From: Sulfurimonas sediminis | GTDB lineage: Bacteria > Campylobacterota > Campylobacteria > Campylobacterales > Sulfurimonadaceae | Direction of reading: 5' to 3' | Assembly: GCF_014905115.1 (NCBI RefSeq) | Contig: NZ_CP041235.1 | Coordinates: forward strand, 434,001-498,000 | DNA length: 64,000 nt | Shown: one piece after another, positions 1 to 64,000 of the stretch | Numbering within the stretch: the first letter of the stretch is position 1 | Layout of the letters: every line of letters starts with the position of its first letter | Notes under the pieces: generated by a model | Database searches by the model: none | The model's input: only the letters and a program-made list of their open reading frames with translations | Told to the model about the DNA's origin: nothing | Translations under genes and position numbers: made by a program

Positions 1-452
1 ATATTTGTTGCCAGTTCTGTTCCTGCAGTATCAAGTGCAAGTTTTGTAGCATCAAACTGAACAACAGTAGCTCTTAAGTCTTTTAAAACTTTTACATCAT
101 CTTCATCAAGTACATTTACTTCAGAGTTGATGATAATCAAACTGTCAGGCTTCAGACCTGTGTAAAATGGCATCGTGTAAGACTTACCGTGTGTGACAAC
201 CTGTGAGTGGTAAATCAGGATAATATCCGGATATACAACCTCACCAACTTCATAAATCGGCTCTGTTGAAGCTCTTACATAAGCTTCAACAGGTGCCATT
301 CTTTTTTCAGAACCAAAAAATGGTACCAAAGATGCATATTGACCTGCATTATCCATTGTTGAACCAAGGATATGCGCAGTTGTTACAACACCTTGCCCAC
401 CTAATCCGGAAATACGTATGTTATATCTTTTTTTTCTTGTTTTATCAGCCAT
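1..452 (-). CDS. 2-oxoacid:ferredoxin oxidoreductase gamma subunit (partial, operon 1)
   Basis: Gamma subunit of a pyruvate- or 2-oxoglutarate-type ferredoxin oxidoreductase, which makes 2-oxoacids from acyl-CoA and CO2 with reduced ferredoxin. The start is at 452 (MADKTRKKRYNIRISGLGGQG) and the frame runs off the left edge, so about 150 of some 230 residues are visible. The GLGGQG motif near residue 16 and the FFGSEKRMAPVEAYVR stretch match the complete paralogue at 4794-5495 almost residue for residue. It is the last visible gene of the E-A-B-G operon, one base after the beta gene. Substrate cannot be decided from sequence alone. Confidence 0.9.
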   Translation of the reverse strand, partial: MADKTRKKRYNIRISGLGGQGVVTTAHILGSTMDNAGQYASLVPFFGSEKRMAPVEAYVRASTEPIYEVGEVVYPDIILIYHSQVVTHGKSYTMPFYTGLKPDSLIIINSEVNVLDEDDVKVLKDLRATVVQFDATKLALDTAGTELATN

Positions 453-453
453 A

Positions 454-1362
454 TTAATTTACCGCCTCTGTTTTTTGAGCTTTTCTTGCCATTCTTGCCG
501 CTTTTTCTTCAGCTTCTACACGTTCGATGACTTCTTTTGCTTCATCCGTCATGTACTCTTCAAATGTAAAACGATCTTTTTCCTGTGCTTTTGCATCTGC
601 AAATACTTCATGTGTAGGAATAGAATACTCGATATTACATGATGTATATGCATGAATAAATGTCGGTCCGACTTCTCTTGCAACAAATATCGCACGTCTG
701 ATAATCTTCGCCGCTTTTTTGATGTTTGTCGGAGACATTCTTACAGTGTACACACAACCAGCTGCTCTTGCAAGCTCTGTTGCCGGCATTTTACCGAAGT
801 CTTTTCCTTTTGGTGCCATTTTAAGAATAGCACCTTGTGGAGACATTCCTGAAGATTGTCCACCTGTATTTCCATAAACTTCATTGTCAAGCATGATTGT
901 AGTAAATTTTTCACCACGAATCCATGAGTGCATAGTCATTGAAAAACCGATATCCATAGTACCACCGTCACCGGCAATAGTAATAACATCTTTTGTTTTG
1001 TCAGGAAAACGTAATCTGAACGCACGTGTCAATCCTGATGCCATAGCATTTTGGTCACCGTAGTTACCATAGATAAACGGTACCGCAGCCTGAGAGATAG
1101 CCAAACGACCACAACCGGCTGTACCCAATGTTACTGTATCTTCCGGATTTGGAAGTGAAGCAAAAATCAGTCTGATGTAGTATGCCATCCAACAACCAGA
1201 ACACATCGGGTGTTCTTCAACGAGCTCTTTAAACTGCCCCATATTACCTGGACCAGCTTCTTCTTGTGTTTTTCCAAACGGACCGTAGTCAACTAGTTCT
1301 ACATAATCTTTTGGTAGATATTTTTTAAATCTCTCTGCCGGAGTTATATATTTTAAACTCAT
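454..1362 (-). CDS. 2-oxoacid:ferredoxin oxidoreductase beta subunit (operon 1)
   Basis: Thiamine-pyrophosphate-binding beta subunit, 302 aa. An N-terminal CSGC pair and a later GTAGCG cysteine are the usual [4Fe-4S] ligand positions. The TPP/Mg motif reads GDGGTMDIG followed by DNEVYGNTGGQ. The DNEVY-NTGGQ form resembles pyruvate oxidoreductases more than the NNRIYGLTKGQ type of classical 2-oxoglutarate enzymes. The five-subunit 2-oxoglutarate enzymes of Aquificales are, as I recall, also close to this type, so the substrate stays open. It lies 12 bases after the alpha gene and is paralogous to 5495-6364. The C-terminus is a charged Glu/Ala/Lys-rich tail absent from the paralogue. Confidence 0.93.
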   Translation of the reverse strand: MSLKYITPAERFKKYLPKDYVELVDYGPFGKTQEEAGPGNMGQFKELVEEHPMCSGCWMAYYIRLIFASLPNPEDTVTLGTAGCGRLAISQAAVPFIYGNYGDQNAMASGLTRAFRLRFPDKTKDVITIAGDGGTMDIGFSMTMHSWIRGEKFTTIMLDNEVYGNTGGQSSGMSPQGAILKMAPKGKDFGKMPATELARAAGCVYTVRMSPTNIKKAAKIIRRAIFVAREVGPTFIHAYTSCNIEYSIPTHEVFADAKAQEKDRFTFEEYMTDEAKEVIERVEAEEKAARMARKAQKTEAVN

Positions 1363-1374
1363 TTTCTCTCCTTT

Positions 1375-2559
1375 TTATAGTTTTAGGTCGTATTCTAAGC
1401 CAAGTGAGTTATGAATTTCTTTCATAATCAACTCAACCGGAAGTGTCATACCACCGTATACTCTTGGTCCCTCTGTAACAATTCCACCATTTGGAATCGC
1501 CGCTTTGACTTCTTTACACAACCAACCGATAATATTGTGTTCTGGGACTATGATAGATTTTGCATTTTTAACTGCATCTCTGATCTCATCAATAGGGAAT
1601 GGTCTGATAGCTCTTACCTTGATTAAACCAACGCTTAAGCCGGCTTCCTGTGCATATCTCCATGCTTCTCTTGCCTGTGCAGCTGCACAACCGGAAGCAA
1701 TAAGGAATACTTCAGATTCAGGGTTTTTCACTTCAATCGGTCCACCAAGGTATTCATAAATATATTTCATTGCACGTTTGTTTGAATCCCAGATTTCCTG
1801 TTGCCATACAGCATGAATCAGGTAAGACATAAAATTTGATTTTTGAACAGGTGCATCACGTTGGATTCTTGCCGGTGGAGTTTCATTGTCCATCGCAGGA
1901 ACCGGTGCAGCAACCGGATCAAATTCATTCAGTGCCATATCTTCAGGAGTCATTTCCACATAGCCTTTTGCGTGTGTTACGAAGAAACCTTCTGTAGCAA
2001 CAGCAACCGGAATGTAAACATCAACTTTTTCAGCAATAGCAAATGCTGCCAATGTGAAGTCAAATGTGTCCTGCTGATTTTCAGCATGTAACATAACAGC
2101 ACCACAGTGCATCATATATGCCATTTCGATATTATCTGGCTGAATAGACAACGGTGCATTGATAACACGTGTCAATATACCAAGAACTGCCGGTACACGG
2201 TGACCTGGCCAAGAAACAATCGCCTCTAAACCACGAAGTAGACCCGGTCCTGAAGTAGCTGTAAACAGACGTACACCCGCTCTTGCAGCACCTGCAATAG
2301 CAGACATGGTGCCAAGCTCTTCTTCAGCTCTGTAGTACTCTTTGATATGACCTTGCGCATATATGTCACCAACAAGGTGCATTACCTCTGACTGTGGTGT
2401 AATAGGGTAGGCGATTGCCATATCAACACTTGCTCTTTTAACGGCTTCTGCCATTGCCTGAGCACCTGTGATAAAGTGCTTTTCTCTCGGAGCTTCTTTT
2501 AACAGATAGTTAATATCTACTAATGTTTTTTCTAATTTTTTTTCTGGATTTGGACTCAT
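1375..2559 (-). CDS. 2-oxoacid:ferredoxin oxidoreductase alpha subunit (operon 1)
   Basis: Alpha subunit, 394 aa, supplying the pyrimidine-binding and transketolase C-terminal-like domains. Visible family marks are AYPITPQSEVMHLVGD near residue 53, the EEELG catalytic-region glutamate, the TATSGPGLLRGLEAI loop and the C-terminal VRAIRPFPIDEIRDAV segment. The start is preceded by a GGAG-type ribosome site, and the gene follows the E subunit after 12 bases. It is collinear with the 400-residue paralogue at 6366-7568. It would act with beta and gamma in ferredoxin-dependent carboxylation in the reductive TCA cycle. Alternative: a ketoisovalerate-type enzyme, less likely given the duplicated operon in an apparent autotroph. 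Confidence 0.93.
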   Translation of the reverse strand: MSPNPEKKLEKTLVDINYLLKEAPREKHFITGAQAMAEAVKRASVDMAIAYPITPQSEVMHLVGDIYAQGHIKEYYRAEEELGTMSAIAGAARAGVRLFTATSGPGLLRGLEAIVSWPGHRVPAVLGILTRVINAPLSIQPDNIEMAYMMHCGAVMLHAENQQDTFDFTLAAFAIAEKVDVYIPVAVATEGFFVTHAKGYVEMTPEDMALNEFDPVAAPVPAMDNETPPARIQRDAPVQKSNFMSYLIHAVWQQEIWDSNKRAMKYIYEYLGGPIEVKNPESEVFLIASGCAAAQAREAWRYAQEAGLSVGLIKVRAIRPFPIDEIRDAVKNAKSIIVPEHNIIGWLCKEVKAAIPNGGIVTEGPRVYGGMTLPVELIMKEIHNSLGLEYDLKL

Positions 2560-2571
2560 TGATTATCTCCT

Positions 2572-3285
2572 TTATTCAACTTCAGTAACATGTTCACCTT
2601 TTCTTGTCATGATGAGACTTCTGTACTCACCATAATCAGCAGGTGATAATGTAGTCAAATCTTCTTTAGGTAAAGATGGATTTTCAGGTGGTAAAGTAGT
2701 TTCCCACTCAATGCCTAGTTTATTTCTTTCTTCAATTATAATTTCTTTAAATTTAGTAATATCTTCTGCATGAAGGTCTCTAATTGATGCCATAGCCTCT
2801 TCATGACCCATATAAGCACATAATGCCACAGTGTAGCAGTCTGTACCTGCACGTATCATTCTAAGAGTAAGATTTGCATAGTGACAGTGTACACCGACAA
2901 AAACACACGCTTTGATTTTATTATCTAAAATTGTAAGGTTGGGGTGATTAGGATTAATCTCCGCCTTCACATCAATTTTAGGGTACTTTGGTCTGTAATC
3001 CGGCATTGGAATAATTTTACAGTTTGGAATTTCAGATGCCAGCTCTAAAAGCGCTTCTGCTTTTGCCGCAACATCATCTTTCCAGTCCCATAATACTTGT
3101 GGACCAGGGAAAATTGTCGGGTTATCTCGAGTCAGCAATGCTTTTGCTGCATCTCTCATAGCCTCTTCTTCACTTACTTTATTTCCATAAAGCAAAGCCT
3201 GCCCTTCAGGTGCAAGTTCAACTCCCATATATGGTGCCGATTGAGGCATATACCCAGCCGGACCTTCTGTTACTTTTTTTAACAT
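2572..3285 (-). CDS. oxidoreductase-associated E-type subunit (CODH-beta-family-like), operon 1
   Basis: Protein of 237 aa opening the operon. An upstream in-frame ATG at 3351 exists, but the start at 3285 has a strong AGGAGGT site five bases before it and begins like the paralogue. The core (IFPGPQVL-W, MPDYRPKYPKID, INPNHPNLTI, GVHCHYAN, D-YT-A-CA--GHE-AMA-IRD-HA) is shared almost completely with the 189-residue protein at 7573-8142. This copy carries about 45 extra C-terminal residues. It has no TPP or iron-sulfur motif. I recall such proteins being labelled carbon monoxide dehydrogenase beta subunit family or epsilon subunit of five-subunit oxidoreductases. Its biochemical role is unknown; position argues for assembly or electron transfer. 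Confidence 0.8.
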   Translation of the reverse strand: MLKKVTEGPAGYMPQSAPYMGVELAPEGQALLYGNKVSEEEAMRDAAKALLTRDNPTIFPGPQVLWDWKDDVAAKAEALLELASEIPNCKIIPMPDYRPKYPKIDVKAEINPNHPNLTILDNKIKACVFVGVHCHYANLTLRMIRAGTDCYTVALCAYMGHEEAMASIRDLHAEDITKFKEIIIEERNKLGIEWETTLPPENPSLPKEDLTTLSPADYGEYRSLIMTRKGEHVTEVE

Positions 3286-3703
3286 TGTTACCTCCTTATT
3301 TAGTACGAATACGAAAAAGTTTCGATAAATTACATCGAAATGCCCTAACACGCAGTTAAGCTTGGTAACTATATTTTAATTTTAAGACTATTTTCTTTCA
3401 TCTAGTTGAATTTGCGAATTATTATTATTAGTATTTTATATTATTATTTATAAGATAAGAATTGCAAATAAGTACGGCAAACAGAGCTCCTCATACAGGA
3501 GGCTACAGAGAATATTATTTCTCTTTGTTTTTATTCTTAAAATAAACATAAAAATATTATTTAATTTATTAAGATTAATTTTTTGGAAAAAACCTGTAAC
3601 TTTTTCGCCTGTTTCCCCTGTAGACGCTATTGGAATTTTAGTATCTGCAGGGAGTTTGGAGAGAAAGCATAAAGAAAGGTGTGTAGAATTTACACAGTAT
3701 AAA
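3286..3703. other. 418-bp intergenic leader upstream of oxidoreductase operon 1
   Basis: AT-rich stretch between the end of cobW and the first gene of operon 1, both read leftward, so it should hold the operon promoter and a long leader. A stem can form between CCCTGTAGA (about 3616-3624) and TCTGCAGGG (3644-3652) with one wobble pair. On the minus strand a frame without ATG stays open from about 3709 to 3450 and contains protein-like text (KLPADTKIPIASTGETGEK). This may be the remains of a gene or chance. No known riboswitch was recognised. Confidence 0.4.
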
Positions 3704-4675
3704 TTACTTATTTATACTGAATTGAGGAAGAATCAAAAAAGGAAATTTTTGACTGAGTAGTTTTACATCATCTGCAATACTCTCACCGATAAAGATCAAG
3801 AGAGATTTTTCTTTATACTCGGGCAGCTCTTCATAGCTGGCATCACCAAAAGAGTAATTGATAAATATAGGATTGGGTACATCGGTAACTTTTACAATGC
3901 CTTTTGTCCTGTAGATGCTCTTGGGAAGGGCACTGAGGAGTTGGTCTATATCATTAAAGCGTACATTCTCTTTGAGATAGGCTACTTTTTGGGTGATAGA
4001 GTCCTTGCCTGTATGATCAAGATGCTTGTAGTCTTTTGCCAGGCCAATGACTTCATCTATTTGATAAACGCCTTCAAATACCTCTTTGTTTACCAGACCC
4101 TGCTCTGCATAGTGAATCATATAGTTATTAAATACCGTCTCTCCAGTGAGATTGTTTTTAATGTTATACTCTTCTTTTATCTGTATAACCTCTTTTTTTA
4201 CTTCTTCAAGTTCTGCAGGTGTTACCAAATCGACTTTATTGAGTATGATAATGTTGGAACCGCCTAGTTGATACTTGGCGGTAGAGTTCTCTTTGTATGT
4301 ATCAAAGTTTTTTGCGTCGACAACACATATGATACCTTCAATGGAGATACCGAGATTTTGCAAAGAGAGAAAAATCGGAAAAGGCTCGGAGGCACCGGAG
4401 GTTTCTACAAATATGATGTCGGGATTGTATTTGTTGACAATTTCACTCACACCGCTTTCGAATTCCTGTGCCAATTTACAGCAAATACACCCTTCTGATA
4501 TCTCAAGTACTTCACTGTGTACATTTGTAAGAATTTTACTGTCAACTCCTATATCACCAAATTCATTGACAACTATTGCTATTTTTTTGTTTTTAAAATA
4601 TTTTTTGACAGTATTTGTAAGCATGGTAGTTTTTCCAACACCTAAAAATCCTGTAATTATAAAAGATTGTATGAT
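3704..4675 (-). CDS. CobW/G3E-family GTPase (metal chaperone type)
   Basis: G3E P-loop GTPase of the CobW/YciC/UreG group, which inserts or traffics metal ions such as zinc or cobalt. Motifs in order: GFLGVGKTT P-loop, VNEFGDIGVD, the metal-binding EGCICCKL (CxCC), ETSGASEP, a VVDAKNF switch and the ILNKVDL guanine-specificity motif, then a beta-rich C-terminal domain. The first ATG (4622-4624) lies after the P-loop, so the true start must be upstream. The frame is open to a stop at 4709-4711, but there is no ATG, GTG or TTG in that stretch. The best-placed codon is ATC at 4673-4675, giving 323 aa with seven residues before TGFLG. It is either a non-canonical start or a damaged gene. It separates the two oxidoreductase operons. 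Confidence 0.8.
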   Translation of the reverse strand: MIQSFIITGFLGVGKTTMLTNTVKKYFKNKKIAIVVNEFGDIGVDSKILTNVHSEVLEISEGCICCKLAQEFESGVSEIVNKYNPDIIFVETSGASEPFPIFLSLQNLGISIEGIICVVDAKNFDTYKENSTAKYQLGGSNIIILNKVDLVTPAELEEVKKEVIQIKEEYNIKNNLTGETVFNNYMIHYAEQGLVNKEVFEGVYQIDEVIGLAKDYKHLDHTGKDSITQKVAYLKENVRFNDIDQLLSALPKSIYRTKGIVKVTDVPNPIFINYSFGDASYEELPEYKEKSLLIFIGESIADDVKLLSQKFPFLILPQFSINK

Positions 4676-4712
4676 GGGGTCAGCCTTTTTAGTATGGGAT
4701 TGTGTTTGTTAT

Positions 4713-4727
4713 AGAACAGAATGTTCT
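4713..4727. promoter_or_regulatory. inverted repeat upstream of cobW (operator candidate)
   Basis: AGAACA-GAA-TGTTCT, perfect 6-bp arms with a 3-bp spacer, 38 bp before the proposed cobW start. Its position and symmetry suit a dimeric repressor. CobW-type genes are often under metal-dependent control, but the sequence does not clearly match a consensus I know. Confidence 0.4.
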
Positions 4728-4793
4728 GAAGTATTATAATATAAAATTAAAAAAAAGCAACTACTGTGTTTAATAACAGTAGCTACTAAGTAG

Positions 4794-5495
4794 TTATTTT
4801 TTTGGAGATTCTAAAATCTGCTCAAATCCGACTTCTTTACACCAGTCAACTGTTAAGTCAAATGCTGCTGAAGCAGTATCAAGATTTTTTTGAATAAGCT
4901 CTTGCTTCTTCTTGAATTTTTTTTCAATAACCGAGTCAAGTGTAGCTGTACCACCTGAAGCTGTATATTTTTTAAGAAATCTATCTTTAATTCCCTCTTC
5001 AATAGCAGGTTTACTAACAGTTCCTAAAGCTCCAAACAGTGCACCTAACATTGCCATATTTGTTGCAAGTTCAGTTCCCGCCATATCAATAGCAAACTGA
5101 GTAAAGTCTTTCGTAAGCACTTTTACATTCAAATCACTCAATGTTTTTTTATCATCATCTGTTAAAAGGTCTCTGTCACTGTTGATGATTACAAGACCGT
5201 TTTCTTTGATACCTGCATAAAAAGGCATTGTGTATGATTTACCCATAGTAATAACCTGCGGGTGAAAAATCATAATGATATCAGGGTAGATAACTTCCCC
5301 TCTGTCATAAATAGGCACTGTCCCTATTCTTGCATAACTTTCAGATGGCGCCATTCTCTTTTCAGCACCAAAAAACGGATTTGATACAGCGTAGTAACCT
5401 TCTGTATCTGCAGCTGTAGCAGCAATGTGTGCTGCTGTTACCGCGCCTTGGCCGCCAAGACCAGGCATTCTGATTTTTATTGAATCTTTTGCCAT
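4794..5495 (-). CDS. 2-oxoacid:ferredoxin oxidoreductase gamma subunit (operon 2)
   Basis: Complete gamma subunit, 233 aa. It begins MAKDSIKIRMPGLGGQGAV with the conserved GLGGQG near residue 12 and continues NPFFGAEKRMAPSESYARIG, the same core as the partial gene at the left window edge. Gamma subunits contact the alpha/beta catalytic core and complete the substrate channel. It is the last gene of the D-E-A-B-G operon, and its start codon touches the beta stop. The C-terminal third is Lys/Gln-rich and helical. Downstream, the operon ends before the cobW promoter region; no clear T-run terminator was seen. Confidence 0.93.
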   Translation of the reverse strand: MAKDSIKIRMPGLGGQGAVTAAHIAATAADTEGYYAVSNPFFGAEKRMAPSESYARIGTVPIYDRGEVIYPDIIMIFHPQVITMGKSYTMPFYAGIKENGLVIINSDRDLLTDDDKKTLSDLNVKVLTKDFTQFAIDMAGTELATNMAMLGALFGALGTVSKPAIEEGIKDRFLKKYTASGGTATLDSVIEKKFKKKQELIQKNLDTASAAFDLTVDWCKEVGFEQILESPKK

Positions 5496-6364
5496 TATAT
5501 ACGCCCTTCTTCTTTACATTTTTTCAAAAATTCTTCTGCTTCAGGTGAAACATGTTTGTAAGATGCGAATCTGTCTTTATCCTGATCTTTCATCTCACCA
5601 AGGCCTTCATTTGCACTTAAACCGATTTCAAGAATACACGGTGTGTAAATATTAAGGAAAGTCGGTCCGATTTCTCTTGCTATCAATATTGCTTCTCTGA
5701 CTGCTCTAGCAACTGCTTTTGGAGCAGAAGCTGTCATATTTACAGAGTAGTGACATCCTGAAGTTGTTGCTAATTCCCACATAGGAACTTTGTCAAACTT
5801 TTTACCCATAGGCGCCATTTTAAAGACTTGTCCTTTTGCTGTAGCACCAGACTCCTGTCCACCCGTATTTGCATAGACTTCATTGTCAAAACAGATAGTA
5901 GTGATATTTTCCTGTCTAAAGAAAGACTGAAGTGTATAGTCCAGACCGATATCAACAGTAGCACCGTCTCCGGCTAAAACAACAACATCTTTTTCAATAT
6001 CCGGGAATCTCCAGTCAAGCACTCTTTTGATTCCTGATGCAACTGCATTTTGGTTACCAAAGAGTGAATGCACAGTATGAAGCGCGATATGCGGGAACAT
6101 TAAAGATGTACATCCTGTAGAGTTTACAATAATTGTATCTTCCGGTTTTGGCAGTGCAGAAAGTACATATCTCAATGCAGCCGCTTCAGGACAACCGGCA
6201 CAGAGTGAATGCTCTTCTAGCAACTCTTTTGTGTCAGGAAGTTCCTTGATACCACGTGGTTTGTCCATTTTGACTGACCATGTAGCTTTTTCCTCAAGAT
6301 CTATAATCTCTTGAGGCATAATATCACGAAATTCTGGATTTATTTTATAGATATCTAATGCCAT
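5495..6364 (-). CDS. 2-oxoacid:ferredoxin oxidoreductase beta subunit (operon 2)
   Basis: TPP-binding beta subunit, 289 aa from the ATG at 6364. An upstream ATG would add 15 residues, but the start at 6364 (MALDIYKINPEF) has AAAAGGAG nine bases before it and sits just past the alpha stop codon. Motifs: CAGCPEAAAL iron-sulfur cysteines, STGCTSLMFP, the TPP/Mg motif GDGATVDIGLDYTL with FDNEVYANTGGQESG, and a late YTPC cysteine. It is clearly a paralogue of 454-1362 with the same domain order but lacks that copy's charged tail. The pyruvate-like NTGGQ form favours pyruvate synthase for at least one of the two operons. Confidence 0.93.
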   Translation of the reverse strand: MALDIYKINPEFRDIMPQEIIDLEEKATWSVKMDKPRGIKELPDTKELLEEHSLCAGCPEAAALRYVLSALPKPEDTIIVNSTGCTSLMFPHIALHTVHSLFGNQNAVASGIKRVLDWRFPDIEKDVVVLAGDGATVDIGLDYTLQSFFRQENITTICFDNEVYANTGGQESGATAKGQVFKMAPMGKKFDKVPMWELATTSGCHYSVNMTASAPKAVARAVREAILIAREIGPTFLNIYTPCILEIGLSANEGLGEMKDQDKDRFASYKHVSPEAEEFLKKCKEEGRI

Positions 6365-6365
6365 C

Positions 6366-7568
6366 TTATGCTCCTTTTCCCGGGTTGATTTTTTCCATAA
6401 CTTCCGCAATAATTGCTTCAGCAGGCATACTCATACCACCAGCGACTCTCGGTCCACCGACAATGTCTGCTTCACACTTGTTGTAGAGTTCTTTTCTTAC
6501 TTCTTTTTCTAACCATCCGACAACATTGAATTCAGGTACGAAAATATGTTTGATACCTTCAACAGCTGCAAGAAGTTCTTTGGCAGGGAAAGGTCTGATT
6601 GTTCTTAGCTTGATAACTTTAGTTTTTATGCCAAGTTTCATAAGCTCTCTGTGTGCCTCTTTTGCCTGGTTTGATGCCGTTCCACATGTAACGAATGCAA
6701 TTTCTGCATCATCTTCACCAGTAATGTGGATAAGACCTTTGAGGTAGTGCTCTGCATAAGGGCGTGAACGCTCTACGGCTGATCTTACTTCCCATTGCCA
6801 AGAAGCATGTGTTGCATAAGAGATATAGTTTGATTTCATTACAAACGGATCTCTTAAAAAACGTCCCGGAGGTGTTTCTGAGTCAATTGGAGGTAATGGA
6901 GCTTTATATGGATCATACGGCTCTAGTGCAATATCATCAGCTGGAAGCATTACTGCTTCTCTTGTATGTGATACAAAGAAACCGTCAACTACTGTAATAA
7001 TTGGAACATGAACATCAGGTTTTTCAGCAACAGTAAATGCTGCAATTGACATATCAAATAGTTCTTGAACATTCTCAGCATACCAAATCATACATCCAGT
7101 TTCTAACATAAAAGAAACCTCAAGATTATCTGGTTGAATCGTTAGTGGTGAGTTGATACCACGAGCCATTAAAACCAACTGGCAAGGTATTCTTGTACCT
7201 GACCACTGAGGAAAGTTCTCCATCGCTCTGAGTGTACCTGGTCCGGAAGTTGTCGTAACTGTTCTGGCACCTGCCATTGCACAGCCTGCAACTTCAGACA
7301 TTACACCAAATTCGTTTTCACCTCTAAAATAAGTACCGACATATCCTTCAGCCCATAGTTCACCAATAAGGTGAGCTGCTTCTGATTGTGGTGTAATTGG
7401 GTAAGATACCGAGGCATCTACCGTACATCTTTTCATTGCTTCTTTTAAAACTTCAGAACCAGTCATGAAGTGTTTCTCTCTAGGAGCTTCGAAAAGCAAA
7501 TAGTCTGTTGAAACTAATTTTTGTCCAGACCAGTTGTGTGTGTTTGTCATATCACTTCGTTTACTCAT
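6366..7568 (-). CDS. 2-oxoacid:ferredoxin oxidoreductase alpha subunit (operon 2)
   Basis: Alpha subunit, 400 aa. It shows SYPITPQSEAAHLIGELWAEG, the ENEFGVMSEVAG segment, TTTSGPGTLRAMENFPQWSG and the C-terminal LRTIRPFPAKELL. These are the same blocks as 1375-2559, with an N-terminal extension (MSKRSDMTNTHNWSG). MTNTHNW at residue 7 is an alternative start. The gene begins 4 bases after the E gene stop, in a tight D-E-A-B-G operon. In an rTCA autotroph the two enzyme sets would be expected to carboxylate acetyl-CoA and succinyl-CoA; which operon does which cannot be read here. Confidence 0.93.
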   Translation of the reverse strand: MSKRSDMTNTHNWSGQKLVSTDYLLFEAPREKHFMTGSEVLKEAMKRCTVDASVSYPITPQSEAAHLIGELWAEGYVGTYFRGENEFGVMSEVAGCAMAGARTVTTTSGPGTLRAMENFPQWSGTRIPCQLVLMARGINSPLTIQPDNLEVSFMLETGCMIWYAENVQELFDMSIAAFTVAEKPDVHVPIITVVDGFFVSHTREAVMLPADDIALEPYDPYKAPLPPIDSETPPGRFLRDPFVMKSNYISYATHASWQWEVRSAVERSRPYAEHYLKGLIHITGEDDAEIAFVTCGTASNQAKEAHRELMKLGIKTKVIKLRTIRPFPAKELLAAVEGIKHIFVPEFNVVGWLEKEVRKELYNKCEADIVGGPRVAGGMSMPAEAIIAEVMEKINPGKGA

Positions 7569-7572
7569 TGTT

Positions 7573-8142
7573 TTATACTCCCAACTCTGATTTAACTTCT
7601 TTAGCTATTTTAATGAACTTTTCAAGATCAGAAGCATGTTGGTCTCTAATAGTAGCCATTGCATCTTCATGTCCGGATAAAGCACACATTGCTATAGTGT
7701 AACAGTCTGTTTCTGCTCTAACAATCTTTAATGCAACATTTGCATAATGACAGTGAACACCGATAAAAATTGCTGCTTTGATTTTGTTTTCCCAAATCGT
7801 CAAGTTTGGATGATTTGGATTGATTTCAACTTCAGCATCAATTTTTGGATATTTTGGTCTGTAGTCATACATTGGAATCATGTTTGCATTCAGAACTTCT
7901 GCCATCTCTTTGATAAGAGTTGCTTTTCTTTTTGCTTCATCGCTCCATGCGTAAAGTACTTGTGGACCGGGGAAAATTGTTGCATTTTCTTTTGTCAACA
8001 TCTGTTTTGCAATTTCTCTCATTGCCGTTTCTTCATCTACCACATCTTCTAATAAAAGTGCTTTTCCTTCTGGTGGTGTTATTACACCTTCGTACGTAGC
8101 CGCAGGATATGGTGAATAATACGCAGGACCTTGGTTTGCCAT
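7573..8142 (-). CDS. oxidoreductase-associated E-type subunit (operon 2)
   Basis: 189-aa paralogue of the protein at 2572-3285. It shares IFPGPQVLYAW, MYDYRPKYPKID, INPNHPNLTI, IGVHCHYANVALKIVRAETDCYT and GHEDAMATIRDQHA. It lacks the C-terminal extension of that copy. The conserved HCHYAN and DCYT residues could be functional, but no known cofactor motif is present. It lies between the ferredoxin-like D gene and alpha, so it is very probably a structural subunit of the complex. The family label (CO dehydrogenase beta subunit family) is from memory and does not imply CO dehydrogenase activity. Confidence 0.8.
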   Translation of the reverse strand: MANQGPAYYSPYPAATYEGVITPPEGKALLLEDVVDEETAMREIAKQMLTKENATIFPGPQVLYAWSDEAKRKATLIKEMAEVLNANMIPMYDYRPKYPKIDAEVEINPNHPNLTIWENKIKAAIFIGVHCHYANVALKIVRAETDCYTIAMCALSGHEDAMATIRDQHASDLEKFIKIAKEVKSELGV

Positions 8143-8202
8143 AAGTTCTCCTATGATTTTTTTTATTTTACTCTATTTGTTACTTAAATCTAAAACTTAG
8201 AC

Positions 8203-8430
8203 TTAGACTGCTTCAACGTTAGGCATTTCCATCGTAATACAATCACGATTGAGCATATCAGTACATACGTATACACATAATGCACACCCTTTACATCTGT
8301 CTACATCAACCCAAGATGTATTTCCGCTTTTATCAAACATGAGTGTATTCGCTTCGGGGCAATACAGAGTACATGTATTACACTTGTACTCCGCACACAT
8401 GTCAGCATTAACTTTTGCTACATAATACAT
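8203..8430 (-). CDS. 2-oxoacid:ferredoxin oxidoreductase delta (2x[4Fe-4S] ferredoxin-like) subunit
   Basis: 75 aa from the ATG at 8430, chosen because AGGAGAAAAA precedes it and MYYVAKVNADMC is the natural N-terminus; a longer frame to 8487 has no such site. Two iron-sulfur clusters are predicted: CAEYKCNTCTLYCPEA supplies an atypical first set and CKGCALCVYVC the second. It would carry electrons between the TPP site and external ferredoxin. It is the first gene of operon 2. No matching gene precedes operon 1, where the D subunit may lie beyond the left edge or be shared. Confidence 0.88.
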   Translation of the reverse strand: MYYVAKVNADMCAEYKCNTCTLYCPEANTLMFDKSGNTSWVDVDRCKGCALCVYVCTDMLNRDCITMEMPNVEAV

Positions 8431-8700
8431 TTTTTCTCCTATATATGACTTAAACATAAAATACCAGCCAATTGAAAATTTAATCAATTTTAAGTATCTT
8501 TATCAGTTTTGTGGCATCAAAAAATATAGAAATATACTTTTTATCAGCAACATTTTATGTTTTCAGTTGGGAGTTTACTTGGAAAGTCCTTTAAATTCTC
8601 TTTAATTTATAAGATAAATATTTTTTGTAAAACAATCGACCTGCATAAATAAGTTGTTTTGCCGGGTCTTGTGCTACTTTTTGAAGCAATGAGGATATAT

Positions 8701-8723
8701 TGGTGTTACAATATGTAACACCA
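8701..8723. promoter_or_regulatory. 23-bp perfect palindrome upstream of dab operon (operator candidate)
   Basis: Arms TGGTGTTAC (8701-8709) and GTAACACCA (8715-8723) separated by AATAT. It lies about 100 bp upstream of the TATAAT box of the PII-dabB-dabA operon and about 270 bp from the divergent oxidoreductase start. The inner TGTTAC-N5-GTAACA also fits the loose T-N11-A pattern of LysR-type regulators such as CbbR, but no regulator gene lies nearby. Confidence 0.5.
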
Positions 8724-8826
8724 AAGGATAGCCGGATTATCTCAAATGGCTGTATAGTGAGATTTAACCTAAATATTAGCTGTAGTAATCTATGACTGAT
8801 TCTATTTTTAGCCGAGCTTAAAAGTT

Positions 8827-8832
8827 ATAATG
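8827..8832 (+). promoter_or_regulatory. -10 box for PII-dab operon
   Basis: TATAAT 38 bp before the PII start codon. Campylobacterotal sigma-70 promoters depend mainly on the -10 element; no clear -35 box is seen. Confidence 0.5.
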
Positions 8833-8869
8833 TTTAAATTGCTGCCATATAAATATAAAAGGGTTCAAT

Positions 8870-9265
8870 ATGGTTCAGGTTAATAGTATTATAGATCCGT
8901 CAGCACTTAATGATGTGTTGCATGGCTTAGAAGAAGAGGGAATACAGGGTGTTACTGTAACAAGAGTATTAGGAAAAGGTTGTTGGGACGGTACAGAAAC
9001 CGAATTGACAGAAAAGGTAATGGTTATTGTTATAGTTCCCAATAAGATTTATAAAGACAAAGCAATGGAGGCTATTCGTGCAAATGCACAGGACATAGAG
9101 CACGGTGCAGGAAAAATCTGGGTCGTGCCTGTGTTGGAAGTTGAACGTATCCGTACCGGCGAAAGAGATTTGGATGCTTTGGAAAAGACTATAGTGAAAA
9201 ACAAGAAAAAATCGAATGATATTGATTTAGATGCTTTCAGTGCTATTGATACACCGGCGAGCTAA
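8870..9265 (+). CDS. PII-like signalling protein linked to inorganic-carbon uptake
   Basis: 131-aa PII-superfamily protein. The C-terminal signature GAGKIWVVPVLEVERIRTGE (about residues 82-101) is the classic GlnB/GlnK trimer motif. The T-loop region (LGKGCWDGTETELTEK) is shorter than in GlnK and lacks the uridylylated RGxxxxY. A 30-residue charged C-terminal tail is added. It is 28 bp upstream of dabB, so it probably tunes bicarbonate uptake by nucleotide or bicarbonate status, as SbtB does for SbtA in cyanobacteria. PII genes beside dab loci are known in chemoautotrophs. The effector is not readable from sequence. Confidence 0.85.
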   Translation: MVQVNSIIDPSALNDVLHGLEEEGIQGVTVTRVLGKGCWDGTETELTEKVMVIVIVPNKIYKDKAMEAIRANAQDIEHGAGKIWVVPVLEVERIRTGERDLDALEKTIVKNKKKSNDIDLDAFSAIDTPAS

Positions 9266-9293
9266 GTATTAGCACCAGAAAACAGGAGTTTTA

Positions 9294-10904
9294 ATGGAAA
9301 AAATTATACTGCTTATTCCGGGTATTCCTATTGTGATAGCATTTTTGCTGATTTTTGTGAAGAAAAAAGAGTTTATTCCGAAAATCAGTCTTATTTTGTC
9401 CAGTATGATAGCCTTGCTCGGACTCTACGGAGCGTATTATGTTATAAGCAATGATACCCAAATCACAGGATTTGGCGGCCTGCTTATATATAATCAGCTT
9501 TCAGCCGTTTTGGTGCCCTATGTTGCAATTCTTGGTCTGGTAATTCGTAAATATGCTACAAAATATATGTGGGATGAAGCAGGGTATAAAAGATTTTTCA
9601 TTCTTTTGAACTTTATTTTTGCGTCAATATATTTACTGGTTATGAGTAACAATCTGATTGTTTTGGCTCTGGCATGGCAGCTGATGAGTATCGGTCTGTA
9701 TCTGCTTGTCTCATTTAATGTCGGTTCAAAAACAGCAGTAAAAAATGCAAGATGGACTATGTATATACACAAAGGCGCCGATCTGGTTTTTTTACTGGCT
9801 GTGATACTGACATATAAAACATTTCAGAGTCTCGATCTTGCAACGCTGAGTGAAAAGTGGCTGCTTATGTCAAAAACATCGGTTGATGAGCCGATAATCT
9901 TTGTAATCGGGCTGCTTTTTTTAATTGCCGCGATGATGAAATCTGCCATCGTGCCGTTTCATATCTGGCTGCCTTACACTTCTGAAGCGCCAACCCCGGT
10001 ATCGGGATTGATGCATGCGGGTGTTGTCAATGTAGGCGGTATACTGCTCAACAAGCTTGCTTATCTGTTGATGCTGACGCCGGGCGTACTCAATATCGCT
10101 TTTGGCATTGGACTTTTTACCGCAATATTTGCATCGGCTTTGATGCTGGTGGTATCAGATATCAAGCGTTCTCTCGGATACTCTACTGTAGGACAGATGG
10201 GGTACATGATCATGGAAATCGGTTTGGGTGCATTTTCACTTGCCGTCTATCATCTTATCGTGCACGGTATTTTCAAAGCAACACTCTTCTTGGAATCAGG
10301 GGCTTTGATTAAATATGCCCGACATGATCCCAATATACCCGAACGCCTCTCCTATAAAGTATTTTGGGAGGATAAAACAGGCAACAGGAGTAACAGACTC
10401 TTTTATCTGATTGCACTTTTTACCATTTTGCCGGTTCTGGCTTTTATAGGGGTGAAAATGGTACTGAGTGAAGAGTTCTTTGAATTTAATGCGGCTATTG
10501 TTATACTCGCCTTTGCCTGGTTGACAGGAACACAGCTTTTCCTGTCATTCTTTAAAGTCTCAAAGTCTGATTCGATACAAGTTATTCTGGCACTTGTCAG
10601 CACATTTGTTCTGATTTTGTTTACCTATGAGTTTATCGGTCTGACACTTGAGCATTTTTTATATGGTGAGGATGCCTTACTCTTTTATAAAGCGGCAACA
10701 CTGAATGTGACGATGGCAAGTTCCATGGTTATGCTGGCTGTCATTATGACTATTGGCTGGCTCTTTATGTATAAACAGCATTTTGTGGAAATTTCCCATG
10801 CTGACATAAAACCAAGTAAAATGAAGTGGCTCTTTTACAAACTGTTGGCAAAAGAAGGGTTCTATTTTGAAATATTTAAGCGTTCTAAAAAAGGGAGACT
10901 ATGA
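9294..10904 (+). CDS. dabB: DabB, NuoL-like membrane subunit of the DAB inorganic-carbon pump
   Basis: 536-aa polytopic membrane protein of the proton-conducting NuoL/MrpA antiporter family with a dozen or more hydrophobic helices. Family marks include PFHIWLPYTSEAPTPVSGLMHAGVVN, the lysine/histidine helix region around residues 225-250, and HLIVHGIFKATLF. In DAB systems this subunit is thought to couple cation flow to the DabA carbonic-anhydrase-like subunit, giving vectorial CO2 to bicarbonate conversion in the cytoplasm. It is a stand-alone NuoL homologue, not part of a complex I operon, and is followed by dabA. The stop overlaps the next gene through ATGA. Confidence 0.92.
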   Translation: MEKIILLIPGIPIVIAFLLIFVKKKEFIPKISLILSSMIALLGLYGAYYVISNDTQITGFGGLLIYNQLSAVLVPYVAILGLVIRKYATKYMWDEAGYKRFFILLNFIFASIYLLVMSNNLIVLALAWQLMSIGLYLLVSFNVGSKTAVKNARWTMYIHKGADLVFLLAVILTYKTFQSLDLATLSEKWLLMSKTSVDEPIIFVIGLLFLIAAMMKSAIVPFHIWLPYTSEAPTPVSGLMHAGVVNVGGILLNKLAYLLMLTPGVLNIAFGIGLFTAIFASALMLVVSDIKRSLGYSTVGQMGYMIMEIGLGAFSLAVYHLIVHGIFKATLFLESGALIKYARHDPNIPERLSYKVFWEDKTGNRSNRLFYLIALFTILPVLAFIGVKMVLSEEFFEFNAAIVILAFAWLTGTQLFLSFFKVSKSDSIQVILALVSTFVLILFTYEFIGLTLEHFLYGEDALLFYKAATLNVTMASSMVMLAVIMTIGWLFMYKQHFVEISHADIKPSKMKWLFYKLLAKEGFYFEIFKRSKKGRL

Positions 10905-11632
10905 TATCTGGTATTTTATTATTTGTGTTAGCCGCAGGATTTCCTTATTATGTTTTTCTGGAAAAAAGCAAGAGGATTGGCAGCAAAGGTATCTTTTTAT
11001 TGAGTGGCCTTTTGCTTTTATGTGCAATAATACTCTCTTTTTTCATAGAAAATGAACATCCGACTTCACTTGTCGTGATATCGTTTTTCAGTGCATTGTA
11101 TACTATATACAGGGCTACAAAAACAACAAATTTTTATAAGCTCGGATACTATTTTATTTTTATAAATGCTCCGTTTTTTATGCTTTTTGAAGACAAGGGA
11201 GCCTTTTACAGTCTCTCTTTGCTGGTCTCTCTGCTTGGGATCTATTTTATAGGAAGGTTTTATGAAAAAAATTATGGCAGTGCAAACTATCTTGCTGTAA
11301 GAGGCGTAACACTTGCCACACCTTATCTGAGTATCTATATTACTGTGTATCTGCTTTGTATAGCTCTCTATCCTCCCTTTCCAAATTCGCTCTTTTTTTT
11401 GAATTATCTCTTTACGGGGGAACCGTTCAGGCTTTGGTCTATAGTTGTTATAACACTTTTTACAGGAAACTTTTTCTTGGCTATGAGAGTTATGGAAAAG
11501 TCACTTTTTGGAAAGCCGAATTTAAATATTCACTATGTGGATTTGACTTTTAAAGAAAAACTGTTGCATTTATCTGTTGTTACAGTTTTACTCGGACTGA
11601 GTATATATGGACTGAAGGAGCTGCTTTTATGA
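10901..11632 (+). CDS. membrane protein between dabB and dabA, unknown role
   Basis: 243 aa with about seven predicted transmembrane helices (start MISGILLFVLAAGFPYYVFLE). It overlaps dabB and dabA by four bases each (ATGA at both ends), so it is translationally coupled within the operon. I do not recognise the family. It has no catalytic motif; the last helices are followed by a short tail (GLKELLL). Two-gene DabAB systems function without such a protein, so this may be an extra membrane subunit completing a shortened DabB or stabilising the complex. That is inference from position only. Confidence 0.75.
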   Translation: MISGILLFVLAAGFPYYVFLEKSKRIGSKGIFLLSGLLLLCAIILSFFIENEHPTSLVVISFFSALYTIYRATKTTNFYKLGYYFIFINAPFFMLFEDKGAFYSLSLLVSLLGIYFIGRFYEKNYGSANYLAVRGVTLATPYLSIYITVYLLCIALYPPFPNSLFFLNYLFTGEPFRLWSIVVITLFTGNFFLAMRVMEKSLFGKPNLNIHYVDLTFKEKLLHLSVVTVLLGLSIYGLKELLL

Positions 11633-14505
11633 GTACAATCATGCAAAAGCTTGATGCTGTCAAAGGCACGGTACCCCACTACTGGCCAATCGGCGCATTT
11701 ATTCATCACAACCCTTTAAAAGGTTTTGAACATCTCCATTTTAAAGAGGGAGTGGCCAAGGCACAGAGTATTTTTGGCGGGAATGTTTACATGCAACCGT
11801 CGTATTATCTGAATCTTTACAAAGAGGGTAAAATCAATTCTGATTTGCTGGAAGCAAACTTAAAAGAGATACTCAAAAGTGACGGATTGCAGGAACATTA
11901 TGATCTGGCAAAAAAATGCCTGACAGAAGTTAACCCGAAATGGAACAGTCTTCGAAGCACTGCAGATTTAAACGAACATGAAATTGATGAAGACCTGTTG
12001 GCATATCTTGATGAAAAGTTTTTTTATCATAACAAAGAAAAGTGGATAGAAAAACTGACAAAGCATATGACACTCTATGAGATCAATGATATTCTTTTTG
12101 AGCATGATAACAAAGAGATGATAGAAAAAGATATTATTGAGTACATCACCAGATTTCTGGATGAGCAACTGACAACCATCACTATGCCAAACAGAGAACT
12201 GGGAATGTTTGAAACATTTAAACTGTATGAAAACTTTGACTATGCGAAGGACTCTGAGTCTTTTGTGAATGAAGCGCTTCAAAAGCTGAAAGTGAAAAAT
12301 GTCGAGCAGTATCTGCTTGCACATATTTTAAAATTGCACGGATGGGCAGGATTTATAAAATACCGTTCTGAAGATCCTGACTATTTTTCACAGCAGGAGT
12401 ATCCGTCATCACTTATGGATTATATGGCGATCAGACTCTATTTTGAACTTGCCTATCTTCAGCACAGACAAATCAACAATTTCGAACTGCTGGACTCTTT
12501 TGTGAAAAAAAACAGTGCCTGTGTCATTTTGAAAATACTGCAGGCAAAAGGGGATCTGCCCGGCAAATATATAGATGCCATACAGGAGCATCAAGATTAT
12601 GAACAGATTTTAGAAAACTATGTGCAGGATGAACTCAAACTCGATGCCAAGCAGGTACATCTCTCAAGTGCTCAGCTGAATAATAAAAAGATTGCCTTGA
12701 CAGAGTTGGCCAAAATTATGGAAACACTGCGTTCAGAAGAGGGATATATCTGGCTGAAATCTCTTGAAGACAGCTATATTCATGCTTTTATTGATGAGAT
12801 GAAACTGACGGAAACAGTTGATGGGCAGAGGCCTCTGGCTTCTGCCACATTTTGTCTGGATGTGCGTTCGGAACTGATGAGAAGATCTCTGGAGAGCAGA
12901 GGTAATTATGTAACATACGGGGCAGGAGGCTTTTTAGGTTTTCCTATTGCTTTTGTGGAGTTTGACAAGGCACATGAACAGTTTTTATGTCCGGCGGTGG
13001 TAAAACCCGGCAATATTATATTTGAACTCCCAAAAGAAGCGCATGAAGAGTACAGTTCGAAAAAAATTATGAACAAAACTACAAAAAAAGTTTTAAGTGA
13101 TTTAAAAAACAATCCTTATACTCCTTATATAATGGTAGAGGCAATAGGCTGGATTTTTGGAATAAATCTTTTTGGTAAAACATTTTCTCCAAGAAAAACA
13201 AACAAATTTCTGTCCGGCTTCAAAGCACAAAAGCCTAAAACCACATATACGCTGGACAAACTCTCAGAACAAGAGATAGAGATGTATGTCAACAAAATAC
13301 ACAAGTATGTGATTGTGGAAGCTTTGAAAAACAGTGCATCGCAGGAGTATGCGGCAGAAGAGATTCAGGACATTCGTGATCATCTGGTTTTCGAAAAAGA
13401 GTTGTCACTGGATATTCCAAAAGAGTTGCTGGAAAAACTGCGCACGAAGTACAAAATAACACGCAAAGATTATGAGTATCAGAAGAACAAACTCAAAATG
13501 GTCGGATTTACACTTGAAGAGAAAGTACAATACCTCTACAGTTTTTTGATGATGATAGGTCAGGTGGATAATTTTGCCGAGTTTGTCATTCTCTGCGGAC
13601 ACCAAAGTGTTTCAGACAACAACCCGTTTGAATCGGCACTTGACTGTGGCGCATGTGGCGGGAGCAGCAGTTTGCCAAACAACAGAGCCCTCTGTATGAT
13701 AGCCAATTCGCAAGATGTAAGAGAAGCTATAGCTAAAAAAGGAATTGTCATTCCTGATGATGTTAAATTTATGCCGGCTTTACATGTAACGAGTACAGAT
13801 GAGATAAAATTTTATGATACAGATGTTCTCACGCAAGAAGAGTTGCAAAAATTCAAAAAGGTTATGGCGGATTTTGAAGAAGCTTCAAAAATTGCGCGCC
13901 AGGAAAGAATCACCCAGCTGCCATATACAAATACCCAGGAAGATATCATGGTGAAATCAATGGACTGGTCAGAACCAAGACCGGAGTGGGGACTGGCAGG
14001 AAATATGGGTGTTTTTGCCGGTCCAAGAAACTCTATAAAACACATGGCATTTCAAAACCGGCTTTTTATGCACTCGTATGATGCCTCTTTGGATAATGAA
14101 AATGCGGATATTTTGACAAAAATTTTCAACGGACCTCTTATTGTTGGTGAGTGGATTAATCTTGAACACTATTTTTCCACAGTAGACAATACAGTTTATG
14201 GGGCAGGTTCCAAAGTCTATCATAACATTGTTGCAAAAGTCGGGGTTTTTAACGGTAACTACGGGGATCTTAAAATAGGACTCCCGACACAGTCTGTTAT
14301 GCTCGAGGGCAAAGCCTACCATGAACCGGTACGACTGCTTACCTATATGGAAGCCCCTTTGGAAGCAGTGGGCAAGGCGGTTGAAAATTCGGTAGCCAAA
14401 GAGTTTATTTTAAATGAATGGATACGACCTGTCATCATTGACAAAAAAGCGAAGAAGGTCTATTCGTATGAATCAGGTGATTTTAAAGTTATAAAAGAGT
14501 TTTAA
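11629..14505 (+). CDS. dabA: DabA, UPF0753/DUF2309 zinc-dependent subunit of inorganic-carbon pump
   Basis: 958-aa DabA. N-terminal VPHYWPIGAFIHHNPLKGFE is the family hallmark. Putative zinc and catalytic residues resembling a beta-carbonic anhydrase are present: C409 and D411 in CLDVRSE, H658 in CGHQSVSDNNPFESALDCGACGG and C673 in the same segment. C-terminal GNMGVFAGPRN and RLLTYMEAPLE blocks are also family-conserved. The protein is expected to sit on the cytoplasmic face with DabB and hydrate incoming CO2 in an energy-coupled way. It ends the operon. Length is slightly above the 800-900 aa typical of DabA; one insertion appears in the N-terminal third. Confidence 0.93.
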   Translation: MSTIMQKLDAVKGTVPHYWPIGAFIHHNPLKGFEHLHFKEGVAKAQSIFGGNVYMQPSYYLNLYKEGKINSDLLEANLKEILKSDGLQEHYDLAKKCLTEVNPKWNSLRSTADLNEHEIDEDLLAYLDEKFFYHNKEKWIEKLTKHMTLYEINDILFEHDNKEMIEKDIIEYITRFLDEQLTTITMPNRELGMFETFKLYENFDYAKDSESFVNEALQKLKVKNVEQYLLAHILKLHGWAGFIKYRSEDPDYFSQQEYPSSLMDYMAIRLYFELAYLQHRQINNFELLDSFVKKNSACVILKILQAKGDLPGKYIDAIQEHQDYEQILENYVQDELKLDAKQVHLSSAQLNNKKIALTELAKIMETLRSEEGYIWLKSLEDSYIHAFIDEMKLTETVDGQRPLASATFCLDVRSELMRRSLESRGNYVTYGAGGFLGFPIAFVEFDKAHEQFLCPAVVKPGNIIFELPKEAHEEYSSKKIMNKTTKKVLSDLKNNPYTPYIMVEAIGWIFGINLFGKTFSPRKTNKFLSGFKAQKPKTTYTLDKLSEQEIEMYVNKIHKYVIVEALKNSASQEYAAEEIQDIRDHLVFEKELSLDIPKELLEKLRTKYKITRKDYEYQKNKLKMVGFTLEEKVQYLYSFLMMIGQVDNFAEFVILCGHQSVSDNNPFESALDCGACGGSSSLPNNRALCMIANSQDVREAIAKKGIVIPDDVKFMPALHVTSTDEIKFYDTDVLTQEELQKFKKVMADFEEASKIARQERITQLPYTNTQEDIMVKSMDWSEPRPEWGLAGNMGVFAGPRNSIKHMAFQNRLFMHSYDASLDNENADILTKIFNGPLIVGEWINLEHYFSTVDNTVYGAGSKVYHNIVAKVGVFNGNYGDLKIGLPTQSVMLEGKAYHEPVRLLTYMEAPLEAVGKAVENSVAKEFILNEWIRPVIIDKKAKKVYSYESGDFKVIKEF

Positions 14506-14506
14506 T

Positions 14507-14532
14507 AGTATGTTTTCTTAACCATACTTTTA
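14507..14532 (+). terminator. weak terminator after dabA
   Basis: AGTATG (14507-14512) can pair with CATACT (14523-14528), followed by TTTT. The stem is short (6 bp) and the T-run brief, so termination may be partial. Confidence 0.35.
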
Positions 14533-14578
14533 AGCGCAAAGTGATATAAATAAGTAATACTATACAAAGGAAAGATTA

Positions 14579-14917
14579 ATGTATACAATAGAAATTGACA
14601 AAGAGTGCAGTTGCTTTAAAAAAAGCGGATTTGAAAACAATATGACATTTGAGTCAAGAGAAGATATGATCAATAAGGCAAGAGTAATGGAGTGCCGAAT
14701 GAATCAGGAGTTTTGTATGAAACACTTTTTTCAGGCAGTAGACTATGGAGACAAAATAATCATTCACAGTACTGTGCGACCTGTAGAAGATGAAGATGAA
14801 GATATCGAAGATGCAAGAGACTTGGTACAAAGAAGTGGCGTAACTATAGGTTTTGATGCCTCTGAAAGCACACCAAACGGAAAAGAAAACTGCAACACAC
14901 CAAGCTCTGATTTTTAA
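14579..14917 (+). CDS. small acidic cysteine-containing hypothetical protein
   Basis: 112 aa, unrecognised. The start ATG has AAAGGAAAG upstream. The N-terminal half holds CSCFKKSG and a later MECRMNQEFCMKHFF segment, so four or more cysteines could bind metal. The C-terminal third is strongly acidic (VEDEDEDIEDARD) and then low in complexity. No membrane segment or signal peptide. It is in the same direction as dabA but with its own 70-bp gap and probable promoter, so co-function with the carbon pump is possible but unproven. Confidence 0.7.
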   Translation: MYTIEIDKECSCFKKSGFENNMTFESREDMINKARVMECRMNQEFCMKHFFQAVDYGDKIIIHSTVRPVEDEDEDIEDARDLVQRSGVTIGFDASESTPNGKENCNTPSSDF

Positions 14918-14926
14918 AGCCAGGCA

Positions 14927-15056
14927 TCTTTTTCGGAACCGGTACTTCAGTGCCGGCTGAGAGTGGCAGGACTATTGCAACAGCCGGCACTACAGAAAAA
15001 AATTTAGTTTTTTTCACAAGTCACGCTTTAGCGTTAGAAAGTACCGATTCCGAAAT
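14927..15056. repeat. intergenic hairpin repeat, family R, copy 1
   Basis: About 130 bp of nested inverted repeats. The ends read CTTTTTCGGAACCGGTACTT at the left and, on the other strand, TTTCGGAATCGGTACTTTC at the right. Inside are GTGCCGGCTG/CAGCCGGCAC arms, a GAAAAAAATTTAGTTTTTTTC stretch and an ACGCT-TT-AGCGT hairpin (15023-15034). Related copies are at 21607-21673, 21716-21817, 29697-29746 and 61205-61337. It is non-coding and looks like a small non-autonomous element. Confidence 0.75.
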
Positions 15057-15108
15057 ATTGCTTATTTTTATTTTGCTATACTTGCATAAAAAAAGTGAGT
15101 GAAATTTG

Positions 15109-15498
15109 ATGCAGGATTATCTTATTGTCTTTCTTGTGCTGTATATGCTTCTGGAATTTTATGAAGTGCAGTGGCAGAAGGCTGGGACACTTATGGATAT
15201 GCTGGCACGTATGTACCGCTATTATCATAAAAATGTTCTTCTTTTTCTGATTATGCACCCGACCTTTTATTTTGCTGTCTGGTTTTTGTTTTATACCCAC
15301 TATAATCCCTATGCTTTGGCATTACTCTCTTTTAAAACTGCTGATATTGTAAGTAAAATTATTATGATTGATCAGGTTTTTATAAAAAAAGAGATATCAA
15401 AAGAGTTTGCCCAGGTATTGCTTACTCCCATAGGACCGTATCTGCCGTATGCAGGGCTTTTGCTTTATCCGTTTTTTATATATATGGCCTCAGTGTGA
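15109..15498 (+). CDS. small integral membrane protein, unknown function
   Basis: 129 aa from the ATG at 15109; a TTG one codon earlier is a less likely start. At least three hydrophobic segments are visible (DYLIVFLVLYMLLEF, NVLLFLIMHPTFYFAVWFLFYTHY, YAGLLLYPFFIYMASV). A lysine-rich cytoplasmic-type loop (QVFIKKEISKEF) lies between. Its stop overlaps the GTG start of the epimerase gene, so the two were one transcript before the insertion sequence arrived. No recognised family. Confidence 0.7.
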   Translation: MQDYLIVFLVLYMLLEFYEVQWQKAGTLMDMLARMYRYYHKNVLLFLIMHPTFYFAVWFLFYTHYNPYALALLSFKTADIVSKIIMIDQVFIKKEISKEFAQVLLTPIGPYLPYAGLLLYPFFIYMASV

Positions 15499-16247
15499 AA
15501 ATACAGAAGATAGAGACACAGACAAAGAAAAGAGCACTGAAAACGCCGTTTGTCACAGCACTCAGACGGGTAGAAAATGTGCTGTTTATCCGTGTGAAGA
15601 TTACATGTAACCAAGGTTTTTATGCTTATGGCGAAGCACCTGCCACAAAAGCAGTGACAGGGGAAGATTTGCAAAGCATTGCAAATGCGATTGGCGGGTT
15701 GAAAGATGCCTTGCTTGGTCTTGCACCGGGTGAGGCTTTACATGTAATCCATGGCAGTGCAATGGGTTCGAGTGCAAAAGCCGCTCTTGATATGGCCGTT
15801 GTCTCTTTGCTGGCACAACAGAATAATCAGACACTGTTAGAGTATCTCGGCACAAAAGATTTTTCTCCGGTTTTTACCGATATTACTGTCAGTCTCAATA
15901 ATGCAGAGAGAATGCTTGCAGATGCGAAAAAAGCTTTTGACAACGGATTTCATATTTTAAAAGTAAAGCTTGGCAGTGACATAAACCATGCTGTTGCAGT
16001 TACAAAAATGATTTGTGAGACGCTTGTGGATGCAGAGGTGCTCATAGATGCCAACCAGGCGTGGAGTCTTGAACAGTCATTATACTATGCTGAGACCGTA
16101 GAGGGATTACATGTAAGCCTGATTGAACAGCCTGTAGTTGCAGATGATTTACAGAGCCTGAAAATAATAACCCAAAAAAGCACTGTTCCTATTCTTGCGG
16201 ATGAAGCTGTTTTTACACTTGAGGATGTCAAAAGAGTGTATGAAGAG

Positions 16248-17556
16248 TAGGTAAATCCCACGAAAAATAAAATAAATCTTAATCAATAGATTCAAAAGAA
16301 CTGGAAGAAATATTGCTTAGACTCCTAAAACAAGGAGTTTACCATCAAATTAACACGCACAAAAGCCTTACTTGAATCGCTAAAAAGTATCCCAGACTAT
16401 AGAGTAGATACAGGGAAGATAGAATATCCATTGCACGAAGTTCTTTTCATGACACTTTTTGCACTTATCAAAGGAAATACAACTTTTAAGGATATATTTT
16501 CATGGATGATATATAACAAAGACAATGCAATACTCAAAGAGATTTTTGATAAAGAAGAGATAACGATTCCTTCCAAATCAACATATCATCGTTTATTGAT
16601 AAACACAGATAATAATGCTTTGGAAAAAGTATTTAGAGAGTTCTTTTTTCCATTCATTGCACAAGAAAATATTGCTATTGACGGGAAGTGGCTGAGAGGT
16701 AGCGACGTGAATGGTCAATACACACAGGAAAGACATAAAGCAATACTAAATATCTTGGATAAAGATATAAAAATAGTGTTTGCTCACAAGTTTTTAGATA
16801 AAAATAAGAGTAGCGAAATTACTGCACTCAAAGAGGTTTTAAACGATAATATTTTTAGCAATGAAGGACAGATATTTTCCTTTGATGCACTGCTTACTCA
16901 ATCAGAGATTCTCAACACTATTGATGAGCAAGGTAACAGATATATAGCAAAACTCAAAGATAACCAGAAACACCTCAAAGAGAAAGCTATAAAGACCATA
17001 GAAGAGTTTAATCAGCCTACAGATAGAGTTGATGATGAAGATAGCTATTTAACTGAAAACAACAAAAGAGTCTCTCGAAAAGTAGAAGTTTTTCAAAATA
17101 AAAGTGCTGATTTAGTTATGTATCATGAGAACTTTCAAAATATTCAATCACTCATTAAAGTGACGAAAACATTAACAAATGCACAGACTGGTGAAGTTAC
17201 AATTTCAACTCAATATTTAATGGCTAACTTTAAAACAACTGCAAAAGAGTTTCTTCAAAAGATACTGCAACATTGGAGAGTGGAAACATATCACTATCAC
17301 TTAGATATGCTTACTGAAGAAGATGACCATATAGCATATAAAGAGCCTTTCTCTATAGCTATTCTTAGAAGTTTTACTGTTAATCTTTATCAGTTGTTTT
17401 TAAATGAGAACAAAGATAAAAAGGTACTCCTAACCGGTAAAACTACAATGGCAGATATTAAAAGAAATGCTCTTTATCGTGATGATTTTAGTGTTCAATT
17501 GATTGAATCAAACTATATTGATTAAGATTTGTTTTATTTTTCGTGGGATTTACCTA
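16248..17556 (+). mobile_element. ISAs1-family insertion sequence (1309 bp)
   Basis: Complete element with terminal inverted repeats beginning TAGGTAAATCCCACG at both ends. The match is 25 bp without mismatch and about 40 bp allowing one. The flanking 10-bp duplication GTATGAAGAG lies at 16238-16247 and 17557-17566. Length, duplication size and the single transposase fit the ISAs1 family. It interrupts the dipeptide epimerase gene in the same orientation. The right repeat reaches into the end of the transposase gene. The element contains none of the TACATGTA sites common in the surrounding DNA. Confidence 0.95.
16344..17525 (+). CDS. ISAs1-family DDE transposase
   Basis: Transposase of the ISAs1/H-repeat type. 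DDE blocks are visible: IAIDGKWLRG, FDALLTQSEIL (where relatives have TDAMGCQ), and HWRVETYHYHLDMLTEEDDH. The conventional first start is TTG at 16431. Upstream the frame stays open to 16329 and encodes LTRTKALLESLKSIPDYR, which aligns with the usual N-terminus of the family. An AAGGAG site (16333-16338) lies just before ATC at 16344, the place where ATG is expected, giving 393 aa. Either ATC serves as start or the copy is crippled. Confidence 0.88.
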   Translation: MKLTRTKALLESLKSIPDYRVDTGKIEYPLHEVLFMTLFALIKGNTTFKDIFSWMIYNKDNAILKEIFDKEEITIPSKSTYHRLLINTDNNALEKVFREFFFPFIAQENIAIDGKWLRGSDVNGQYTQERHKAILNILDKDIKIVFAHKFLDKNKSSEITALKEVLNDNIFSNEGQIFSFDALLTQSEILNTIDEQGNRYIAKLKDNQKHLKEKAIKTIEEFNQPTDRVDDEDSYLTENNKRVSRKVEVFQNKSADLVMYHENFQNIQSLIKVTKTLTNAQTGEVTISTQYLMANFKTTAKEFLQKILQHWRVETYHYHLDMLTEEDDHIAYKEPFSIAILRSFTVNLYQLFLNENKDKKVLLTGKTTMADIKRNALYRDDFSVQLIESNYID

Positions 17557-17862
17557 GTATGAAGAGGGCTGTGCCGATATGATAAATGTCAAACTGATGA
17601 AATGCGGCGGTGTGAGCAGGGCACAGGCAATTTTTGAATATGCCAGAGCCAACAACATAGAGTGTATGCTGGGTTCTATGCTGGAGGGTCCCGTCTCCAT
17701 ACATGCGGCGCTCTGTCTTGCTTTTGCATACAGAGATGTTGTAAAGTATATAGATTTGGACTCTCCTTTGCTGTATAAAAAGGCGCCGAGGGTTTTGGGA
17801 GAATTTGGTATAATACATGACAAAATACAGATTTTGTAGGTGAATATAATAAAGGTTGAGAA

Positions 17863-19143
17863 ATGAAATATGATTTTTCCGGGGTTTTAGATGGTGATTC
17901 GGAGCTGATTTATACTGAACTCAGAGACAGATATTTAACCTGTAGTGAATCATATGAGCGTGAAAAAGTGGTAAAAAAGTTTTATCTGAGAATTATTAAT
18001 CTGTTTCATCAGTCATTCACTTCGAATGATATCAATACTCTCTATAAAGAGCTGGCACTCTATAAAATTTCTATGAATATTCCCTACATCATTATGACTA
18101 ACGAAATATACGGGCTGAAAAATCTTTTGTTATCCAGAATTGCACAAAATATTGAGGGCAATAAAATTTTAAACCTTATTGCCCTGTTTAAAGAGATAAA
18201 CAATGGTGTTGCCTATATCTATCTTTCAAGATATACACAGGAGATTTATACCGTAAACAACATTCGTCTTAGTTCAATATCTGATCTTTTGGAAAAAGAT
18301 ATCATCATAAAACATTACGAATCACATTTAAACTGGCTCAATGACCTGGCAAAACATATTAACAATTTTGACAAAAATGATTTTCCCGAACTTGACGGGA
18401 TGCAGTGTGAGTTTGGACGATGGTTAAATAGCAGTGCAAAAAAAATCATCCAAAACAACTCAAAACTCAAGTCTTTAATGCGACTGCATAATGATTTGCA
18501 TATGTTTGCGAAAAAAATATTTGTAAACTTGGAAACATCGGAGTATCATGTGCTGATTTCCTATCTGGAAAAATGTGAGCTTATCTCTTTGAGTATCGGT
18601 ACAGAGTTGGCACTTATTGACAATATCGAGATGAATAAAAAAATGACCAAGGATAATCTGACAGGTGCGCTTAATCGAAATTCTTTGGAACTAATATTTA
18701 AAACTCAATATGATTTTTCTTATGCTACTGATAATTCCTTTGTTTTTGCAATATGTGATTTAGACTATTTTAAAAATATAAATGATACTTATGGGCATGT
18801 CGCCGGAGATAAAATGTTGCGGTTTTTTGTCGAAATAGTTAAAAAGCATATCAGAACTTCTGATATTATTATACGCTACGGAGGCGAAGAGTTTATTATA
18901 ATCCTTTCAGCCATACAAAAAGAGGCAGGTTTTAAAGTCTTAGAAAAGATACGCCAGGCTTTTGAAGCCACACTACTTGAACTAGATGGACAAAAGTTAC
19001 AGGCCACTGTAAGTATGGGTGCCATGTGGATTAAGCCTGATAAAGTATACAGGCATGCCCTGCTTGACGAATATGTGATGATTGTGGACAAGATGCTTTA
19101 CTGTGCCAAAGAAAACGGAAGAAACACGATAGAGGCTATTTAG
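17863..19143 (+). CDS. diguanylate cyclase with CZB zinc-binding sensor (DgcZ-like)
   Basis: 426 aa, soluble. Residues 1-140 are helical and unassigned. A chemoreceptor zinc-binding (CZB) domain follows, with ligands H155, C182 in CEFGRW, H209 and H213, spaced as in the H-x26-C-x26-HxxxH pattern of that family. The C-terminal GGDEF domain has GGEEF at 340-344 and an RxxD inhibitory site (RTSD) five residues before it, so it is probably active and feedback-inhibited. E. coli DgcZ uses the same CZB-GGDEF order to inhibit synthesis when zinc binds. The start has AAAGG upstream and a TATAAT box close by. Confidence 0.88.
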   Translation: MKYDFSGVLDGDSELIYTELRDRYLTCSESYEREKVVKKFYLRIINLFHQSFTSNDINTLYKELALYKISMNIPYIIMTNEIYGLKNLLLSRIAQNIEGNKILNLIALFKEINNGVAYIYLSRYTQEIYTVNNIRLSSISDLLEKDIIIKHYESHLNWLNDLAKHINNFDKNDFPELDGMQCEFGRWLNSSAKKIIQNNSKLKSLMRLHNDLHMFAKKIFVNLETSEYHVLISYLEKCELISLSIGTELALIDNIEMNKKMTKDNLTGALNRNSLELIFKTQYDFSYATDNSFVFAICDLDYFKNINDTYGHVAGDKMLRFFVEIVKKHIRTSDIIIRYGGEEFIIILSAIQKEAGFKVLEKIRQAFEATLLELDGQKLQATVSMGAMWIKPDKVYRHALLDEYVMIVDKMLYCAKENGRNTIEAI

Positions 19144-19169
19144 AGGCAACAAATCTCAGCCAGATAAAG

Positions 19170-19250
19170 CCAAAAAAACTGCCCTTACGGGACAGTTCAT
19201 ACTCTCAACTTTGCATACTAATAATGCATCGGGAACCATTCCTAGAATGG
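19170..19250. other. two hairpins after the CZB-GGDEF gene
   Basis: The first hairpin, AACTG-CCC (19177-19184) with GGG-A-CAGTT (19189-19197), is preceded by seven A residues, so it reads as a rho-independent terminator on the minus strand. The second is CCATTC-CTA-GAATGG (19236-19250), which sits in sequence faintly like the family R repeats (GGGAACCATTC...). No minus-strand gene ends here, so the first may stop antisense transcription. Confidence 0.4.
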
Positions 19251-19314
19251 CACAGATGGGGTTAAATATCAGAGATCAATTATAAGACTAAATAAGAATA
19301 AGTTGAAATATGTG

Positions 19315-19320
19315 TATAAT
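19315..19320 (+). promoter_or_regulatory. extended -10 box 6 nt before the ATG at 19327
   Basis: TGTGTATAAT ends six bases before the start codon, which puts the expected transcription start at or next to the ATG. No ribosome-binding site precedes that ATG, so the message may be leaderless. Confidence 0.45.
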
Positions 19321-19326
19321 TTGTGT

Positions 19327-20571
19327 ATGAATTTACAGGATTTAAAAAACAGGACAATATTGTTGCTTGGAAAGAGCAGGGCTTTTAGTGCAGATGAGTT
19401 TGTGTCACAGCTGAAGTTTCACAGCATTGCTCTGTGCAAAGAAGTTACGGATGCGGTTACACTTGTCGTTGAGGGGCGCATGATGAGCCCTTATGAACAA
19501 AATCTGAGTGATACCCTTTATGAGGAAGAAAAATATGAGTTTATGGCTATAGATTTGTTTGAAAAACTTTTGGCACAAGAGATTGACAGCGATACACTGC
19601 TTATGAGTCTCAAACTCTCCAATGACAAAAAAAGATTAAAAAGTTTTTTGCAAAACAGCTGTATAGAAGATGCGCTTTTCTTTAAACTTTTAAAAATGTA
19701 CTCTTTTGGCGGTGAAGATTTTTTCGAAAATGATGACAATCGTGATGTCTCTGCTGCCTTAATAGCAAGATTTTATGAAAATATAGAACGAAACCACAAT
19801 GTGCAGTATGCAACAACGGGAATTTATCATCTGATAACGCAGACAAAAAACGAACAGCTTCTAGAAGCCATCGCTTTTTTGGAGCCGAGCAAAAAACATC
19901 CAAAAATTATAAAAGCACTTGCCTTGCATGAAAAAACACCAAAAAATGTGCTAAAAATGTTTTTAAAAAAAGGGGATGAAAGAGCAAAAGAAGCAATGGC
20001 ATATAATGTTAATCTTGAGAAAAATATAGCCCGTGAGTTGATAAAAAATAAAAAATTTGCCGAGATCGCAGCACAGAATATCAGGTTAGATGAGGAGATG
20101 TTCTCACTTTTGTCTGAGTGTAAATATGCTTTGGCGACAAATGAGACACTCAATAAAGCTATGCAGCAGGAGCTTGTTACATGTAACGATGAAAGGATTC
20201 ATCTTGCTTTGGCTGCAAACAGACGTTTACATGTAACGATATGCAAACAGCTGCTTTGTCTTAATAACGAGAAAATCAGAGAAGTAATTTATGCCAACAG
20301 TGCAACGCCGAGAGATATCCTGGAGTCTGCCTATAAAGAGGGAAACTACAATGAGCCGTTGAGTCGCAACAATGCGACACCACAAAATATTTTAGAAGAA
20401 CTTTTGAAATGCGGGGATGCGCAGATACTTTTAAATTTGGCAAAAAATGAAAATACTCCGATAGATATTTTATATCAACTGCAACTTGAGAGCCGTTTTG
20501 AGTGGGCAGTCAAAACAAACAAAGCCTTTGCAAAACATATACAAAATGAAAATATAGGATGGTTAGTATGA
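19327..20571 (+). CDS. BRCT-like + helical-repeat protein of MoxR/VWA module
   Basis: 414 aa from the ATG at 19327 (MNLQDLKNRTILLLG); a TTG at 19303 would add eight residues but overlaps the -10 box. Residues 1-75 look like a BRCT domain. Residues 130-410 are short helical repeats with recurring NxxxP/TPxxILxxL and LALAxNxxL units, like leucine-rich-repeat-variant or HEAT-type solenoids. No enzymatic motif. The stop overlaps the MoxR ATPase start (ATGA), so the two are coupled. It may be the substrate or adaptor subunit of the AAA/VWA system; I do not know a characterised homologue. Confidence 0.78.
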   Translation: MNLQDLKNRTILLLGKSRAFSADEFVSQLKFHSIALCKEVTDAVTLVVEGRMMSPYEQNLSDTLYEEEKYEFMAIDLFEKLLAQEIDSDTLLMSLKLSNDKKRLKSFLQNSCIEDALFFKLLKMYSFGGEDFFENDDNRDVSAALIARFYENIERNHNVQYATTGIYHLITQTKNEQLLEAIAFLEPSKKHPKIIKALALHEKTPKNVLKMFLKKGDERAKEAMAYNVNLEKNIARELIKNKKFAEIAAQNIRLDEEMFSLLSECKYALATNETLNKAMQQELVTCNDERIHLALAANRRLHVTICKQLLCLNNEKIREVIYANSATPRDILESAYKEGNYNEPLSRNNATPQNILEELLKCGDAQILLNLAKNENTPIDILYQLQLESRFEWAVKTNKAFAKHIQNENIGWLV

Positions 20572-21563
20572 GAGCAGGAGAATTGAGACAGGCTTTGGAG
20601 GCACTGGTCTTGCAAAAAGTGCCTACATTTGTGTGGGGAGCACCGGGAATCGGAAAGTCTTCGATTGTCAAACAGATTGCACAGAAAAACAACCTTGGTT
20701 TTATTGATTTGCGTTTGGCTTTGATGGACCCGACAGATTTAAAAGGCATACCTTTTTATGACAAAGAGTCACACACCGCACTTTGGGCACCGCCTGCTTT
20801 TTTGCCGAGTGAAGGTCAGGGGATTTTGTTTTTGGATGAGCTTAATTCTGCAGCGCCTGCCGTACAGTCTTCTGCCTATCAGCTGATACTTGACCGGCGT
20901 GTGGGAGAGTATGAACTGCCTGAGGGTTGGGCTATTGTGGCGGCAGGAAACCGTGAGGGTGACAGAGGGGTGACCTACCGAATGCCGGCTCCTTTGGCAA
21001 ATCGTTTTGTGCATTTTGAACTGGAAGTAAGTGTGGATGATTGGCGTGACTGGGCGTACAAATCCGGGCTTGAGAGTCGCATAATTGCCTATATAAGTTA
21101 TAAGAATGAGCATTTGTTTACCTTTGATGCCAAAAAGGAGCATAAAAGTTTTGCAACGCCCAGAAGCTGGGAATATGTCGGAAGTATTTTACAAAGTGCT
21201 CTGCCTGCATCTGTACTTTTGGAAACAGTGAGCGGTGCGGTAGGGCGTGATGTCGGTGTTTCATTTTTGAGCTTTTTAAAAGTAATGGACAGGCTGCCTG
21301 ATATAGAGAAGATACTCAGCGGAGAGGAGTTCGTCTACAGCGAGGAAGTGGATGTTTTATATGCTTTGAGTTCGGGCATTGTCAGTCACTATCTGCAAAA
21401 TCCGAGTCAAGAGAGACTTGAAAACCTGCTTAAGTATACCCTTGGACTCAAAGGGGAATTTGCCGTGATGATAGCACAGGATCTGCAAAGAGCAGGTGTC
21501 ACGATGGAAGGTTCAAGTGTTTTTAAAGAGTGGGTAAGAAAGTTTTCTTATCTTTTAGACTGA
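20568..21563 (+). CDS. MoxR-family AAA+ ATPase
   Basis: 331 aa from the ATG at 20568, which overlaps the previous stop; an ATG three codons upstream is less likely. Walker A is GAPGIGKSS, Walker B is GILFLDELNSA, sensor 1 is AAGNREGD, and the arginine-containing PLANRFVHFEL segment follows. MoxR ATPases remodel or insert metals into partner complexes together with VWA-domain proteins, as in RavA-ViaA. Here a VWA protein follows after a 270-bp gap full of repeats, and a BRCT-like repeat protein precedes. Confidence 0.9.
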   Translation: MRAGELRQALEALVLQKVPTFVWGAPGIGKSSIVKQIAQKNNLGFIDLRLALMDPTDLKGIPFYDKESHTALWAPPAFLPSEGQGILFLDELNSAAPAVQSSAYQLILDRRVGEYELPEGWAIVAAGNREGDRGVTYRMPAPLANRFVHFELEVSVDDWRDWAYKSGLESRIIAYISYKNEHLFTFDAKKEHKSFATPRSWEYVGSILQSALPASVLLETVSGAVGRDVGVSFLSFLKVMDRLPDIEKILSGEEFVYSEEVDVLYALSSGIVSHYLQNPSQERLENLLKYTLGLKGEFAVMIAQDLQRAGVTMEGSSVFKEWVRKFSYLLD

Positions 21564-21606
21564 GCGCGGTAAACAGGCTTAAAGAGTCGGCAAGAAAGTT
21601 CGAAGA

Positions 21607-21673
21607 GTCGGCACTGCAGAAAAAAATTTAGTTTTTTTCTAAGTCATGCTTTAGCATAGAAAGTACCGATTCC
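21607..21673. repeat. hairpin repeat, family R, copy 2
   Basis: Nearly identical to 14983-15051: GTCGGCACTGCAG, an A7 to T7 stretch, a hairpin ATGCT-TT-AGCAT (21646-21657), then GAAAGTACCGATTCC. Compared with copy 1 (ACGCT-TT-AGCGT) both sides of one stem pair have changed, C-G to T-A, keeping the hairpin. Confidence 0.75.
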
Positions 21674-21715
21674 TGGAGGATGCATAGAGTCTTTTCGGAA
21701 CCCATCCTTTAGTGT

Positions 21716-21817
21716 CAATGCCGTTAAGTTAAACATTTTTTTGGAACCCGTACTTCAGTGCGGGCGAGAGTGGCGAGAAAGTTTAAACAGTCGGCACTAA
21801 AATACCGATTCCGAAAA
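21716..21817. repeat. composite inverted-repeat element, family R, copy 3
   Basis: It begins CAATGCCGTTAAGTTAAAC, close to the terminal repeat of the IS4 element at 61348 (CAACGCCATTAAGTTAAGC). It continues TTTTTTTGGAACCCGTACTTCAG and a GAGAGTGGC loop, and ends GTCGGCACTAAAATACCGATTCCG as in the other copies. It seems to carry an IS-type end on one side only, so it may be a fusion or truncated copy. It lies in front of the VWA gene. Confidence 0.65.
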
Positions 21818-21835
21818 TAGGAGTGAAGGAAAAAT

Positions 21836-22960
21836 ATGCAAAAAACAGAAGAAAAAATTTCACAAGCAAAAGCAAAACTTTTACTGGAGTATCCCTATTT
21901 CGGGACCCTTGCCTCTAAAATTGATGTTATTATAAATGATGATATTGAAGCCTTTAAAAGTGACGGCAAAAAGCTTGAAATCAACAGCGACTACCTGCAA
22001 AATTTAGAACTCTCTGAGATGGAATTTGTCTTTGCCAACGGGGCAATGCACGCAAGTCTTGCTCATGAGATGCGAAAAAAGAACCGGAGCGGCTGGCTGT
22101 GGCAGATGGCTACAGATATGGCAGTTAATGACATGCTTGTGCAAAACGGCCTTGATATGCCTTATGGAGCGCAGTACAGAGAACGTTTCAGCGGGATGTA
22201 TGCCGAAGCAATTTATGCCGAATTAAAAGATGATATCCTGCGAAATGATGAAGATTTGGAATATGAAGCCGATGAGAGTGATGATGTACAAAGTGACAAC
22301 CAGGAACAAACACCCCAAGAGTTAGAAGAAGAAATTTTACAAGAGCAGCTTTTTGCCGAGGAAGCCATTGCTCTTTTGGAATCCAAAATGCACAAAGGCG
22401 AAGCACCGGTGACGATTGAGCGTTTTTTTCAACTGAATGACTTTGGAAAAATTGACTGGCGAAATGAACTGCGGATGGCACTTGATCCTTATTTTCGGGA
22501 TGATTATGTCGTGATGCCACCTTCTAAAAAATTGCTTTACAGCGGTATTTACCTGCCTTGCAATATTTCTCAGACCTTTCGTCTTGTGATTGCAGTGGAC
22601 AGTTCCGGCTCCATTGATGAAGTGCTTTTAAATGAATTTTTGAGTGAAGTAAATTTTTTGATGACTTTGGTGCAAAATTATCAGATTGAACTGCTTGTAT
22701 GTGATGAAAAAATTCAATCACATAGTACTTTTTACAGTGGAGAAAGATTGGAAGTAAACATTAAAGGCGGAGGGGCAACAGACTTTCGTCCTGTTTTTCA
22801 TTTTACAGAAGAAAACTTTGATGATTTGAAACTGCTTTTGTATTTTACAGACCTGGATGGAACTTTTCCAAAATATGTACCGGATTATAAGGTGAAATGG
22901 ATAAGTTCCAAGGAAAAGAAACTTCCGTTTGGAACACTTATAAAACTAGATCAGGCTTGA
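21836..22960 (+). CDS. DUF2201 metallopeptidase-like / VWA-like domain protein
   Basis: 374 aa. The N-terminal half matches the putative metallopeptidase domain found before VWA-like domains: MHASLAHEMRKKNRSGWLWQMATDMAVNDML has a His/Glu-type helix, though HEMRKK is not a full HExxH. A central acidic region (residues 135-170) follows. The C-terminal part has a MIDAS-like VIAVDSSGSID and KGGGATDFRPVF, then a late LLYFTDLDG. It is the expected partner of the MoxR ATPase upstream. The last ten bases overlap the convergent gene 22951-24216. Confidence 0.85.
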   Translation: MQKTEEKISQAKAKLLLEYPYFGTLASKIDVIINDDIEAFKSDGKKLEINSDYLQNLELSEMEFVFANGAMHASLAHEMRKKNRSGWLWQMATDMAVNDMLVQNGLDMPYGAQYRERFSGMYAEAIYAELKDDILRNDEDLEYEADESDDVQSDNQEQTPQELEEEILQEQLFAEEAIALLESKMHKGEAPVTIERFFQLNDFGKIDWRNELRMALDPYFRDDYVVMPPSKKLLYSGIYLPCNISQTFRLVIAVDSSGSIDEVLLNEFLSEVNFLMTLVQNYQIELLVCDEKIQSHSTFYSGERLEVNIKGGGATDFRPVFHFTEENFDDLKLLLYFTDLDGTFPKYVPDYKVKWISSKEKKLPFGTLIKLDQA

Positions 22961-24216
22961 AAAACAAGCTGATTTCTACCATTGTTTTTTGCTTTATACA
23001 AGAGCATGTCTGCTTCATTGATATTGTTATCCAGAGATTCTTCCTCGTGAAACAGTAAGGCACCGATGGAAATTGTAAAACGAATATACTCATCATCTTT
23101 TGTGTGATAAGAAAAGCGCTCTACATTTTCCCGTAATCTTTCAAAAATTTCACGTGCGCTGTGTCTATTGATGTTTTTTAAGACGACACAAAACTCTTCC
23201 CCACCAAATCTTGCAACAATATCTTGTGGGTTTGTAGAGCTTCTGAGAATGTCTGCAAGGGCAGTAATGACTTTATCACCTGTATCATGTCCATAGGTGT
23301 CATTTATTTTCTTAAAATGGTCAATATCAATCATGCCTATGGCAAATTGTTCTCCTTTGTCTTGAATTTCATTTATATAGTCATTTACTTCCTGAAAGAA
23401 ATATCTTCGGTTATATAATCCTGTAAGAAAATCACGATTTGCGTATTGTGTGATGAGCTGTATGTTTTCCAATGCTTCTATGGCATTATTGACACGACAG
23501 GAAAATTCTTCTTTGGAAAATGGTTTTTTAATGTAGTCATTTGCACCGTGTTTGAGAAACATTGCTGTTACTTCTTCATCGGTATTTCCTGAAAGTGCGA
23601 GAATGCAGAGCTCATTTTTTGAGTAGGTTTTTCTTATTTCTATGGTTAGTTCTAGTCCATCCATCACTGGCATGTTGTAATCAGTAAGCACTAAAGAGAT
23701 GTCGGGCTGTGATTTTAGCATTCCTATGGCTTCTTCTCCATGGGCTACAGCAATCACGGTAAAAAAGAGATTTTCCAAAATATTTTGCATTGTTTGTCTG
23801 AAAACACGAGAGTCATCGACAACTAAAACTTTATGATTTCTGTTTTTTTGAAGTCTTTGAATCATTTGAATAATGTAATCCATTTCATCAATATCGTTTT
23901 GACTGTTTTTATTGATATAATCAATGATGTTTTTTTGAAGCATTTTGTATCTAAATTCTTTATCAGTGATTCCACTGATGACAATTGAATGAAGTTTCTT
24001 TTTTGCAGCAAAATCAACGATTTCGCCATTATTTGAGTCAGGAAGATTTATATCCAAAAGGGCTAAAAAATATTTATGACCTGCGATAAATAATTTTGCT
24101 TCTTGCATAGTGTAAGCTATATCAACTTCTATATCGAGTGCTGATGTCAGTTTTTTGGCAATAAATTTTGCCAATGCTTTGTTGTCTTCTACTATTAAAA
24201 TTTTTTCATTCATCAT
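22951..24216 (-). CDS. REC-REC-GGDEF response regulator (PleD-like diguanylate cyclase)
   Basis: 421 aa. Receiver 1 has ILIVEDN and phospho-acceptor LLDINLP. Receiver 2 has VLVVDDS and LVLTDYNMPVMDG followed by ALSGNTDEE and IKKPFSKEEF. The GGDEF domain carries RFGGEEF and DIDHFKKINDTYGHD, so it should make c-di-GMP. The inhibitory-site arginine is replaced (NPQD instead of RxxD), so product feedback may be lost. No histidine kinase gene is adjacent. It is the only minus-strand gene in this stretch and its 3' end overlaps the VWA gene tail to tail. Confidence 0.93.
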   Translation of the reverse strand: MMNEKILIVEDNKALAKFIAKKLTSALDIEVDIAYTMQEAKLFIAGHKYFLALLDINLPDSNNGEIVDFAAKKKLHSIVISGITDKEFRYKMLQKNIIDYINKNSQNDIDEMDYIIQMIQRLQKNRNHKVLVVDDSRVFRQTMQNILENLFFTVIAVAHGEEAIGMLKSQPDISLVLTDYNMPVMDGLELTIEIRKTYSKNELCILALSGNTDEEVTAMFLKHGANDYIKKPFSKEEFSCRVNNAIEALENIQLITQYANRDFLTGLYNRRYFFQEVNDYINEIQDKGEQFAIGMIDIDHFKKINDTYGHDTGDKVITALADILRSSTNPQDIVARFGGEEFCVVLKNINRHSAREIFERLRENVERFSYHTKDDEYIRFTISIGALLFHEEESLDNNINEADMLLYKAKNNGRNQLVFQA

Positions 24217-24294
24217 AAATGTCCCTAAAAAATATTAAGTAGCAGTATACACTTATTAATCTGATATTATACTAAGAATGGCTATTATCCGTTT

Positions 24295-25563
24295 ATGAAT
24301 TATAAAGAATTGATACTTGATAAACTATACAAGAAACAAAATGTTTTTTTAACAGGCGGTGCAGGTGTTGGAAAAACGACCACTACGAGAGAAATTATAG
24401 CAGCATTTGAAGGGGAGGCAAAAAAAGTTGCCAAGCTGGCTTCAACGGGAATGGCCGCTACACTTATAGGCGGGCAGACGCTCCACAGCTTTTTTGATTT
24501 GGGCATTGCTTCGGATGTGCAAGAGTTGCAAAAAAATGCAAAATTTGAAATCAAAAAAAAGATTAAAAAGCTTATATCAAGTATGGATTTGATTGTCGTT
24601 GATGAAATTTCCATGGTGAGTGATACACTTTTTGCAATGATAGAACTGCGTCTCAATCAGGCAGGTTTTAAGGGCTCTTTGCTGGTTGTCGGTGATTTTT
24701 TACAGCTGCCTCCGGTTGTGCGCGGTTATGGCGAAGTAAAATTTGCTTTTGAATCACCTGCCTGGCAGCATTTCTCTTTTGAAACAGTGGAACTGACACA
24801 TATTTACAGAACGGATGATATTCGTTTTATAGAGCTTTTACATGCAGTGCGATTTGGTGCCATTAATGAAACCATCCATAACCAACTCAACGAATTTATA
24901 AAACCTCTGCCAAATGATTTAAGCCAGTTTACTTTTTTGTTTGGTAAAAATGCTTCGGCTGCAAAGCATAACAAAACCCAGCTTGATTTTATAGATGAGG
25001 CTTTACATGTAAAGGAAGCGCAGGTTGTCAAACATCTCAAATCAACACAGGACAAAGAAGTGGAGCGTTTTATGGATGATGCCAGAATAGATAAAGAGCT
25101 TGCCTTGAAAGTGGGTGCTCCTGTTTTGTTTACACGAAACGCCTGGAACTACTTTAACGGAGAAAGAGGCACTGTTGTAAATGTGGACGAGAGCTGTGTG
25201 TATGTGCAAAAGAGTGACGGCAAAGTGCTAAAACTTGAGCCAACCGCACAAAGCAAGCCTGTCTGGAAAGAAAAGAGTGTCAAAGGGAAAAAAGAGATGG
25301 TGGAGGAGAATGTTTTTACGGTTTATCAGTTTCCCATAAAACTTGCGTTTGCCATTACTATACATAAATCACAGGGAATGTCCATCGAAGATCTCATCAT
25401 TGATACCAATGAAATTTTTGCACCTTCACAGTTTTATGTAGCACTCTCACGTTCATCAAATCCTGCAAGACTCACACTCATAGCTCCAAAGAGACAATGG
25501 TATGAGCTTGCCTATGTGAACCAAAAAGCTTTTAGCTTTGTGCAAAGGCAGCAAAGTTGTTAA
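24295..25563 (+). CDS. PIF1/RecD-like superfamily 1 DNA helicase
   Basis: 422 aa. Walker A is TGGAGVGKTTTT, Walker B is IVVDEISMVSD, followed by GDFLQLPPV (motif III), THIYR, and the C-terminal ITIHKSQGMSIEDLIID with VALSRSSNPARL. These are the motifs of PIF1-type 5'-3' helicases, which unwind forked DNA, RNA-DNA hybrids or G-quadruplexes. Length fits the compact bacterial forms. One TACATGTA site lies inside (25004). Its stop overlaps the downstream transporter's TTG start, so they may be co-transcribed, with no obvious functional tie. Confidence 0.9.
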   Translation: MNYKELILDKLYKKQNVFLTGGAGVGKTTTTREIIAAFEGEAKKVAKLASTGMAATLIGGQTLHSFFDLGIASDVQELQKNAKFEIKKKIKKLISSMDLIVVDEISMVSDTLFAMIELRLNQAGFKGSLLVVGDFLQLPPVVRGYGEVKFAFESPAWQHFSFETVELTHIYRTDDIRFIELLHAVRFGAINETIHNQLNEFIKPLPNDLSQFTFLFGKNASAAKHNKTQLDFIDEALHVKEAQVVKHLKSTQDKEVERFMDDARIDKELALKVGAPVLFTRNAWNYFNGERGTVVNVDESCVYVQKSDGKVLKLEPTAQSKPVWKEKSVKGKKEMVEENVFTVYQFPIKLAFAITIHKSQGMSIEDLIIDTNEIFAPSQFYVALSRSSNPARLTLIAPKRQWYELAYVNQKAFSFVQRQQSC

Positions 25564-26447
25564 AAAAAGTAGACAGTGGTGTGCTTTTTATGCTTGGAAG
25601 TGCTTTGATTTCAGCACTTAATGGAGCTTTGACAAAAATACTCTCAGAAGATATTTCTGCCTTGGAAATTGTTCTTTTTCGTAATCTCATCGGGGTGTTA
25701 CTCATACTTTATGCACTCAAACATACGGCACCGAAACTTACAGGCGGTAAGATTCATCTGCTTTTTACCCGCGGACTTTTTGGTTTTATGGCAATGATAC
25801 TGTTCTTTTATACAATTACGGTCATACCACTTGGTGAAGCGATAACACTCAACAAAACCTCACCGTTTTTTGTGACACTGCTTGCCTATTTTATCTTGCA
25901 TGAACATCTGAGCAGGCGAACACTCTTTGCACTGCTTATAGGGTTTTTAGGTGTTGTTCTGATAGCAAAGCCTTTTGGAATGAGTTTTTCTTATGTCCAT
26001 TTTTTAGGGATACTGGGCGGTTTTTTTGCTGCAGCGGCTTATACGACCATTAAAAAGATAAAAGATATATATGATTCACGGGTAATAGTGCTCTCTTTTG
26101 TAGTGGTCGGAACACTCTTGCCTGCATTGTTGTTTCTGAGCGCACCACTTATAAATGTTCCCGCTCCTTTACGTTTTTTGTTTCCTGAATTTATACTGCC
26201 AAGCAGTTTACATGTATGGTTGTTGATTATTTTGATGGCGTTTATATCGACACTTTCACAATGGCTTTTGACAAAAGCATACAGTGCAAAAAATTTAAGT
26301 GTCATCGGTGTGGTCAGTTATACAAATATTCCCTTTGCTATTGGTTTTGGGTATATGCTTGGGGACAGTTTTCCCGATACATTGACATTTACAGGTATCT
26401 TTCTTATCATTTTTGGTGGAATTTTGGTGAGTAAAAAGAGAAGTTAA
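25557..26447 (+). CDS. EamA/DMT-family transporter
   Basis: 296 aa with ten hydrophobic helices in two homologous halves, the standard drug/metabolite transporter EamA layout. The first half contains FRNLIGVLLI and GEAITLNKTSPFFVTLLAYFILHE; the second has AAAYTTIKKI and SVIGVVSYTNIPFAIGFGYMLGD. The start is TTG at 25557, overlapping the helicase stop. Substrates of such exporters (amino acids, nucleotide-related metabolites) cannot be predicted. Confidence 0.88.
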   Translation: MLKKVDSGVLFMLGSALISALNGALTKILSEDISALEIVLFRNLIGVLLILYALKHTAPKLTGGKIHLLFTRGLFGFMAMILFFYTITVIPLGEAITLNKTSPFFVTLLAYFILHEHLSRRTLFALLIGFLGVVLIAKPFGMSFSYVHFLGILGGFFAAAAYTTIKKIKDIYDSRVIVLSFVVVGTLLPALLFLSAPLINVPAPLRFLFPEFILPSSLHVWLLIILMAFISTLSQWLLTKAYSAKNLSVIGVVSYTNIPFAIGFGYMLGDSFPDTLTFTGIFLIIFGGILVSKKRS

Positions 26448-26512
26448 GCTTGTTGGCAGAAAATAATAGTTATCATTTATAAATATAATATGAAAAAGAG
26501 GGCAAATTTTAG

Positions 26513-27781
26513 ATGCAAAATGTGAACGCAACTGTTACGATTGCGATAGATGAACTTCCTGACAATGTTGTTATTTATAAGTTTCAAGACGGCGATTTTG
26601 TTTTTGTAAATATAAATAAAAATGTCGAGAAAACAGAACATATTTCTAAAAATGAACTGATAGGAAAAAAACTCACAGAAGCTTTTCCCGGTGTCAAAGA
26701 TTTTGGGCTTTTTGATGTTTTGATGCAGGTGTATCGAGACGGGAAACCAAGAGAACTTGATACAAGACTTTATAAAGATGAAAAGACAAACGGCTGGCGT
26801 TATAACAGTGTGCGAAAGCTCCCAAACGGCGAATTGATAGTTTTTTACAAAGATATGACCCGATGCAAACAACTCGAAGATGAGGTATATTCCTTGGACA
26901 AAGAAACAGCACAAGAGAGAAGAAAAGTTTACTTGCTTGCAAAAGCATTGGAACAAACGGATGATATGGTTTTGATCACAGATGTCAATGGTATTATAGA
27001 GTATGTAAATGATTCTGTGCTTGTCAAAACGGGGTATGAGAGAAGCGAACTTATAGGAAATAAAACAAATATTTTTAAATCAGGAAATCATAGGAATGAC
27101 TTTTACAAAAGACTGTGGAAGACGATACTTTCGGGAAAAAATTATAACAGTGTTATCATAGACAAGACAAAATACGGCAGGCTCTATTATGCAGACTTGA
27201 AAATAACACCGCTTTTTGATGAAGAGAGAAATATCCAAAACTTTGTTGCTACAAGTACAGATATTACAAGCCGTATCGAGATGGAAAAAAAGCTACAAAA
27301 ACTGGCAACGATAGACAGTTTGACAGAAATATACAACCGCTACAAAATAGATGAAGCGATAAATCTTCACATAGAAAGACATAAACGCTACAAGGAACCG
27401 TTTTGTATACTGATGTTTGACATAGATTTTTTTAAAAAGGTAAATGACACCTATGGACATGATATAGGGGACAGGGTATTAAAAGCTTTAAGTCGTCTGG
27501 TTTTAACGCATATCCGAAAAACTGACATATTTGGTCGATGGGGTGGTGAGGAGTTTGTTGTAATACTTGAAAACACAAGCAGGGAAAAAGCCCTTCATAT
27601 CGCTGAAAAACTCAGAAAAAGAGTCGAAGCATACAGTATAGACAAAAAATATAAAATTACCATCAGTATAGGTGTTGCCGAGTACAGCGAGCCAGAAACA
27701 AGGGAAGAATTAGTGAAAAAAGCAGATGAAGCTTTGTACAAAGCGAAACAAACTGGAAGGAATAGAGTTGTTGTTGGGTAA
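26513..27781 (+). CDS. PAS-PAS-GGDEF diguanylate cyclase
   Basis: 422 aa, no membrane segment. Two PAS domains: residues about 10-125 (DELPDNVVIYKF to GELIVFYKDMT) and 140-260 (ALEQTDDMVLITDVNGIIEYVND to NFVATSTDIT). The C-terminal GGDEF has DIDFFKKVNDTYGHD and GRWGGEEF with an RKTD inhibitory site at the right spacing, so it is likely active and feedback-controlled. PAS ligands (haem, flavin or small molecules) are not identifiable. The 3' end overlaps a small lipoprotein gene. Confidence 0.92.
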   Translation: MQNVNATVTIAIDELPDNVVIYKFQDGDFVFVNINKNVEKTEHISKNELIGKKLTEAFPGVKDFGLFDVLMQVYRDGKPRELDTRLYKDEKTNGWRYNSVRKLPNGELIVFYKDMTRCKQLEDEVYSLDKETAQERRKVYLLAKALEQTDDMVLITDVNGIIEYVNDSVLVKTGYERSELIGNKTNIFKSGNHRNDFYKRLWKTILSGKNYNSVIIDKTKYGRLYYADLKITPLFDEERNIQNFVATSTDITSRIEMEKKLQKLATIDSLTEIYNRYKIDEAINLHIERHKRYKEPFCILMFDIDFFKKVNDTYGHDIGDRVLKALSRLVLTHIRKTDIFGRWGGEEFVVILENTSREKALHIAEKLRKRVEAYSIDKKYKITISIGVAEYSEPETREELVKKADEALYKAKQTGRNRVVVG

Positions 27782-27911
27782 AAGTTTATTATTGACAGGT
27801 TTGATAGTTATTGGGATTTTTAGCGGATGTGCCTCACATCAGGATGACGGGTATTATGACAGAGCCAACAAAGCGAGCGAGAAAGCTTTAGAAAAGTTAG
27901 ACAGAGAGTGA
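27768..27911 (+). CDS. small lipoprotein
   Basis: About 47 aa from TTG codons at 27768-27776, overlapping the end of the cyclase gene; an upstream ATG at 27726 would add a non-signal leader. Sequence: a hydrophobic segment (LLLTGLIVIGIFSGC) ending in a lipobox (FSGC), then a short polar tail with ANKASEKALEKLDRE that may form a coiled coil. It is expected to be a lipid-anchored envelope protein. No known family. Confidence 0.6.
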   Translation: MLLGKSLLLTGLIVIGIFSGCASHQDDGYYDRANKASEKALEKLDRE

Positions 27912-27921
27912 AATCTCTGCT

Positions 27922-27948
27922 AAAAAAAGAGTTCTTATAACTCTTTTT
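27922..27948. terminator. bidirectional terminator between lipoprotein and peroxiredoxin genes
   Basis: A-rich/T-rich stem AAAAAGAGTT, loop CTTAT, AACTCTTTTT, between convergent genes. It gives a T-run on both strands and covers the last codons of the peroxiredoxin gene. Confidence 0.7.
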
Positions 27949-28531
27949 CGTGTTTTGCCAGGTACTCAGCAACACCCTCAGCATCAGGTTTCATAGCTTC
28001 GTCACCTTTTTGCCAACCAGCAGGACACACTTCACCATGCTCATCAGTAAACTGCTGTGCATCGATCATTCTTAGCATCTCATCTACATTACGCCCTAGT
28101 GGAAGGTCATTAATAACTGCATGACGAACAATCCCTTTGTCATCAATCAAAAATGAACCACGAAGTGCTACTGCATTGTTTAAAAGCACATCATAGTCAC
28201 GAGAAATATCTTTTGTCAAGTCTGCAACGAGTGGGAAATTGATACGACCGATTCCACCTTTTTCAACAGGAGTTTCTCTCCATGCAAAGTGAGAAAACTG
28301 GCTATCTACTGAAACACCGATAACATTTACACCACGTTTTTGAAATTCATCATATCTGTGAGAAAATGCAATGATTTCTGATGGGCAGACAAAAGTAAAA
28401 TCTAACGGATAAAAGAATACAACTGTCCCTTTTTCACCGAAATTTTCACTTAATTTAAAGTCTTCAACGATTGAGCCATCAGCTAAAACTGCTGTAGCTG
28501 TAAAATCTGGAGCTGGATTTGTTACTAACAT
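27935..28531 (-). CDS. 2-Cys peroxiredoxin (AhpC/TSA family)
   Basis: 198 aa thioredoxin-fold peroxidase that reduces hydrogen peroxide and organic peroxides. The peroxidatic cysteine is in FTFVCPSE and the resolving cysteine in GEVCPAGW. DFTATAVLADG and the GRNVDEMLRMIDA segment fit typical 2-Cys enzymes of the Prx1/AhpC group. The C-terminal YLAKHEKEL may be the flexible YF-type tail linked to overoxidation sensitivity. It stands alone with its own promoter and terminator. Confidence 0.95.
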   Translation of the reverse strand: MLVTNPAPDFTATAVLADGSIVEDFKLSENFGEKGTVVFFYPLDFTFVCPSEIIAFSHRYDEFQKRGVNVIGVSVDSQFSHFAWRETPVEKGGIGRINFPLVADLTKDISRDYDVLLNNAVALRGSFLIDDKGIVRHAVINDLPLGRNVDEMLRMIDAQQFTDEHGEVCPAGWQKGDEAMKPDAEGVAEYLAKHEKEL

Positions 28532-28605
28532 ATATATGTCCTTGTGTTTAATTTTATAAAGCGATTCTATCTAATTTTTACTAATAAAAATCTATATTTT
28601 TTGAG

Positions 28606-28860
28606 TTAATTTATAACTTTTGATTTTGCCAGTGCCGCTTCTATCTCCTGGGTGCTTACATCACCGTCAAGCTCTAGCGAAACATCGCCGTCTTTTCCGC
28701 TGACAGACATATTTTTGATCTTGCTTTTTGTGGCATCACTCATACATTCACACTTTCCTGTGGCACAGTTTTCTACCATGGAAATGATATTTTGCATTTT
28801 TACTTCTCCTGTGAAAGAAATCTTCACACCGTTACCTGTTTTATTTACTTTTTTGTTCAT
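28606..28860 (-). CDS. small CxC protein of the ars cluster, unknown function
   Basis: 84 aa. It overlaps the arsC stop region by about 20 bases, so it belongs to the arsR-arsC operon. It contains ENCATGKCECMSD, three clustered cysteines that could bind a soft metal or arsenite. The remainder has a beta-alpha-beta look, with GKDGDVSLELDGDVSTQEIEAALA resembling the second half of heavy-metal-associated (HMA) domains. The usual HMA MxCxxC is absent. A metal-binding accessory in arsenic handling is inferred from position. Confidence 0.65.
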   Translation of the reverse strand: MNKKVNKTGNGVKISFTGEVKMQNIISMVENCATGKCECMSDATKSKIKNMSVSGKDGDVSLELDGDVSTQEIEAALAKSKVIN

Positions 28861-29269
28861 TGCATAACTCCTGTTTTATGATTGGTAATAACTCTTTTTC
28901 TATTAAATTGAGTGTTTTTTTATACTCTGCTTCTTCTTTGCCGCTTGGGTCTTCAAAGCCTACATGTAAAGTCTTCACTGCTTTGGCAAACACAGGGCAG
29001 GTCTCTTTTGCCGCGTCACACACAGTCACGACCAAGTCAAAAGGCGTATCTAGCACCGTTTCTATAACTTTTGAATGATATTCGTCTCTCCAATAGCCTT
29101 TTTTTTGAAGAAGTGCCTGTGCATGAGGATTTACTTTGCCACTTGCTTTGACTCCTGAACTTTGGGCATGCACACATTCACCAAGTTTTGCATTGACAAG
29201 GGCTTCTGCCATGATGGAACGGCAACTGTTGCCTGTGCAGAGAATTAAAACTTCTTTTTTTTGACTCAT
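28841..29269 (-). CDS. arsC: arsenate reductase, low-molecular-weight phosphatase (thioredoxin-coupled) type
   Basis: 142 aa. The catalytic P-loop CTGNSCRS near residue 11 and the redox pair CDAAKETC are the three cysteines used by thioredoxin-dependent ArsC. The DPSG segment holds the general acid. It reduces arsenate to arsenite for export by the ArsB encoded at 29775-31037. Its start overlaps the arsR stop (ATGA). A TACATGTA site lies at 28961. Confidence 0.93.
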   Translation of the reverse strand: MSQKKEVLILCTGNSCRSIMAEALVNAKLGECVHAQSSGVKASGKVNPHAQALLQKKGYWRDEYHSKVIETVLDTPFDLVVTVCDAAKETCPVFAKAVKTLHVGFEDPSGKEEAEYKKTLNLIEKELLPIIKQELCNEQKSK

Positions 29270-29589
29270 ATTTTACATGCTCCGTTTTGGGATGATTTCT
29301 TCAAAGGTGGCAAGGCTATTTCCAAATGCCGAATTTCTCTTAAAGCCTCTGTGCGAAACCTGTCAAGTGGTGAGCGAATAGCATAAAAGCCCCAGGTGCC
29401 TTTTCTCTCAACTCTTAAAAAGCCGGCTTCTTTTAAAATTTTTAGATGGCGTGAGAGGCGTGACTGGATCATATTAAGGGATTCTTGCAGGTCACAGACA
29501 CAACACTCCCCGTATTCGTCCAAAAACCGCAGGATAAGCACCCGGGTTTCATCATTTAGTGCCGAAACAGTTTTTAAAAATATTTCCAT
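29266..29589 (-). CDS. arsR: ArsR-family arsenic-responsive repressor
   Basis: 107 aa from the ATG at 29589, chosen because GGAGG lies eight bases upstream; a TTG at 29607 would add six residues. Winged-helix motif: IQSRLSRHLKILKEAGFLRVERKG. The CCVCDL cysteines before the recognition helix match the ArsR ELCVCDL arsenite site. It should repress its own operon and perhaps the divergent arsB until arsenite binds. Confidence 0.92.
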   Translation of the reverse strand: MEIFLKTVSALNDETRVLILRFLDEYGECCVCDLQESLNMIQSRLSRHLKILKEAGFLRVERKGTWGFYAIRSPLDRFRTEALREIRHLEIALPPLKKSSQNGACKI

Positions 29590-29632
29590 TGCATCCTCCG
29601 TTTGCAAAATTATAGCAGATTAATATATAAAT

Positions 29633-29648
29633 ATCAAGATATATTGAT
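29633..29648. promoter_or_regulatory. ArsR operator candidate
   Basis: ATCAA-N6-TTGAT inverted repeat in AT-rich DNA 44 bp upstream of arsR, of the size and composition bound by ArsR/SmtB repressors. It could control arsRC and, further away, arsB. Confidence 0.5.
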
Positions 29649-29696
29649 TTATAGATTTTATTTCGTTATACTTTCATGAAATTTGAGATAGCACTC

Positions 29697-29746
29697 TTTG
29701 GAACCCGTACTTAAGTGCGGGCTGAGATTGGCAGGGCTATAACAAC
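29697..29746. repeat. partial hairpin repeat, family R
   Basis: TTTGGAACCCGTACTTAAGTGCGGGC and the adjoining GAGATTGGCAGGGCTAT match the left half of the repeats at 14927, 21731 and 61229. The right half is missing. It sits between arsR and arsB. Confidence 0.65.
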
Positions 29747-29774
29747 AGTATAAAATAGTATAAAAGGCAGAAGT

Positions 29775-31037
29775 ATGGTACTTGCATTTGGTTTGTTTTT
29801 AGTGACACTGGTATTTATCATCTGGCAGCCCAGAGGCTTGCAAATAGGAACAACGGCAGTTACAGGTGCTCTCGTCGCCATAGTGCTCGGCATAGTGAGT
29901 TTTGATGATGTGCTTACAGTTATAGATATAGTCTGGGATGCGACACTCTCTTTTATAGGCATTATCATTCTTTCCATGGTGTTGGATGAAATAGGCTTTT
30001 TTGAGTGGGCAGCCATTAAAATGGCACATCTCAGCGGTGGTAACGGTAACAAAATGTTTGTTTACATCTTGCTTCTGGGTGCTGTTGTGGCAGCTTTCTT
30101 TGCCAATGACGGGGCAGCCTTGATTTTGACACCGATTTTGCTGGCAAAAATGAAATACCTGAAAATGAAACCCTTGCCGATTTTTGCCTTTTTAATGGCG
30201 GGCGGTTTTATAGGCGATGCCGCTTCAAACCCGCTTGTGATTTCAAACCTCACAAATATTGTGACAGTAGGCTACTTTGACATAGGTTTTGTTGAATATG
30301 CCAAAAATATGTTCCTGCCGAATCTCTTGAGTATTTTTGCTTCCATTGTTGTTTTATGGATTTATTTTCGAAAGGACATTCCTTTACATGTAAAGGTGCA
30401 GATGCTGCCCGAAGCATCTTCTGTCATTAAAAACCAAACAATGTTTAAAATTTCATGGCTCTTTTTGGCACTCTTGATGGTGGGATACTTCATAGGCGAT
30501 ATACTGCATCTGCCTGTTTCTGTTTTTGCACTTGGCGGTGCTTTACTTTTTTTGGCAATAGCAAACTACTATAAAGCAGTTAAGCCGATGATGACAATCA
30601 AAGCAGCACCTTGGCAAGTGGTATGGTTTAGTATTGGGTTGTATGTAGTTGTGTATGGGTTGAAAAATGCAGGACTGACAGATATGGTGGCTGAGTGGAT
30701 TGAAGCGTTAAACAGACAGGGAGAGACACTGGCCATTATCGGTACAGGGTTTCTCTCGGCCATTATAAGTTCTGTGATGAACAATATGCCGACGATTATG
30801 ATAATGGACATCGCCATAGACAAAGTCGGATATGTCGGGAATGAAGCGCTTGTCTATGCAAATATACTCGGAGCAAATCTCGGACCGAAAATGACACCCA
30901 TAGGCTCTCTCGCAACACTGCTGTGGTTACATGTACTCGCGCAAAAAGGGGTAAAAATAGGCTGGGGCGAATACATGAAAGTAGGACTTGTAGTAACACC
31001 TCCTGTTTTATTTATCGCACTTTTGGGATTAATTTAA
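29775..31037 (+). CDS. arsB: ArsB-type arsenite efflux permease
   Basis: 420 aa polytopic protein of the ion transporter superfamily with about eleven helices. Family features are FFANDGAALILTPILLAKM, GFIGDAASNPLVISNLTNIV and the mirrored C-terminal NNMPTIMIMDIAI with NILGANLGPKMTPIGSLATLLW. These are the re-entrant-loop motifs of ArsB/NhaD-type carriers. The divergent arsRC genes make arsenite the likely substrate. Two TACATGTA sites lie inside, one as a perfect 16-bp palindrome. Confidence 0.9.
   Translation: MVLAFGLFLVTLVFIIWQPRGLQIGTTAVTGALVAIVLGIVSFDDVLTVIDIVWDATLSFIGIIILSMVLDEIGFFEWAAIKMAHLSGGNGNKMFVYILLLGAVVAAFFANDGAALILTPILLAKMKYLKMKPLPIFAFLMAGGFIGDAASNPLVISNLTNIVTVGYFDIGFVEYAKNMFLPNLLSIFASIVVLWIYFRKDIPLHVKVQMLPEASSVIKNQTMFKISWLFLALLMVGYFIGDILHLPVSVFALGGALLFLAIANYYKAVKPMMTIKAAPWQVVWFSIGLYVVVYGLKNAGLTDMVAEWIEALNRQGETLAIIGTGFLSAIISSVMNNMPTIMIMDIAIDKVGYVGNEALVYANILGANLGPKMTPIGSLATLLWLHVLAQKGVKIGWGEYMKVGLVVTPPVLFIALLGLI
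30381..30396. repeat. TACATGTA iterated palindrome (best-extended copy, 16 bp)
   Basis: CCTTTACATGTAAAGG, a perfect palindrome. The core TACATGTA starts at 8370, 13781, 15602, 15739, 16108, 20178, 20228, 25004, 26209, 28961, 30385, 30928, 32701, 35624, 38238, 44479, 44797, 45019, 46822, 47417, 50893, 55285, 56993, 58548, 59113, 60188, 60835 and 63253. Seventeen of these are the full TTACATGTAA. Confidence 0.9.
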
Positions 31038-31058
31038 GTTTTTTAAGTTTTAATCCGA

Positions 31059-31064
31059 TATAAT
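31059..31064 (+). promoter_or_regulatory. -10 box for first pilin gene
   Basis: TATAAT 31 bp before the pilin start codon, with AAGGATG as ribosome site in between. Confidence 0.5.
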
Positions 31065-31094
31065 GAGTATGATATATTAATAGAAGGATGTAAT

Positions 31095-31535
31095 ATGAAA
31101 AGAAGCGGTTTTACTCTTATAGAGTTAATCTTCGTAATCGTAATTATAGGTGTTTTGGCAGCAGTGGCTGTTCCAAAGTTTAAGAACTTGCGTCAAAATG
31201 CAATGGTTGCTAATGTTATTCAGCCGATTACTGATATGAATAGCAGTGGTGGTGCCTCAGCATTCTTGAATGCAACAGAGTTAAATAATGTAAGTAAAAA
31301 TGATTTAAATATCACAGATATTTATAAATTTAATGGAAAAGATTGGACTATTAGTAGTAATAAGAAGACAGCCACATATAGGGCAGGAGAGACTGATCTT
31401 AATGCGACTTTTGTTTATGGCAATGGTGAAGTGAATGCGACTATTACTGGAGATACTACATTTCAACCTATAATAACCAATAATGGTTATACTAGCGGTA
31501 CAACTTATACAATATATCTTGACACTCAAGAATAA
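31095..31535 (+). CDS. type IV pilin-like protein 1 (MSHA-type)
   Basis: 146 aa prepilin. A short leader MKRSG is cut before FTLIELIFVIVIIGVLAAVAVPKF, the standard prepilin-peptidase motif with Glu at mature position 5. The C-terminal domain is Asn/Thr-rich with no cysteine pair. It is one of two adjacent pilins that share this N-terminus almost exactly, and both face the minus-strand pilus operon. It is probably a major or abundant pilin of the system. Confidence 0.88.
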   Translation: MKRSGFTLIELIFVIVIIGVLAAVAVPKFKNLRQNAMVANVIQPITDMNSSGGASAFLNATELNNVSKNDLNITDIYKFNGKDWTISSNKKTATYRAGETDLNATFVYGNGEVNATITGDTTFQPIITNNGYTSGTTYTIYLDTQE

Positions 31536-31543
31536 TAATAGTA

Positions 31544-31571
31544 ATATCAAGAAGATTTTTCTTCTTGATAT
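31544..31571 (+). terminator. 12-bp perfect hairpin between the two pilin genes
   Basis: ATATCAAGAAGA (31544-31555), loop TTTT, TCTTCTTGATAT (31560-31571). No long T-run follows, so it may attenuate transcription or protect the upstream pilin message from decay, giving unequal pilin levels. Confidence 0.5.
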
Positions 31572-31595
31572 AAATCTTTACAAAAGAATTCTGTC

Positions 31596-32096
31596 ATGAA
31601 AAAATCTGCATTTACACTTATAGAACTAATTTTTGTTATTGTAATCATCGGTGTGTTAGCCGCAGTTGCTGTACCAAAATTTAGTCACCTCTCTTCAAAT
31701 GCAAAAATCTCTTCGGAGATGGCTACGGCTGCGACGGTGCAGTCTGCCCTTGACGATATTCATGCAGAGTGGATAACGGCTGAGGGTACATTTACCTGGG
31801 GAAACGGCAACAGTATCGACTGTAACAACGGCAGTGACGCTCTTTTTGACTGTGACAACGGATACCCTAAAAAACTGGGTGAGTGTGCAGCAACAAATTC
31901 TCAAGCCTTTCAGTATTTACTGAAAAATCCGGCTGGTGTAGATGCAAAATGGAGCTGCACGGCAAACAACGACTACCACGGACCGGCATCAAGCACAAAC
32001 AGCGGTGTTGGCGAAAACGGTAGTGACAAACCTGACAGTACAGACCATTGGGAATACAATGATGTAAACGGTACTTTTATACTCATAGAAGGCTAA
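31596..32096 (+). CDS. type IV pilin-like protein 2 (MSHA-type)
   Basis: 166 aa prepilin with leader MKKSA and processed N-terminus FTLIELIFVIVIIGVLAAVAVPKF, the same as the neighbour. The globular part differs and contains cysteines in SIDCNNGSDALFDCDNG, GECAATN and WSCTAN that could form disulfides. WITAEGTFTWGNG and the C-terminal HWEYNDVNGTFILIEG end the fold. It follows the hairpin at 31544. Convergent with the minus-strand operon, whose last small gene ends six bases away. Confidence 0.88.
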   Translation: MKKSAFTLIELIFVIVIIGVLAAVAVPKFSHLSSNAKISSEMATAATVQSALDDIHAEWITAEGTFTWGNGNSIDCNNGSDALFDCDNGYPKKLGECAATNSQAFQYLLKNPAGVDAKWSCTANNDYHGPASSTNSGVGENGSDKPDSTDHWEYNDVNGTFILIEG

Positions 32097-32101
32097 GCCT
32101 T

Positions 32102-32197
32102 TTATAAATTCGACATTTTATGTATAATCCATAAAGCAAATCCAAGTATAAATGCACTGACAATCGCTATACCGATACTCCCTGTCTCTATATCCAT
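32102..32197 (-). CDS. 31-aa single-helix membrane protein at the end of the pilus operon
   Basis: ATG at 32195-32197 with AGGAG seven bases before it, ten bases after the stop of the platform protein gene. The product is a short N-terminus (MDIETG), one transmembrane helix (SIGIAIVSAFILGFALWII) and the polar tail HKMSNL. It is too short for usual gene finders. A good ribosome site and operon position support translation; function unknown, perhaps a stabiliser of the pilus platform. Confidence 0.55.
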   Translation of the reverse strand: MDIETGSIGIAIVSAFILGFALWIIHKMSNL

Positions 32198-32207
32198 TCT
32201 GACTCCT

Positions 32208-33446
32208 TTAGTTTGCCATATCGACCATATTCCACATCGGCAGGAAAATTCCAAGTGCAAGCATTAAGACAAATCCTGCAATAGCCCCGAGCAGTATAGG
32301 CTCTATCAGTGTAGCAATATTATCGACAATATAGCTGAATCTGTCTTTGTAAATCTTGACAACTTTTTGCAGCATTTTATCCAAACCGCCACCGGTTTCA
32401 CCCGCTTTTATCATCTCAACAACCATATTTTCAAAAAGTTCTGTCTCTTCAAAACCCTGGTTTAGACTTTTTCCCTCTTCGATAGCACTGGCAATTTTGT
32501 CTACTTTTTGTTTGATGTAGACATTATCTATAATTCCCGAAGCTATGCGCAAGGCTTCAAGCATGGGAATCCCAGCTTTGACAAGTACACTGAAGACATA
32601 GACAAAACGACTGATCATTGCAAAAAAAGTTGCTTTGCCGATAATGTAAATTTTGAGTATCAGTTTATCCAAAAACATATGGACTTTGTCGCTCTTTTTG
32701 TACATGTAAGAGATGGTGATTGCTAAAAGTACAGCACCTGCAAGAATATAGGGACCATACACACGCAAAGCATACTCCAGCCAGAGTAAAAACTTTGTCG
32801 GCAGCGGCAGTTCCATTTTTGTACTTTCGAAGATAGACTTAAACTGAGGAATGACAAAAATTGTCACAACACTAAAGGCAATACCCATGGCCGTCACGAT
32901 GACCAGCGGATAGCGTGTGGCTTTTTTGAATTTTTTTCGGTTATCCAGAATATCTTGGAGGATATCGGTGAGATGTGTGAGTGATTCGGCGATTTGTCCG
33001 GTCTCTTCACCAAGCTGAATCATGGCAACAGTGAGTCTTCCAAGCTGCTCTTGAAACGGAAGTACGGAAGCATAAAAACCTTTTCCACTCTCTATGTCAT
33101 TTAAAACTTTTTCAAATATGGCTTTGAGGGCTTTGTCCTCCTGGTGTTTTGTTACTTCGCTGAGTGTATAGTTGAGTGGGAGTCCAGCATCAAGCATGAT
33201 AGCCATTTGATCGAGCAGTGCTATGAGCCTCTCCTGATCAACTTTTTTCTTGCCGACAGGATCGTTGTATTTTGCCAAAAGGTCTTGAAATGACTGTTCA
33301 AGTGGTTTTGAAGTCTCTTGAATTTTTATAAGAACTCCAAGTTCCATTTCAAAAAACTTTTCCATGGCTTCTATCTTGTTTGCTGATTCGAGGACAATGG
33401 AGGAGCGTTTTTTCCCAAATTTGTAATCAATTTTAAAATACTTCAC
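32208..33446 (-). CDS. mshG: pilus/type II secretion inner-membrane platform protein (MshG/GspF-like)
   Basis: 412 aa with two GspF domains, residues about 70-190 and 275-395. Each includes a cytoplasmic helical bundle (LLDQMAIMLDAGLPLNYTLSEV; ISRFVYVFSVLVKAGIPMLEALRIA) followed by transmembrane segments. LPMWNMVDMAN is the usual C-terminus of the family. The protein converts ATPase motion to pilus assembly. It starts two bases after the ATPase gene stop. Confidence 0.93.
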   Translation of the reverse strand: MKYFKIDYKFGKKRSSIVLESANKIEAMEKFFEMELGVLIKIQETSKPLEQSFQDLLAKYNDPVGKKKVDQERLIALLDQMAIMLDAGLPLNYTLSEVTKHQEDKALKAIFEKVLNDIESGKGFYASVLPFQEQLGRLTVAMIQLGEETGQIAESLTHLTDILQDILDNRKKFKKATRYPLVIVTAMGIAFSVVTIFVIPQFKSIFESTKMELPLPTKFLLWLEYALRVYGPYILAGAVLLAITISYMYKKSDKVHMFLDKLILKIYIIGKATFFAMISRFVYVFSVLVKAGIPMLEALRIASGIIDNVYIKQKVDKIASAIEEGKSLNQGFEETELFENMVVEMIKAGETGGGLDKMLQKVVKIYKDRFSYIVDNIATLIEPILLGAIAGFVLMLALGIFLPMWNMVDMAN

Positions 33447-33447
33447 C

Positions 33448-35127
33448 CTAGTGTTCCTTGGTTACACGCAGCACTTCGGCAATAGTTGTTATTCCTTTGA
33501 GTACTTTGTTCATTCCGTCATAAATCATAGGCTTGTATTTTCCTTGTTTTTGGGCATATTCAGCCAAAGCTATTTTGTTTGCATTTTCAGATATCAGTTT
33601 TGCGGTATCTTCATCAAGAACAAAAACTTCGGAAATCATTGTTCTGTTAAAGTAGCCTGTAAAGTCACATTTTGAACACCCTTTTCCCTCATATACCACA
33701 GCGTCGGGTTGAATGTATTTTTCTACTTTAGGAAGTTGGGATTTTTGTATTTTTACCTCATGCTTGCAGTATGGACAAATCTTTCTTACAAGACGCTGTC
33801 CTACAACACCGATCAGAGAATCTGAAATCAGGTAGGGTTTTAACCCCATTTGTACCATTCTTGGAATGGCTCCCGGAGCATCGTTTGTATGTAAAGTTGA
33901 GAGTACGAGGTGTCCTGTAAGAGCAGCCTGCGAGGCGGCATCAAGGGTTTCACTGTCACGAATCTCCCCGATGAGTATAATATCGGGATCCTGGCGTAAA
34001 AAAGATTTTATTGCTCTTGCAAAAGTGAGCCCTGTTTTTTCGTTTACCTGGATTTGTTGTACAAGAGGGAGTCTGTACTCAACCGGATCTTCTGCTGTCA
34101 TTACCTTGTTGGAGATGCTTTTTATCTCATTAAGTGCTGCATAGAGGGTTGTTGTTTTACCAGAACCTGTAGGTCCAGTAATGAGTAAAATACCATGAGG
34201 AGAACTGATTAAATCATTAAATGCTTGAAGGTTTTCATCTGCAAAGCCCAAATCTTCGAGTTTTAAAAGAACTTTTTCTCTGTCAAGGATCCTCATAACG
34301 ATAGATTCGCCAAAGATAGTCGGCGTGGTAGAGAGTCTAAAATCATAGGCTTTTTCAAGAAGATTGAGTGAAAATCTTCCATCTTGAGGAACTCGTTTTT
34401 CGGATATATCTATATTGCCTAAAAGTTTTATACGAGAAGAGATAGCATGATAAATTTCCATATCAAAGATGAAGTTTTCAAACAAAACACCGTCTATACG
34501 GGAGCGTACTATCATTCGATCATTATCTTCGGGTTCTATGTGAATGTCACTGGCTCTTTTTGCAATAGCATCGCTGATGAGCAGTCGAATAAGCCGCATG
34601 ACCGCACTGTCTTCTCCCTCTTTTTTTAATCCCTCTGTCTGTAACTCTTTTTTTACTTCATCTATAAGGACTTTTGTTTTTTTAAGCGTCTCTATCCTTT
34701 TGAAAATAACATTAATGTCATCTTCGTAGGCCAAAGAAATTTTCATCGGTTTAATGGATATGCTTCTTTCTAAATTTTCCAAAGCATCATAGTTGAGAGG
34801 GTCACTGGTTGCTATATAGATGAAGTCCTCATCCTCTTTAAAAGGAATGGCATGGGCGACTTTTAGCAAATTTATCGGGTATCTTGCAACAATTTTTTCA
34901 AAATCAATTTTTTCGCCAAAAAGGTCGACAAAATCAATTTTGAGTTGTGTCGCAAGCATCTTGAGCAGTTCTTTTTGTGAAATATATCCCTCGTCAATAA
35001 AAATTTCACCGAGTTTTTTTGTAAAGTTAAGCTCTTTTTGTTTTGCCAGAGCAGATTCAAGCTGCTCTTGGGTTATATAACCTTTTTCAATCAGCAGGTC
35101 ACCGAGTCTGATTTTTTTATTTATCAT
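33448..35127 (-). CDS. mshE: pilus assembly ATPase MshE/GspE-like with c-di-GMP-binding MshEN motifs
   Basis: 559 aa from the ATG at 35127, which overlaps the upstream stop (ATGA); an ATG five codons earlier is less favoured. The N-terminus carries two MshEN motifs, RLGDLLIEKGYITQEQLESA and the matching KLGEIFIDEGYISQKELLKM, the c-di-GMP-binding signature of Vibrio MshE. The ATPase core has Walker A GPTGSGKTTTLYAALNE, the Asp box, Walker B region DPDIILIGEIRD and the His box TLHTNDAPGAI. A CPYCK...CSKCDF zinc ribbon sits in the C-terminal domain. Confidence 0.94.
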   Translation of the reverse strand: MINKKIRLGDLLIEKGYITQEQLESALAKQKELNFTKKLGEIFIDEGYISQKELLKMLATQLKIDFVDLFGEKIDFEKIVARYPINLLKVAHAIPFKEDEDFIYIATSDPLNYDALENLERSISIKPMKISLAYEDDINVIFKRIETLKKTKVLIDEVKKELQTEGLKKEGEDSAVMRLIRLLISDAIAKRASDIHIEPEDNDRMIVRSRIDGVLFENFIFDMEIYHAISSRIKLLGNIDISEKRVPQDGRFSLNLLEKAYDFRLSTTPTIFGESIVMRILDREKVLLKLEDLGFADENLQAFNDLISSPHGILLITGPTGSGKTTTLYAALNEIKSISNKVMTAEDPVEYRLPLVQQIQVNEKTGLTFARAIKSFLRQDPDIILIGEIRDSETLDAASQAALTGHLVLSTLHTNDAPGAIPRMVQMGLKPYLISDSLIGVVGQRLVRKICPYCKHEVKIQKSQLPKVEKYIQPDAVVYEGKGCSKCDFTGYFNRTMISEVFVLDEDTAKLISENANKIALAEYAQKQGKYKPMIYDGMNKVLKGITTIAEVLRVTKEH

Positions 35128-36044
35128 TGCGTGTGCTCCCATTGTTTCAACAGACTTTGCGCTGCATCCGAATTTTCATACTGTAAATATATATGTAACA
35201 ATTGCTTTGCCTTGGCATCCTGATGCAGTGCATACAAAGATTTTGCATAAATAATCCAGGACCCTGCATCACTTTTGTTAAGCTGGTTTGCTTTTTTTGC
35301 CCAAACTATCGCTTTTTTGTAGTTGCCTTCTTCGTAATAATTGCGTGCAATAACAAGCGCTACGGCATAATTTGGAGTCTGTGCAAATCTCTTTTGAAGC
35401 TCCTGTGTATCTGCATTTTGTACTTTGATCATCGGGAGTGCAGTTTGTTGTGGTGTTTTTTGTATTTGTACCGGCGGAACTGATTTTTTGACTTTTTCTT
35501 TCTTTTTTGGCACTGTTCCTTGCTGTAGGGCATCATTGTTTTGTGTCCGGATAACATAGTCGAGCTTTTTTCTTTGTGCCAGTTCTATATAGGGATCAAG
35601 GTCTTGGAGCGTGTCTGATTCATTACATGTAAGATGTATGTAAACAGCAGATTGCTGCAGTCTGCAATTACTAAAACCAAGAGTCTCCAGATATTTTTTT
35701 TCTTTTTTGATTCTGTTTATGTATCGTGGAGATGCCACTAAAAACTGTAAAGAGTATTTTTTTGCTTTTGTTTCAAGTTTTTTTGACTCTTTTATGACAA
35801 CAGGGTGTTTTTTTTCTTTTGTAATTGTTGTTTTTTTTGCTTCTTTTTTTACTGCCGGCTTTTTTATAAGGTGGCTGCCTGTTATGGTTTTGTTTTCATT
35901 GTTTTTTTTGCTTGCTTTTACATCAGTGAGGTTGTAAGCATAAAGAATCAGGACTAAAAAAAGAATCAAAATCAACAGATATTTCAAATTTTTTTTGATT
36001 GTATATATTTTACAACGTTTTTGAAGGTCATCAAAATTATGCAT
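35124..36044 (-). CDS. TPR-containing pilus biogenesis protein (MshN-like)
   Basis: 306 aa. One transmembrane helix near residues 20-40 (YLLILILFLVLILYAYNL) anchors it in the inner membrane. A Lys/Thr-rich linker follows, then a segment that may fold like an SPOR-type domain (YSLQFLVASPRYINRIKKEK), a second Lys/Pro-rich linker, and C-terminal TPR units (PNYAVALVIARNYYEEGNYKKAIVWAKKANQL). Position between mshM- and mshE-like genes matches MshN. A TACATGTA site is at 35624. Confidence 0.78.
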   Translation of the reverse strand: MHNFDDLQKRCKIYTIKKNLKYLLILILFLVLILYAYNLTDVKASKKNNENKTITGSHLIKKPAVKKEAKKTTITKEKKHPVVIKESKKLETKAKKYSLQFLVASPRYINRIKKEKKYLETLGFSNCRLQQSAVYIHLTCNESDTLQDLDPYIELAQRKKLDYVIRTQNNDALQQGTVPKKKEKVKKSVPPVQIQKTPQQTALPMIKVQNADTQELQKRFAQTPNYAVALVIARNYYEEGNYKKAIVWAKKANQLNKSDAGSWIIYAKSLYALHQDAKAKQLLHIYLQYENSDAAQSLLKQWEHTQ

Positions 36045-36822
36045 TGATTACTCCATTATCAATTGCTGCCATCGTGAGAATACATTTGTTAAAGTTTTTG
36101 TAGCGCTCTTTATCATTTTTCTGTGCATAATCTATAAGTAAAAAAGAGGTATAGAGAAGTTTTTTGAGTACACGCATATTGCCTTTGCTCAGTTTGTGTA
36201 TAGTTTTTATGTGCTTTTTTATAATTTCATTGGCAAGCATAGTGGCATTTTTATTTTCGAGTTCTGTAAAAATATACTCTTTGGATTCCCCAATAGAGAT
36301 ATTTTGTAACTTAAGGACTTTATGCGGTCTTGAAGCAAACTGCGGTTCATTGAGTATTTTTTGTGACTCATGCTCATGCATAGCGAGAATAAACCAGAAT
36401 GCTTTGGAGTCTGCCAGAATCCGAATGATTTCAATCATATCTTTAGAGAGCAGCTGTGCTTCATCAAGCACTACGATATAGTTTGAATTCTGGTATAAAG
36501 AGATTACCTGTTTGATGAGCTCTTCGAGGGAGTAGTTGGCAACTTCTGTTTGCGTTTTTTGAATTAAAATTTTTACAAAATCTATAGGTTCTAAAAAAGG
36601 AATATCAAATTTGATAATGTCATAAGAAAATTGCTCCTCGATGTAATTCAAAAAAGCACTTTTTCCGACACCTGGTTCTCCTGTCAAAAAGAGCAGCTGC
36701 TTTGTGTTGTTGCTCAAGATGCTTTCTATCGTGTTTTTTATATGAAGCACTTCACTGTTTAAATGGTAGTGCTCAGAACTGTTTTGTTCTTCAAAACACT
36801 GGGCAAGTTCTAGATAATTCAT
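36037..36822 (-). CDS. mshM: AAA+ ATPase MshM/ExeA-like
   Basis: 261 aa. Walker A is LTGEPGVGKSAFLN, Walker B is YIVVLDEAQLLS, and a later FASRPHKVLKLQNISIGESKEYI gives the arginine-finger region. ExeA/MshM proteins use ATP to help place the secretin in the outer membrane through peptidoglycan. This one lacks a C-terminal transmembrane/peptidoglycan-binding extension, as MshM does. It lies between secretin and TPR protein genes. Confidence 0.87.
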   Translation of the reverse strand: MNYLELAQCFEEQNSSEHYHLNSEVLHIKNTIESILSNNTKQLLFLTGEPGVGKSAFLNYIEEQFSYDIIKFDIPFLEPIDFVKILIQKTQTEVANYSLEELIKQVISLYQNSNYIVVLDEAQLLSKDMIEIIRILADSKAFWFILAMHEHESQKILNEPQFASRPHKVLKLQNISIGESKEYIFTELENKNATMLANEIIKKHIKTIHKLSKGNMRVLKKLLYTSFLLIDYAQKNDKERYKNFNKCILTMAAIDNGVINA

Positions 36823-36831
36823 TTGAATAAC

Positions 36832-38388
36832 CTACCCATTTGTGACATTTTTGTCAAAAGTTGATTGAAAAAATGGGTCTTTTAAATCAATGTCTCTGAG
36901 TGACGGCATAGCTTTTGTAGTCACAACATGGGGCTGTATGATAATAAACATCTCTGTTTTTTGTTTTATCTTCTCTTTATAGTTAAAAAGAGACCCAAAC
37001 AAAGGGATATCTCCCAAAAGAGGTACTTTTACAGAAGTTCCACCTTTTGTGATGCTGACAAGCCCGCCAATGACTATTTTTTCATTGTTTTTTATACGCA
37101 CAATAGAGGTCATCTGTTTTATTTTTGTATCAGGCGGAATCTCCCGTGTAGCACTTGAAGCGGTACTTGTTGTGGAGGTGTTGTCAGCGAGCTTGGAAAC
37201 CACAGGGTTTATTTTCATGATGATTTCATTGTTTTCGCTGACTTCTGGAATAACATAAAGCGTAACACCTATAAAGGTAGAACCAACAGAAAAAGTATTG
37301 GTTCCGGCCGCTGTGCCTCCTGTTGTTGTCACGGAACCTGTTTGGAATTTGTAAGAGAGTTGCTCTCCTACATTGATAACAGCAGGCTGGTTGTTCATTG
37401 TGACAACTTTTGGGTTGGAGAGGACCTTGATGTCTCCGTATGTTTTTAAATATTTTAAAAATTTTGTTGTTGAAAAACTGTAAGCCAGACTGTATGATGG
37501 TCTGTTTAAAAGCGTTGTTTCAACAGTCCCCGGGTCATTAGTGATGCTTCCGCTTAAAGACAAATCAAGCTTACTCCAATCAATTCCTGTAGAGGAACTG
37601 TCGTCATAGGTGAGCTCTATGATTTTGGCTTCTATAGCAACCTGCTTGTGCATTTTTTTCAGTAAAACATTAAGGTATCTCTCTACCTTTTCCAGGTTCT
37701 TTTTTGTCGTGGTGATGGTTAAAAGAGAGGCATCTTTGTTAATGAAAATTCTTACATTCTCTTTTTTGTGAAAGAGCTTTAAAATATTGCTGTACAGGTT
37801 GTCCCAAAAAGTAAATTTTGATTTTGAACGGATGATGGTATAATCGTTTGAGGATGAATTTCCGCTGTTTTGTCCTCTGTTGTTTCCACCGGCACCACCG
37901 CCGCCGCCAAAGCCACCGCCGCCAAAGCCACCAGCTCCTCCGCCGGCTCCTCCGCTGTTTCCGGTAGCGTTTGCATTTCCTGCTGCACCAGTCGTGATAG
38001 ACTTGCTGCTTTCACTGCTCAGTTCACTCAAATATATATAGTCTATGTTGAAGGTTTTAGTTTTTAGGTATTGTACTTCCAGGGTGTTTTTTGTAGGCTC
38101 ATAGGTATAAAAAAGATTTGCCTCGTTAAACAGAAAGTCTAAAAACTGTTCAAAAGTATAGTTATTAATATTGACATAATCCAGTTTTTTATGAAGCATT
38201 TTTTTGGATACGTCATCATTGAATACAACAGAGAGTTTACATGTAGCACTTAACTCTTTTAAAATAGAAGCGACTTCTATAGCACTTTTTTGTTTTTGTT
38301 TGTAGGCACTGAGTGAGAAGAGTTGGTTTTGACAAACAGTGGCTCCAAACAGGGTATGTGCGAGGAACAGTAAAAGTAGTGTTTTCAT
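36832..38388 (-). CDS. mshL: outer-membrane secretin (MshL/PilQ/GspD-like)
   Basis: 518 aa with a signal peptide (MKTLLLLFLAHTLFGATVC). An N-terminal secretin/TonB-type domain is followed by a very glycine-rich insert at residues about 145-175 and an N1-like domain (VRIFINKDASLLTITTTKKNLEKVERYLNVL). The secretin core spans ALIEAKIIELTYDD to the C-terminal VPLLGDIPLFGSLFNYKEK, the family signature. It forms the outer-membrane pore for the pilus. The stop codon of the preceding gene overlaps it. Confidence 0.93.
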   Translation of the reverse strand: MKTLLLLFLAHTLFGATVCQNQLFSLSAYKQKQKSAIEVASILKELSATCKLSVVFNDDVSKKMLHKKLDYVNINNYTFEQFLDFLFNEANLFYTYEPTKNTLEVQYLKTKTFNIDYIYLSELSSESSKSITTGAAGNANATGNSGGAGGGAGGFGGGGFGGGGGAGGNNRGQNSGNSSSNDYTIIRSKSKFTFWDNLYSNILKLFHKKENVRIFINKDASLLTITTTKKNLEKVERYLNVLLKKMHKQVAIEAKIIELTYDDSSSTGIDWSKLDLSLSGSITNDPGTVETTLLNRPSYSLAYSFSTTKFLKYLKTYGDIKVLSNPKVVTMNNQPAVINVGEQLSYKFQTGSVTTTGGTAAGTNTFSVGSTFIGVTLYVIPEVSENNEIIMKINPVVSKLADNTSTTSTASSATREIPPDTKIKQMTSIVRIKNNEKIVIGGLVSITKGGTSVKVPLLGDIPLFGSLFNYKEKIKQKTEMFIIIQPHVVTTKAMPSLRDIDLKDPFFQSTFDKNVTNG

Positions 38389-38723
38389 TTTTTGTCTCTT
38401 TTTGCTTGTTTGATTTGGATAAGGTGGTTTTTCTGCAAATGCAGTATTTTTAGCTGACTGCGGTTTTGCAAAACAACGGATTGTTTATATATTTTCTTTA
38501 TTTTATAGCCCTGGATTTTTTCTCCGACAGTATAGAATCTGTTGTTGACAAAGGCACGGTTGTTGTAAATTGCACTGAGTACAAAAGAGTTGCTCTGCCT
38601 TTTGTTGGCATGGCGTGTATGCAGTATTTTCTGACTTTTGTAAAAAGGATCATATTTGACAAGGGGCAGAGAATTTGCATATAAAAAAGGAAAACACAGG
38701 CAGGCTAAAATCACTTTTTTCAT
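38385..38723 (-). CDS. small secretin-associated periplasmic protein (MshK-like)
   Basis: 112 aa with a signal-peptide-like N-terminus (MKKVILACLCFPFLYANS). The rest (LSAIYNNRAFVNNRFYTVGEKIQGYKIKKIYKQSVVLQNRSQLKILHL) has the beta-strand pattern of PilP/GspC homology-region-type domains that bind secretins. It overlaps mshL and the MshJ-like gene by four bases on each side. Named MshK-like by position and size. Confidence 0.72.
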   Translation of the reverse strand: MKKVILACLCFPFLYANSLPLVKYDPFYKSQKILHTRHANKRQSNSFVLSAIYNNRAFVNNRFYTVGEKIQGYKIKKIYKQSVVLQNRSQLKILHLQKNHLIQIKQAKRDKK

Positions 38724-39343
38724 TTCTCAACTCCATAAAACTTTACTTCAAAAGAGAAAAGCGGTTGATTTGTTTCTTGCAAAAAAATGTGCAGGTTCTC
38801 AACTTTTATCAGCATGGTACTTTTTTCTACACTGCGTAAAAAAGAGAGTTCATTTAAGAATCGTCCGCTGGCATTGACATCGATGACCTTTTTCAGTTTT
38901 AAATTCCCTATGTAGGGCTTGTTCTCATTATGCAGAGTAATGGCTTGAATCAAAACACCTTTGTGCAAAGAATTATCTAAGAGTTTATCCAAAAAGAGAC
39001 TGATTGACTTTTTGGAGATAAACAGAAAACTTTTTGAATCCAGTTTATGCTGAAAATAATTCAACTGTTCTCTGTCTCGCTCAATTGCTGTTTTGTTTTT
39101 TACAATCTCTTTTTTTAAACGAACTGTTTTTTCGGACAGCAACCGAAGAGTCGGTTTTTTTAACTCTTTTTGCAGTGCCTCTGTCTTTTTTTGGTTGGCA
39201 TCAAATTCATCCAGGGCAGAGGAAAGAAACAAAAAGTAAAAAAGAGCGAACAGTATCAAAGGAATAGCAATATATATGCCAGTTTTTTTTCTGGAATCTA
39301 AATTTTCTATCTCTTCAAATTTATCTCTTAGCATACTACTCAA
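38720..39343 (-). CDS. PilO/MshJ-like inner-membrane protein
   Basis: 207 aa. One N-terminal transmembrane segment (TGIYIAIPLILFALFYFLFLSSAL) leads into a long coiled coil (residues 45-95) and a ferredoxin-like periplasmic domain (RFLNELSFLRSVEKSTMLIKVENLHI). This is the PilO/GspM plan that, with PilN and PilP, forms the alignment complex. Coupled by overlaps to the genes on both sides. Confidence 0.8.
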   Translation of the reverse strand: MSSMLRDKFEEIENLDSRKKTGIYIAIPLILFALFYFLFLSSALDEFDANQKKTEALQKELKKPTLRLLSEKTVRLKKEIVKNKTAIERDREQLNYFQHKLDSKSFLFISKKSISLFLDKLLDNSLHKGVLIQAITLHNENKPYIGNLKLKKVIDVNASGRFLNELSFLRSVEKSTMLIKVENLHIFLQETNQPLFSFEVKFYGVEK

Positions 39344-40790
39344 CTTCTTTTACACTGATATAGATTTTACTTGTATAGACACCGTCTTCATAAGTAATAT
39401 CTTTTGTCATAACATTTTTATATCCCAGTTCTATAAGATCATGCATAAACTTGGAAATGTTACCTCTTGTGTCGGATTGCGATATGAGTTGAATCTCAAA
39501 TCTTTTTTCATCTTTTTGAAATAGAGAGGAGGCACTCAAGCGGTACTTCTTCAGTACTCTTAAAATATCATTCATCATTTTTTGCCGTTTTATGCCAATT
39601 TGTCCTATCATAGGAATAACTCTGAAGGTCGTTTCATATACAAATATTTTGTCTTCAAGCCCTTCTTTTTCTTTGAGCAGCTGATCATTTTTCTTTTTGA
39701 TCTTCTTGAGACGAAGAGAGAAGTCTTCTATCTTCTTTTTTCGCTCTTTTGCTTTGACTTCAAGGAGGGTGATTTTTTCCTGCTGTTGGTTGAGATAGTA
39801 ACTGACAAAGATACCGATGCCCAAAAGCAAAACAATTGTGATAAGTGTTTCAACAAGATAGCGAAAGCCGGTATACTGCGATAGCGGTTTTTTTCTTTCA
39901 AGGTGTGTTAAATTCACCTGATGAAAATCTGCTCCCTGATGCAGTCCAAAGAGATACTCAAGCAAGATAGATAGCTGGTGTGTCAAAGGTTTTATAACAG
40001 GTTCAAAGCCATATTGAGAGAAAAAGTCTCCTATGCCCTCTAAAGTGTGCCCTTCAAAATCTATGACAACTCTGTCTATACCGGTCAATCCGAAAAGGCC
40101 GCGTTTATGGTTGATGGAGTAGACAATTTTTTCTATATCTTTTGAAAAGACTTCAATGACGGTATCTAAAATCAATGTCTCTTCAAGCCCGTAGTTCTCA
40201 CGTTTGAAGCCTTTCTCTTTCAAATACTCTTTGAGTTTGACAAGTTCGAGTCCTGTCCGTTTGGAAATGGCATTTAAAGAGTTGATAATTCTGTGACCGA
40301 TATATTTTCCGTTTTGGTAAATGGCTCCGAAAGCTTCGTCATCGCTGATGTAGATATACAAATCATTGGATTTTTTTGTTTCTTCTGTTTTATAGAGTGC
40401 CTCATATGCCAAAAAACGGGGAAAGGCAAAATCTACGACATCTATTTTATAAGAAAAGTCTGCAAGGTAGTGGGTGAAATCATCAAGAGAGAGGGCAAAT
40501 GCCTCGATGAGATATTCATGATCAAGCTCATACTTGATAAAGTCAATGCGATACTCTTTTTGTACATCAAGTCCGCCCTCTTTGTACATTTTGAGCTCTG
40601 TTTTCATCGCGAGTTCATCATCGCTGATTGTGTTTGCAATTTTAAAAGAAAAAGAGTGAATATACTTTAAAGGAATAACAACTGCAGTGAAAAGTTCAGG
40701 ATTTTTGTTTTTTGTATCAAAAACAGGTTTTTGTCCGTCATAAACAACTGTATGTTCATGTTCAAGAAGAACTATAGCGTTTTCAGTCAA
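39336..40790 (-). CDS. PilM-PilN-type fusion protein (MshI-like)
   Basis: 484 aa. Residues 1-310 resemble a PilM/GspL actin-like cytoplasmic domain. One transmembrane helix near residues 318-340 (LVETLITIVLLLGIGIFVSYYL), a coiled coil, and a C-terminal PilN/GspL-like periplasmic ferredoxin fold follow (FEIQLISQSDTRGNISKFMHDLIELGYKNV, quoted in part). Such fusions occur as MshI/GspL. It begins a sub-block 45 bp after the C-type pilin gene. Confidence 0.78.
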   Translation of the reverse strand: MTENAIVLLEHEHTVVYDGQKPVFDTKNKNPELFTAVVIPLKYIHSFSFKIANTISDDELAMKTELKMYKEGGLDVQKEYRIDFIKYELDHEYLIEAFALSLDDFTHYLADFSYKIDVVDFAFPRFLAYEALYKTEETKKSNDLYIYISDDEAFGAIYQNGKYIGHRIINSLNAISKRTGLELVKLKEYLKEKGFKRENYGLEETLILDTVIEVFSKDIEKIVYSINHKRGLFGLTGIDRVVIDFEGHTLEGIGDFFSQYGFEPVIKPLTHQLSILLEYLFGLHQGADFHQVNLTHLERKKPLSQYTGFRYLVETLITIVLLLGIGIFVSYYLNQQQEKITLLEVKAKERKKKIEDFSLRLKKIKKKNDQLLKEKEGLEDKIFVYETTFRVIPMIGQIGIKRQKMMNDILRVLKKYRLSASSLFQKDEKRFEIQLISQSDTRGNISKFMHDLIELGYKNVMTKDITYEDGVYTSKIYISVKEVE

Positions 40791-40835
40791 AAACCAATCC
40801 TATTTTCTTCTTATTATAACTAAATATGAATTAGG

Positions 40836-41294
40836 TTACCTTAAGTCGCCGCTGAAGTGGTCAATTGTAATGTTTTTTTCTTCATTGTTGTAACTTAATG
40901 TTATCACAATATCATTGGCCAATAGTGAGTTCTGTGTTGTTTTGTTGCCATCAGTTCCATTGTGCAGGCGTCCGAGTGTATCAAAACAGAGAATGTTTTC
41001 ATTGGGTGTCAATGTAAAAGTAGCATGTATCTTATAATGTTGGTCAATGGTTGTCCTTGATGTGAAAAAATCACTTTGCGCAATGCATCCGATGGAATAA
41101 TCCATATTTCCCGAAGGACTTCTTTTGTCATAATTGATCCCTTCATATCGCACTGTGTTGAGTTGAAGTTCTAAAAAATCACGGTCATTTTGCAGATAAT
41201 GCGGTTTAAAGTAGTAAAATCCGACACCTGAGAGGATGCCGATAATGACAATGACAAAAATCAGTTCTATAAGTGTATATGCCTGTGTTCTCAT
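40836..41294 (-). CDS. minor pseudopilin (MshC-like)
   Basis: 152 aa. Leader MRTQA and processed sequence YTLIELIFVIVIIGILSGVGFYYF; Tyr instead of Phe is the first mature residue and Glu5 is present. The C-terminal domain includes SIGCIAQSDF and NILCFDTLGRL, a cysteine pair that could form a disulfide. Its start overlaps the stop of the MshP-like gene. Confidence 0.82.
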   Translation of the reverse strand: MRTQAYTLIELIFVIVIIGILSGVGFYYFKPHYLQNDRDFLELQLNTVRYEGINYDKRSPSGNMDYSIGCIAQSDFFTSRTTIDQHYKIHATFTLTPNENILCFDTLGRLHNGTDGNKTTQNSLLANDIVITLSYNNEEKNITIDHFSGDLR

Positions 41295-41752
41295 GGTCTC
41301 TGCAAGCTCCTTGTGACGATTCTCACAGGAGATATATAATCTCCTATCTTGTTATTGCTGCTGTTTGTCTGCACTGTGATGTTTATAAGAACATAGCCGT
41401 TTGACTCTTCTGTCTGGATTCTTTTTTTTACACTGTTGCAGTTTGTTCCGATTGCACTGTCATAATCATCTCCGTAGAGATAATATTTTGAGATATTTAC
41501 ATCTGCTGTGAACTTGCCGTCTGCCGAATCAAGGCTAAAGAGTGTGAGACACTCGGTACTTCTGTCTGTCCCTTCAATTTTTAAAATTGTTGTCTCCAAA
41601 ACACTTTGAGAAAATATTTCCGCCTGCTCTTTGATGTAGCTGTTTGCAAAATGTTTTGCAGAAATCGAGGTGTATTTGAGTGTCAGCACACTTGCTCCGG
41701 CTAAAAGCAGAATGATGAAAATTGCCATTAAAAGGTTAAATCCGCTGCGCAT
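41291..41752 (-). CDS. pseudopilin-like protein without Glu5 (MshP-like)
   Basis: 153 aa. The N-terminus MRSGFNLLMAIFIILLLAGASVL has a prepilin-like short leader and hydrophobic helix, but position 5 of the mature form is Met rather than Glu. That feature is known from tip or MshP-type minor pilins that do not need Glu5 for polymerisation. Cysteines in STECLTLF and GTNCNSVKKR may be paired. It lies between MshO- and MshC-like genes with short overlaps. Confidence 0.75.
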   Translation of the reverse strand: MRSGFNLLMAIFIILLLAGASVLTLKYTSISAKHFANSYIKEQAEIFSQSVLETTILKIEGTDRSTECLTLFSLDSADGKFTADVNISKYYLYGDDYDSAIGTNCNSVKKRIQTEESNGYVLINITVQTNSSNNKIGDYISPVRIVTRSLQRP

Positions 41753-42651
41753 TAAAATACCACCTTCATTTTAGAAAAATGCACCGGGTGGGCGCCACGA
41801 ATGGATTTGTTGACATCCAAAAGAATGCGTATTGTATAATCGACTTCACTGAAGTTGAAACCGTCTATGTTTTGCATCAAGACAGAGACATTTCCCACTT
41901 TCGAGTTGCCCTGTTTGTCGGCACAAAATGTTTCTTGTTTCCACGGTCTGTAGTTTGAAAAGAGAAAAAGAGTGCTGTTGACATCCTTACTCTTTAAGCC
42001 AAGATCTGTGATACAGGTGGCATTTTGGTCGATATCTTCTCCTCTTGCAATTGCATAAGCGCTCTCAACCAAAAAATATTTTTCATACAGAAATTGCGGG
42101 ACAGGATTGTCAAGGGAGATATTTTGATCACTTATTGTGATATCATAGGTGTCATCTCTGCTGCTTTCATGCCAGCCGAAACTCGAAGCTATATTTGCAC
42201 TGTCACTTTGCGAACGGTCAAAACTTCCTGCAAATATAAGTGCAATGGTGTTTGTATCTATGGCTGTACCGTCTATACCGTATGAAGCGACTTTTGTCCC
42301 GGTTTTGCTTGCCATGTCAAAAAAACCGCTGTATTTTTTTTCAAGATACAAATCATTGGCTCTGCCTAGCCACTCTAAAACAGGTTTGGAGCTTGTCAAA
42401 TCGCCTATATATTCAAAACTGCCGTCATTTGGGTTGTACCCAATGGTGCTGTAGACGATGCGCTGGGTTAAATAATTGCTGATTTGGTTGACGACAATCT
42501 GCGATTCCAAAGAGAGGTTCGTCAGTTGTTTTGCTTTATACTCACGCACCAAAATCGCCTGCATCGCTTTGAAAGAACCCGTAGCCAAAAAAGAAATAAT
42601 GACAAGGACAAATATCATCTCTATGAGGGTTGCCGCTCTTCTCATTGCCAT
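41752..42651 (-). CDS. large minor pilin (MshO-like)
   Basis: 299 aa. Leader MAMRRA, then ATLIEMIFVLVIISFLATGSF with Glu5. The large C-terminal domain (about 260 residues) contains NATCITDLG and ETFCADKQG cysteines. Its size is typical of MshO/PulJ-type minor pseudopilins that sit at the pilus tip. It overlaps the next gene upstream by ten bases. Confidence 0.8.
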   Translation of the reverse strand: MAMRRAATLIEMIFVLVIISFLATGSFKAMQAILVREYKAKQLTNLSLESQIVVNQISNYLTQRIVYSTIGYNPNDGSFEYIGDLTSSKPVLEWLGRANDLYLEKKYSGFFDMASKTGTKVASYGIDGTAIDTNTIALIFAGSFDRSQSDSANIASSFGWHESSRDDTYDITISDQNISLDNPVPQFLYEKYFLVESAYAIARGEDIDQNATCITDLGLKSKDVNSTLFLFSNYRPWKQETFCADKQGNSKVGNVSVLMQNIDGFNFSEVDYTIRILLDVNKSIRGAHPVHFSKMKVVF

Positions 42652-43268
42652 ACTCTTCTGTTTACTTTGATTTGCCCGATATTTTGGGCAATAAAAGGAA
42701 TTTTTACGAAGCTATTGCCTAAAACATTTCCTTTTTTATTTGCCTGTACTGTCACTGTTATAAGTTTTGTATTGGTAGTATCGGTGGCATTGGGAGGATA
42801 GGTAATTGTGTACTGGGTTGCACTGAGTGTAATATCATCTATATAGTTTTCCGTTACACTGAGGTTATAGTCACGTGAACTGCTGGAATTTTTTGCATTG
42901 AGCGTGATAAAATCATCCATATCGTCCAAATCATTGCTGTCGCTGCCAAGTACAGAAGCATATTTTTTGCCAAAGCAGTTCCGCGAGCCTTTCATACCAC
43001 CTGTTCTGTACCCTGTTGTTTGATCGCAGTTATAGACACTGTTGCCGGCAGTGACAAGCAATATATCATCAATTTTTGTGTTTTCTTCATCCCAAGCAGT
43101 AGATTTGATGAGCCCGACATAGGCTACGGCGTTAAACATGGCTTCTTCTTTTAAGCTTGTTGTGGATGACTTGATGGAGAGTTGCAGTATCTTAGGCAGT
43201 ACGGAAAAAGCAATGGCGATGATAACCATAGAGAAGATAAGTTCTATAAGTGTAAACGCTTTTTTCAT
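42642..43268 (-). CDS. minor pilin (MshD-like)
   Basis: 208 aa. Leader MKKA followed by FTLIELIFSMVIIAIAFSVLPKI with Glu5 and a cleavage site after Ala. The C-terminal domain contains a cysteine pair (VYNCDQTTGYR and SRNCFGKK). Its start overlaps the stop of the MshQ-like gene through ATGA, placing the giant adhesin and the minor pilins in one transcript. Confidence 0.82.
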   Translation of the reverse strand: MKKAFTLIELIFSMVIIAIAFSVLPKILQLSIKSSTTSLKEEAMFNAVAYVGLIKSTAWDEENTKIDDILLVTAGNSVYNCDQTTGYRTGGMKGSRNCFGKKYASVLGSDSNDLDDMDDFITLNAKNSSSSRDYNLSVTENYIDDITLSATQYTITYPPNATDTTNTKLITVTVQANKKGNVLGNSFVKIPFIAQNIGQIKVNRRVWQ

Positions 43269-46200
43269 CGCAGCAACCTGATGCCCCGTGAATTTTTGGA
43301 GACATTGGCATCAAATGAGACGCCGTTGACATTACCGCTGCTGACACCGGTTCCGCTGCTTTGTGTATTGAAATTGTATTTGATACAGGGGTGCTCACTG
43401 CAACTGCTGCCGATACTTTCGTTGTAGTCACTGCCAAAATTTTCATGGACATACCAGATCCACGGACTGACATCAAGATGGATGTAGTGCGTAAGTGTAT
43501 TTTCATTTGGATTGTTGACAGTTATGCTAAAGGTGCCGTTTGTATCAAAACTGACTGTTGCGCTCATTCCGTCATCATCCGCTGCTTTTTTGTTTGTTGT
43601 TCTTGAAACATTGAGTGCAAGGATGTCTCCGTTTGTATTTTCGTTTTGCGGGATAAAATGATACCAGTGACTCAACTCTTCTGTCAAATTCAAATCACTT
43701 ACATAACCATCTGCAAGGCTGTCATAAACCAGTACCTTTGCCTGTACGGTATCCGTTGCCTGAGAAGTTGCCAAATCCTGTGTATAGAGTCTTGCATAGT
43801 AAAATTTACTGCTGTTGTTTTCCGGAGTCAGTCCCCTGTTTATTACGGTACTGCTGGTTGTATTTACCTCTGTGACCGTGATAGTACGAGGTTCTTTTGG
43901 AGTGTTGAAGACTCTGTAGACATTGAGGGCATACTCTATCTGCGTAGAGTCTCCGGCGCTAAAGTTGCTGTCATTGACTGTAGCATTGAAGTTCATATTG
44001 CTTAAATTTTTATCATGTCCTGTAGTAGCGGTGTTGTTTATACGCTCAAAATAGCTTGCATTCGCATCATCATTTGTTGTGTTGAGATCTATTTTTATGC
44101 CGACATCTGTTGCAGCGCACAGGGCATCAAAGTTTTGTGTTGTCTGATTCTGCTCATTTTGTGCCCGGACATTAAAGGCGATGCTGATGTTGGCATCATT
44201 GACATTCGCCATGTATCGCCAGTCCTGATCAGGGTTATTGCGTGTAAAGGTATAATTTATGATGGAAAAGTGATGCGGTGCAAAGGATACTGTAGTCGAA
44301 TTTTGTTCTATCACTCTTTGATTGTCGTTCGTGTCATCTGCATCTACTTTGGCAAATTCACTGCCGTTAATCTCTTTTATCGTAATATTAAGGTCACCGA
44401 CTTCACTGTAGCTTGCATTGACATCGCTTTTTTGTCCGTTTGCAAATGAAAAATTTTCCATCGAAAAGCTTCCAAGCGTACATGTAATTTTTGTAATATT
44501 TGCGTCCACTCTAAAAGAGCTGTTTCTTGTTTCATTATAGTCTGTGGAGGGGTTGTTGTTGGCATCCAAAGCCTGAAAAGTAGTGTTAAAATCTGCACCT
44601 GCCACCAGAGGCAAAGTTGTGACATTCAGGGTAAATTTTACAGGGCGTGCGGCATAGTCGTCACTTGAGTAAGAGCTGTTTGTGTCCAAAGAGGTATTGT
44701 TCTGATCCCTTCCCTCTATGTAAACCTGGACACATTTTACAGCGCGGTCTATCGTCATATCAGCATAATAAGCACAACCGCTTGCATTGGTATCGTTACA
44801 TGTAGTGCTGGTTGAGTCATCACATTTTACGACATCTGCAAGAAGGTTACCTCCACAGTCTGTAGTGTTTCCGTCATCATAGTATTTGAGTGAGACTTTT
44901 GTAATATCCGCCGCACTTGGAGCAGTCTGTGTGAGTGCATCTTTTGAAAGAATGTAAAGACCGTAGGGGTTATTGACAATCTGTGTTGTAAGGTTGTTCT
45001 CCCAGTCATCGACCGCGTTACATGTAACACCGCTAATGGAACTGACCGCATTAAAGAGGGTTGTTTTGTTGTTGTTTTGATTTCCGCCACCGCACTGAGG
45101 GACAGCTCTGCTGGTTCCGTCATAGTTGTTACCGCTGTTTTCATTGTTGTAAAGAGTTTGAATGTCATTCGTACTGAATTGAGAATTAAAGATTTTGAAT
45201 TCATCAACGGCTGCACCGATAGATTGTCCATTCGGTGTATTGTTATTATTACTCTGGTAATCACTGTTGAAGAGTAGTCCAAGTGTTCCGGACGGTGCTT
45301 GAGAAAAATTAAGTGTTTCTGTTGTGTCAACATAGACTTTTGTTGTGCCATTGTTTCCGTTAACAACAAAACTTAAAAGGTGCCACCCTGATAAATTTTG
45401 AGGATTGTAGTTTTGACATTCGTAAGTATTTCCTTGCATACACAGGTTCCAACTGTTATTTGTTGTATCAAGAGCAAAATATATATAGTCATTACTGCTT
45501 CCTGGTCTGTCTGCAATATTAAAAAATTTTGTATTATTAAAAGATATATGCCCATTGTCATTAAGAGGAAATTGAATCCAGGTTGTCAATGTATAGTTTG
45601 CAGGAAGTGAAATATTGTTTTGTACTAAAATTGCTTTATCAGAATTAGTCGTTGCATTGATATCTCCTCCGGTATAAATTTTCCCATCCGTAACATTGGC
45701 ATCATTGAGAGCCGTTGCATTATAATCACTTCCAAGAGTTCCATCGTTTTTTATTTCGTAAGTATTGCTGTCACTGTCCCAGCTGCATTCATCCATACGA
45801 TAATTAATAATTGGTTTTGGATAAATATCTGCTACCGATGTATAAGGGATGACAATTAGTTCGCCAAAGGAAATATCATCATAATTTGAACTACTGATTT
45901 GTCCACAAAGTATTTCTACTTTTGATATACCATTGACATTTCCCACATACAGTTTTGAAACATCAAATTTGTAATCAGTAGATTGATTAATATCAAAAGT
46001 TGTGATAAGTGCATTAGTGCTGTCATAGACTTTGATTTTATTTATCCCATCTACACTTACATCCCGCATGCGAGAGATAAAAATTCTAAATGCTGTCAAA
46101 TTTCCTGTTATATTGCCATCAAGCAAATATATTTTTGATGTCGCTTCCGGAGCATCAGGATAAAAAGAATTGGAAGTATCGTCAATATCATAATTATCAT

Positions 46201-46729
46201 CACTGTCCGTATAATCACCAAGGTGCACTCTTTGTATAAAGTCAACAGCTGTTGTTGTCTGCTGAGATGTCAATTTTAGAGCAGAAAAATAAAAATCATC
46301 AATATCCCGTACTCTTCGGCTTCCACAGCTTGTTTCGCTCCCAAACAAATTATAACAACTCCCTCTTACAGCAATATCATGGTAGCCACTTGCAAGGCTG
46401 AGTGTCGTATCGAGTGATATAGTAGCACTTCCACTTGCTCCTGTGCCAACAAGGTTTCCATCAATATAGACACGAATAGCACTGTCAATGCCAGCAGCAT
46501 TTATAAGCTCAACCACGGTAATATCGCTGTTTTCACTTAAATAAAATTTTGTGGGATTGTTAAGGTAGTAATCATACGTGTGATCATTATCTGTTGTCAG
46601 AGGTTCAGAAGGTGTAAAACTGCCGAGGTCATTATCCCCAGGATGCAGGTAGCCATTTAGAGAAACATCCCCCCAGCTTAAAGAACAACTCAGTATTAGA
46701 AAGAGAAAAAATCTTCCAAAATCTTGCAA
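43265..46729 (-). CDS. mshQ: MshQ-like secreted adhesin with LamG-type domain
   Basis: 1154 aa from a TTG start at 46729 with GAGGAT nine bases upstream. Signal peptide: MQDFGRFFLFLILSCSLSWG. Residues about 330-530 look like a LamG/concanavalin-type jelly roll (NYTLTTWIQFPLNDNGHISF, GWHLLSFVVNGNNGTTKVYVD, AAVDEFKIFN). Residues 550-1150 resemble the DUF6701 region typical of MshQ. Asn, Thr and Asp dominate, as in exported surface proteins. It heads the pilus operon and may be the tip adhesin. Three TACATGTA sites lie inside. Much longer than the pilins beside it. Confidence 0.85.
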   Translation of the reverse strand: MQDFGRFFLFLILSCSLSWGDVSLNGYLHPGDNDLGSFTPSEPLTTDNDHTYDYYLNNPTKFYLSENSDITVVELINAAGIDSAIRVYIDGNLVGTGASGSATISLDTTLSLASGYHDIAVRGSCYNLFGSETSCGSRRVRDIDDFYFSALKLTSQQTTTAVDFIQRVHLGDYTDSDDNYDIDDTSNSFYPDAPEATSKIYLLDGNITGNLTAFRIFISRMRDVSVDGINKIKVYDSTNALITTFDINQSTDYKFDVSKLYVGNVNGISKVEILCGQISSSNYDDISFGELIVIPYTSVADIYPKPIINYRMDECSWDSDSNTYEIKNDGTLGSDYNATALNDANVTDGKIYTGGDINATTNSDKAILVQNNISLPANYTLTTWIQFPLNDNGHISFNNTKFFNIADRPGSSNDYIYFALDTTNNSWNLCMQGNTYECQNYNPQNLSGWHLLSFVVNGNNGTTKVYVDTTETLNFSQAPSGTLGLLFNSDYQSNNNNTPNGQSIGAAVDEFKIFNSQFSTNDIQTLYNNENSGNNYDGTSRAVPQCGGGNQNNNKTTLFNAVSSISGVTCNAVDDWENNLTTQIVNNPYGLYILSKDALTQTAPSAADITKVSLKYYDDGNTTDCGGNLLADVVKCDDSTSTTCNDTNASGCAYYADMTIDRAVKCVQVYIEGRDQNNTSLDTNSSYSSDDYAARPVKFTLNVTTLPLVAGADFNTTFQALDANNNPSTDYNETRNSSFRVDANITKITCTLGSFSMENFSFANGQKSDVNASYSEVGDLNITIKEINGSEFAKVDADDTNDNQRVIEQNSTTVSFAPHHFSIINYTFTRNNPDQDWRYMANVNDANISIAFNVRAQNEQNQTTQNFDALCAATDVGIKIDLNTTNDDANASYFERINNTATTGHDKNLSNMNFNATVNDSNFSAGDSTQIEYALNVYRVFNTPKEPRTITVTEVNTTSSTVINRGLTPENNSSKFYYARLYTQDLATSQATDTVQAKVLVYDSLADGYVSDLNLTEELSHWYHFIPQNENTNGDILALNVSRTTNKKAADDDGMSATVSFDTNGTFSITVNNPNENTLTHYIHLDVSPWIWYVHENFGSDYNESIGSSCSEHPCIKYNFNTQSSGTGVSSGNVNGVSFDANVSKNSRGIRLLR

Positions 46730-46756
46730 ATTAAATCCTCATATTTTTGTTATCTG

Positions 46757-47287
46757 TTAAAAAACATTATTAAAATCGACAGACAAACTGCATTTATCCA
46801 ATTCAAAAGCATAGCTGTCATTACATGTAAGCTTCTTTTGAAACTCATATTTGCCGTTTTTTAGCTCAAAAATATCGACAATTTCACTGTTTGGTTCCAC
46901 TAGCATATAAAACTTTACACCGTTTTTTTCATATAAGAAAAATTTTTCGTTGATGTCTTTTTTTGCTGTTGATTTTGAAAGAACTTCTACAACAAGGGGA
47001 GGCGTTTTGGAAAAATACTGCTCTTTTGGTTCTTCACAAAACAGAGCCACATCAGGCTGCACGACATTGTACTCATCTATTTTCCAGTCAACCGGTGATA
47101 TATAAACTTCACACTCTTTACAATCCAGCGTTCCTGCTAATTCTCGTGCGATATTTAAAACTAATCTCTGATGTTTTGGATAAGGTACCGGAGACATATC
47201 GTATGCTTCTCCATCTATAAGCTCCCATCTGCCTTCCCAGGTGACATAATCATTCCATGTGAAAAAGTTTTTATCTATGGCTTGCAT
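46757..47287 (-). CDS. Uma2-family PD-(D/E)XK nuclease-like protein
   Basis: 176 aa Uma2/DUF820 protein. Catalytic-core residues are seen in VQPDVALF (Asp), PPLVVEVLSKST (Glu and Lys region) and DINEKFFLYEKNGVKFYMLVEP. WELIDGEAYDMSPVP is the usual N-terminal block. Uma2 proteins are abundant in cyanobacteria and often lie singly; activity and target are unknown. It is monocistronic just upstream of mshQ and may share a promoter region with it. Confidence 0.85.
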   Translation of the reverse strand: MQAIDKNFFTWNDYVTWEGRWELIDGEAYDMSPVPYPKHQRLVLNIARELAGTLDCKECEVYISPVDWKIDEYNVVQPDVALFCEEPKEQYFSKTPPLVVEVLSKSTAKKDINEKFFLYEKNGVKFYMLVEPNSEIVDIFELKNGKYEFQKKLTCNDSYAFELDKCSLSVDFNNVF

Positions 47288-47445
47288 GATGTCTGCTCCA
47301 TTGCTAGCTTAAGTTTTCATATTCTTTAGCCTTGAGTATAGCATATATTATATTATTGGGTACTTTTATGTTTCCTTATAGTAAACAGAAATTAATTAAA
47401 GTAGGTATATAATACTTACATGTAAACAAACACAAAGGATGGACA

Positions 47446-47673
47446 ATGGTAGAATTTTTAAAAAAAGCGATGGACTGGGTTTTGGAAAAAGAGGCAGAAG
47501 CGGCAAAAAAATGTGCGATAGACCCTGCTGATGTCGAGAAGCAGATAAAGATTTTAGAAGCAAAAAGAGCAGAGCTTCGTAAAAAATTTGAAGAAGAAGA
47601 TGCCGAGTTTGGACATATTCTCAGTAGATTATCATTGATTAAAGCAAATGCAAGCAAATGCAAAACAAAATAA
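47446..47673 (+). CDS. small coiled-coil protein, unknown function
   Basis: 75 aa, highly charged and helical (EKEAEAAKKCAIDPADVEKQIKILEAKRAELRKKFEEEDAEF, shown only in part: EKQIKILEAKRAELRKKFEE). AAGGATGGACA precedes the ATG. The promoter region has TATAAT near 47408 and a TACATGTA site at 47417, the only one of 28 clearly in front of a gene rather than inside one. It is followed immediately by the EI24 gene. Confidence 0.7.
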   Translation: MVEFLKKAMDWVLEKEAEAAKKCAIDPADVEKQIKILEAKRAELRKKFEEEDAEFGHILSRLSLIKANASKCKTK

Positions 47674-47674
47674 A

Positions 47675-48595
47675 ATGCAAAATATCTTAGAAGCTATTCT
47701 TTTTGGTTTTAGTGAAATACTGAACTATAAAATAATGAAGCGTGCCCTGGCAATCGGTGCTGTTGTGACAATAATTTGGTCAATTATCGCTTATTTTATA
47801 TGGGGTGATTTGGTCTCTTTTGCTGCATCTTTTATAGACTTGGTACCTTTTTCCATGTTGCGTTCAAACGGTGCATGGATTCTTTCATCATTTTTATGGT
47901 TTTCACTTGTTTTGGTAACTTTTGCTTTGATACTGGCTTTTTTTGGCAATATGATTTTAGAAAAAGTTTCAAAAGAAAAATATAGTTCGTTTTCTCTGCT
48001 CGTAGTATTTGCAAGTGCTGCTTTTTGGTCGCTTGTCTGGTTTTTTAAAGGTTCTTATATATATGCACAGTTTTTAAAACTGCTCAATTGGCTGCCGTTT
48101 GAAACAGTAGAAGCAAGTCTGGCATATCTGATGGGGCTTTATTTTGTTTATACTGCCATTATTGTGACTATGCTGTTGGTGACAAGTTTCTTTAGTGAGT
48201 CACTGCTCGAAGAGATTAGGGATAAAAACTTTCCTTATGAACCGTTTTTGGAAGAAGATGAGGTCAAAGTCAGTGAGAACAGATTGCTTGATATCTTGAT
48301 TTATATCGTCATTTCTATTGTTTCATTTCCTTTGCTTTTTATTCCTGTTGTAAATTTTGTGATTCAAATGGGTTTATGGATTTGGCTTATAAAAGATACT
48401 TTTGTAAATGACAGTGCGGCATTGGTAATACCAAAAGAAAAAAGAGCAAAACTTTCTGAATATAAAAGTGGATTTTTGGTTATCAGTGCAGTCACATCAC
48501 TTTTTAACTTTTTGCCTGTTTTTAATATTTTCGGACCGTTTTTTGGTGAGATAGCAATGTTTTACTATTTGAAAGAAATTCAAAAGGAACTCTAG
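47675..48595 (+). CDS. EI24/CysZ-like membrane protein
   Basis: 306 aa from the ATG at 47675, just after the previous stop; an in-frame ATG at 47648 would overlap that gene. About six hydrophobic helices are visible, with a cytoplasmic loop (FEPFLEEDEVKVSENRL region). The EI24/CysZ pattern is seen in MKRALAIGAVVTIIWSIIAYFIW and the C-terminal FNFLPVFNIFGPFFGEIAMFYYL. CysZ members import sulfate; many EI24 proteins have no known substrate. No cys genes are adjacent. Confidence 0.78.
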   Translation: MQNILEAILFGFSEILNYKIMKRALAIGAVVTIIWSIIAYFIWGDLVSFAASFIDLVPFSMLRSNGAWILSSFLWFSLVLVTFALILAFFGNMILEKVSKEKYSSFSLLVVFASAAFWSLVWFFKGSYIYAQFLKLLNWLPFETVEASLAYLMGLYFVYTAIIVTMLLVTSFFSESLLEEIRDKNFPYEPFLEEDEVKVSENRLLDILIYIVISIVSFPLLFIPVVNFVIQMGLWIWLIKDTFVNDSAALVIPKEKRAKLSEYKSGFLVISAVTSLFNFLPVFNIFGPFFGEIAMFYYLKEIQKEL

Positions 48596-49522
48596 ATGAA
48601 AATTGCATTTTTTGAGGTGAAGCCTGAAGAGCAGGAGTTTTTTGCAAAACATTTGAAAAACCAGGAACTGTACTTTTTCGAAAATACAATAAATGATGCG
48701 CTTACGGATACAAAAGAGTACGACGCTGTATCTCTTTTTGTACATTCCCGTATAACAGATGAAATTTTAGAAAAACTTCCGGCATTGAAGTATCTGCAGA
48801 CAAGATCAACAGGCTATGACCATATAAAGTGTGAAGCCCTTTACAAACGTGGTTTGCTGGTATCGAATGTAGCCGGTTACGGCGGTCCGGCTGTTGCCGA
48901 ATTTTCTTTTTCACTTCTTTTAAATGCTACAAGACATACGCATACAGCTATTGAGCGGGTGAAACAGAGCAATTTTGAGTACAGTGATCTTAAGGGAATG
49001 GAACTTTTTGGGAAAACTCTCGGGATCTTGGGGCTTGGTACCATAGGCTCGCAAATGGCGCGAATAGGAAAAGGTTTTGGTATGAAAACAGTCGCCTATT
49101 CAAGAACAAAAAAACCGATTGTCGATGCGTTGGGGATTGATTTTTATGATTTGGACTCTGTTTTGCAAAAAAGTGATATTTTGATGCTGGCACTGCCTTT
49201 GACACCGGCTACAAAAAATATTATCAATGAAAAAAATGCAGATAAATTAAAAAAAGATGTCATTATTGTCAATACGGCACGCGGAGAACTGATTGAAGAT
49301 GTGCTGTACGGAAGAATGAAAAATATTCTCTGTCTTGATGTTATAAGTGACCTAAAGTATATTCACCGAAACAACATCCTCTACACGCCACATATGGCAT
49401 ACTACACCAAAGAGGCCCTGCAAAGGATTATGCAGATCTCTTTAGAAAATATGAAGGCATTTCTTGCAGGCAGAAAGTTGCCAAACTGTCTGAAACTCTC
49501 ATGCGAGCGTGATTATCGGTAG
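48596..49522 (+). CDS. D-isomer-specific 2-hydroxyacid dehydrogenase
   Basis: 308 aa NAD-dependent dehydrogenase. The Rossmann motif GLGTIGSQMARIGKGFGMK sits near residue 148. The catalytic Arg is expected in NTARGELI, and the catalytic His in YTPHMAYYTKEAL. LQTRSTGYDHI in the substrate domain resembles D-lactate dehydrogenases. The linker Glu is less clear (DVISDLKYIH). Likely acts on D-lactate or a related 2-hydroxyacid. It begins right at the end of the EI24 gene and ends one base from the convergent YfdX gene. Confidence 0.85.
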   Translation: MKIAFFEVKPEEQEFFAKHLKNQELYFFENTINDALTDTKEYDAVSLFVHSRITDEILEKLPALKYLQTRSTGYDHIKCEALYKRGLLVSNVAGYGGPAVAEFSFSLLLNATRHTHTAIERVKQSNFEYSDLKGMELFGKTLGILGLGTIGSQMARIGKGFGMKTVAYSRTKKPIVDALGIDFYDLDSVLQKSDILMLALPLTPATKNIINEKNADKLKKDVIIVNTARGELIEDVLYGRMKNILCLDVISDLKYIHRNNILYTPHMAYYTKEALQRIMQISLENMKAFLAGRKLPNCLKLSCERDYR

Positions 49523-50566
49523 TTAGTGCTTTTTTTCTGTACTTTCTGCCTCATGTTTGCTTAGCAGTGATGTAAAATCTTTTTTGATTTTTTCGTAAAG
49601 TTTCGCAACGATATTTTTGCCTTTGATCTCTTTTTGAATGTTTTGTATCTCTTTTTGCAGCATCTTATATTCAGGCGCATGTTTTTTTGTATAGCCCAGA
49701 TAGACTGCTTTTTCAAGCTCATCCTGTGCCAAATCAAGCAGTTTTGTTGCTTTTTCTTTCTCTTTTTTATTGAGTTTGGATGCTTCAACTACCAGACTTT
49801 GTGCCGTAATCAGCGGCAAAGGAACAATGGTCGTTTTAATAACGATACCGTTTAAGGCAGTGACAAGTATTGTAAAAGCCTCTTTTGCTTTGCCTTTGTT
49901 TAACTCTTTGAGTGCTTCTTTTGTCGCAAGCGGATACATACCCATCGGCAGATACTGTGTTGTCATTACCATTTCATCTTCCAAAGGCATGAGAATGGCT
50001 CTGGCTGCCTGTGTATCATAATCATCGAGTAAATCCTGGGCAGATTTTATGATGTGTTTGACCAGTTTTGCATCTCCTGTAAAATCATGAACTTCTATGG
50101 CATCAGCAACCGGCACGAGTGTGAGTTTCGGATTGTTTTTGAGTGCCGTGTCAAAAAGTTTAGTGGCTTTGTTGAGGGCATCTTTTGCCGTTTTTGTATC
50201 TCTTTTTTGCAAAGCTTTAAGGGCTGTAACTGTCTGTCTGAGTGCCTGTGCAATCTCTTTTGGCGCTTTTTGCAGGCTTTGTCTGTGTTGGTCTGCTTCT
50301 TGATTGACAACATTTTTCAATCTTTGCATATCTTCTTTTTTTGCATCTGATTGAAAATATTTAGCATCCATTTTACGCATAAATTCTTCTTTGGATCGAG
50401 ACTCTTCCACCTTTGCCTGGGCAGCAGTATGACCTTTTACCGAAGCCGGATTATTAATCGCTCTCTCTTCTTTTTTTGAAACACTGTCGTTGTAGCTTGC
50501 ATAGAGTGCTGAGCTTGAAAGCAGTACACCTGCCAATACCGTTGATAATATAACTCTTTTTTTCAT
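49523..50566 (-). CDS. YfdX-family periplasmic protein
   Basis: 347 aa with a signal peptide (MKKRVILSTVLAGVLLSSSALYAS). The body is almost entirely helical, with the YfdX core around residues 95-290 (ALRQTVTALKALQKRDTKTA, AARAILMPLEDEMVMTTQYLPMG). E. coli YfdX is an acid-stress-related protein with chaperone-like behaviour; the function here is not known. It is longer than E. coli YfdX through Lys-rich ends. Convergent with the dehydrogenase gene. Confidence 0.85.
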   Translation of the reverse strand: MKKRVILSTVLAGVLLSSSALYASYNDSVSKKEERAINNPASVKGHTAAQAKVEESRSKEEFMRKMDAKYFQSDAKKEDMQRLKNVVNQEADQHRQSLQKAPKEIAQALRQTVTALKALQKRDTKTAKDALNKATKLFDTALKNNPKLTLVPVADAIEVHDFTGDAKLVKHIIKSAQDLLDDYDTQAARAILMPLEDEMVMTTQYLPMGMYPLATKEALKELNKGKAKEAFTILVTALNGIVIKTTIVPLPLITAQSLVVEASKLNKKEKEKATKLLDLAQDELEKAVYLGYTKKHAPEYKMLQKEIQNIQKEIKGKNIVAKLYEKIKKDFTSLLSKHEAESTEKKH

Positions 50567-50738
50567 AACTTTATCCTTCTTGTATCAAGTTTATTTAGTC
50601 TAATTATGAAATAGAATTGATAACAGAAAGTAAATACTATATTGAAAATAGTTGTATATTATTGAATATTTGTTTACTGAAAAAGGGGTACAATACTTTA
50701 AAGAGCAAAAATTACAAAGAATTTCAAGGAGTGTTAGA

Positions 50739-53156
50739 ATGTCAAAAAATATTAAATGGTTTAAAGAGATTGGTATAGAAGATGTCGCCGAAGTCGGCGG
50801 GAAAAATGCTTCTCTGGGAGAGATGTATCAGAATCTCACAGCAGAAGGTGTTCGTGTGCCCAATGGTTTTGCCATTACATCACATGCTTATATACATGTA
50901 CTCGATAGCAATAATGCTTGGGAAAAACTGCATGCACTCCTTGATAATCTTGATGTCGACAATGTTGATGCCCTGCAAAGTGCAGGAAAAAAATGCCGTG
51001 AGATAGTTTATAATGCAAAACTGCCGGATGATCTGCGTGAGGATATTGTAAAGGCGTATGAAAAACTCAAAGAAGAGTACGGAGAGAGTCTCTCTCTGGC
51101 TGTCCGCTCCTCTGCTACGGCTGAAGATTCTCCGGAAGCCTCATTTGCAGGACAAAATGACACTTACTTGAATATTTCAAGTGCAGAAGAACTGCTGGAT
51201 GCCTACAAACGATGTCTGGCATCAAATTTTACAGATCGCTCTATACATTATAAGTATGATAACGGTTTTGACTATCTCAAAGTCTATCTCTCTGTGGTTG
51301 TTATGAAAATGGTGCGCAGTGATATCGGGGAGAGCGGCGTCATGTTTTCGCTTGATACAGAGACAGGTTTTAAAGATGTTGTTTTCATAAATGCAGCCTT
51401 GGGACTCGGTGAGAATGTTGTGCAGGGAAGTATCAACCCTGATGCGTTTTATGTGCATAAGCCGACATTCAACAAAGGGTTTCGTACTGTCCTCAAACGC
51501 TCTTTGGGTTCCAAAGAAAAAAAGATGATTTTTACAGATACGATAAATCTGGACAATATTGCAGTGGAGTACACAAAAAACATACCGACGACAGCACAAG
51601 AGCAGAGCCATTTTTGTATAACAGATGAAGAGGTAATGGTCCTTGCAGATTATGCCATCAAGGTGGAAAACCACTACTCAAAAAAAGCCGGTTTTACAAA
51701 ACCGATGGATATGGAGTGGGCAAAAGACGGACTTGACGGGCATTTGTATATGGTGCAGGCACGTCCTGAAACGGTTGAATCTCAGAAAAAAGGCAATATC
51801 CTTGAAACCTATCATTTAAAAGAAAAGGGCAGGGTTCTTGTCACCGGTCAGGCTATCGGCACAAAAATAGGACAGGGAAAAGCCCGATACATAGCAGGTG
51901 TCAAGGATCTCAATACCTTTAAAGCCGGTGAAGTACTGGTCGCTGATACCACAAACCCTGACTGGGAACCTATCATGAAAATAGCCTCTGCCATCATTAC
52001 AAACAAAGGTGGACGAACTTGTCATGCGGCGATTCTCTCACGCGAACTTGGCATACCTGCGGTTGTAGGATGTGACAATGCCACAGAGGTACTCAAAGAT
52101 GCCGACGAAGTGACTGTAAGTTGTGCCGAGGGAGAAGAGGGCCATGTGTATGAAGGTCTTTTGGATTATGAAATCATAAGAACCGATCTTTCAAACCTGC
52201 CAAAAACAAAAACAAAGATTATGATGAATCTAGGAAATCCCGATATTGCTTTTTCCCTCGCCTCTTTACCGGTTGACGGGATAGGTTTAGCTAGAATGGA
52301 ATTTATCATTAACGAATATATAAAAGCGCATCCGATGGCACTCAAGCATCCGCAAAAAGTGGATGAGGCAACACGAAACAAATTGGAAGAGCTGACCCGG
52401 GCTTATGACTCTATGGAAGACTTCTTTGTCAAAACACTCTCAGAGGGTGTGGCAACCATCGCTTCTTCTGTGTACCCGAAACCCTGCGTGGTCCGCATGA
52501 GTGACTTTAAATCAAACGAATACGCAACGCTGCTCGGCGGTGAGGTATTTGAGCTCAAAGAAGATAATCCGATGATAGGTTTTCGAGGCGCATCTCGCTA
52601 TGCCCATCCAAATTATGAAGAGGGCTTTGCTCTGGAGTGTGCGGCTATGAAGCGTGTGCGTGATGAGATGGGATTTGATAATGTCATTTTAATGATTCCT
52701 TTTTGCCGCAGAGTGGATGAAGGCGAGCGTGTGCTCAAAACCATGGCAAAATACGGTCTCAGACAGGGAGAAAACGGACTGCAGATTTATGTGATGTGTG
52801 AAATTCCCAACAATGTTATTCAGATTGATAATTTCAGTAAACTTTTTGACGGTTTCAGCATAGGCAGCAATGACCTGACACAGCTTACACTTGGAGTTGA
52901 CCGTGACAGTGAAATCGTTGCCTTTGATTATGATGAGAGAGATGAAGGGGTCAAAGAGATGATACGGCTGGCAGTAGAGGGTTGCAAACGAAATGACCGC
53001 CACAGCGGCATTTGCGGTCAGGCACCGTCAGATTATCCTGAAATGGCGGAGTACCTTGTGCGTCTGGGTATTGATTCGATGAGTCTGAATCCAGACAGTG
53101 TCTTGAAAACCATAGAAAATGTAGGCAAACTTGAACAAAAACTGGGGAGAGCATGA
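50739..53156 (+). CDS. ppsA: phosphoenolpyruvate synthase
   Basis: 805 aa from the ATG at 50739, which has AAGGAG eight bases upstream and begins MSKNIKWFKEIGIEDVAEVG; an upstream ATG at 50652 is unlikely. It makes PEP from pyruvate, ATP and water. N-terminal ATP-grasp (GGKNASLGEMY, AVRSSATAEDSPEASFAGQ), swivelling domain with phospho-His in GGRTCHAAILSRELGIPAV, and C-terminal PEP-binding barrel (GSNDLTQLTLGVDRD, HSGICGQAPSD with catalytic Cys). It links the oxidoreductase product pyruvate to gluconeogenesis and overlaps the aldolase gene. Confidence 0.96.
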   Translation: MSKNIKWFKEIGIEDVAEVGGKNASLGEMYQNLTAEGVRVPNGFAITSHAYIHVLDSNNAWEKLHALLDNLDVDNVDALQSAGKKCREIVYNAKLPDDLREDIVKAYEKLKEEYGESLSLAVRSSATAEDSPEASFAGQNDTYLNISSAEELLDAYKRCLASNFTDRSIHYKYDNGFDYLKVYLSVVVMKMVRSDIGESGVMFSLDTETGFKDVVFINAALGLGENVVQGSINPDAFYVHKPTFNKGFRTVLKRSLGSKEKKMIFTDTINLDNIAVEYTKNIPTTAQEQSHFCITDEEVMVLADYAIKVENHYSKKAGFTKPMDMEWAKDGLDGHLYMVQARPETVESQKKGNILETYHLKEKGRVLVTGQAIGTKIGQGKARYIAGVKDLNTFKAGEVLVADTTNPDWEPIMKIASAIITNKGGRTCHAAILSRELGIPAVVGCDNATEVLKDADEVTVSCAEGEEGHVYEGLLDYEIIRTDLSNLPKTKTKIMMNLGNPDIAFSLASLPVDGIGLARMEFIINEYIKAHPMALKHPQKVDEATRNKLEELTRAYDSMEDFFVKTLSEGVATIASSVYPKPCVVRMSDFKSNEYATLLGGEVFELKEDNPMIGFRGASRYAHPNYEEGFALECAAMKRVRDEMGFDNVILMIPFCRRVDEGERVLKTMAKYGLRQGENGLQIYVMCEIPNNVIQIDNFSKLFDGFSIGSNDLTQLTLGVDRDSEIVAFDYDERDEGVKEMIRLAVEGCKRNDRHSGICGQAPSDYPEMAEYLVRLGIDSMSLNPDSVLKTIENVGKLEQKLGRA

Positions 53157-54055
53157 TGAAATACAATATTCCGGCAGATGTGCCAAAAAACAAAGAAGAA
53201 ACATACAAAAAAAACCTCAAAAGTGCGACAAACGCTACAAATCATTTGATGCTTTTTGCAGGAGACCAGAAAGTTGAGCATCTGAACAATGACTTCTACG
53301 GCAAAGATATTCCGCTTGAAGACAACTCTCCCGAGCATCTGTTTAAAATCGCTTCACGTGCAAAAATCGGTGTTTTTGCAACACAGTTTGGGCTTATCAG
53401 CAGGTACGGACGTGATTATAAAAACATTCCCTATCTTGTAAAACTCAACTCAAAAACAAATCTTGTCCCTTATGACAAACAAGACCCCTACTCAAAAGCC
53501 TGGCTGAGTGTCGGTGATGTGGTTGCCTTTGCCAAAGAGAGTAAACTTGACATCAAAGGGGTCGGGTATACGGTTTATCTTGTCGGTGCATATGAGCATG
53601 AGATGCTGACCCAGGCGGCGAGTATTGTCCATGAAGCACATAAAAACGGACTTTTGGCCGTGCTGTGGATTTATCCAAAGGGCAGGTTTGTAAAAGATGA
53701 ACATGATGGGCATTTGATAGCAGGTGCCGCAGGTGTCGGAGCAGCCTTGGGTGCTGATTTTGTAAAACTCAAAGTGCCATATGATAAAAAAGGAAAATTT
53801 AATCCGAAACTGTTGCGAGAGGCTACAATGGCAGCGGGCAGAACAGGTGTTCTTTGTGAAGGCGGTGCCAAAACAGATGAAAAAGAGTTTTTGACACAAC
53901 TGTACGAACAAATTCACAAAGGCGGTTCTCGAGGCAATGGCACAGGGCGGAACATTCACCAACGACCTCTGCAGGAGGCTGTAAAAATGGCAAATGCTGT
54001 TTATGCAATCACTTCGCAAAATGCTACTGTAAAAGAAGCATTGAAACTGTTATAG
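53153..54055 (+). CDS. class I (DhnA-type) fructose-bisphosphate aldolase-like protein
   Basis: 300 aa TIM-barrel protein. LMLFAGDQKVEHLNND corresponds to the phosphate/Asp region and ADFVKLKVPYD holds a lysine at the usual Schiff-base position of DhnA/FbaB aldolases. VLCEGGAKTDEKEFLTQL and GNGTGRNIHQR are the C-terminal phosphate-binding loops. Overlap with ppsA makes a gluconeogenic pair. A bifunctional aldolase/phosphatase is excluded by size and motifs. Start is one of two adjacent ATGs (53153 or 53156). Confidence 0.82.
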   Translation: MMKYNIPADVPKNKEETYKKNLKSATNATNHLMLFAGDQKVEHLNNDFYGKDIPLEDNSPEHLFKIASRAKIGVFATQFGLISRYGRDYKNIPYLVKLNSKTNLVPYDKQDPYSKAWLSVGDVVAFAKESKLDIKGVGYTVYLVGAYEHEMLTQAASIVHEAHKNGLLAVLWIYPKGRFVKDEHDGHLIAGAAGVGAALGADFVKLKVPYDKKGKFNPKLLREATMAAGRTGVLCEGGAKTDEKEFLTQLYEQIHKGGSRGNGTGRNIHQRPLQEAVKMANAVYAITSQNATVKEALKLL

Positions 54056-54136
54056 ATGGAAGAATGGTTAAAGTAATGGCGTGGTATGATAATGAGTAAA
54101 AGTATGGTTTCAAAATTATAAAAAGAGGATAGAAAT

Positions 54137-54568
54137 ATGAAAAAAATTATAGCAACTGTATTGATTGGGAGTTTGTTTTTTAGTGGATGTGCAACACGCG
54201 GTGTGAATGAGATAGATCCGGGTGCTGTGAATTATGAACTGAGTTATCAGGTCGGTACAATTGAGTCTGTGAAACCTGTTGTTATAAGAGACAACGGTAC
54301 GGGTACATTTATTGGGGCGGTATCAGGTGTAGTGCTGGGTTCACTCATCGGCAAAGGCAGGGGGAGTGCTTTGGCAACTCTTGCAGGCGGTTTAGGCGGT
54401 GCATATGCGGGAAGCCAACTGGGTAAAGCTAATGCACTTGAACTCAGTGTTGTGTTTGATGATGGACGAAGAGTTGTCGTCATCGCCAAAGGAAAAGACT
54501 TTTACAAAGGCCAAAGAATTCGAATAGTTAAAAGGAATGGCCGTGTTTACAGTGTTGAACCGTTTTAA
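54137..54568 (+). CDS. SlyB-like glycine-zipper outer-membrane lipoprotein
   Basis: 143 aa. Signal and lipobox: MKKIIATVLIGSLFFSGC. Residues 57-95 form a glycine-zipper pair (GTFIGAVSGVVLGSLIGKG, GLGGAYAGSQLG) as in SlyB/Pcp lipoproteins. The C-terminal region is a small beta domain (VVFDDGRRVVVIAKGKDFYKGQ). Likely stabilises the outer membrane. It has its own ribosome site (AGAGGAT) and sits between two metabolic operons. Confidence 0.88.
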   Translation: MKKIIATVLIGSLFFSGCATRGVNEIDPGAVNYELSYQVGTIESVKPVVIRDNGTGTFIGAVSGVVLGSLIGKGRGSALATLAGGLGGAYAGSQLGKANALELSVVFDDGRRVVVIAKGKDFYKGQRIRIVKRNGRVYSVEPF

Positions 54569-54589
54569 TGACTATGTAAGTAGTAAAAA

Positions 54590-55561
54590 ATGAACAAACT
54601 ACTGGCCCAGGAGATGTATTATCTGATGGTTCTTGGACGCGCTTTTGAGTATGCGGCAAAAGAGAACTATATGAAGGGTAATATATCCGGATTTTTACAT
54701 CTTGATATTGGACAGGAAGCTTTGAGTGTCGGTGCGGTAAAAGCCTTTGAAAAGGGTGATATTTTTTCAGGCTATCGTGAACACATTATGGCAATGAGCC
54801 GTGGACTCGAACCCAAAGCCGTTATGGCGGAACTCTTTGGAAAAGTTACAGGTGTGAGTGGCGGCAAGGGTGGCTCCATGCACCTTTTTGAACCCTCACA
54901 CTATTTTTACGGCGGAGATGCCATTGTCGGCGGACAGCTCCCAAATGCCGTAGGCTGTGCCTATGCAAGAGCTTTTTTGGAACAAGACGAGGGTGTGATG
55001 GCCATCTTTGGTGACGGGGCTACAAACGGCGGGGCTTTTTTTGAATCACTCAACATTGCCGCCACACACAAACTCCCCCTGCTTTTTTTGTGTGAAAACA
55101 ACGAATATGCCATAGGAACAAACATCGGGCGCACGGCTCCTTTTAAAGAACAGGCAAAAAAAGCAGAGCCCTATATGCCAACTTATGAAGTAGACGGTAT
55201 GGACGTTGAAGCTGTGTATAAGGTAGTGAGTGAGGCAAGAAAACAGATAGAATCGGGACACGGTCCTGTTTTTGTAGAAGCCTTTACATGTAGATACGAA
55301 GGACACTCTATCAGTGATGCCAACAGTTACAGAAGTGCGCAGGAGATGGCACACTGCAAGGCACGAGATCCGATACAGAGGTTTAAAAAAGCCCTACATG
55401 AAAAATGGCTCTGCACAGAGCAAGAGATACAAAACATAGAAACCAAAGCCCAAAAAGCGGTGGAAAATGCTGTGAAATATGCCGAAGAATCACCCGAACC
55501 AGAGGCTGATGCTCTGTTTGAACATGTCTTTTATGAGGAGGGTGAAAATGTTGTATCGTGA
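54590..55561 (+). CDS. pdhA: pyruvate dehydrogenase E1 component alpha subunit
   Basis: 323 aa TPP-dependent E1 alpha. The TPP/Mg motif reads FGDGATNGGAFFESLNIAATHKLP with ENNEYAIGT completing it. GYREHIMAMSRG and GVSGGKGGSMHLF are E1-alpha blocks, and the phosphorylation-loop region YEGHSISDANSYR is conserved. Size fits two-subunit E1 enzymes. It begins an operon with E1 beta, E2, E3, lipB, lipA and gpmA. Acetoin dehydrogenase is an alternative, since its E1 is very similar, but no acetoin genes are nearby. Confidence 0.9.
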   Translation: MNKLLAQEMYYLMVLGRAFEYAAKENYMKGNISGFLHLDIGQEALSVGAVKAFEKGDIFSGYREHIMAMSRGLEPKAVMAELFGKVTGVSGGKGGSMHLFEPSHYFYGGDAIVGGQLPNAVGCAYARAFLEQDEGVMAIFGDGATNGGAFFESLNIAATHKLPLLFLCENNEYAIGTNIGRTAPFKEQAKKAEPYMPTYEVDGMDVEAVYKVVSEARKQIESGHGPVFVEAFTCRYEGHSISDANSYRSAQEMAHCKARDPIQRFKKALHEKWLCTEQEIQNIETKAQKAVENAVKYAEESPEPEADALFEHVFYEEGENVVS

Positions 55562-56525
55562 AGCTTTAAACAAAGCACTTGATGAGGTGATGAGCGCGGA
55601 TGACAGTGTCGTAACACTTGGTGAAGATGTCGGACTTTACGGTGGCAGTTTTCGTGTGACAGAAGGTCTCGTTGAAAAATACGGAGAAAAAAGAGTCATT
55701 GATACACCCATAGCAGAACTGAGCATTGTAGGCAATGCCGTGGGCATGGCTATTGGCGGTTTGCGTCCGGTGGCTGAGATAATGACGGGCAATTTTTCCC
55801 TGCTTGCCTTTGATCAGATTATCAACCATATGGCAAAACTGCACTATATGAGCAACGGTAAAATTATATTGCCTATGGTGGTAAGATTTCCTCAGGGTGT
55901 GAGTCGTCAACTCGCAGCCCAGCACAGTGAAAGTTATGAGCAAATGCTCTGTGCGGTACCGGGGCTGAGAGTGCTGAGTGTCAATGATGTCAATTATGCC
56001 TACCATGCCCTCAAGTATGCGATTTTGTCAGATGATCCTGTTGTATTTATAGAACATGAACTGCTCTATAACAAAAAAGGGGAGGTGGATTTTGAACAAA
56101 AACTGAACCCTTTTGAGGCAAGAATAGCCAAAGAGGGCAGTGACATTACCATTGTGAGTTATTTGAAAATGGTTGATGATGTGATGCTGGCAGTCCCAGA
56201 GATAGAAAAAGCACTGGGATGTTCCTGCGAAGTGATAGACTTATGCTCCCTGAACCCTGTAGACTATGAAACACTGAAAAAATCCATAGAAAAAACCTCG
56301 CGTCTTGTCATGGTTGAAGAAGATCATAAAACAGGCGGGTACGGAGGACAAATAGTCTCCTGGGCGGCCGAGGAGATGTTTTATGCCCTGGATGCTCCGT
56401 CTTTGCGTTTGGCAGGAGAAGATGTTCCTATTCCTTATAACAGAGGTTTAGAACTGGCAAGTATTCCTACGCCGGAATCTATCACTCGTGATATAGTGGC
56501 GTGGGGTAAGAAAAACGATGTATGA
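55548..56525 (+). CDS. pdhB: pyruvate dehydrogenase E1 component beta subunit
   Basis: 325 aa from the ATG at 55548, which has GAGGAGGG upstream and overlaps pdhA by 14 bases; a longer frame starts at 55479. Beta-subunit marks: LGEDVGLYGGSFRVTEGL, DTPIAELSIVGNAVGMAIGG, FPQGVSRQLAAQHSESYEQM, and the C-terminal EEDHKTGGYGGQIVSWAAE. It pairs with the alpha subunit at the TPP site. Overlaps the E2 gene by eight bases. Confidence 0.92.
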   Translation: MLYREALNKALDEVMSADDSVVTLGEDVGLYGGSFRVTEGLVEKYGEKRVIDTPIAELSIVGNAVGMAIGGLRPVAEIMTGNFSLLAFDQIINHMAKLHYMSNGKIILPMVVRFPQGVSRQLAAQHSESYEQMLCAVPGLRVLSVNDVNYAYHALKYAILSDDPVVFIEHELLYNKKGEVDFEQKLNPFEARIAKEGSDITIVSYLKMVDDVMLAVPEIEKALGCSCEVIDLCSLNPVDYETLKKSIEKTSRLVMVEEDHKTGGYGGQIVSWAAEEMFYALDAPSLRLAGEDVPIPYNRGLELASIPTPESITRDIVAWGKKNDV

Positions 56526-57759
56526 AATAGTGATGCCTCAGCTCTCTGACTCTATGGATGAGGGCAAGCTTATCAGCTGGAAAGTCAAAGAGGGGCAAAA
56601 GGTAAATGTAGGTGATGTCATTGCCGAGGTCGAGAGTGACAAAGCAATTATGGAAGTGCAGAGCTTTAAAAGCGGAGTTGTTGCAGAGATACGGGCCAAA
56701 GAGGGGGATGTCATTCCTGTTGGAGAAGTCATTGCCCGTATTTCAACCAGTGAAAGTAAGAATGAAAAAGTTGTAAAAACGCCAGAAACAGCAGTTGTTG
56801 AGACGCCGGTAATAAAACAGACAGTATCAAAACCTACTGTTGAGACAAAACAAGAACCAATCCCTAAAACACCTGTTGTCAAACATCTTCAAAAAAAAGA
56901 AACAGGTGGTATATCCCCAAAAGCAAGAGCCAAAGCGGCACAGTATGGAGTTGACACGCAGAGAGTTTTGGACAAAACTGCGAAAGATGCCTTACATGTA
57001 AAGGATGTTGAGGCATATTTACAAGAGCATTATTTTACACCAAAAGCATTGCGACTGTTGGATAAATACGGCTTGGATTTTGCAAGCTTTACACTCGATC
57101 ATAAGATAGACGAAGCAGAAGTGCAGGCGTTTATTGAGAAAAACGAAACACCCCTGCCACAGCCTTTGAGCCAGATGCAAAAGGCGATCATTGCCAATGT
57201 GACGGCTTCTGCACAAAAGCCTGTTTACCGTTTGTATGAGCATATTGATGCAAAACTTTTTGTAGAGCATGATAGGTACAGCATAACCGTCTGGCTGATA
57301 AAGATTTTAGCAAAAGTGATGATGAGACATGAGGCTTTTCGTTCGCGTCTGCAAAATGATGCTCTGTTAGTCAGCCCAAATGCGTCAATTGCCGTGGCAG
57401 TGGCAGAGAGTCAAAATCTTTATATGCCGGTTGTAAAAGATGCAAATAAACGTTCCATCGCAGAGATTGCAAAAGAGCTTGAAAATTTTAAAACAAAACT
57501 CAAAGAAAACTCTTTTACTGCAGCAGATATGCAGGGTTCAAGCTTTGGTATTTCAAATCTTGGGATGCTGGGTGTAGAATCTTTTGATGCGATGATTAAC
57601 AAAAATGACTCAGGTATCGTGGCGGTAGGAAGTTTGCAGGAGGGAAAAATATCTCTTACTCTGAGCGCTGATCACAGACTTGTAAACGGCTATGAAGCAG
57701 CACTTTTTATGCAGGATGTCAAAAAAGAGGCAAAAAATCCTCTGCAATTTAAGGACTAA
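56518..57759 (+). CDS. pdhC: dihydrolipoamide acetyltransferase (E2)
   Basis: 413 aa. A single lipoyl domain at residues 1-76 with lipoylated lysine K42 in ESDKAIMEV. A Thr/Pro/Val-rich linker (80-122) follows, then a peripheral-subunit-binding domain (ISPKARAKAAQYGVD) and the acetyltransferase core ending SADHRLVNGYEAALF with the catalytic DHRxxxG. One lipoyl domain and modest length resemble Gram-positive/alphaproteobacterial E2. A second PSBD-like stretch (FTPKALRLLDKYGLD) occurs around residue 170. TACATGTA at 56993. Confidence 0.92.
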   Translation: MYEIVMPQLSDSMDEGKLISWKVKEGQKVNVGDVIAEVESDKAIMEVQSFKSGVVAEIRAKEGDVIPVGEVIARISTSESKNEKVVKTPETAVVETPVIKQTVSKPTVETKQEPIPKTPVVKHLQKKETGGISPKARAKAAQYGVDTQRVLDKTAKDALHVKDVEAYLQEHYFTPKALRLLDKYGLDFASFTLDHKIDEAEVQAFIEKNETPLPQPLSQMQKAIIANVTASAQKPVYRLYEHIDAKLFVEHDRYSITVWLIKILAKVMMRHEAFRSRLQNDALLVSPNASIAVAVAESQNLYMPVVKDANKRSIAEIAKELENFKTKLKENSFTAADMQGSSFGISNLGMLGVESFDAMINKNDSGIVAVGSLQEGKISLTLSADHRLVNGYEAALFMQDVKKEAKNPLQFKD

Positions 57760-57762
57760 AAA

Positions 57763-59055
57763 ATGTATGACATAATTTTTATCGGTGGCGGACTGAACTA
57801 TGCAGGAGCAATTGTTGCGGCAAAAAAGGGCAAAAAAGTAGCCTTGATAGAAAAAGATATGCGTCAGCTTGGCGGTGTCTGCCTGCATAAGGGGTGTATT
57901 CCTTCAAAAATGTTTTTGCATTATGCCAATGTTGTGTATGAGTCAAAAAGTGACATTTTAGAGGGACAAACAGCTCTTTCAATGCAAAAGCTTTTTGGGA
58001 AAAAAACAAAGCTGATAGAAAACGCATGGCAGGCAATTAAGAAACAGTGCTCGCATGTAGATTTGATAGAGGGCGAAGCACAGCTTAAAGAACCGCATAA
58101 GGTAGAAGTCAGCGGGAAAACCCTTGAAGCAGAGTATATAATTATGGGAACGGGCTCTTCTGCTTTTATTCCTGAGGGTATAGAGTATAATGCCAAAGAT
58201 ATAATTATGAGTGATGAAGTGCTGATGATGCAGGAATTCCCAAAGAAGATTGCAATCTACGGTTCAGGGGCAATCGGCTTGGAGATGGCAAGCTTCTTTG
58301 CAACGAGTGGTGTTTCTGTGACACTTATTTACAGAGAAAAAAGCATACAAAAAAGAGCAAATCCACTCATTCAAACTGCCTTAAAAGAACAGCTTGAAAA
58401 AATAGGTGTCACACTTTTGTCCGAACACTCTATAAAAACGGCAAAAAGTACAAAAAAAGGAGTGCATATCACATTTGAAGACAAAAGCAGTATTTATATG
58501 CCTTTGTTGCTTGTTGCAGCCGGGCGCAGACCGAATGTGGATTTCCTTACATGTAAAGAGATAGAAGTTGAAAAAGGCATTGTCACAGACAGATTTTTTG
58601 AGACAACACTTGCCAAACATTATGCCATAGGGGACTGCAACGGCAAACTCCAACTTGCCCATGCCGCAAGAGCAGAAGTGTTAAATGTTGTAGAGCGTAT
58701 TTTAGGGAACAATCCACGTCCTCTCAATCTGGACCATGTTGTGAAATTTATACACACCCTGTCTATGAGTTATGCTGTAGTCGGAAAAACTGAGGGTTTA
58801 AAATCAAGTATTGTTCCTTTGAGTCATTTTCCCTACTCTGCATATAATCATGCGACAAAAGGAGTAATGATTACGTATTCGGATCAGGAAGGCTTTATCC
58901 TTGGTGCTGAAATTCTGGCACCAAATGCAGAAGAACTTGTTGCCATTGTGGGTATGAGTTTGGCCGGTGAGATGGATACAGCGCAGGCAAAACGGACGAT
59001 TTTTGGGCATCCGACATTCAGTGAAGCTTTAGAGAGAACATTTTTTAAGTTATGA
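57763..59055 (+). CDS. lpd: dihydrolipoamide dehydrogenase (E3)
   Basis: 430 aa FAD disulfide reductase, slightly shorter than the usual 460-470. FAD GGGLNYAG replaces the more common GGGPGGY, and the redox disulfide is GGVCLHKGCIPSK. The NAD motif is YGSGAIGLEMASFF, the second FAD motif is HYAIGDCNGKLQLAHAA, and the C-terminal catalytic HPTFSEALE is intact. It closes the PDH complex and starts three bases after E2. The unusual N-terminal FAD loop (GLNYAG) is worth noting. Confidence 0.9.
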   Translation: MYDIIFIGGGLNYAGAIVAAKKGKKVALIEKDMRQLGGVCLHKGCIPSKMFLHYANVVYESKSDILEGQTALSMQKLFGKKTKLIENAWQAIKKQCSHVDLIEGEAQLKEPHKVEVSGKTLEAEYIIMGTGSSAFIPEGIEYNAKDIIMSDEVLMMQEFPKKIAIYGSGAIGLEMASFFATSGVSVTLIYREKSIQKRANPLIQTALKEQLEKIGVTLLSEHSIKTAKSTKKGVHITFEDKSSIYMPLLLVAAGRRPNVDFLTCKEIEVEKGIVTDRFFETTLAKHYAIGDCNGKLQLAHAARAEVLNVVERILGNNPRPLNLDHVVKFIHTLSMSYAVVGKTEGLKSSIVPLSHFPYSAYNHATKGVMITYSDQEGFILGAEILAPNAEELVAIVGMSLAGEMDTAQAKRTIFGHPTFSEALERTFFKL

Positions 59056-59633
59056 TTGTCCATGACTGGGGTGAAATTGCCTATGTTAGGGCAAGCAAAC
59101 AGATGCACGCTTTACATGTAAAGGCGCAGCAAGACGGACAAAATCATCTCATATTGTGTTCGCATCCTGCGGTTTTTACCGTGGGCAGTGATGAGCAAAA
59201 GCATTTTAAGGTACCCACTGTACAAAGTGACAGAGGGGGTTCTGTTACCTGTCACTCGAGGGGACAAAATATCTTTTATTTCTGTTTTCAGGTAAAACAG
59301 CCGGCGCGATTTTATAAAAAAGTTCTTGATGCTTTTGAGAGTTTTTTTATGAAAAATCTGCCTGCAGTCACATATGACAAAAACAATCCCGGTTTTTATA
59401 TACAAAATCGTAAAATTGCCTCTTTGGGGTTTCGCTACTCCAGAGGGGTCTCTTTGCATGGCGTTGCTTTGAATGTTGATGTGGATTTGGACTTTCATTC
59501 ACTGGTTTCACCGTGTAATCTGACAAATATTGTACCGACTTCTTTAAAAAATGAAGGAGTGACACTCACATTAAAAGAGGTAAACGAGCAGCTGATATAT
59601 CTCATAGGAAAACATTTTGAAGATGCAGTTTAA
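59052..59633 (+). CDS. lipB: lipoyl (octanoyl) transferase
   Basis: 193 aa. It moves octanoyl from acyl carrier protein to lipoyl-domain lysines. Motifs: CSHPAVFTVGSDEQKH, DRGGSVTCHSRGQNIFYF (usual RGGxxTYHGPGQ), the catalytic lysine in KIASLGFRYSRGVSLHGVALNV and the catalytic Cys in VSPCNLTN. It overlaps E3 through ATGA, so lipoylation capacity is made together with the complex that needs it. Tyr-to-Cys in the HGPGQ block is a small departure. Confidence 0.92.
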   Translation: MIVHDWGEIAYVRASKQMHALHVKAQQDGQNHLILCSHPAVFTVGSDEQKHFKVPTVQSDRGGSVTCHSRGQNIFYFCFQVKQPARFYKKVLDAFESFFMKNLPAVTYDKNNPGFYIQNRKIASLGFRYSRGVSLHGVALNVDVDLDFHSLVSPCNLTNIVPTSLKNEGVTLTLKEVNEQLIYLIGKHFEDAV

Positions 59634-60462
59634 ACCAAAAGTCAAAGCGCCCGCACCGGAGATTTTACAAAATATGCAGGCTGTTTTGGAAAAAAACACT
59701 TTGACGACAGTATGCGAAGCAGCAGCCTGTCCAAACAGAGCAGAGTGCTATGCACGCAACAGTGCAACATTCATGATATTAGGCGATACCTGCACAAGAG
59801 CCTGTGCTTTTTGCAACGTAAAAACAGGGCATGGCAGAGATGTTGATGTAAATGAACCGCAACGTCTGGCGAAAGCTGTCCAGGAGTTGCAGCTGCAGTA
59901 TGTTGTGATTACATCGGTGGACAGAGATGATTTGAAAGATTACGGATCCGGACATTTCGCACGCTGTGTCCAAGCGATAAAAGAGAAAAACCCAGAGGTA
60001 AAAATAGAACTTTTAACGCCTGATTTCAAATACCATCGAGATGCTTTGGGGACAATTGTAAGAAGTGGCGCCGACAAACTGGCACACAACCAGGAAACTG
60101 TCAGAAGACTGAGTAAAAGTGTACGTCCGCAGAGTGATTATGACCGTTCATTAAAAGTTTTGGAGTATTATGCCAGATATTCGCCTTTACATGTAAAGTC
60201 CTCTTTGATGTGTGGGCTTGGGGAAACAAAAAAAGAGTTGCTGGTCACAATGCGGGAGTTGTTGGATGTCGGCGTGAGTGAATTGACACTCGGACAGTAT
60301 CTGCAACCGACGCAAAAACATCATAGGGTAGCACGATATTACCCGCCGAAGTTTTTTGATGAGATGAAAGAAGAGGCATTGTCTATGGGATTTTTAGCTG
60401 TGGCATCAGGTATTTTGGTAAGAAGTTCTTATTTTGCAGAAGATTTGGGAGAGAAATTATGA
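59623..60462 (+). CDS. lipA: lipoyl synthase (radical SAM)
   Basis: 279 aa from the ATG at 59623, inside the end of lipB; a TTG two codons earlier is possible. The auxiliary cluster CxxxxCxxxxxC is seen in CEAAACPNRAEC and the radical-SAM cluster in CTRACAFC. The terminal RSSY serine ligand is present. It inserts the two sulfurs into octanoyl-E2. TACATGTA lies at 60188. Coupled by overlap to gpmA. Confidence 0.95.
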   Translation: MQFKPKVKAPAPEILQNMQAVLEKNTLTTVCEAAACPNRAECYARNSATFMILGDTCTRACAFCNVKTGHGRDVDVNEPQRLAKAVQELQLQYVVITSVDRDDLKDYGSGHFARCVQAIKEKNPEVKIELLTPDFKYHRDALGTIVRSGADKLAHNQETVRRLSKSVRPQSDYDRSLKVLEYYARYSPLHVKSSLMCGLGETKKELLVTMRELLDVGVSELTLGQYLQPTQKHHRVARYYPPKFFDEMKEEALSMGFLAVASGILVRSSYFAEDLGEKL

Positions 60463-61157
60463 GTAAAGCAAGATTGGTTTTAGTGCGTCACGGACAAAGT
60501 ATATATAACCAAAAAAATATTTTCACAGGATGGACAGATGTTGACTTAAGTCAGCAGGGCAGGGATGAAGCAAAAAAAGCCGGACAACTGTTAAAAAAGC
60601 ATAATATCTATCCGGACATCTGTTTTACATCATGGCTAAAACGTGCCATTCATACAGCACAGATATTACTGCAGGATCTGGAATGGGAGCATATAAATAT
60701 GCTTAAAAGTTATAAACTCAATGAAAGGCATTATGGAGACTGGCAGGGCAGAGATAAAGATGCGATTAAAAAAGAGTATGGAGAAGAAAAATTTTTGGCT
60801 GTAAGACGCGGATATGATGTGCCGCCGCCACCTTTACATGTAAACGATGAAAGATGTGTATGGAATGATAAAAAGTATGCAAACATTGATAAAAAACTCT
60901 TGCCTCTGCATGAATCACTCAAAGATACAAAAAAAAGAGTCTTGGAGTATTATACAGAGCAGATTATTTTGGAGTTGCAAAAAGAAAAAACAGTGTTAAT
61001 CTCCGCACACGGCAACTCTCTGCGCGCCTTGGTAATGGAACTTGAAAAGATGACTCCACAGGAGATAGTGCAATTTGAAATACCGACAGGAGAGATTATA
61101 ATGTATGATTTTGACAGCGATATGAAGATACTGGAGAAAAATGTTTTGATAGGTTAA
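60459..61157 (+). CDS. gpmA: 2,3-bisphosphoglycerate-dependent phosphoglycerate mutase
   Basis: 232 aa histidine phosphatase-fold mutase. The catalytic His is in VLVRHGQSIYNQKNIFTGW, DVDLSQQGRDEA follows, the NERHYGDWQGRDK loop holds the catalytic Glu/Arg region, and the second His is in SAHGNSLRALVM. It interconverts 3- and 2-phosphoglycerate, adjacent to the PEP/pyruvate node served by ppsA and PDH. It is the last gene of the operon, overlapping lipA by ATGA. Confidence 0.94.
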   Translation: MSKARLVLVRHGQSIYNQKNIFTGWTDVDLSQQGRDEAKKAGQLLKKHNIYPDICFTSWLKRAIHTAQILLQDLEWEHINMLKSYKLNERHYGDWQGRDKDAIKKEYGEEKFLAVRRGYDVPPPPLHVNDERCVWNDKKYANIDKKLLPLHESLKDTKKRVLEYYTEQIILELQKEKTVLISAHGNSLRALVMELEKMTPQEIVQFEIPTGEIIMYDFDSDMKILEKNVLIG

Positions 61158-61204
61158 ACCCAAATTATGTATAATTCGACACTCTGCAGTTTTTTGGCAC
61201 GCGT

Positions 61205-61337
61205 CACTGTCATTAAGTTGAGAAAATTAATGCTTTTTCGGAACCGGTACTTCAGTGCCGGCTGTTGCAATAGTCTTGCCACTCTCAGCCCGGACTGAAG
61301 TCCGCGTTCCAAAAAAATGCTTAACTTAATGGCATTG
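61205..61337. mobile_element. 133-bp inverted-repeat element (MITE-like) with IS4-type ends
   Basis: The left end CACTGTCATTAAGTTGAG and the right end (read inward) CAATGCCATTAAGTTAAGC resemble the terminal repeat of the adjacent IS4 element. Inward are TTCGGAACCGGTACTTCAG and, opposed, TTGGAACGCGGACTTCAG, then a loop with TTGCAATAGTCTTGCCACTCTC. The loop is the reverse complement of the one at 14957-14985 with one difference. No coding capacity. Confidence 0.75.
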
Positions 61338-61347
61338 AGGGGGGGGT

Positions 61348-62932
61348 CAACGCCATTAAGTTAAGCCTACAACCACCTAATTTACGAACTTCCTGCTGAT
61401 TAGTTTCCAACATTTTTCTTCTTCATTTTAAGATAATTTATCGAATTGGTGGCTATGGTGGACTTTTGTATATCTTTATCCAGCCGTGGTTTTGATTTCC
61501 TATTTGGTCGAATTACTATTGTATTTGTCAGAAAAAGTTTCTCCATCTGCTCAAGCATATCTTCTATTGGTTCATCCAAATAAAAAAGGTCAAATACCTT
61601 ATGTTTGATGATATTAAAAGAGACTGCTTTATTTACTTTTTGGATATATTTATTCTCTTTGGTTTTCTCTTTTAGGTCTTGGTTTATGTCGTATGTCATG
61701 GCAGATTCATAGTTTGTCAAAAAGATAGTTGCAAAGAAATCTTGTTTTACTGATAATGCACTTTGACCTGTAAAGTTTTCTAAAGAGAGTCTATTTTTTA
61801 TCAAATCAAAGTATGTCTCAATTCCCCATCTAAGAGAGTATAACTCTTTAAACTCTGATGTTTTAAGTACTTCTCTATCAAGTACATTTGTTGCCAACAC
61901 TTCTACAGTACCGTTATCTAAAATTACCTGTACAAATCGTATTTTTAACTTTGTAGGTAAATTCAGACTTTTTAGATCATCTCTTATGATTTTAGGAGCA
62001 TTTATCTCAAGTATCACATCTTTTTTTTCACTATGTGGAGCAAAAAGAAACTTAGCTTTTGAGAAGCTATTTGTTCTAATACGACAAACTATTTTTGTTT
62101 TATTATAAGCAACTGCAAAGAGTTCAAATGATGGATAACCTCTATCCATAAGCACTAAATCATCCTCTTTACAATACTCAAAGTGATTCATCGCTAGAGT
62201 TCGCTCATCATAAGCTATAAGCTCATTTATTTGACTACTATTTTTATTCTCAATACAAGAATCAAGTGCAATATTATTAAGCACATCAAAGAGGCAAGAT
62301 ACTCGTGCTTGAGAGACATCTTTAGCATAATCTTTTATCTGACATTTAACCTTCATAGGATTAAACTCTTTTTTTACATCCTCTGTATTTGGAAGTGTTA
62401 CAATAGAACCATCTACAGCTAAGATTCTATATCCTTTATAGGTTTCATAATCTCCATCTTTGTAAAAGATTTCAGCTGCCATCTGTGCAAACTCTTCAAA
62501 TGCTGTATAGTTAAGTTTCGCTCGTGCTTGCGTATATGCACTATTAGAGATAGTGACATCTTCACCTAAAGCAAGTTGTGTATCATTAATGCTGTTTTGT
62601 AAAGATTTATTACTCTTTTTAATCATCATAGTCATAATTTTAGCAAACCCTAGCTTTCTATCCCTTGTAAAAGAATTTATTCCAATTTTATGTTTCATCT
62701 GGAAAGATTCTTCTCTTTTTTTGTCTTTAAAAACTCCCGAAATTTCGATAGTTTTTTTTAACATAACCAACCCTTAATATATAAATATATTATACTCAAA
62801 TAACACTTTCAGATAGCTTTGAAATCCCTATATTAAGTGGTTTGTAAAGATTTTACAAAATGTTTTTTATAGTTTTTTTTAAAACTTCAAGCTATTTTTT
62901 AGTTCTTCTCATTGCTTAACTTAATGGCGTTG
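61348..62932 (-). mobile_element. IS4-family insertion sequence (1585 bp)
   Basis: Terminal inverted repeats CAACGCCATTAAGTTAAGC at 61348-61366 and its complement at 62914-62932, 19 bp without mismatch. Flanks are GA-G8-T on the left (61337-61347) and GA-G7-T on the right (62933-62942), a 10-11 bp target duplication in a G-run differing by one G. One transposase gene with the IS4 Y-2-R-3-E-6-K signature. It landed beside the small inverted-repeat element and directly before mtfA. Confidence 0.93.
61400..62770 (-). CDS. IS4-family DDE transposase
   Basis: 456 aa. The first Asp is in LAVDGSIVTLPNT, the second in LVLMDRGYPSFELF, and the Glu in YSLRWGIETYFDLIKNRL, matching Y-(2)-R-(3)-E-(6)-K of IS4 transposases. 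The N-terminal region (NSFTRDRKLGFAKIMTMMIK) is a typical DNA-binding part. The frame is intact, so the element may be active and could mobilise the small element with similar ends. Start MVMLKK at 62770 or the Met three codons on. Confidence 0.93.
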   Translation of the reverse strand: MVMLKKTIEISGVFKDKKREESFQMKHKIGINSFTRDRKLGFAKIMTMMIKKSNKSLQNSINDTQLALGEDVTISNSAYTQARAKLNYTAFEEFAQMAAEIFYKDGDYETYKGYRILAVDGSIVTLPNTEDVKKEFNPMKVKCQIKDYAKDVSQARVSCLFDVLNNIALDSCIENKNSSQINELIAYDERTLAMNHFEYCKEDDLVLMDRGYPSFELFAVAYNKTKIVCRIRTNSFSKAKFLFAPHSEKKDVILEINAPKIIRDDLKSLNLPTKLKIRFVQVILDNGTVEVLATNVLDREVLKTSEFKELYSLRWGIETYFDLIKNRLSLENFTGQSALSVKQDFFATIFLTNYESAMTYDINQDLKEKTKENKYIQKVNKAVSFNIIKHKVFDLFYLDEPIEDMLEQMEKLFLTNTIVIRPNRKSKPRLDKDIQKSTIATNSINYLKMKKKNVGN

Positions 62933-62945
62933 GAGGGGGGGTACT

Positions 62946-63767
62946 GTGAATTACTATTTTGCACTTTTAACAGTGATGCTTGGTATAGGATTTGGACTAT
63001 TTTCTCTGTACTTTATTTATACTTTTTATAAAAAAAGAAAACTGCAGAAGATTTTAGAAAAACCGATGCCAAAAGAGTACAAACAGATTTTAAAAAATAT
63101 TCCTTTTTATAACAAACTGAGCGAAGAAGAAAAATCCAAAATCCATAAATCTATCCTGCTGTTTATAAATATGAAAGAGTTTGTAGGTATAGATATCGAA
63201 GTGACGAATGAGATGAAAGTCGTTATAGCTTTTCATGCCTGTTTATTACTGTTACATGTAGGATTTCAAAGTTGTTATGAAAACCTTGTAACGATTCTTG
63301 TCTATTCACATACGATGGTTGCCAGGCAAGTAAGTGTTAACGGAGGTATATTTACCAAAGGTGACTTCTTACTCGAAGGACAATCTGCCGGCGATACGGT
63401 GGTAATATCTTGGAATGATGCAAAAAAAGATGCCTATCATCTCCATGAAAACAATGTACTGCTGCACGAATTTGCCCATGAAATAGACTTTCTTGACGGC
63501 AGTGCAGACGGAACACCGCCACTGCCGTATGCAAAATACCATGAGTGGGCAAAAGTAATTTCAAAAGAGTTTAACAAACTCAGTGATGTTGCCCTGAAAA
63601 ACCGTGACTGGGGAAAATACAAGCTTTTAGGTGCCTATGCCGCAACAAATGAGGCAGAATTCTTTGCCGTTGTCACGGAGCGTTATTTTGAAAAGCCGGA
63701 GACGCTAAAAAAACATTTTCCAGAGCTTTTTGAAGAGTTTAACAGCTTTTATAAAGTTTATCTGTAA
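62946..63767 (+). CDS. mtfA: MtfA-like zinc metallopeptidase
   Basis: 273 aa. An N-terminal transmembrane helix (ALLTVMLGIGFGLFSLYFIY) is followed by the MtfA domain with zinc motif HEFAHEIDFLDG and downstream Glu in NEAEFFAVVTERYF. E. coli MtfA is an aminopeptidase that interacts with the regulator Mlc. The start is GTG at 62946, four bases after the IS4 target duplication, whose GGAGGG now serves as the ribosome site. Any original upstream region lies beyond the insertion, so expression probably depends on the IS. Confidence 0.88.
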   Translation: MNYYFALLTVMLGIGFGLFSLYFIYTFYKKRKLQKILEKPMPKEYKQILKNIPFYNKLSEEEKSKIHKSILLFINMKEFVGIDIEVTNEMKVVIAFHACLLLLHVGFQSCYENLVTILVYSHTMVARQVSVNGGIFTKGDFLLEGQSAGDTVVISWNDAKKDAYHLHENNVLLHEFAHEIDFLDGSADGTPPLPYAKYHEWAKVISKEFNKLSDVALKNRDWGKYKLLGAYAATNEAEFFAVVTERYFEKPETLKKHFPELFEEFNSFYKVYL

Positions 63768-63804
63768 TTTTTTCTCATTAAGAATAAAAGTTTCAGAGTG
63801 TGCT

Positions 63805-63810
63805 ATAATT
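63805..63810 (+). promoter_or_regulatory. extended -10 box of metK
   Basis: TGC-TATAAT, 46 bp before the metK start, implying a leader of about 40 nt. That is too short for a SAM riboswitch, and none was recognised. Ribosome site AAGGAAA lies before the ATG. Confidence 0.55.
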
Positions 63811-63856
63811 CGTTCGATTTATGGGGCTGGACCCTGTACTTCAATAAGGAAAATCG

Positions 63857-64000
63857 ATGACGAAAGAGTATATATTTACTTCAGAGTCTGTAACAGAAGG
63901 GCATCCTGACAAGATGGCAGATCAGATCAGTGATGCAATTCTGGATTATATTATTGAGCATGATACTAATGCACGCGTAGCGTGTGAAACACTGGTATCA
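63857..64000 (+). CDS. metK: S-adenosylmethionine synthetase (partial, N-terminus)
   Basis: 48 residues are visible before the right edge: [20 protein letters not shown] and then [23 protein letters not shown] is the invariant MetK opening with the ATP-binding histidine. It makes SAM from methionine and ATP. The gene has its own promoter after mtfA. Confidence 0.97.

What the first reader, a model, noticed from the sequence alone, without database searches (positions are those of the whole stretch)
19315..22960. BRCT-like repeat protein + MoxR + VWA module of unknown purpose
A BRCT-like domain fused to helical repeats, translationally coupled to a MoxR ATPase and followed by a metallopeptidase-like/VWA protein, is not one of the described MoxR systems I know (RavA-ViaA, NorQD, CbbQO). 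BRCT domains usually bind phosphorylated proteins or DNA ends. A DNA-repair or stress-remodelling role is possible.
Basis: inference. Interest (0 to 1): 0.6.

Follow-up and report, generated by a model that had tools for sequence, protein, structure and literature searches.

The report
BRCT-repeat protein joined to MoxR–VWA chaperone
Three linked genes, conserved across Sulfurimonas and some related bacteria, encode an ATP-driven protein-remodelling machine (MoxR plus a VWA partner) with an unusual third part, a BRCT domain fused to curved helical repeats, that probably tells the machine which still unknown target to work on.

Summary
Window 19327-22960 encodes a BRCT–LRV protein (414 aa), a MoxR AAA+ ATPase and a DUF2201 VWA protein. 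AlphaFold2 (mean pLDDT 92.6) gives residues 1-86 a BRCT topology. Top structural matches are BRCT domains, bacterial DNA ligase first (Z 9.7-9.9, 2.1-2.2 Å). The rest is helical repeat; Pfam LRV_2 hits 30 of 51 homologues. Among 298 Campylobacterota genomes, 40 carry the BRCT–LRV protein. All 40 have this MoxR and 39 have DUF2201, including four where BRCT–LRV and MoxR are not adjacent. The BRCT–LRV and MoxR genes often overlap by 4 nt (ATGA).

The DNA-repair idea is weaker: the BRCT phosphate-binding Thr is Phe/Leu in 50 of 51 homologues. The VWA protein has an intact MIDAS but no HExxH motif. No other neighbour is constant.

Best reading: a MoxR/VWA chaperone with a BRCT–LRV client adaptor; client unknown. 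Paralogous MoxR–DUF2201 pairs lacking BRCT–LRV occur only in genomes with nifD, many about 11-32 kb from nif genes. That suggests enzyme maturation for the wider clade, but this module also occurs without nif. I call it a new variant of a known kind.

The parts
19327..19584 (+). BRCT domain of the adaptor protein (residues 1-86)
   Evidence: AF2 topology b1-a1-b2-b3-a2-b4-a3. Domain-only model: PDB matches are nearly all BRCT, best LigA Z 9.7, 2.1 A, 77 aa; RFC1 Z 7-8; Foldseek E 1.4e-4.
19585..19836 (+). Most conserved helical segment (residues 87-170, ...EDFFENDDNRDV...RFYENIERNHNVQYA), candidate docking surface
   Evidence: Lowest mean column entropy of the protein (1.18, against 1.86 for BRCT and 2.3 for the middle repeats). 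Y125, R139 and R148 invariant in 51 homologues.
19837..20550 (+). LRV/HEAT-like helical repeats (about residues 171-408)
   Evidence: Helical repeats in the AF2 model; LRV_2 in 30/51 and LRV in 12/51 homologues; 1lrv Z 8.8 but rmsd 10.9 A.
20568..21563 (+). MoxR AAA+ ATPase (ORF from 20559; conserved start 20568, ATGA overlap with the BRCT gene)
   Evidence: AAA_3 E=5.5e-8. Walker A/B, sensor-1 Asn, Arg finger and TPRSW invariant or nearly so in 81 sequences. 4-nt overlap in 35 loci.
21566..21830 (+). Dispersed palindrome-rich repeat lying between moxR and the VWA gene; not part of the machine
   Evidence: 75 matches in the genome; fold z = -1.95.
21848..22558 (+). DUF2201_N domain of the VWA protein; HExxH zinc motif missing
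   Evidence: Pfam E=3e-24; no row examined has HExxH, most BRCT-linked rows read NGAMH there.
22583..22951 (+). VWA-like domain with intact MIDAS (DxSxS...T...D)
   Evidence: Pfam DUF2201 E=1.6e-20; MIDAS residues conserved across rows examined.

Best explanation
This is a three-part MoxR/VWA remodelling chaperone. MoxR would form an ATP-hydrolysing ring, and the DUF2201 protein would plug or cap it and grip a client through its MIDAS site. The BRCT-LRV protein, made together with MoxR, would be the client-selecting adaptor: its LRV superhelix and conserved helical segment bind client and/or MoxR, and its BRCT domain makes a protein-protein contact. ATP hydrolysis then remodels or matures a dedicated cellular complex. 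Shown here: the folds, intact catalytic motifs, co-occurrence and coupling. Inferred: ring formation, complex formation, adaptor role and remodelling. The client is unknown; enzyme maturation is more likely than DNA repair, and nitrogenase cannot be the general client.
For: All 40 BRCT-LRV genomes also have this MoxR, and 39 have DUF2201; MoxR lies within 2.6 kb in 36. In four genomes BRCT-LRV and MoxR are apart yet both present. ATGA overlap is the commonest arrangement. ATPase motifs are invariant and the MIDAS is intact. MIDAS-dependent client contact is proposed from mutants of NorQD (PMC9976466), and MoxR/VWA action on dedicated complexes is described in PMC3893208 and PMC7159879. BRCT and helical repeats are known protein-binding folds (general knowledge). 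No other gene is constantly linked. BRCT-LRV-free paralogous pairs occur only in nifD genomes, 15 of 15, which suggests a maturation role for the wider clade.
Against: The VWA gene has drifted from the pair in many genomes (within 8 kb in about 26 of 40), so it could serve MoxR more loosely than assumed. The genomes are related, so the nominal co-occurrence p-value (1e-43) is inflated. No client was identified.
Confidence: 0.6

Rival explanations
1. Metalloenzyme maturation: the machine inserts or helps insert a metal cofactor into one respiratory or chemolithotrophic enzyme, as NorQD and CoxDE do, and BRCT-LRV is the docking factor for that enzyme. This is a more specific version of the best explanation.
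For: The closest paralogous MoxR-DUF2201 pairs occur only in nifD genomes (15/15, P about 5e-14 ignoring relatedness), many about 11-32 kb from nifD or nifE-like genes. Described MoxR/VWA pairs often mature metalloenzymes.
Against: No cofactor or enzyme gene is constantly adjacent. 25 of the 40 BRCT-LRV genomes have no nifD, including this one. No client was found.
Confidence: 0.3
2. DNA repair or replication: the BRCT domain brings the MoxR/VWA motor to nicks, ligase or the replication machinery, where it remodels stalled complexes.
For: The best structural matches of the domain are DNA ligase LigA and clamp-loader RFC1 BRCT domains.
Against: Pocket Thr is Phe/Leu in 50 of 51 and the Arg-equivalent position is variable. 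The Pif1 helicase neighbour is not conserved beyond Sulfurimonas-type loci. Damage regulation was not examined.
Confidence: 0.12
3. Anti-phage or conflict system: a ternary MoxR-VWA switch like those with VMAP, iSTAND or FtsH third components, with BRCT-LRV as sensor.
For: Same logic of MoxR + VWA + third component (PMC7159879). Some relatives have nucleotidyltransferase/HEPN-like pairs inserted between moxR and the VWA gene.
Against: No effector domain and no PADLOC match. Stable locus across Sulfurimonas and a MoxR tree that broadly follows the genome families. No phage record match and only weak LRV-only plasmid matches.
Confidence: 0.06

Closest known systems
NorQ-NorD (MoxR AAA+/VWA) of Paracoccus denitrificans
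   Same: MoxR ATPase plus VWA protein with MIDAS; likely client remodelling by an AAA+ ring.
   Different: VWA partner is of a different family (DUF2201 here); here a coupled BRCT-LRV third protein; client unknown; no nor genes constantly linked.
RavA-ViaA of E. coli
   Same: MoxR + VWA operon acting on dedicated complexes.
   Different: No BRCT-LRV partner; VWA protein of another family. RavA-specific features were not tested here.
MoxR-vWA ternary conflict systems (VMAP, iSTAND, FtsH, beta-propeller)
   Same: MoxR + VWA + a third, system-defining protein.
   Different: Third protein is BRCT-LRV, no fused effectors; the window MoxR is below the cut-off of the bpMoxR model (14.4 vs 27 bits).
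MoxR-DUF2201 pairs in nif regions of Campylobacterota (classes B and C here) and on Burkholderiales plasmids
   Same: Same two core genes; class B is nested among BRCT-associated MoxRs in the tree.
   Different: Lack the BRCT-LRV partner; Sphaerotilus has a different coupled upstream protein.
LigA/RFC1 single BRCT domains; LRV protein 1lrv
   Same: Fold of residues 1-86 and of the repeats, respectively.
   Different: Phosphate-pocket residues absent; the two domains fused in one protein beside MoxR.

Membership tests
MoxR AAA+ ATPase | Walker A/B, sensor 1, Arg finger | tested here: met
   Invariant or near-invariant in 81 sequences; AAA_3 above cut-off.
MoxR AAA+ ATPase | Helix-2 insert and hexameric ring | not tested
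   The conserved DLRLALMDPTDLKGIPFYDKES stretch was scored for conservation only; no MoxR model was made.
MoxR/VWA chaperone pair | Linked VWA protein with intact MIDAS | tested here: met
   DUF2201 VWA E=1.6e-20; MIDAS conserved; linked in most genomes.
MoxR/VWA chaperone pair | Physical complex and ATP-dependent client remodelling | not testable with these tools
   Needs protein biochemistry.
BRCT domain | BRCT fold | tested here: met
   (predicted structure).
BRCT domain | Match to the Pfam BRCT sequence model | tested here: not met
   PF00533 is not among the families shown for 51 members or for the window member; own-genome search with PF00533 finds one place only, in a 653-aa frame that reads as LigA. 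Membership rests on fold.
Phosphate-binding BRCT | Thr/Ser-Gly and basic residues of the phosphate pocket | tested here: not met
   Gly15 invariant but Thr position is F/L in 50/51; LigA Arg position is variable residue 22. Sequence-level test only.
LRV repeat protein | LRV/LRV_2 repeats | tested here: met
   LRV_2 30/51 and LRV 12/51 homologues, though not the window member itself.
Zincin metallopeptidase (DUF2201_N) | HExxH motif | tested here: not met
   NGAMH in its place.
bpMoxR ternary conflict system | MoxR scoring over the bpMoxR model cut-off | tested here: not met
   14.4 bits vs cut-off 27; 15.8 bits in the genome search.

The most novel reading that the evidence does not exclude
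An undescribed class of MoxR/VWA machines in which a BRCT domain that no longer reads phosphate, mounted on an LRV solenoid, serves as the exchangeable client adaptor. The same MoxR-DUF2201 motor would have been re-used, without that adaptor, for nitrogenase-related maturation.
Probability: 0.3. Interest if true: 0.65.

Novelty: new variant of a known kind. Interest (0 to 1): 0.45.

Why it matters
MoxR/VWA machines are among the least understood AAA+ systems, and how they choose clients is open. A conserved, translationally coupled adaptor with recognisable binding folds gives a testable handle on client choice, and the nif-associated sister pairs give a comparison in which the client class may be guessed.

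Tried and rejected
Single-sequence Pfam, NCBIfam and PADLOC scans of the BRCT–LRV protein: nothing significant. Profile search of the PDB by sequence with the BRCT and full alignments: no BRCT or LRV hit, only chance-level matches. Pif1 helicase as part of the module: rejected (0 of 15 distant loci). Nitrogenase as the general client: rejected, because 25 of 40 module genomes lack nifD. BRCT–LRV on phages or plasmids: none, apart from weak LRV-only matches in Calothrix. Proteins beside MoxR–DUF2201 on Burkholderiales plasmids: no Pfam hit resembling BRCT or LRV. Papers holding MoxR with DUF2201 or with BRCT: none in the held library; subscription papers are mostly not covered. Search outside Campylobacterota was limited: the one genome-contig scan used patterns from the window protein and reaches close relatives only. 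Assignment to one of the seven published MoxR subfamilies (listed in PMC3893208) was not attempted.

Full report
What is there. The window lies in a complete 2.32-Mb genome whose relatives by this protein are Sulfurimonas and other Sulfurimonadaceae. Three same-strand genes follow one another: a 414-aa protein (19327-20571), a MoxR ATPase (20568-21563, ORF open from 20559) and a DUF2201 protein (21836-22960). The first two overlap by ATGA, the commonest arrangement among homologues (35 of 80 pairs). The gap before the third gene holds a dispersed repeat with 75 matches in this genome; in the close relative L003 the VWA match begins about 20 nt after MoxR.

Fold of the first protein. With a 51-sequence alignment AlphaFold2 gave mean pLDDT 92.6. 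Residues 1-86 have the order b1-a1-b2-b3-a2-b4-a3. Modelled alone (mean pLDDT 76.9) the domain's best matches are the LigA BRCT domain (itself in an integrative model; Z 9.7, 2.1 A over 77 residues) and solved RFC1, Rad4, XRCC1 and PARP4 BRCT domains at Z 7-8. Apart from one AmiR row, the top 50 Foldseek rows are BRCT-containing chains or the BRCT region of Dbf4. Sequence models do not see it, and the profile comparison with LigA is colinear but weak. The remainder is helical repeats; LRV_2 matches 30 of 51 homologues, and the LRV structure 1lrv is among the top structural rows (Z 8.8), though at 10.9 A rmsd. The most conserved stretch is neither BRCT nor the later repeats but residues 87-170.

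Co-occurrence. In 298 Campylobacterota genomes I found the full-type protein in 40 (the other matches are LRV-only). All 40 have MoxR at E<=1e-40 and 39 have DUF2201. MoxR is within 2.6 kb in 36; in the other four (G047, G208, G234, G285) the two genes are apart but both present. Genomes with this MoxR but no BRCT–LRV carry only the paralogous classes or, in one case (G224), a fragment. Relatedness of the genomes inflates the formal p-value. A neighbourhood survey of 81 loci found no fourth constant gene.

Working parts. MoxR keeps its ATPase motifs. The VWA domain keeps its MIDAS, but the DUF2201_N domain lacks HExxH, so peptidase activity is not expected. The BRCT phosphate-pocket Thr is Phe/Leu in 50 of 51 and the Arg position is variable; this was judged from sequence, not from coordinates, and which residues form the pocket in LigA and RFC1 is from my own knowledge.

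Paralogous pairs. Besides the BRCT-linked class there are two more MoxR–DUF2201 classes. Class C is a separate clade; class B is nested within the BRCT-linked MoxRs. All 15 sampled genomes with B or C have nifD (45 of 298 overall), and many of the pairs lie about 11-32 kb from nifD or nifE-like genes. A few (G122, G206, G056) are far away on the chromosome.

Mechanism. From established MoxR/VWA biology the most likely reading is a remodelling chaperone with BRCT–LRV as client adaptor. Ring, complex, adaptor role and client are inferred. DNA repair remains possible but is not favoured.

Comparison and novelty. It works like MoxR/VWA chaperones, and the two core genes belong to that kind. The BRCT–LRV third component was not found in any held paper with MoxR, and the library omits most subscription journals. 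I rate it a new variant of a known kind.

Noticed in passing
window 21566-21830: Short dispersed, palindrome-rich repeat with 75 matches in the genome, one copy sitting between moxR and the VWA gene.
   Followed up: partly
L142 12288-14428 and 5755-7963; L143 6381-8518 and 11382-13590: Paralogous MoxR-DUF2201 pairs (classes B and C) without BRCT-LRV; all 15 genomes with them have nifD and many pairs lie about 11-32 kb from nif genes. Possible nitrogenase maturation factors.
   Followed up: partly
window 15495-17839: A DDE transposase gene (16431-17525, DDE_Tnp_1 with DDE_Tnp_1_assoc) appears to split an enolase-superfamily (dipeptide-epimerase-like) gene into 15495-16250 and 17579-17839.
   Followed up: partly
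L002 1456-2025: Second LRV protein of the genome (189 aa, LRV E=1.4e-27), with no BRCT-LRV, MoxR or DUF2201 match in its 3.5-kb locus.
   Followed up: no
L053 7954-8950; L068 8165-9058; L062 7253-7902; L047 8345-12531: The interval between moxR and the VWA gene is a frequent insertion site: nucleotidyltransferase/HEPN-like pairs, a ferritin-like gene, a TerC-like gene and others, judged by eye from sequence.
   Followed up: partly
L224 1931-6086 (Sphaerotilus plasmid): A MoxR-DUF2201 pair is preceded by a different coupled 592-aa protein with no Pfam match, apparently leucine-rich then helical; perhaps an alternative adaptor.
   Followed up: partly
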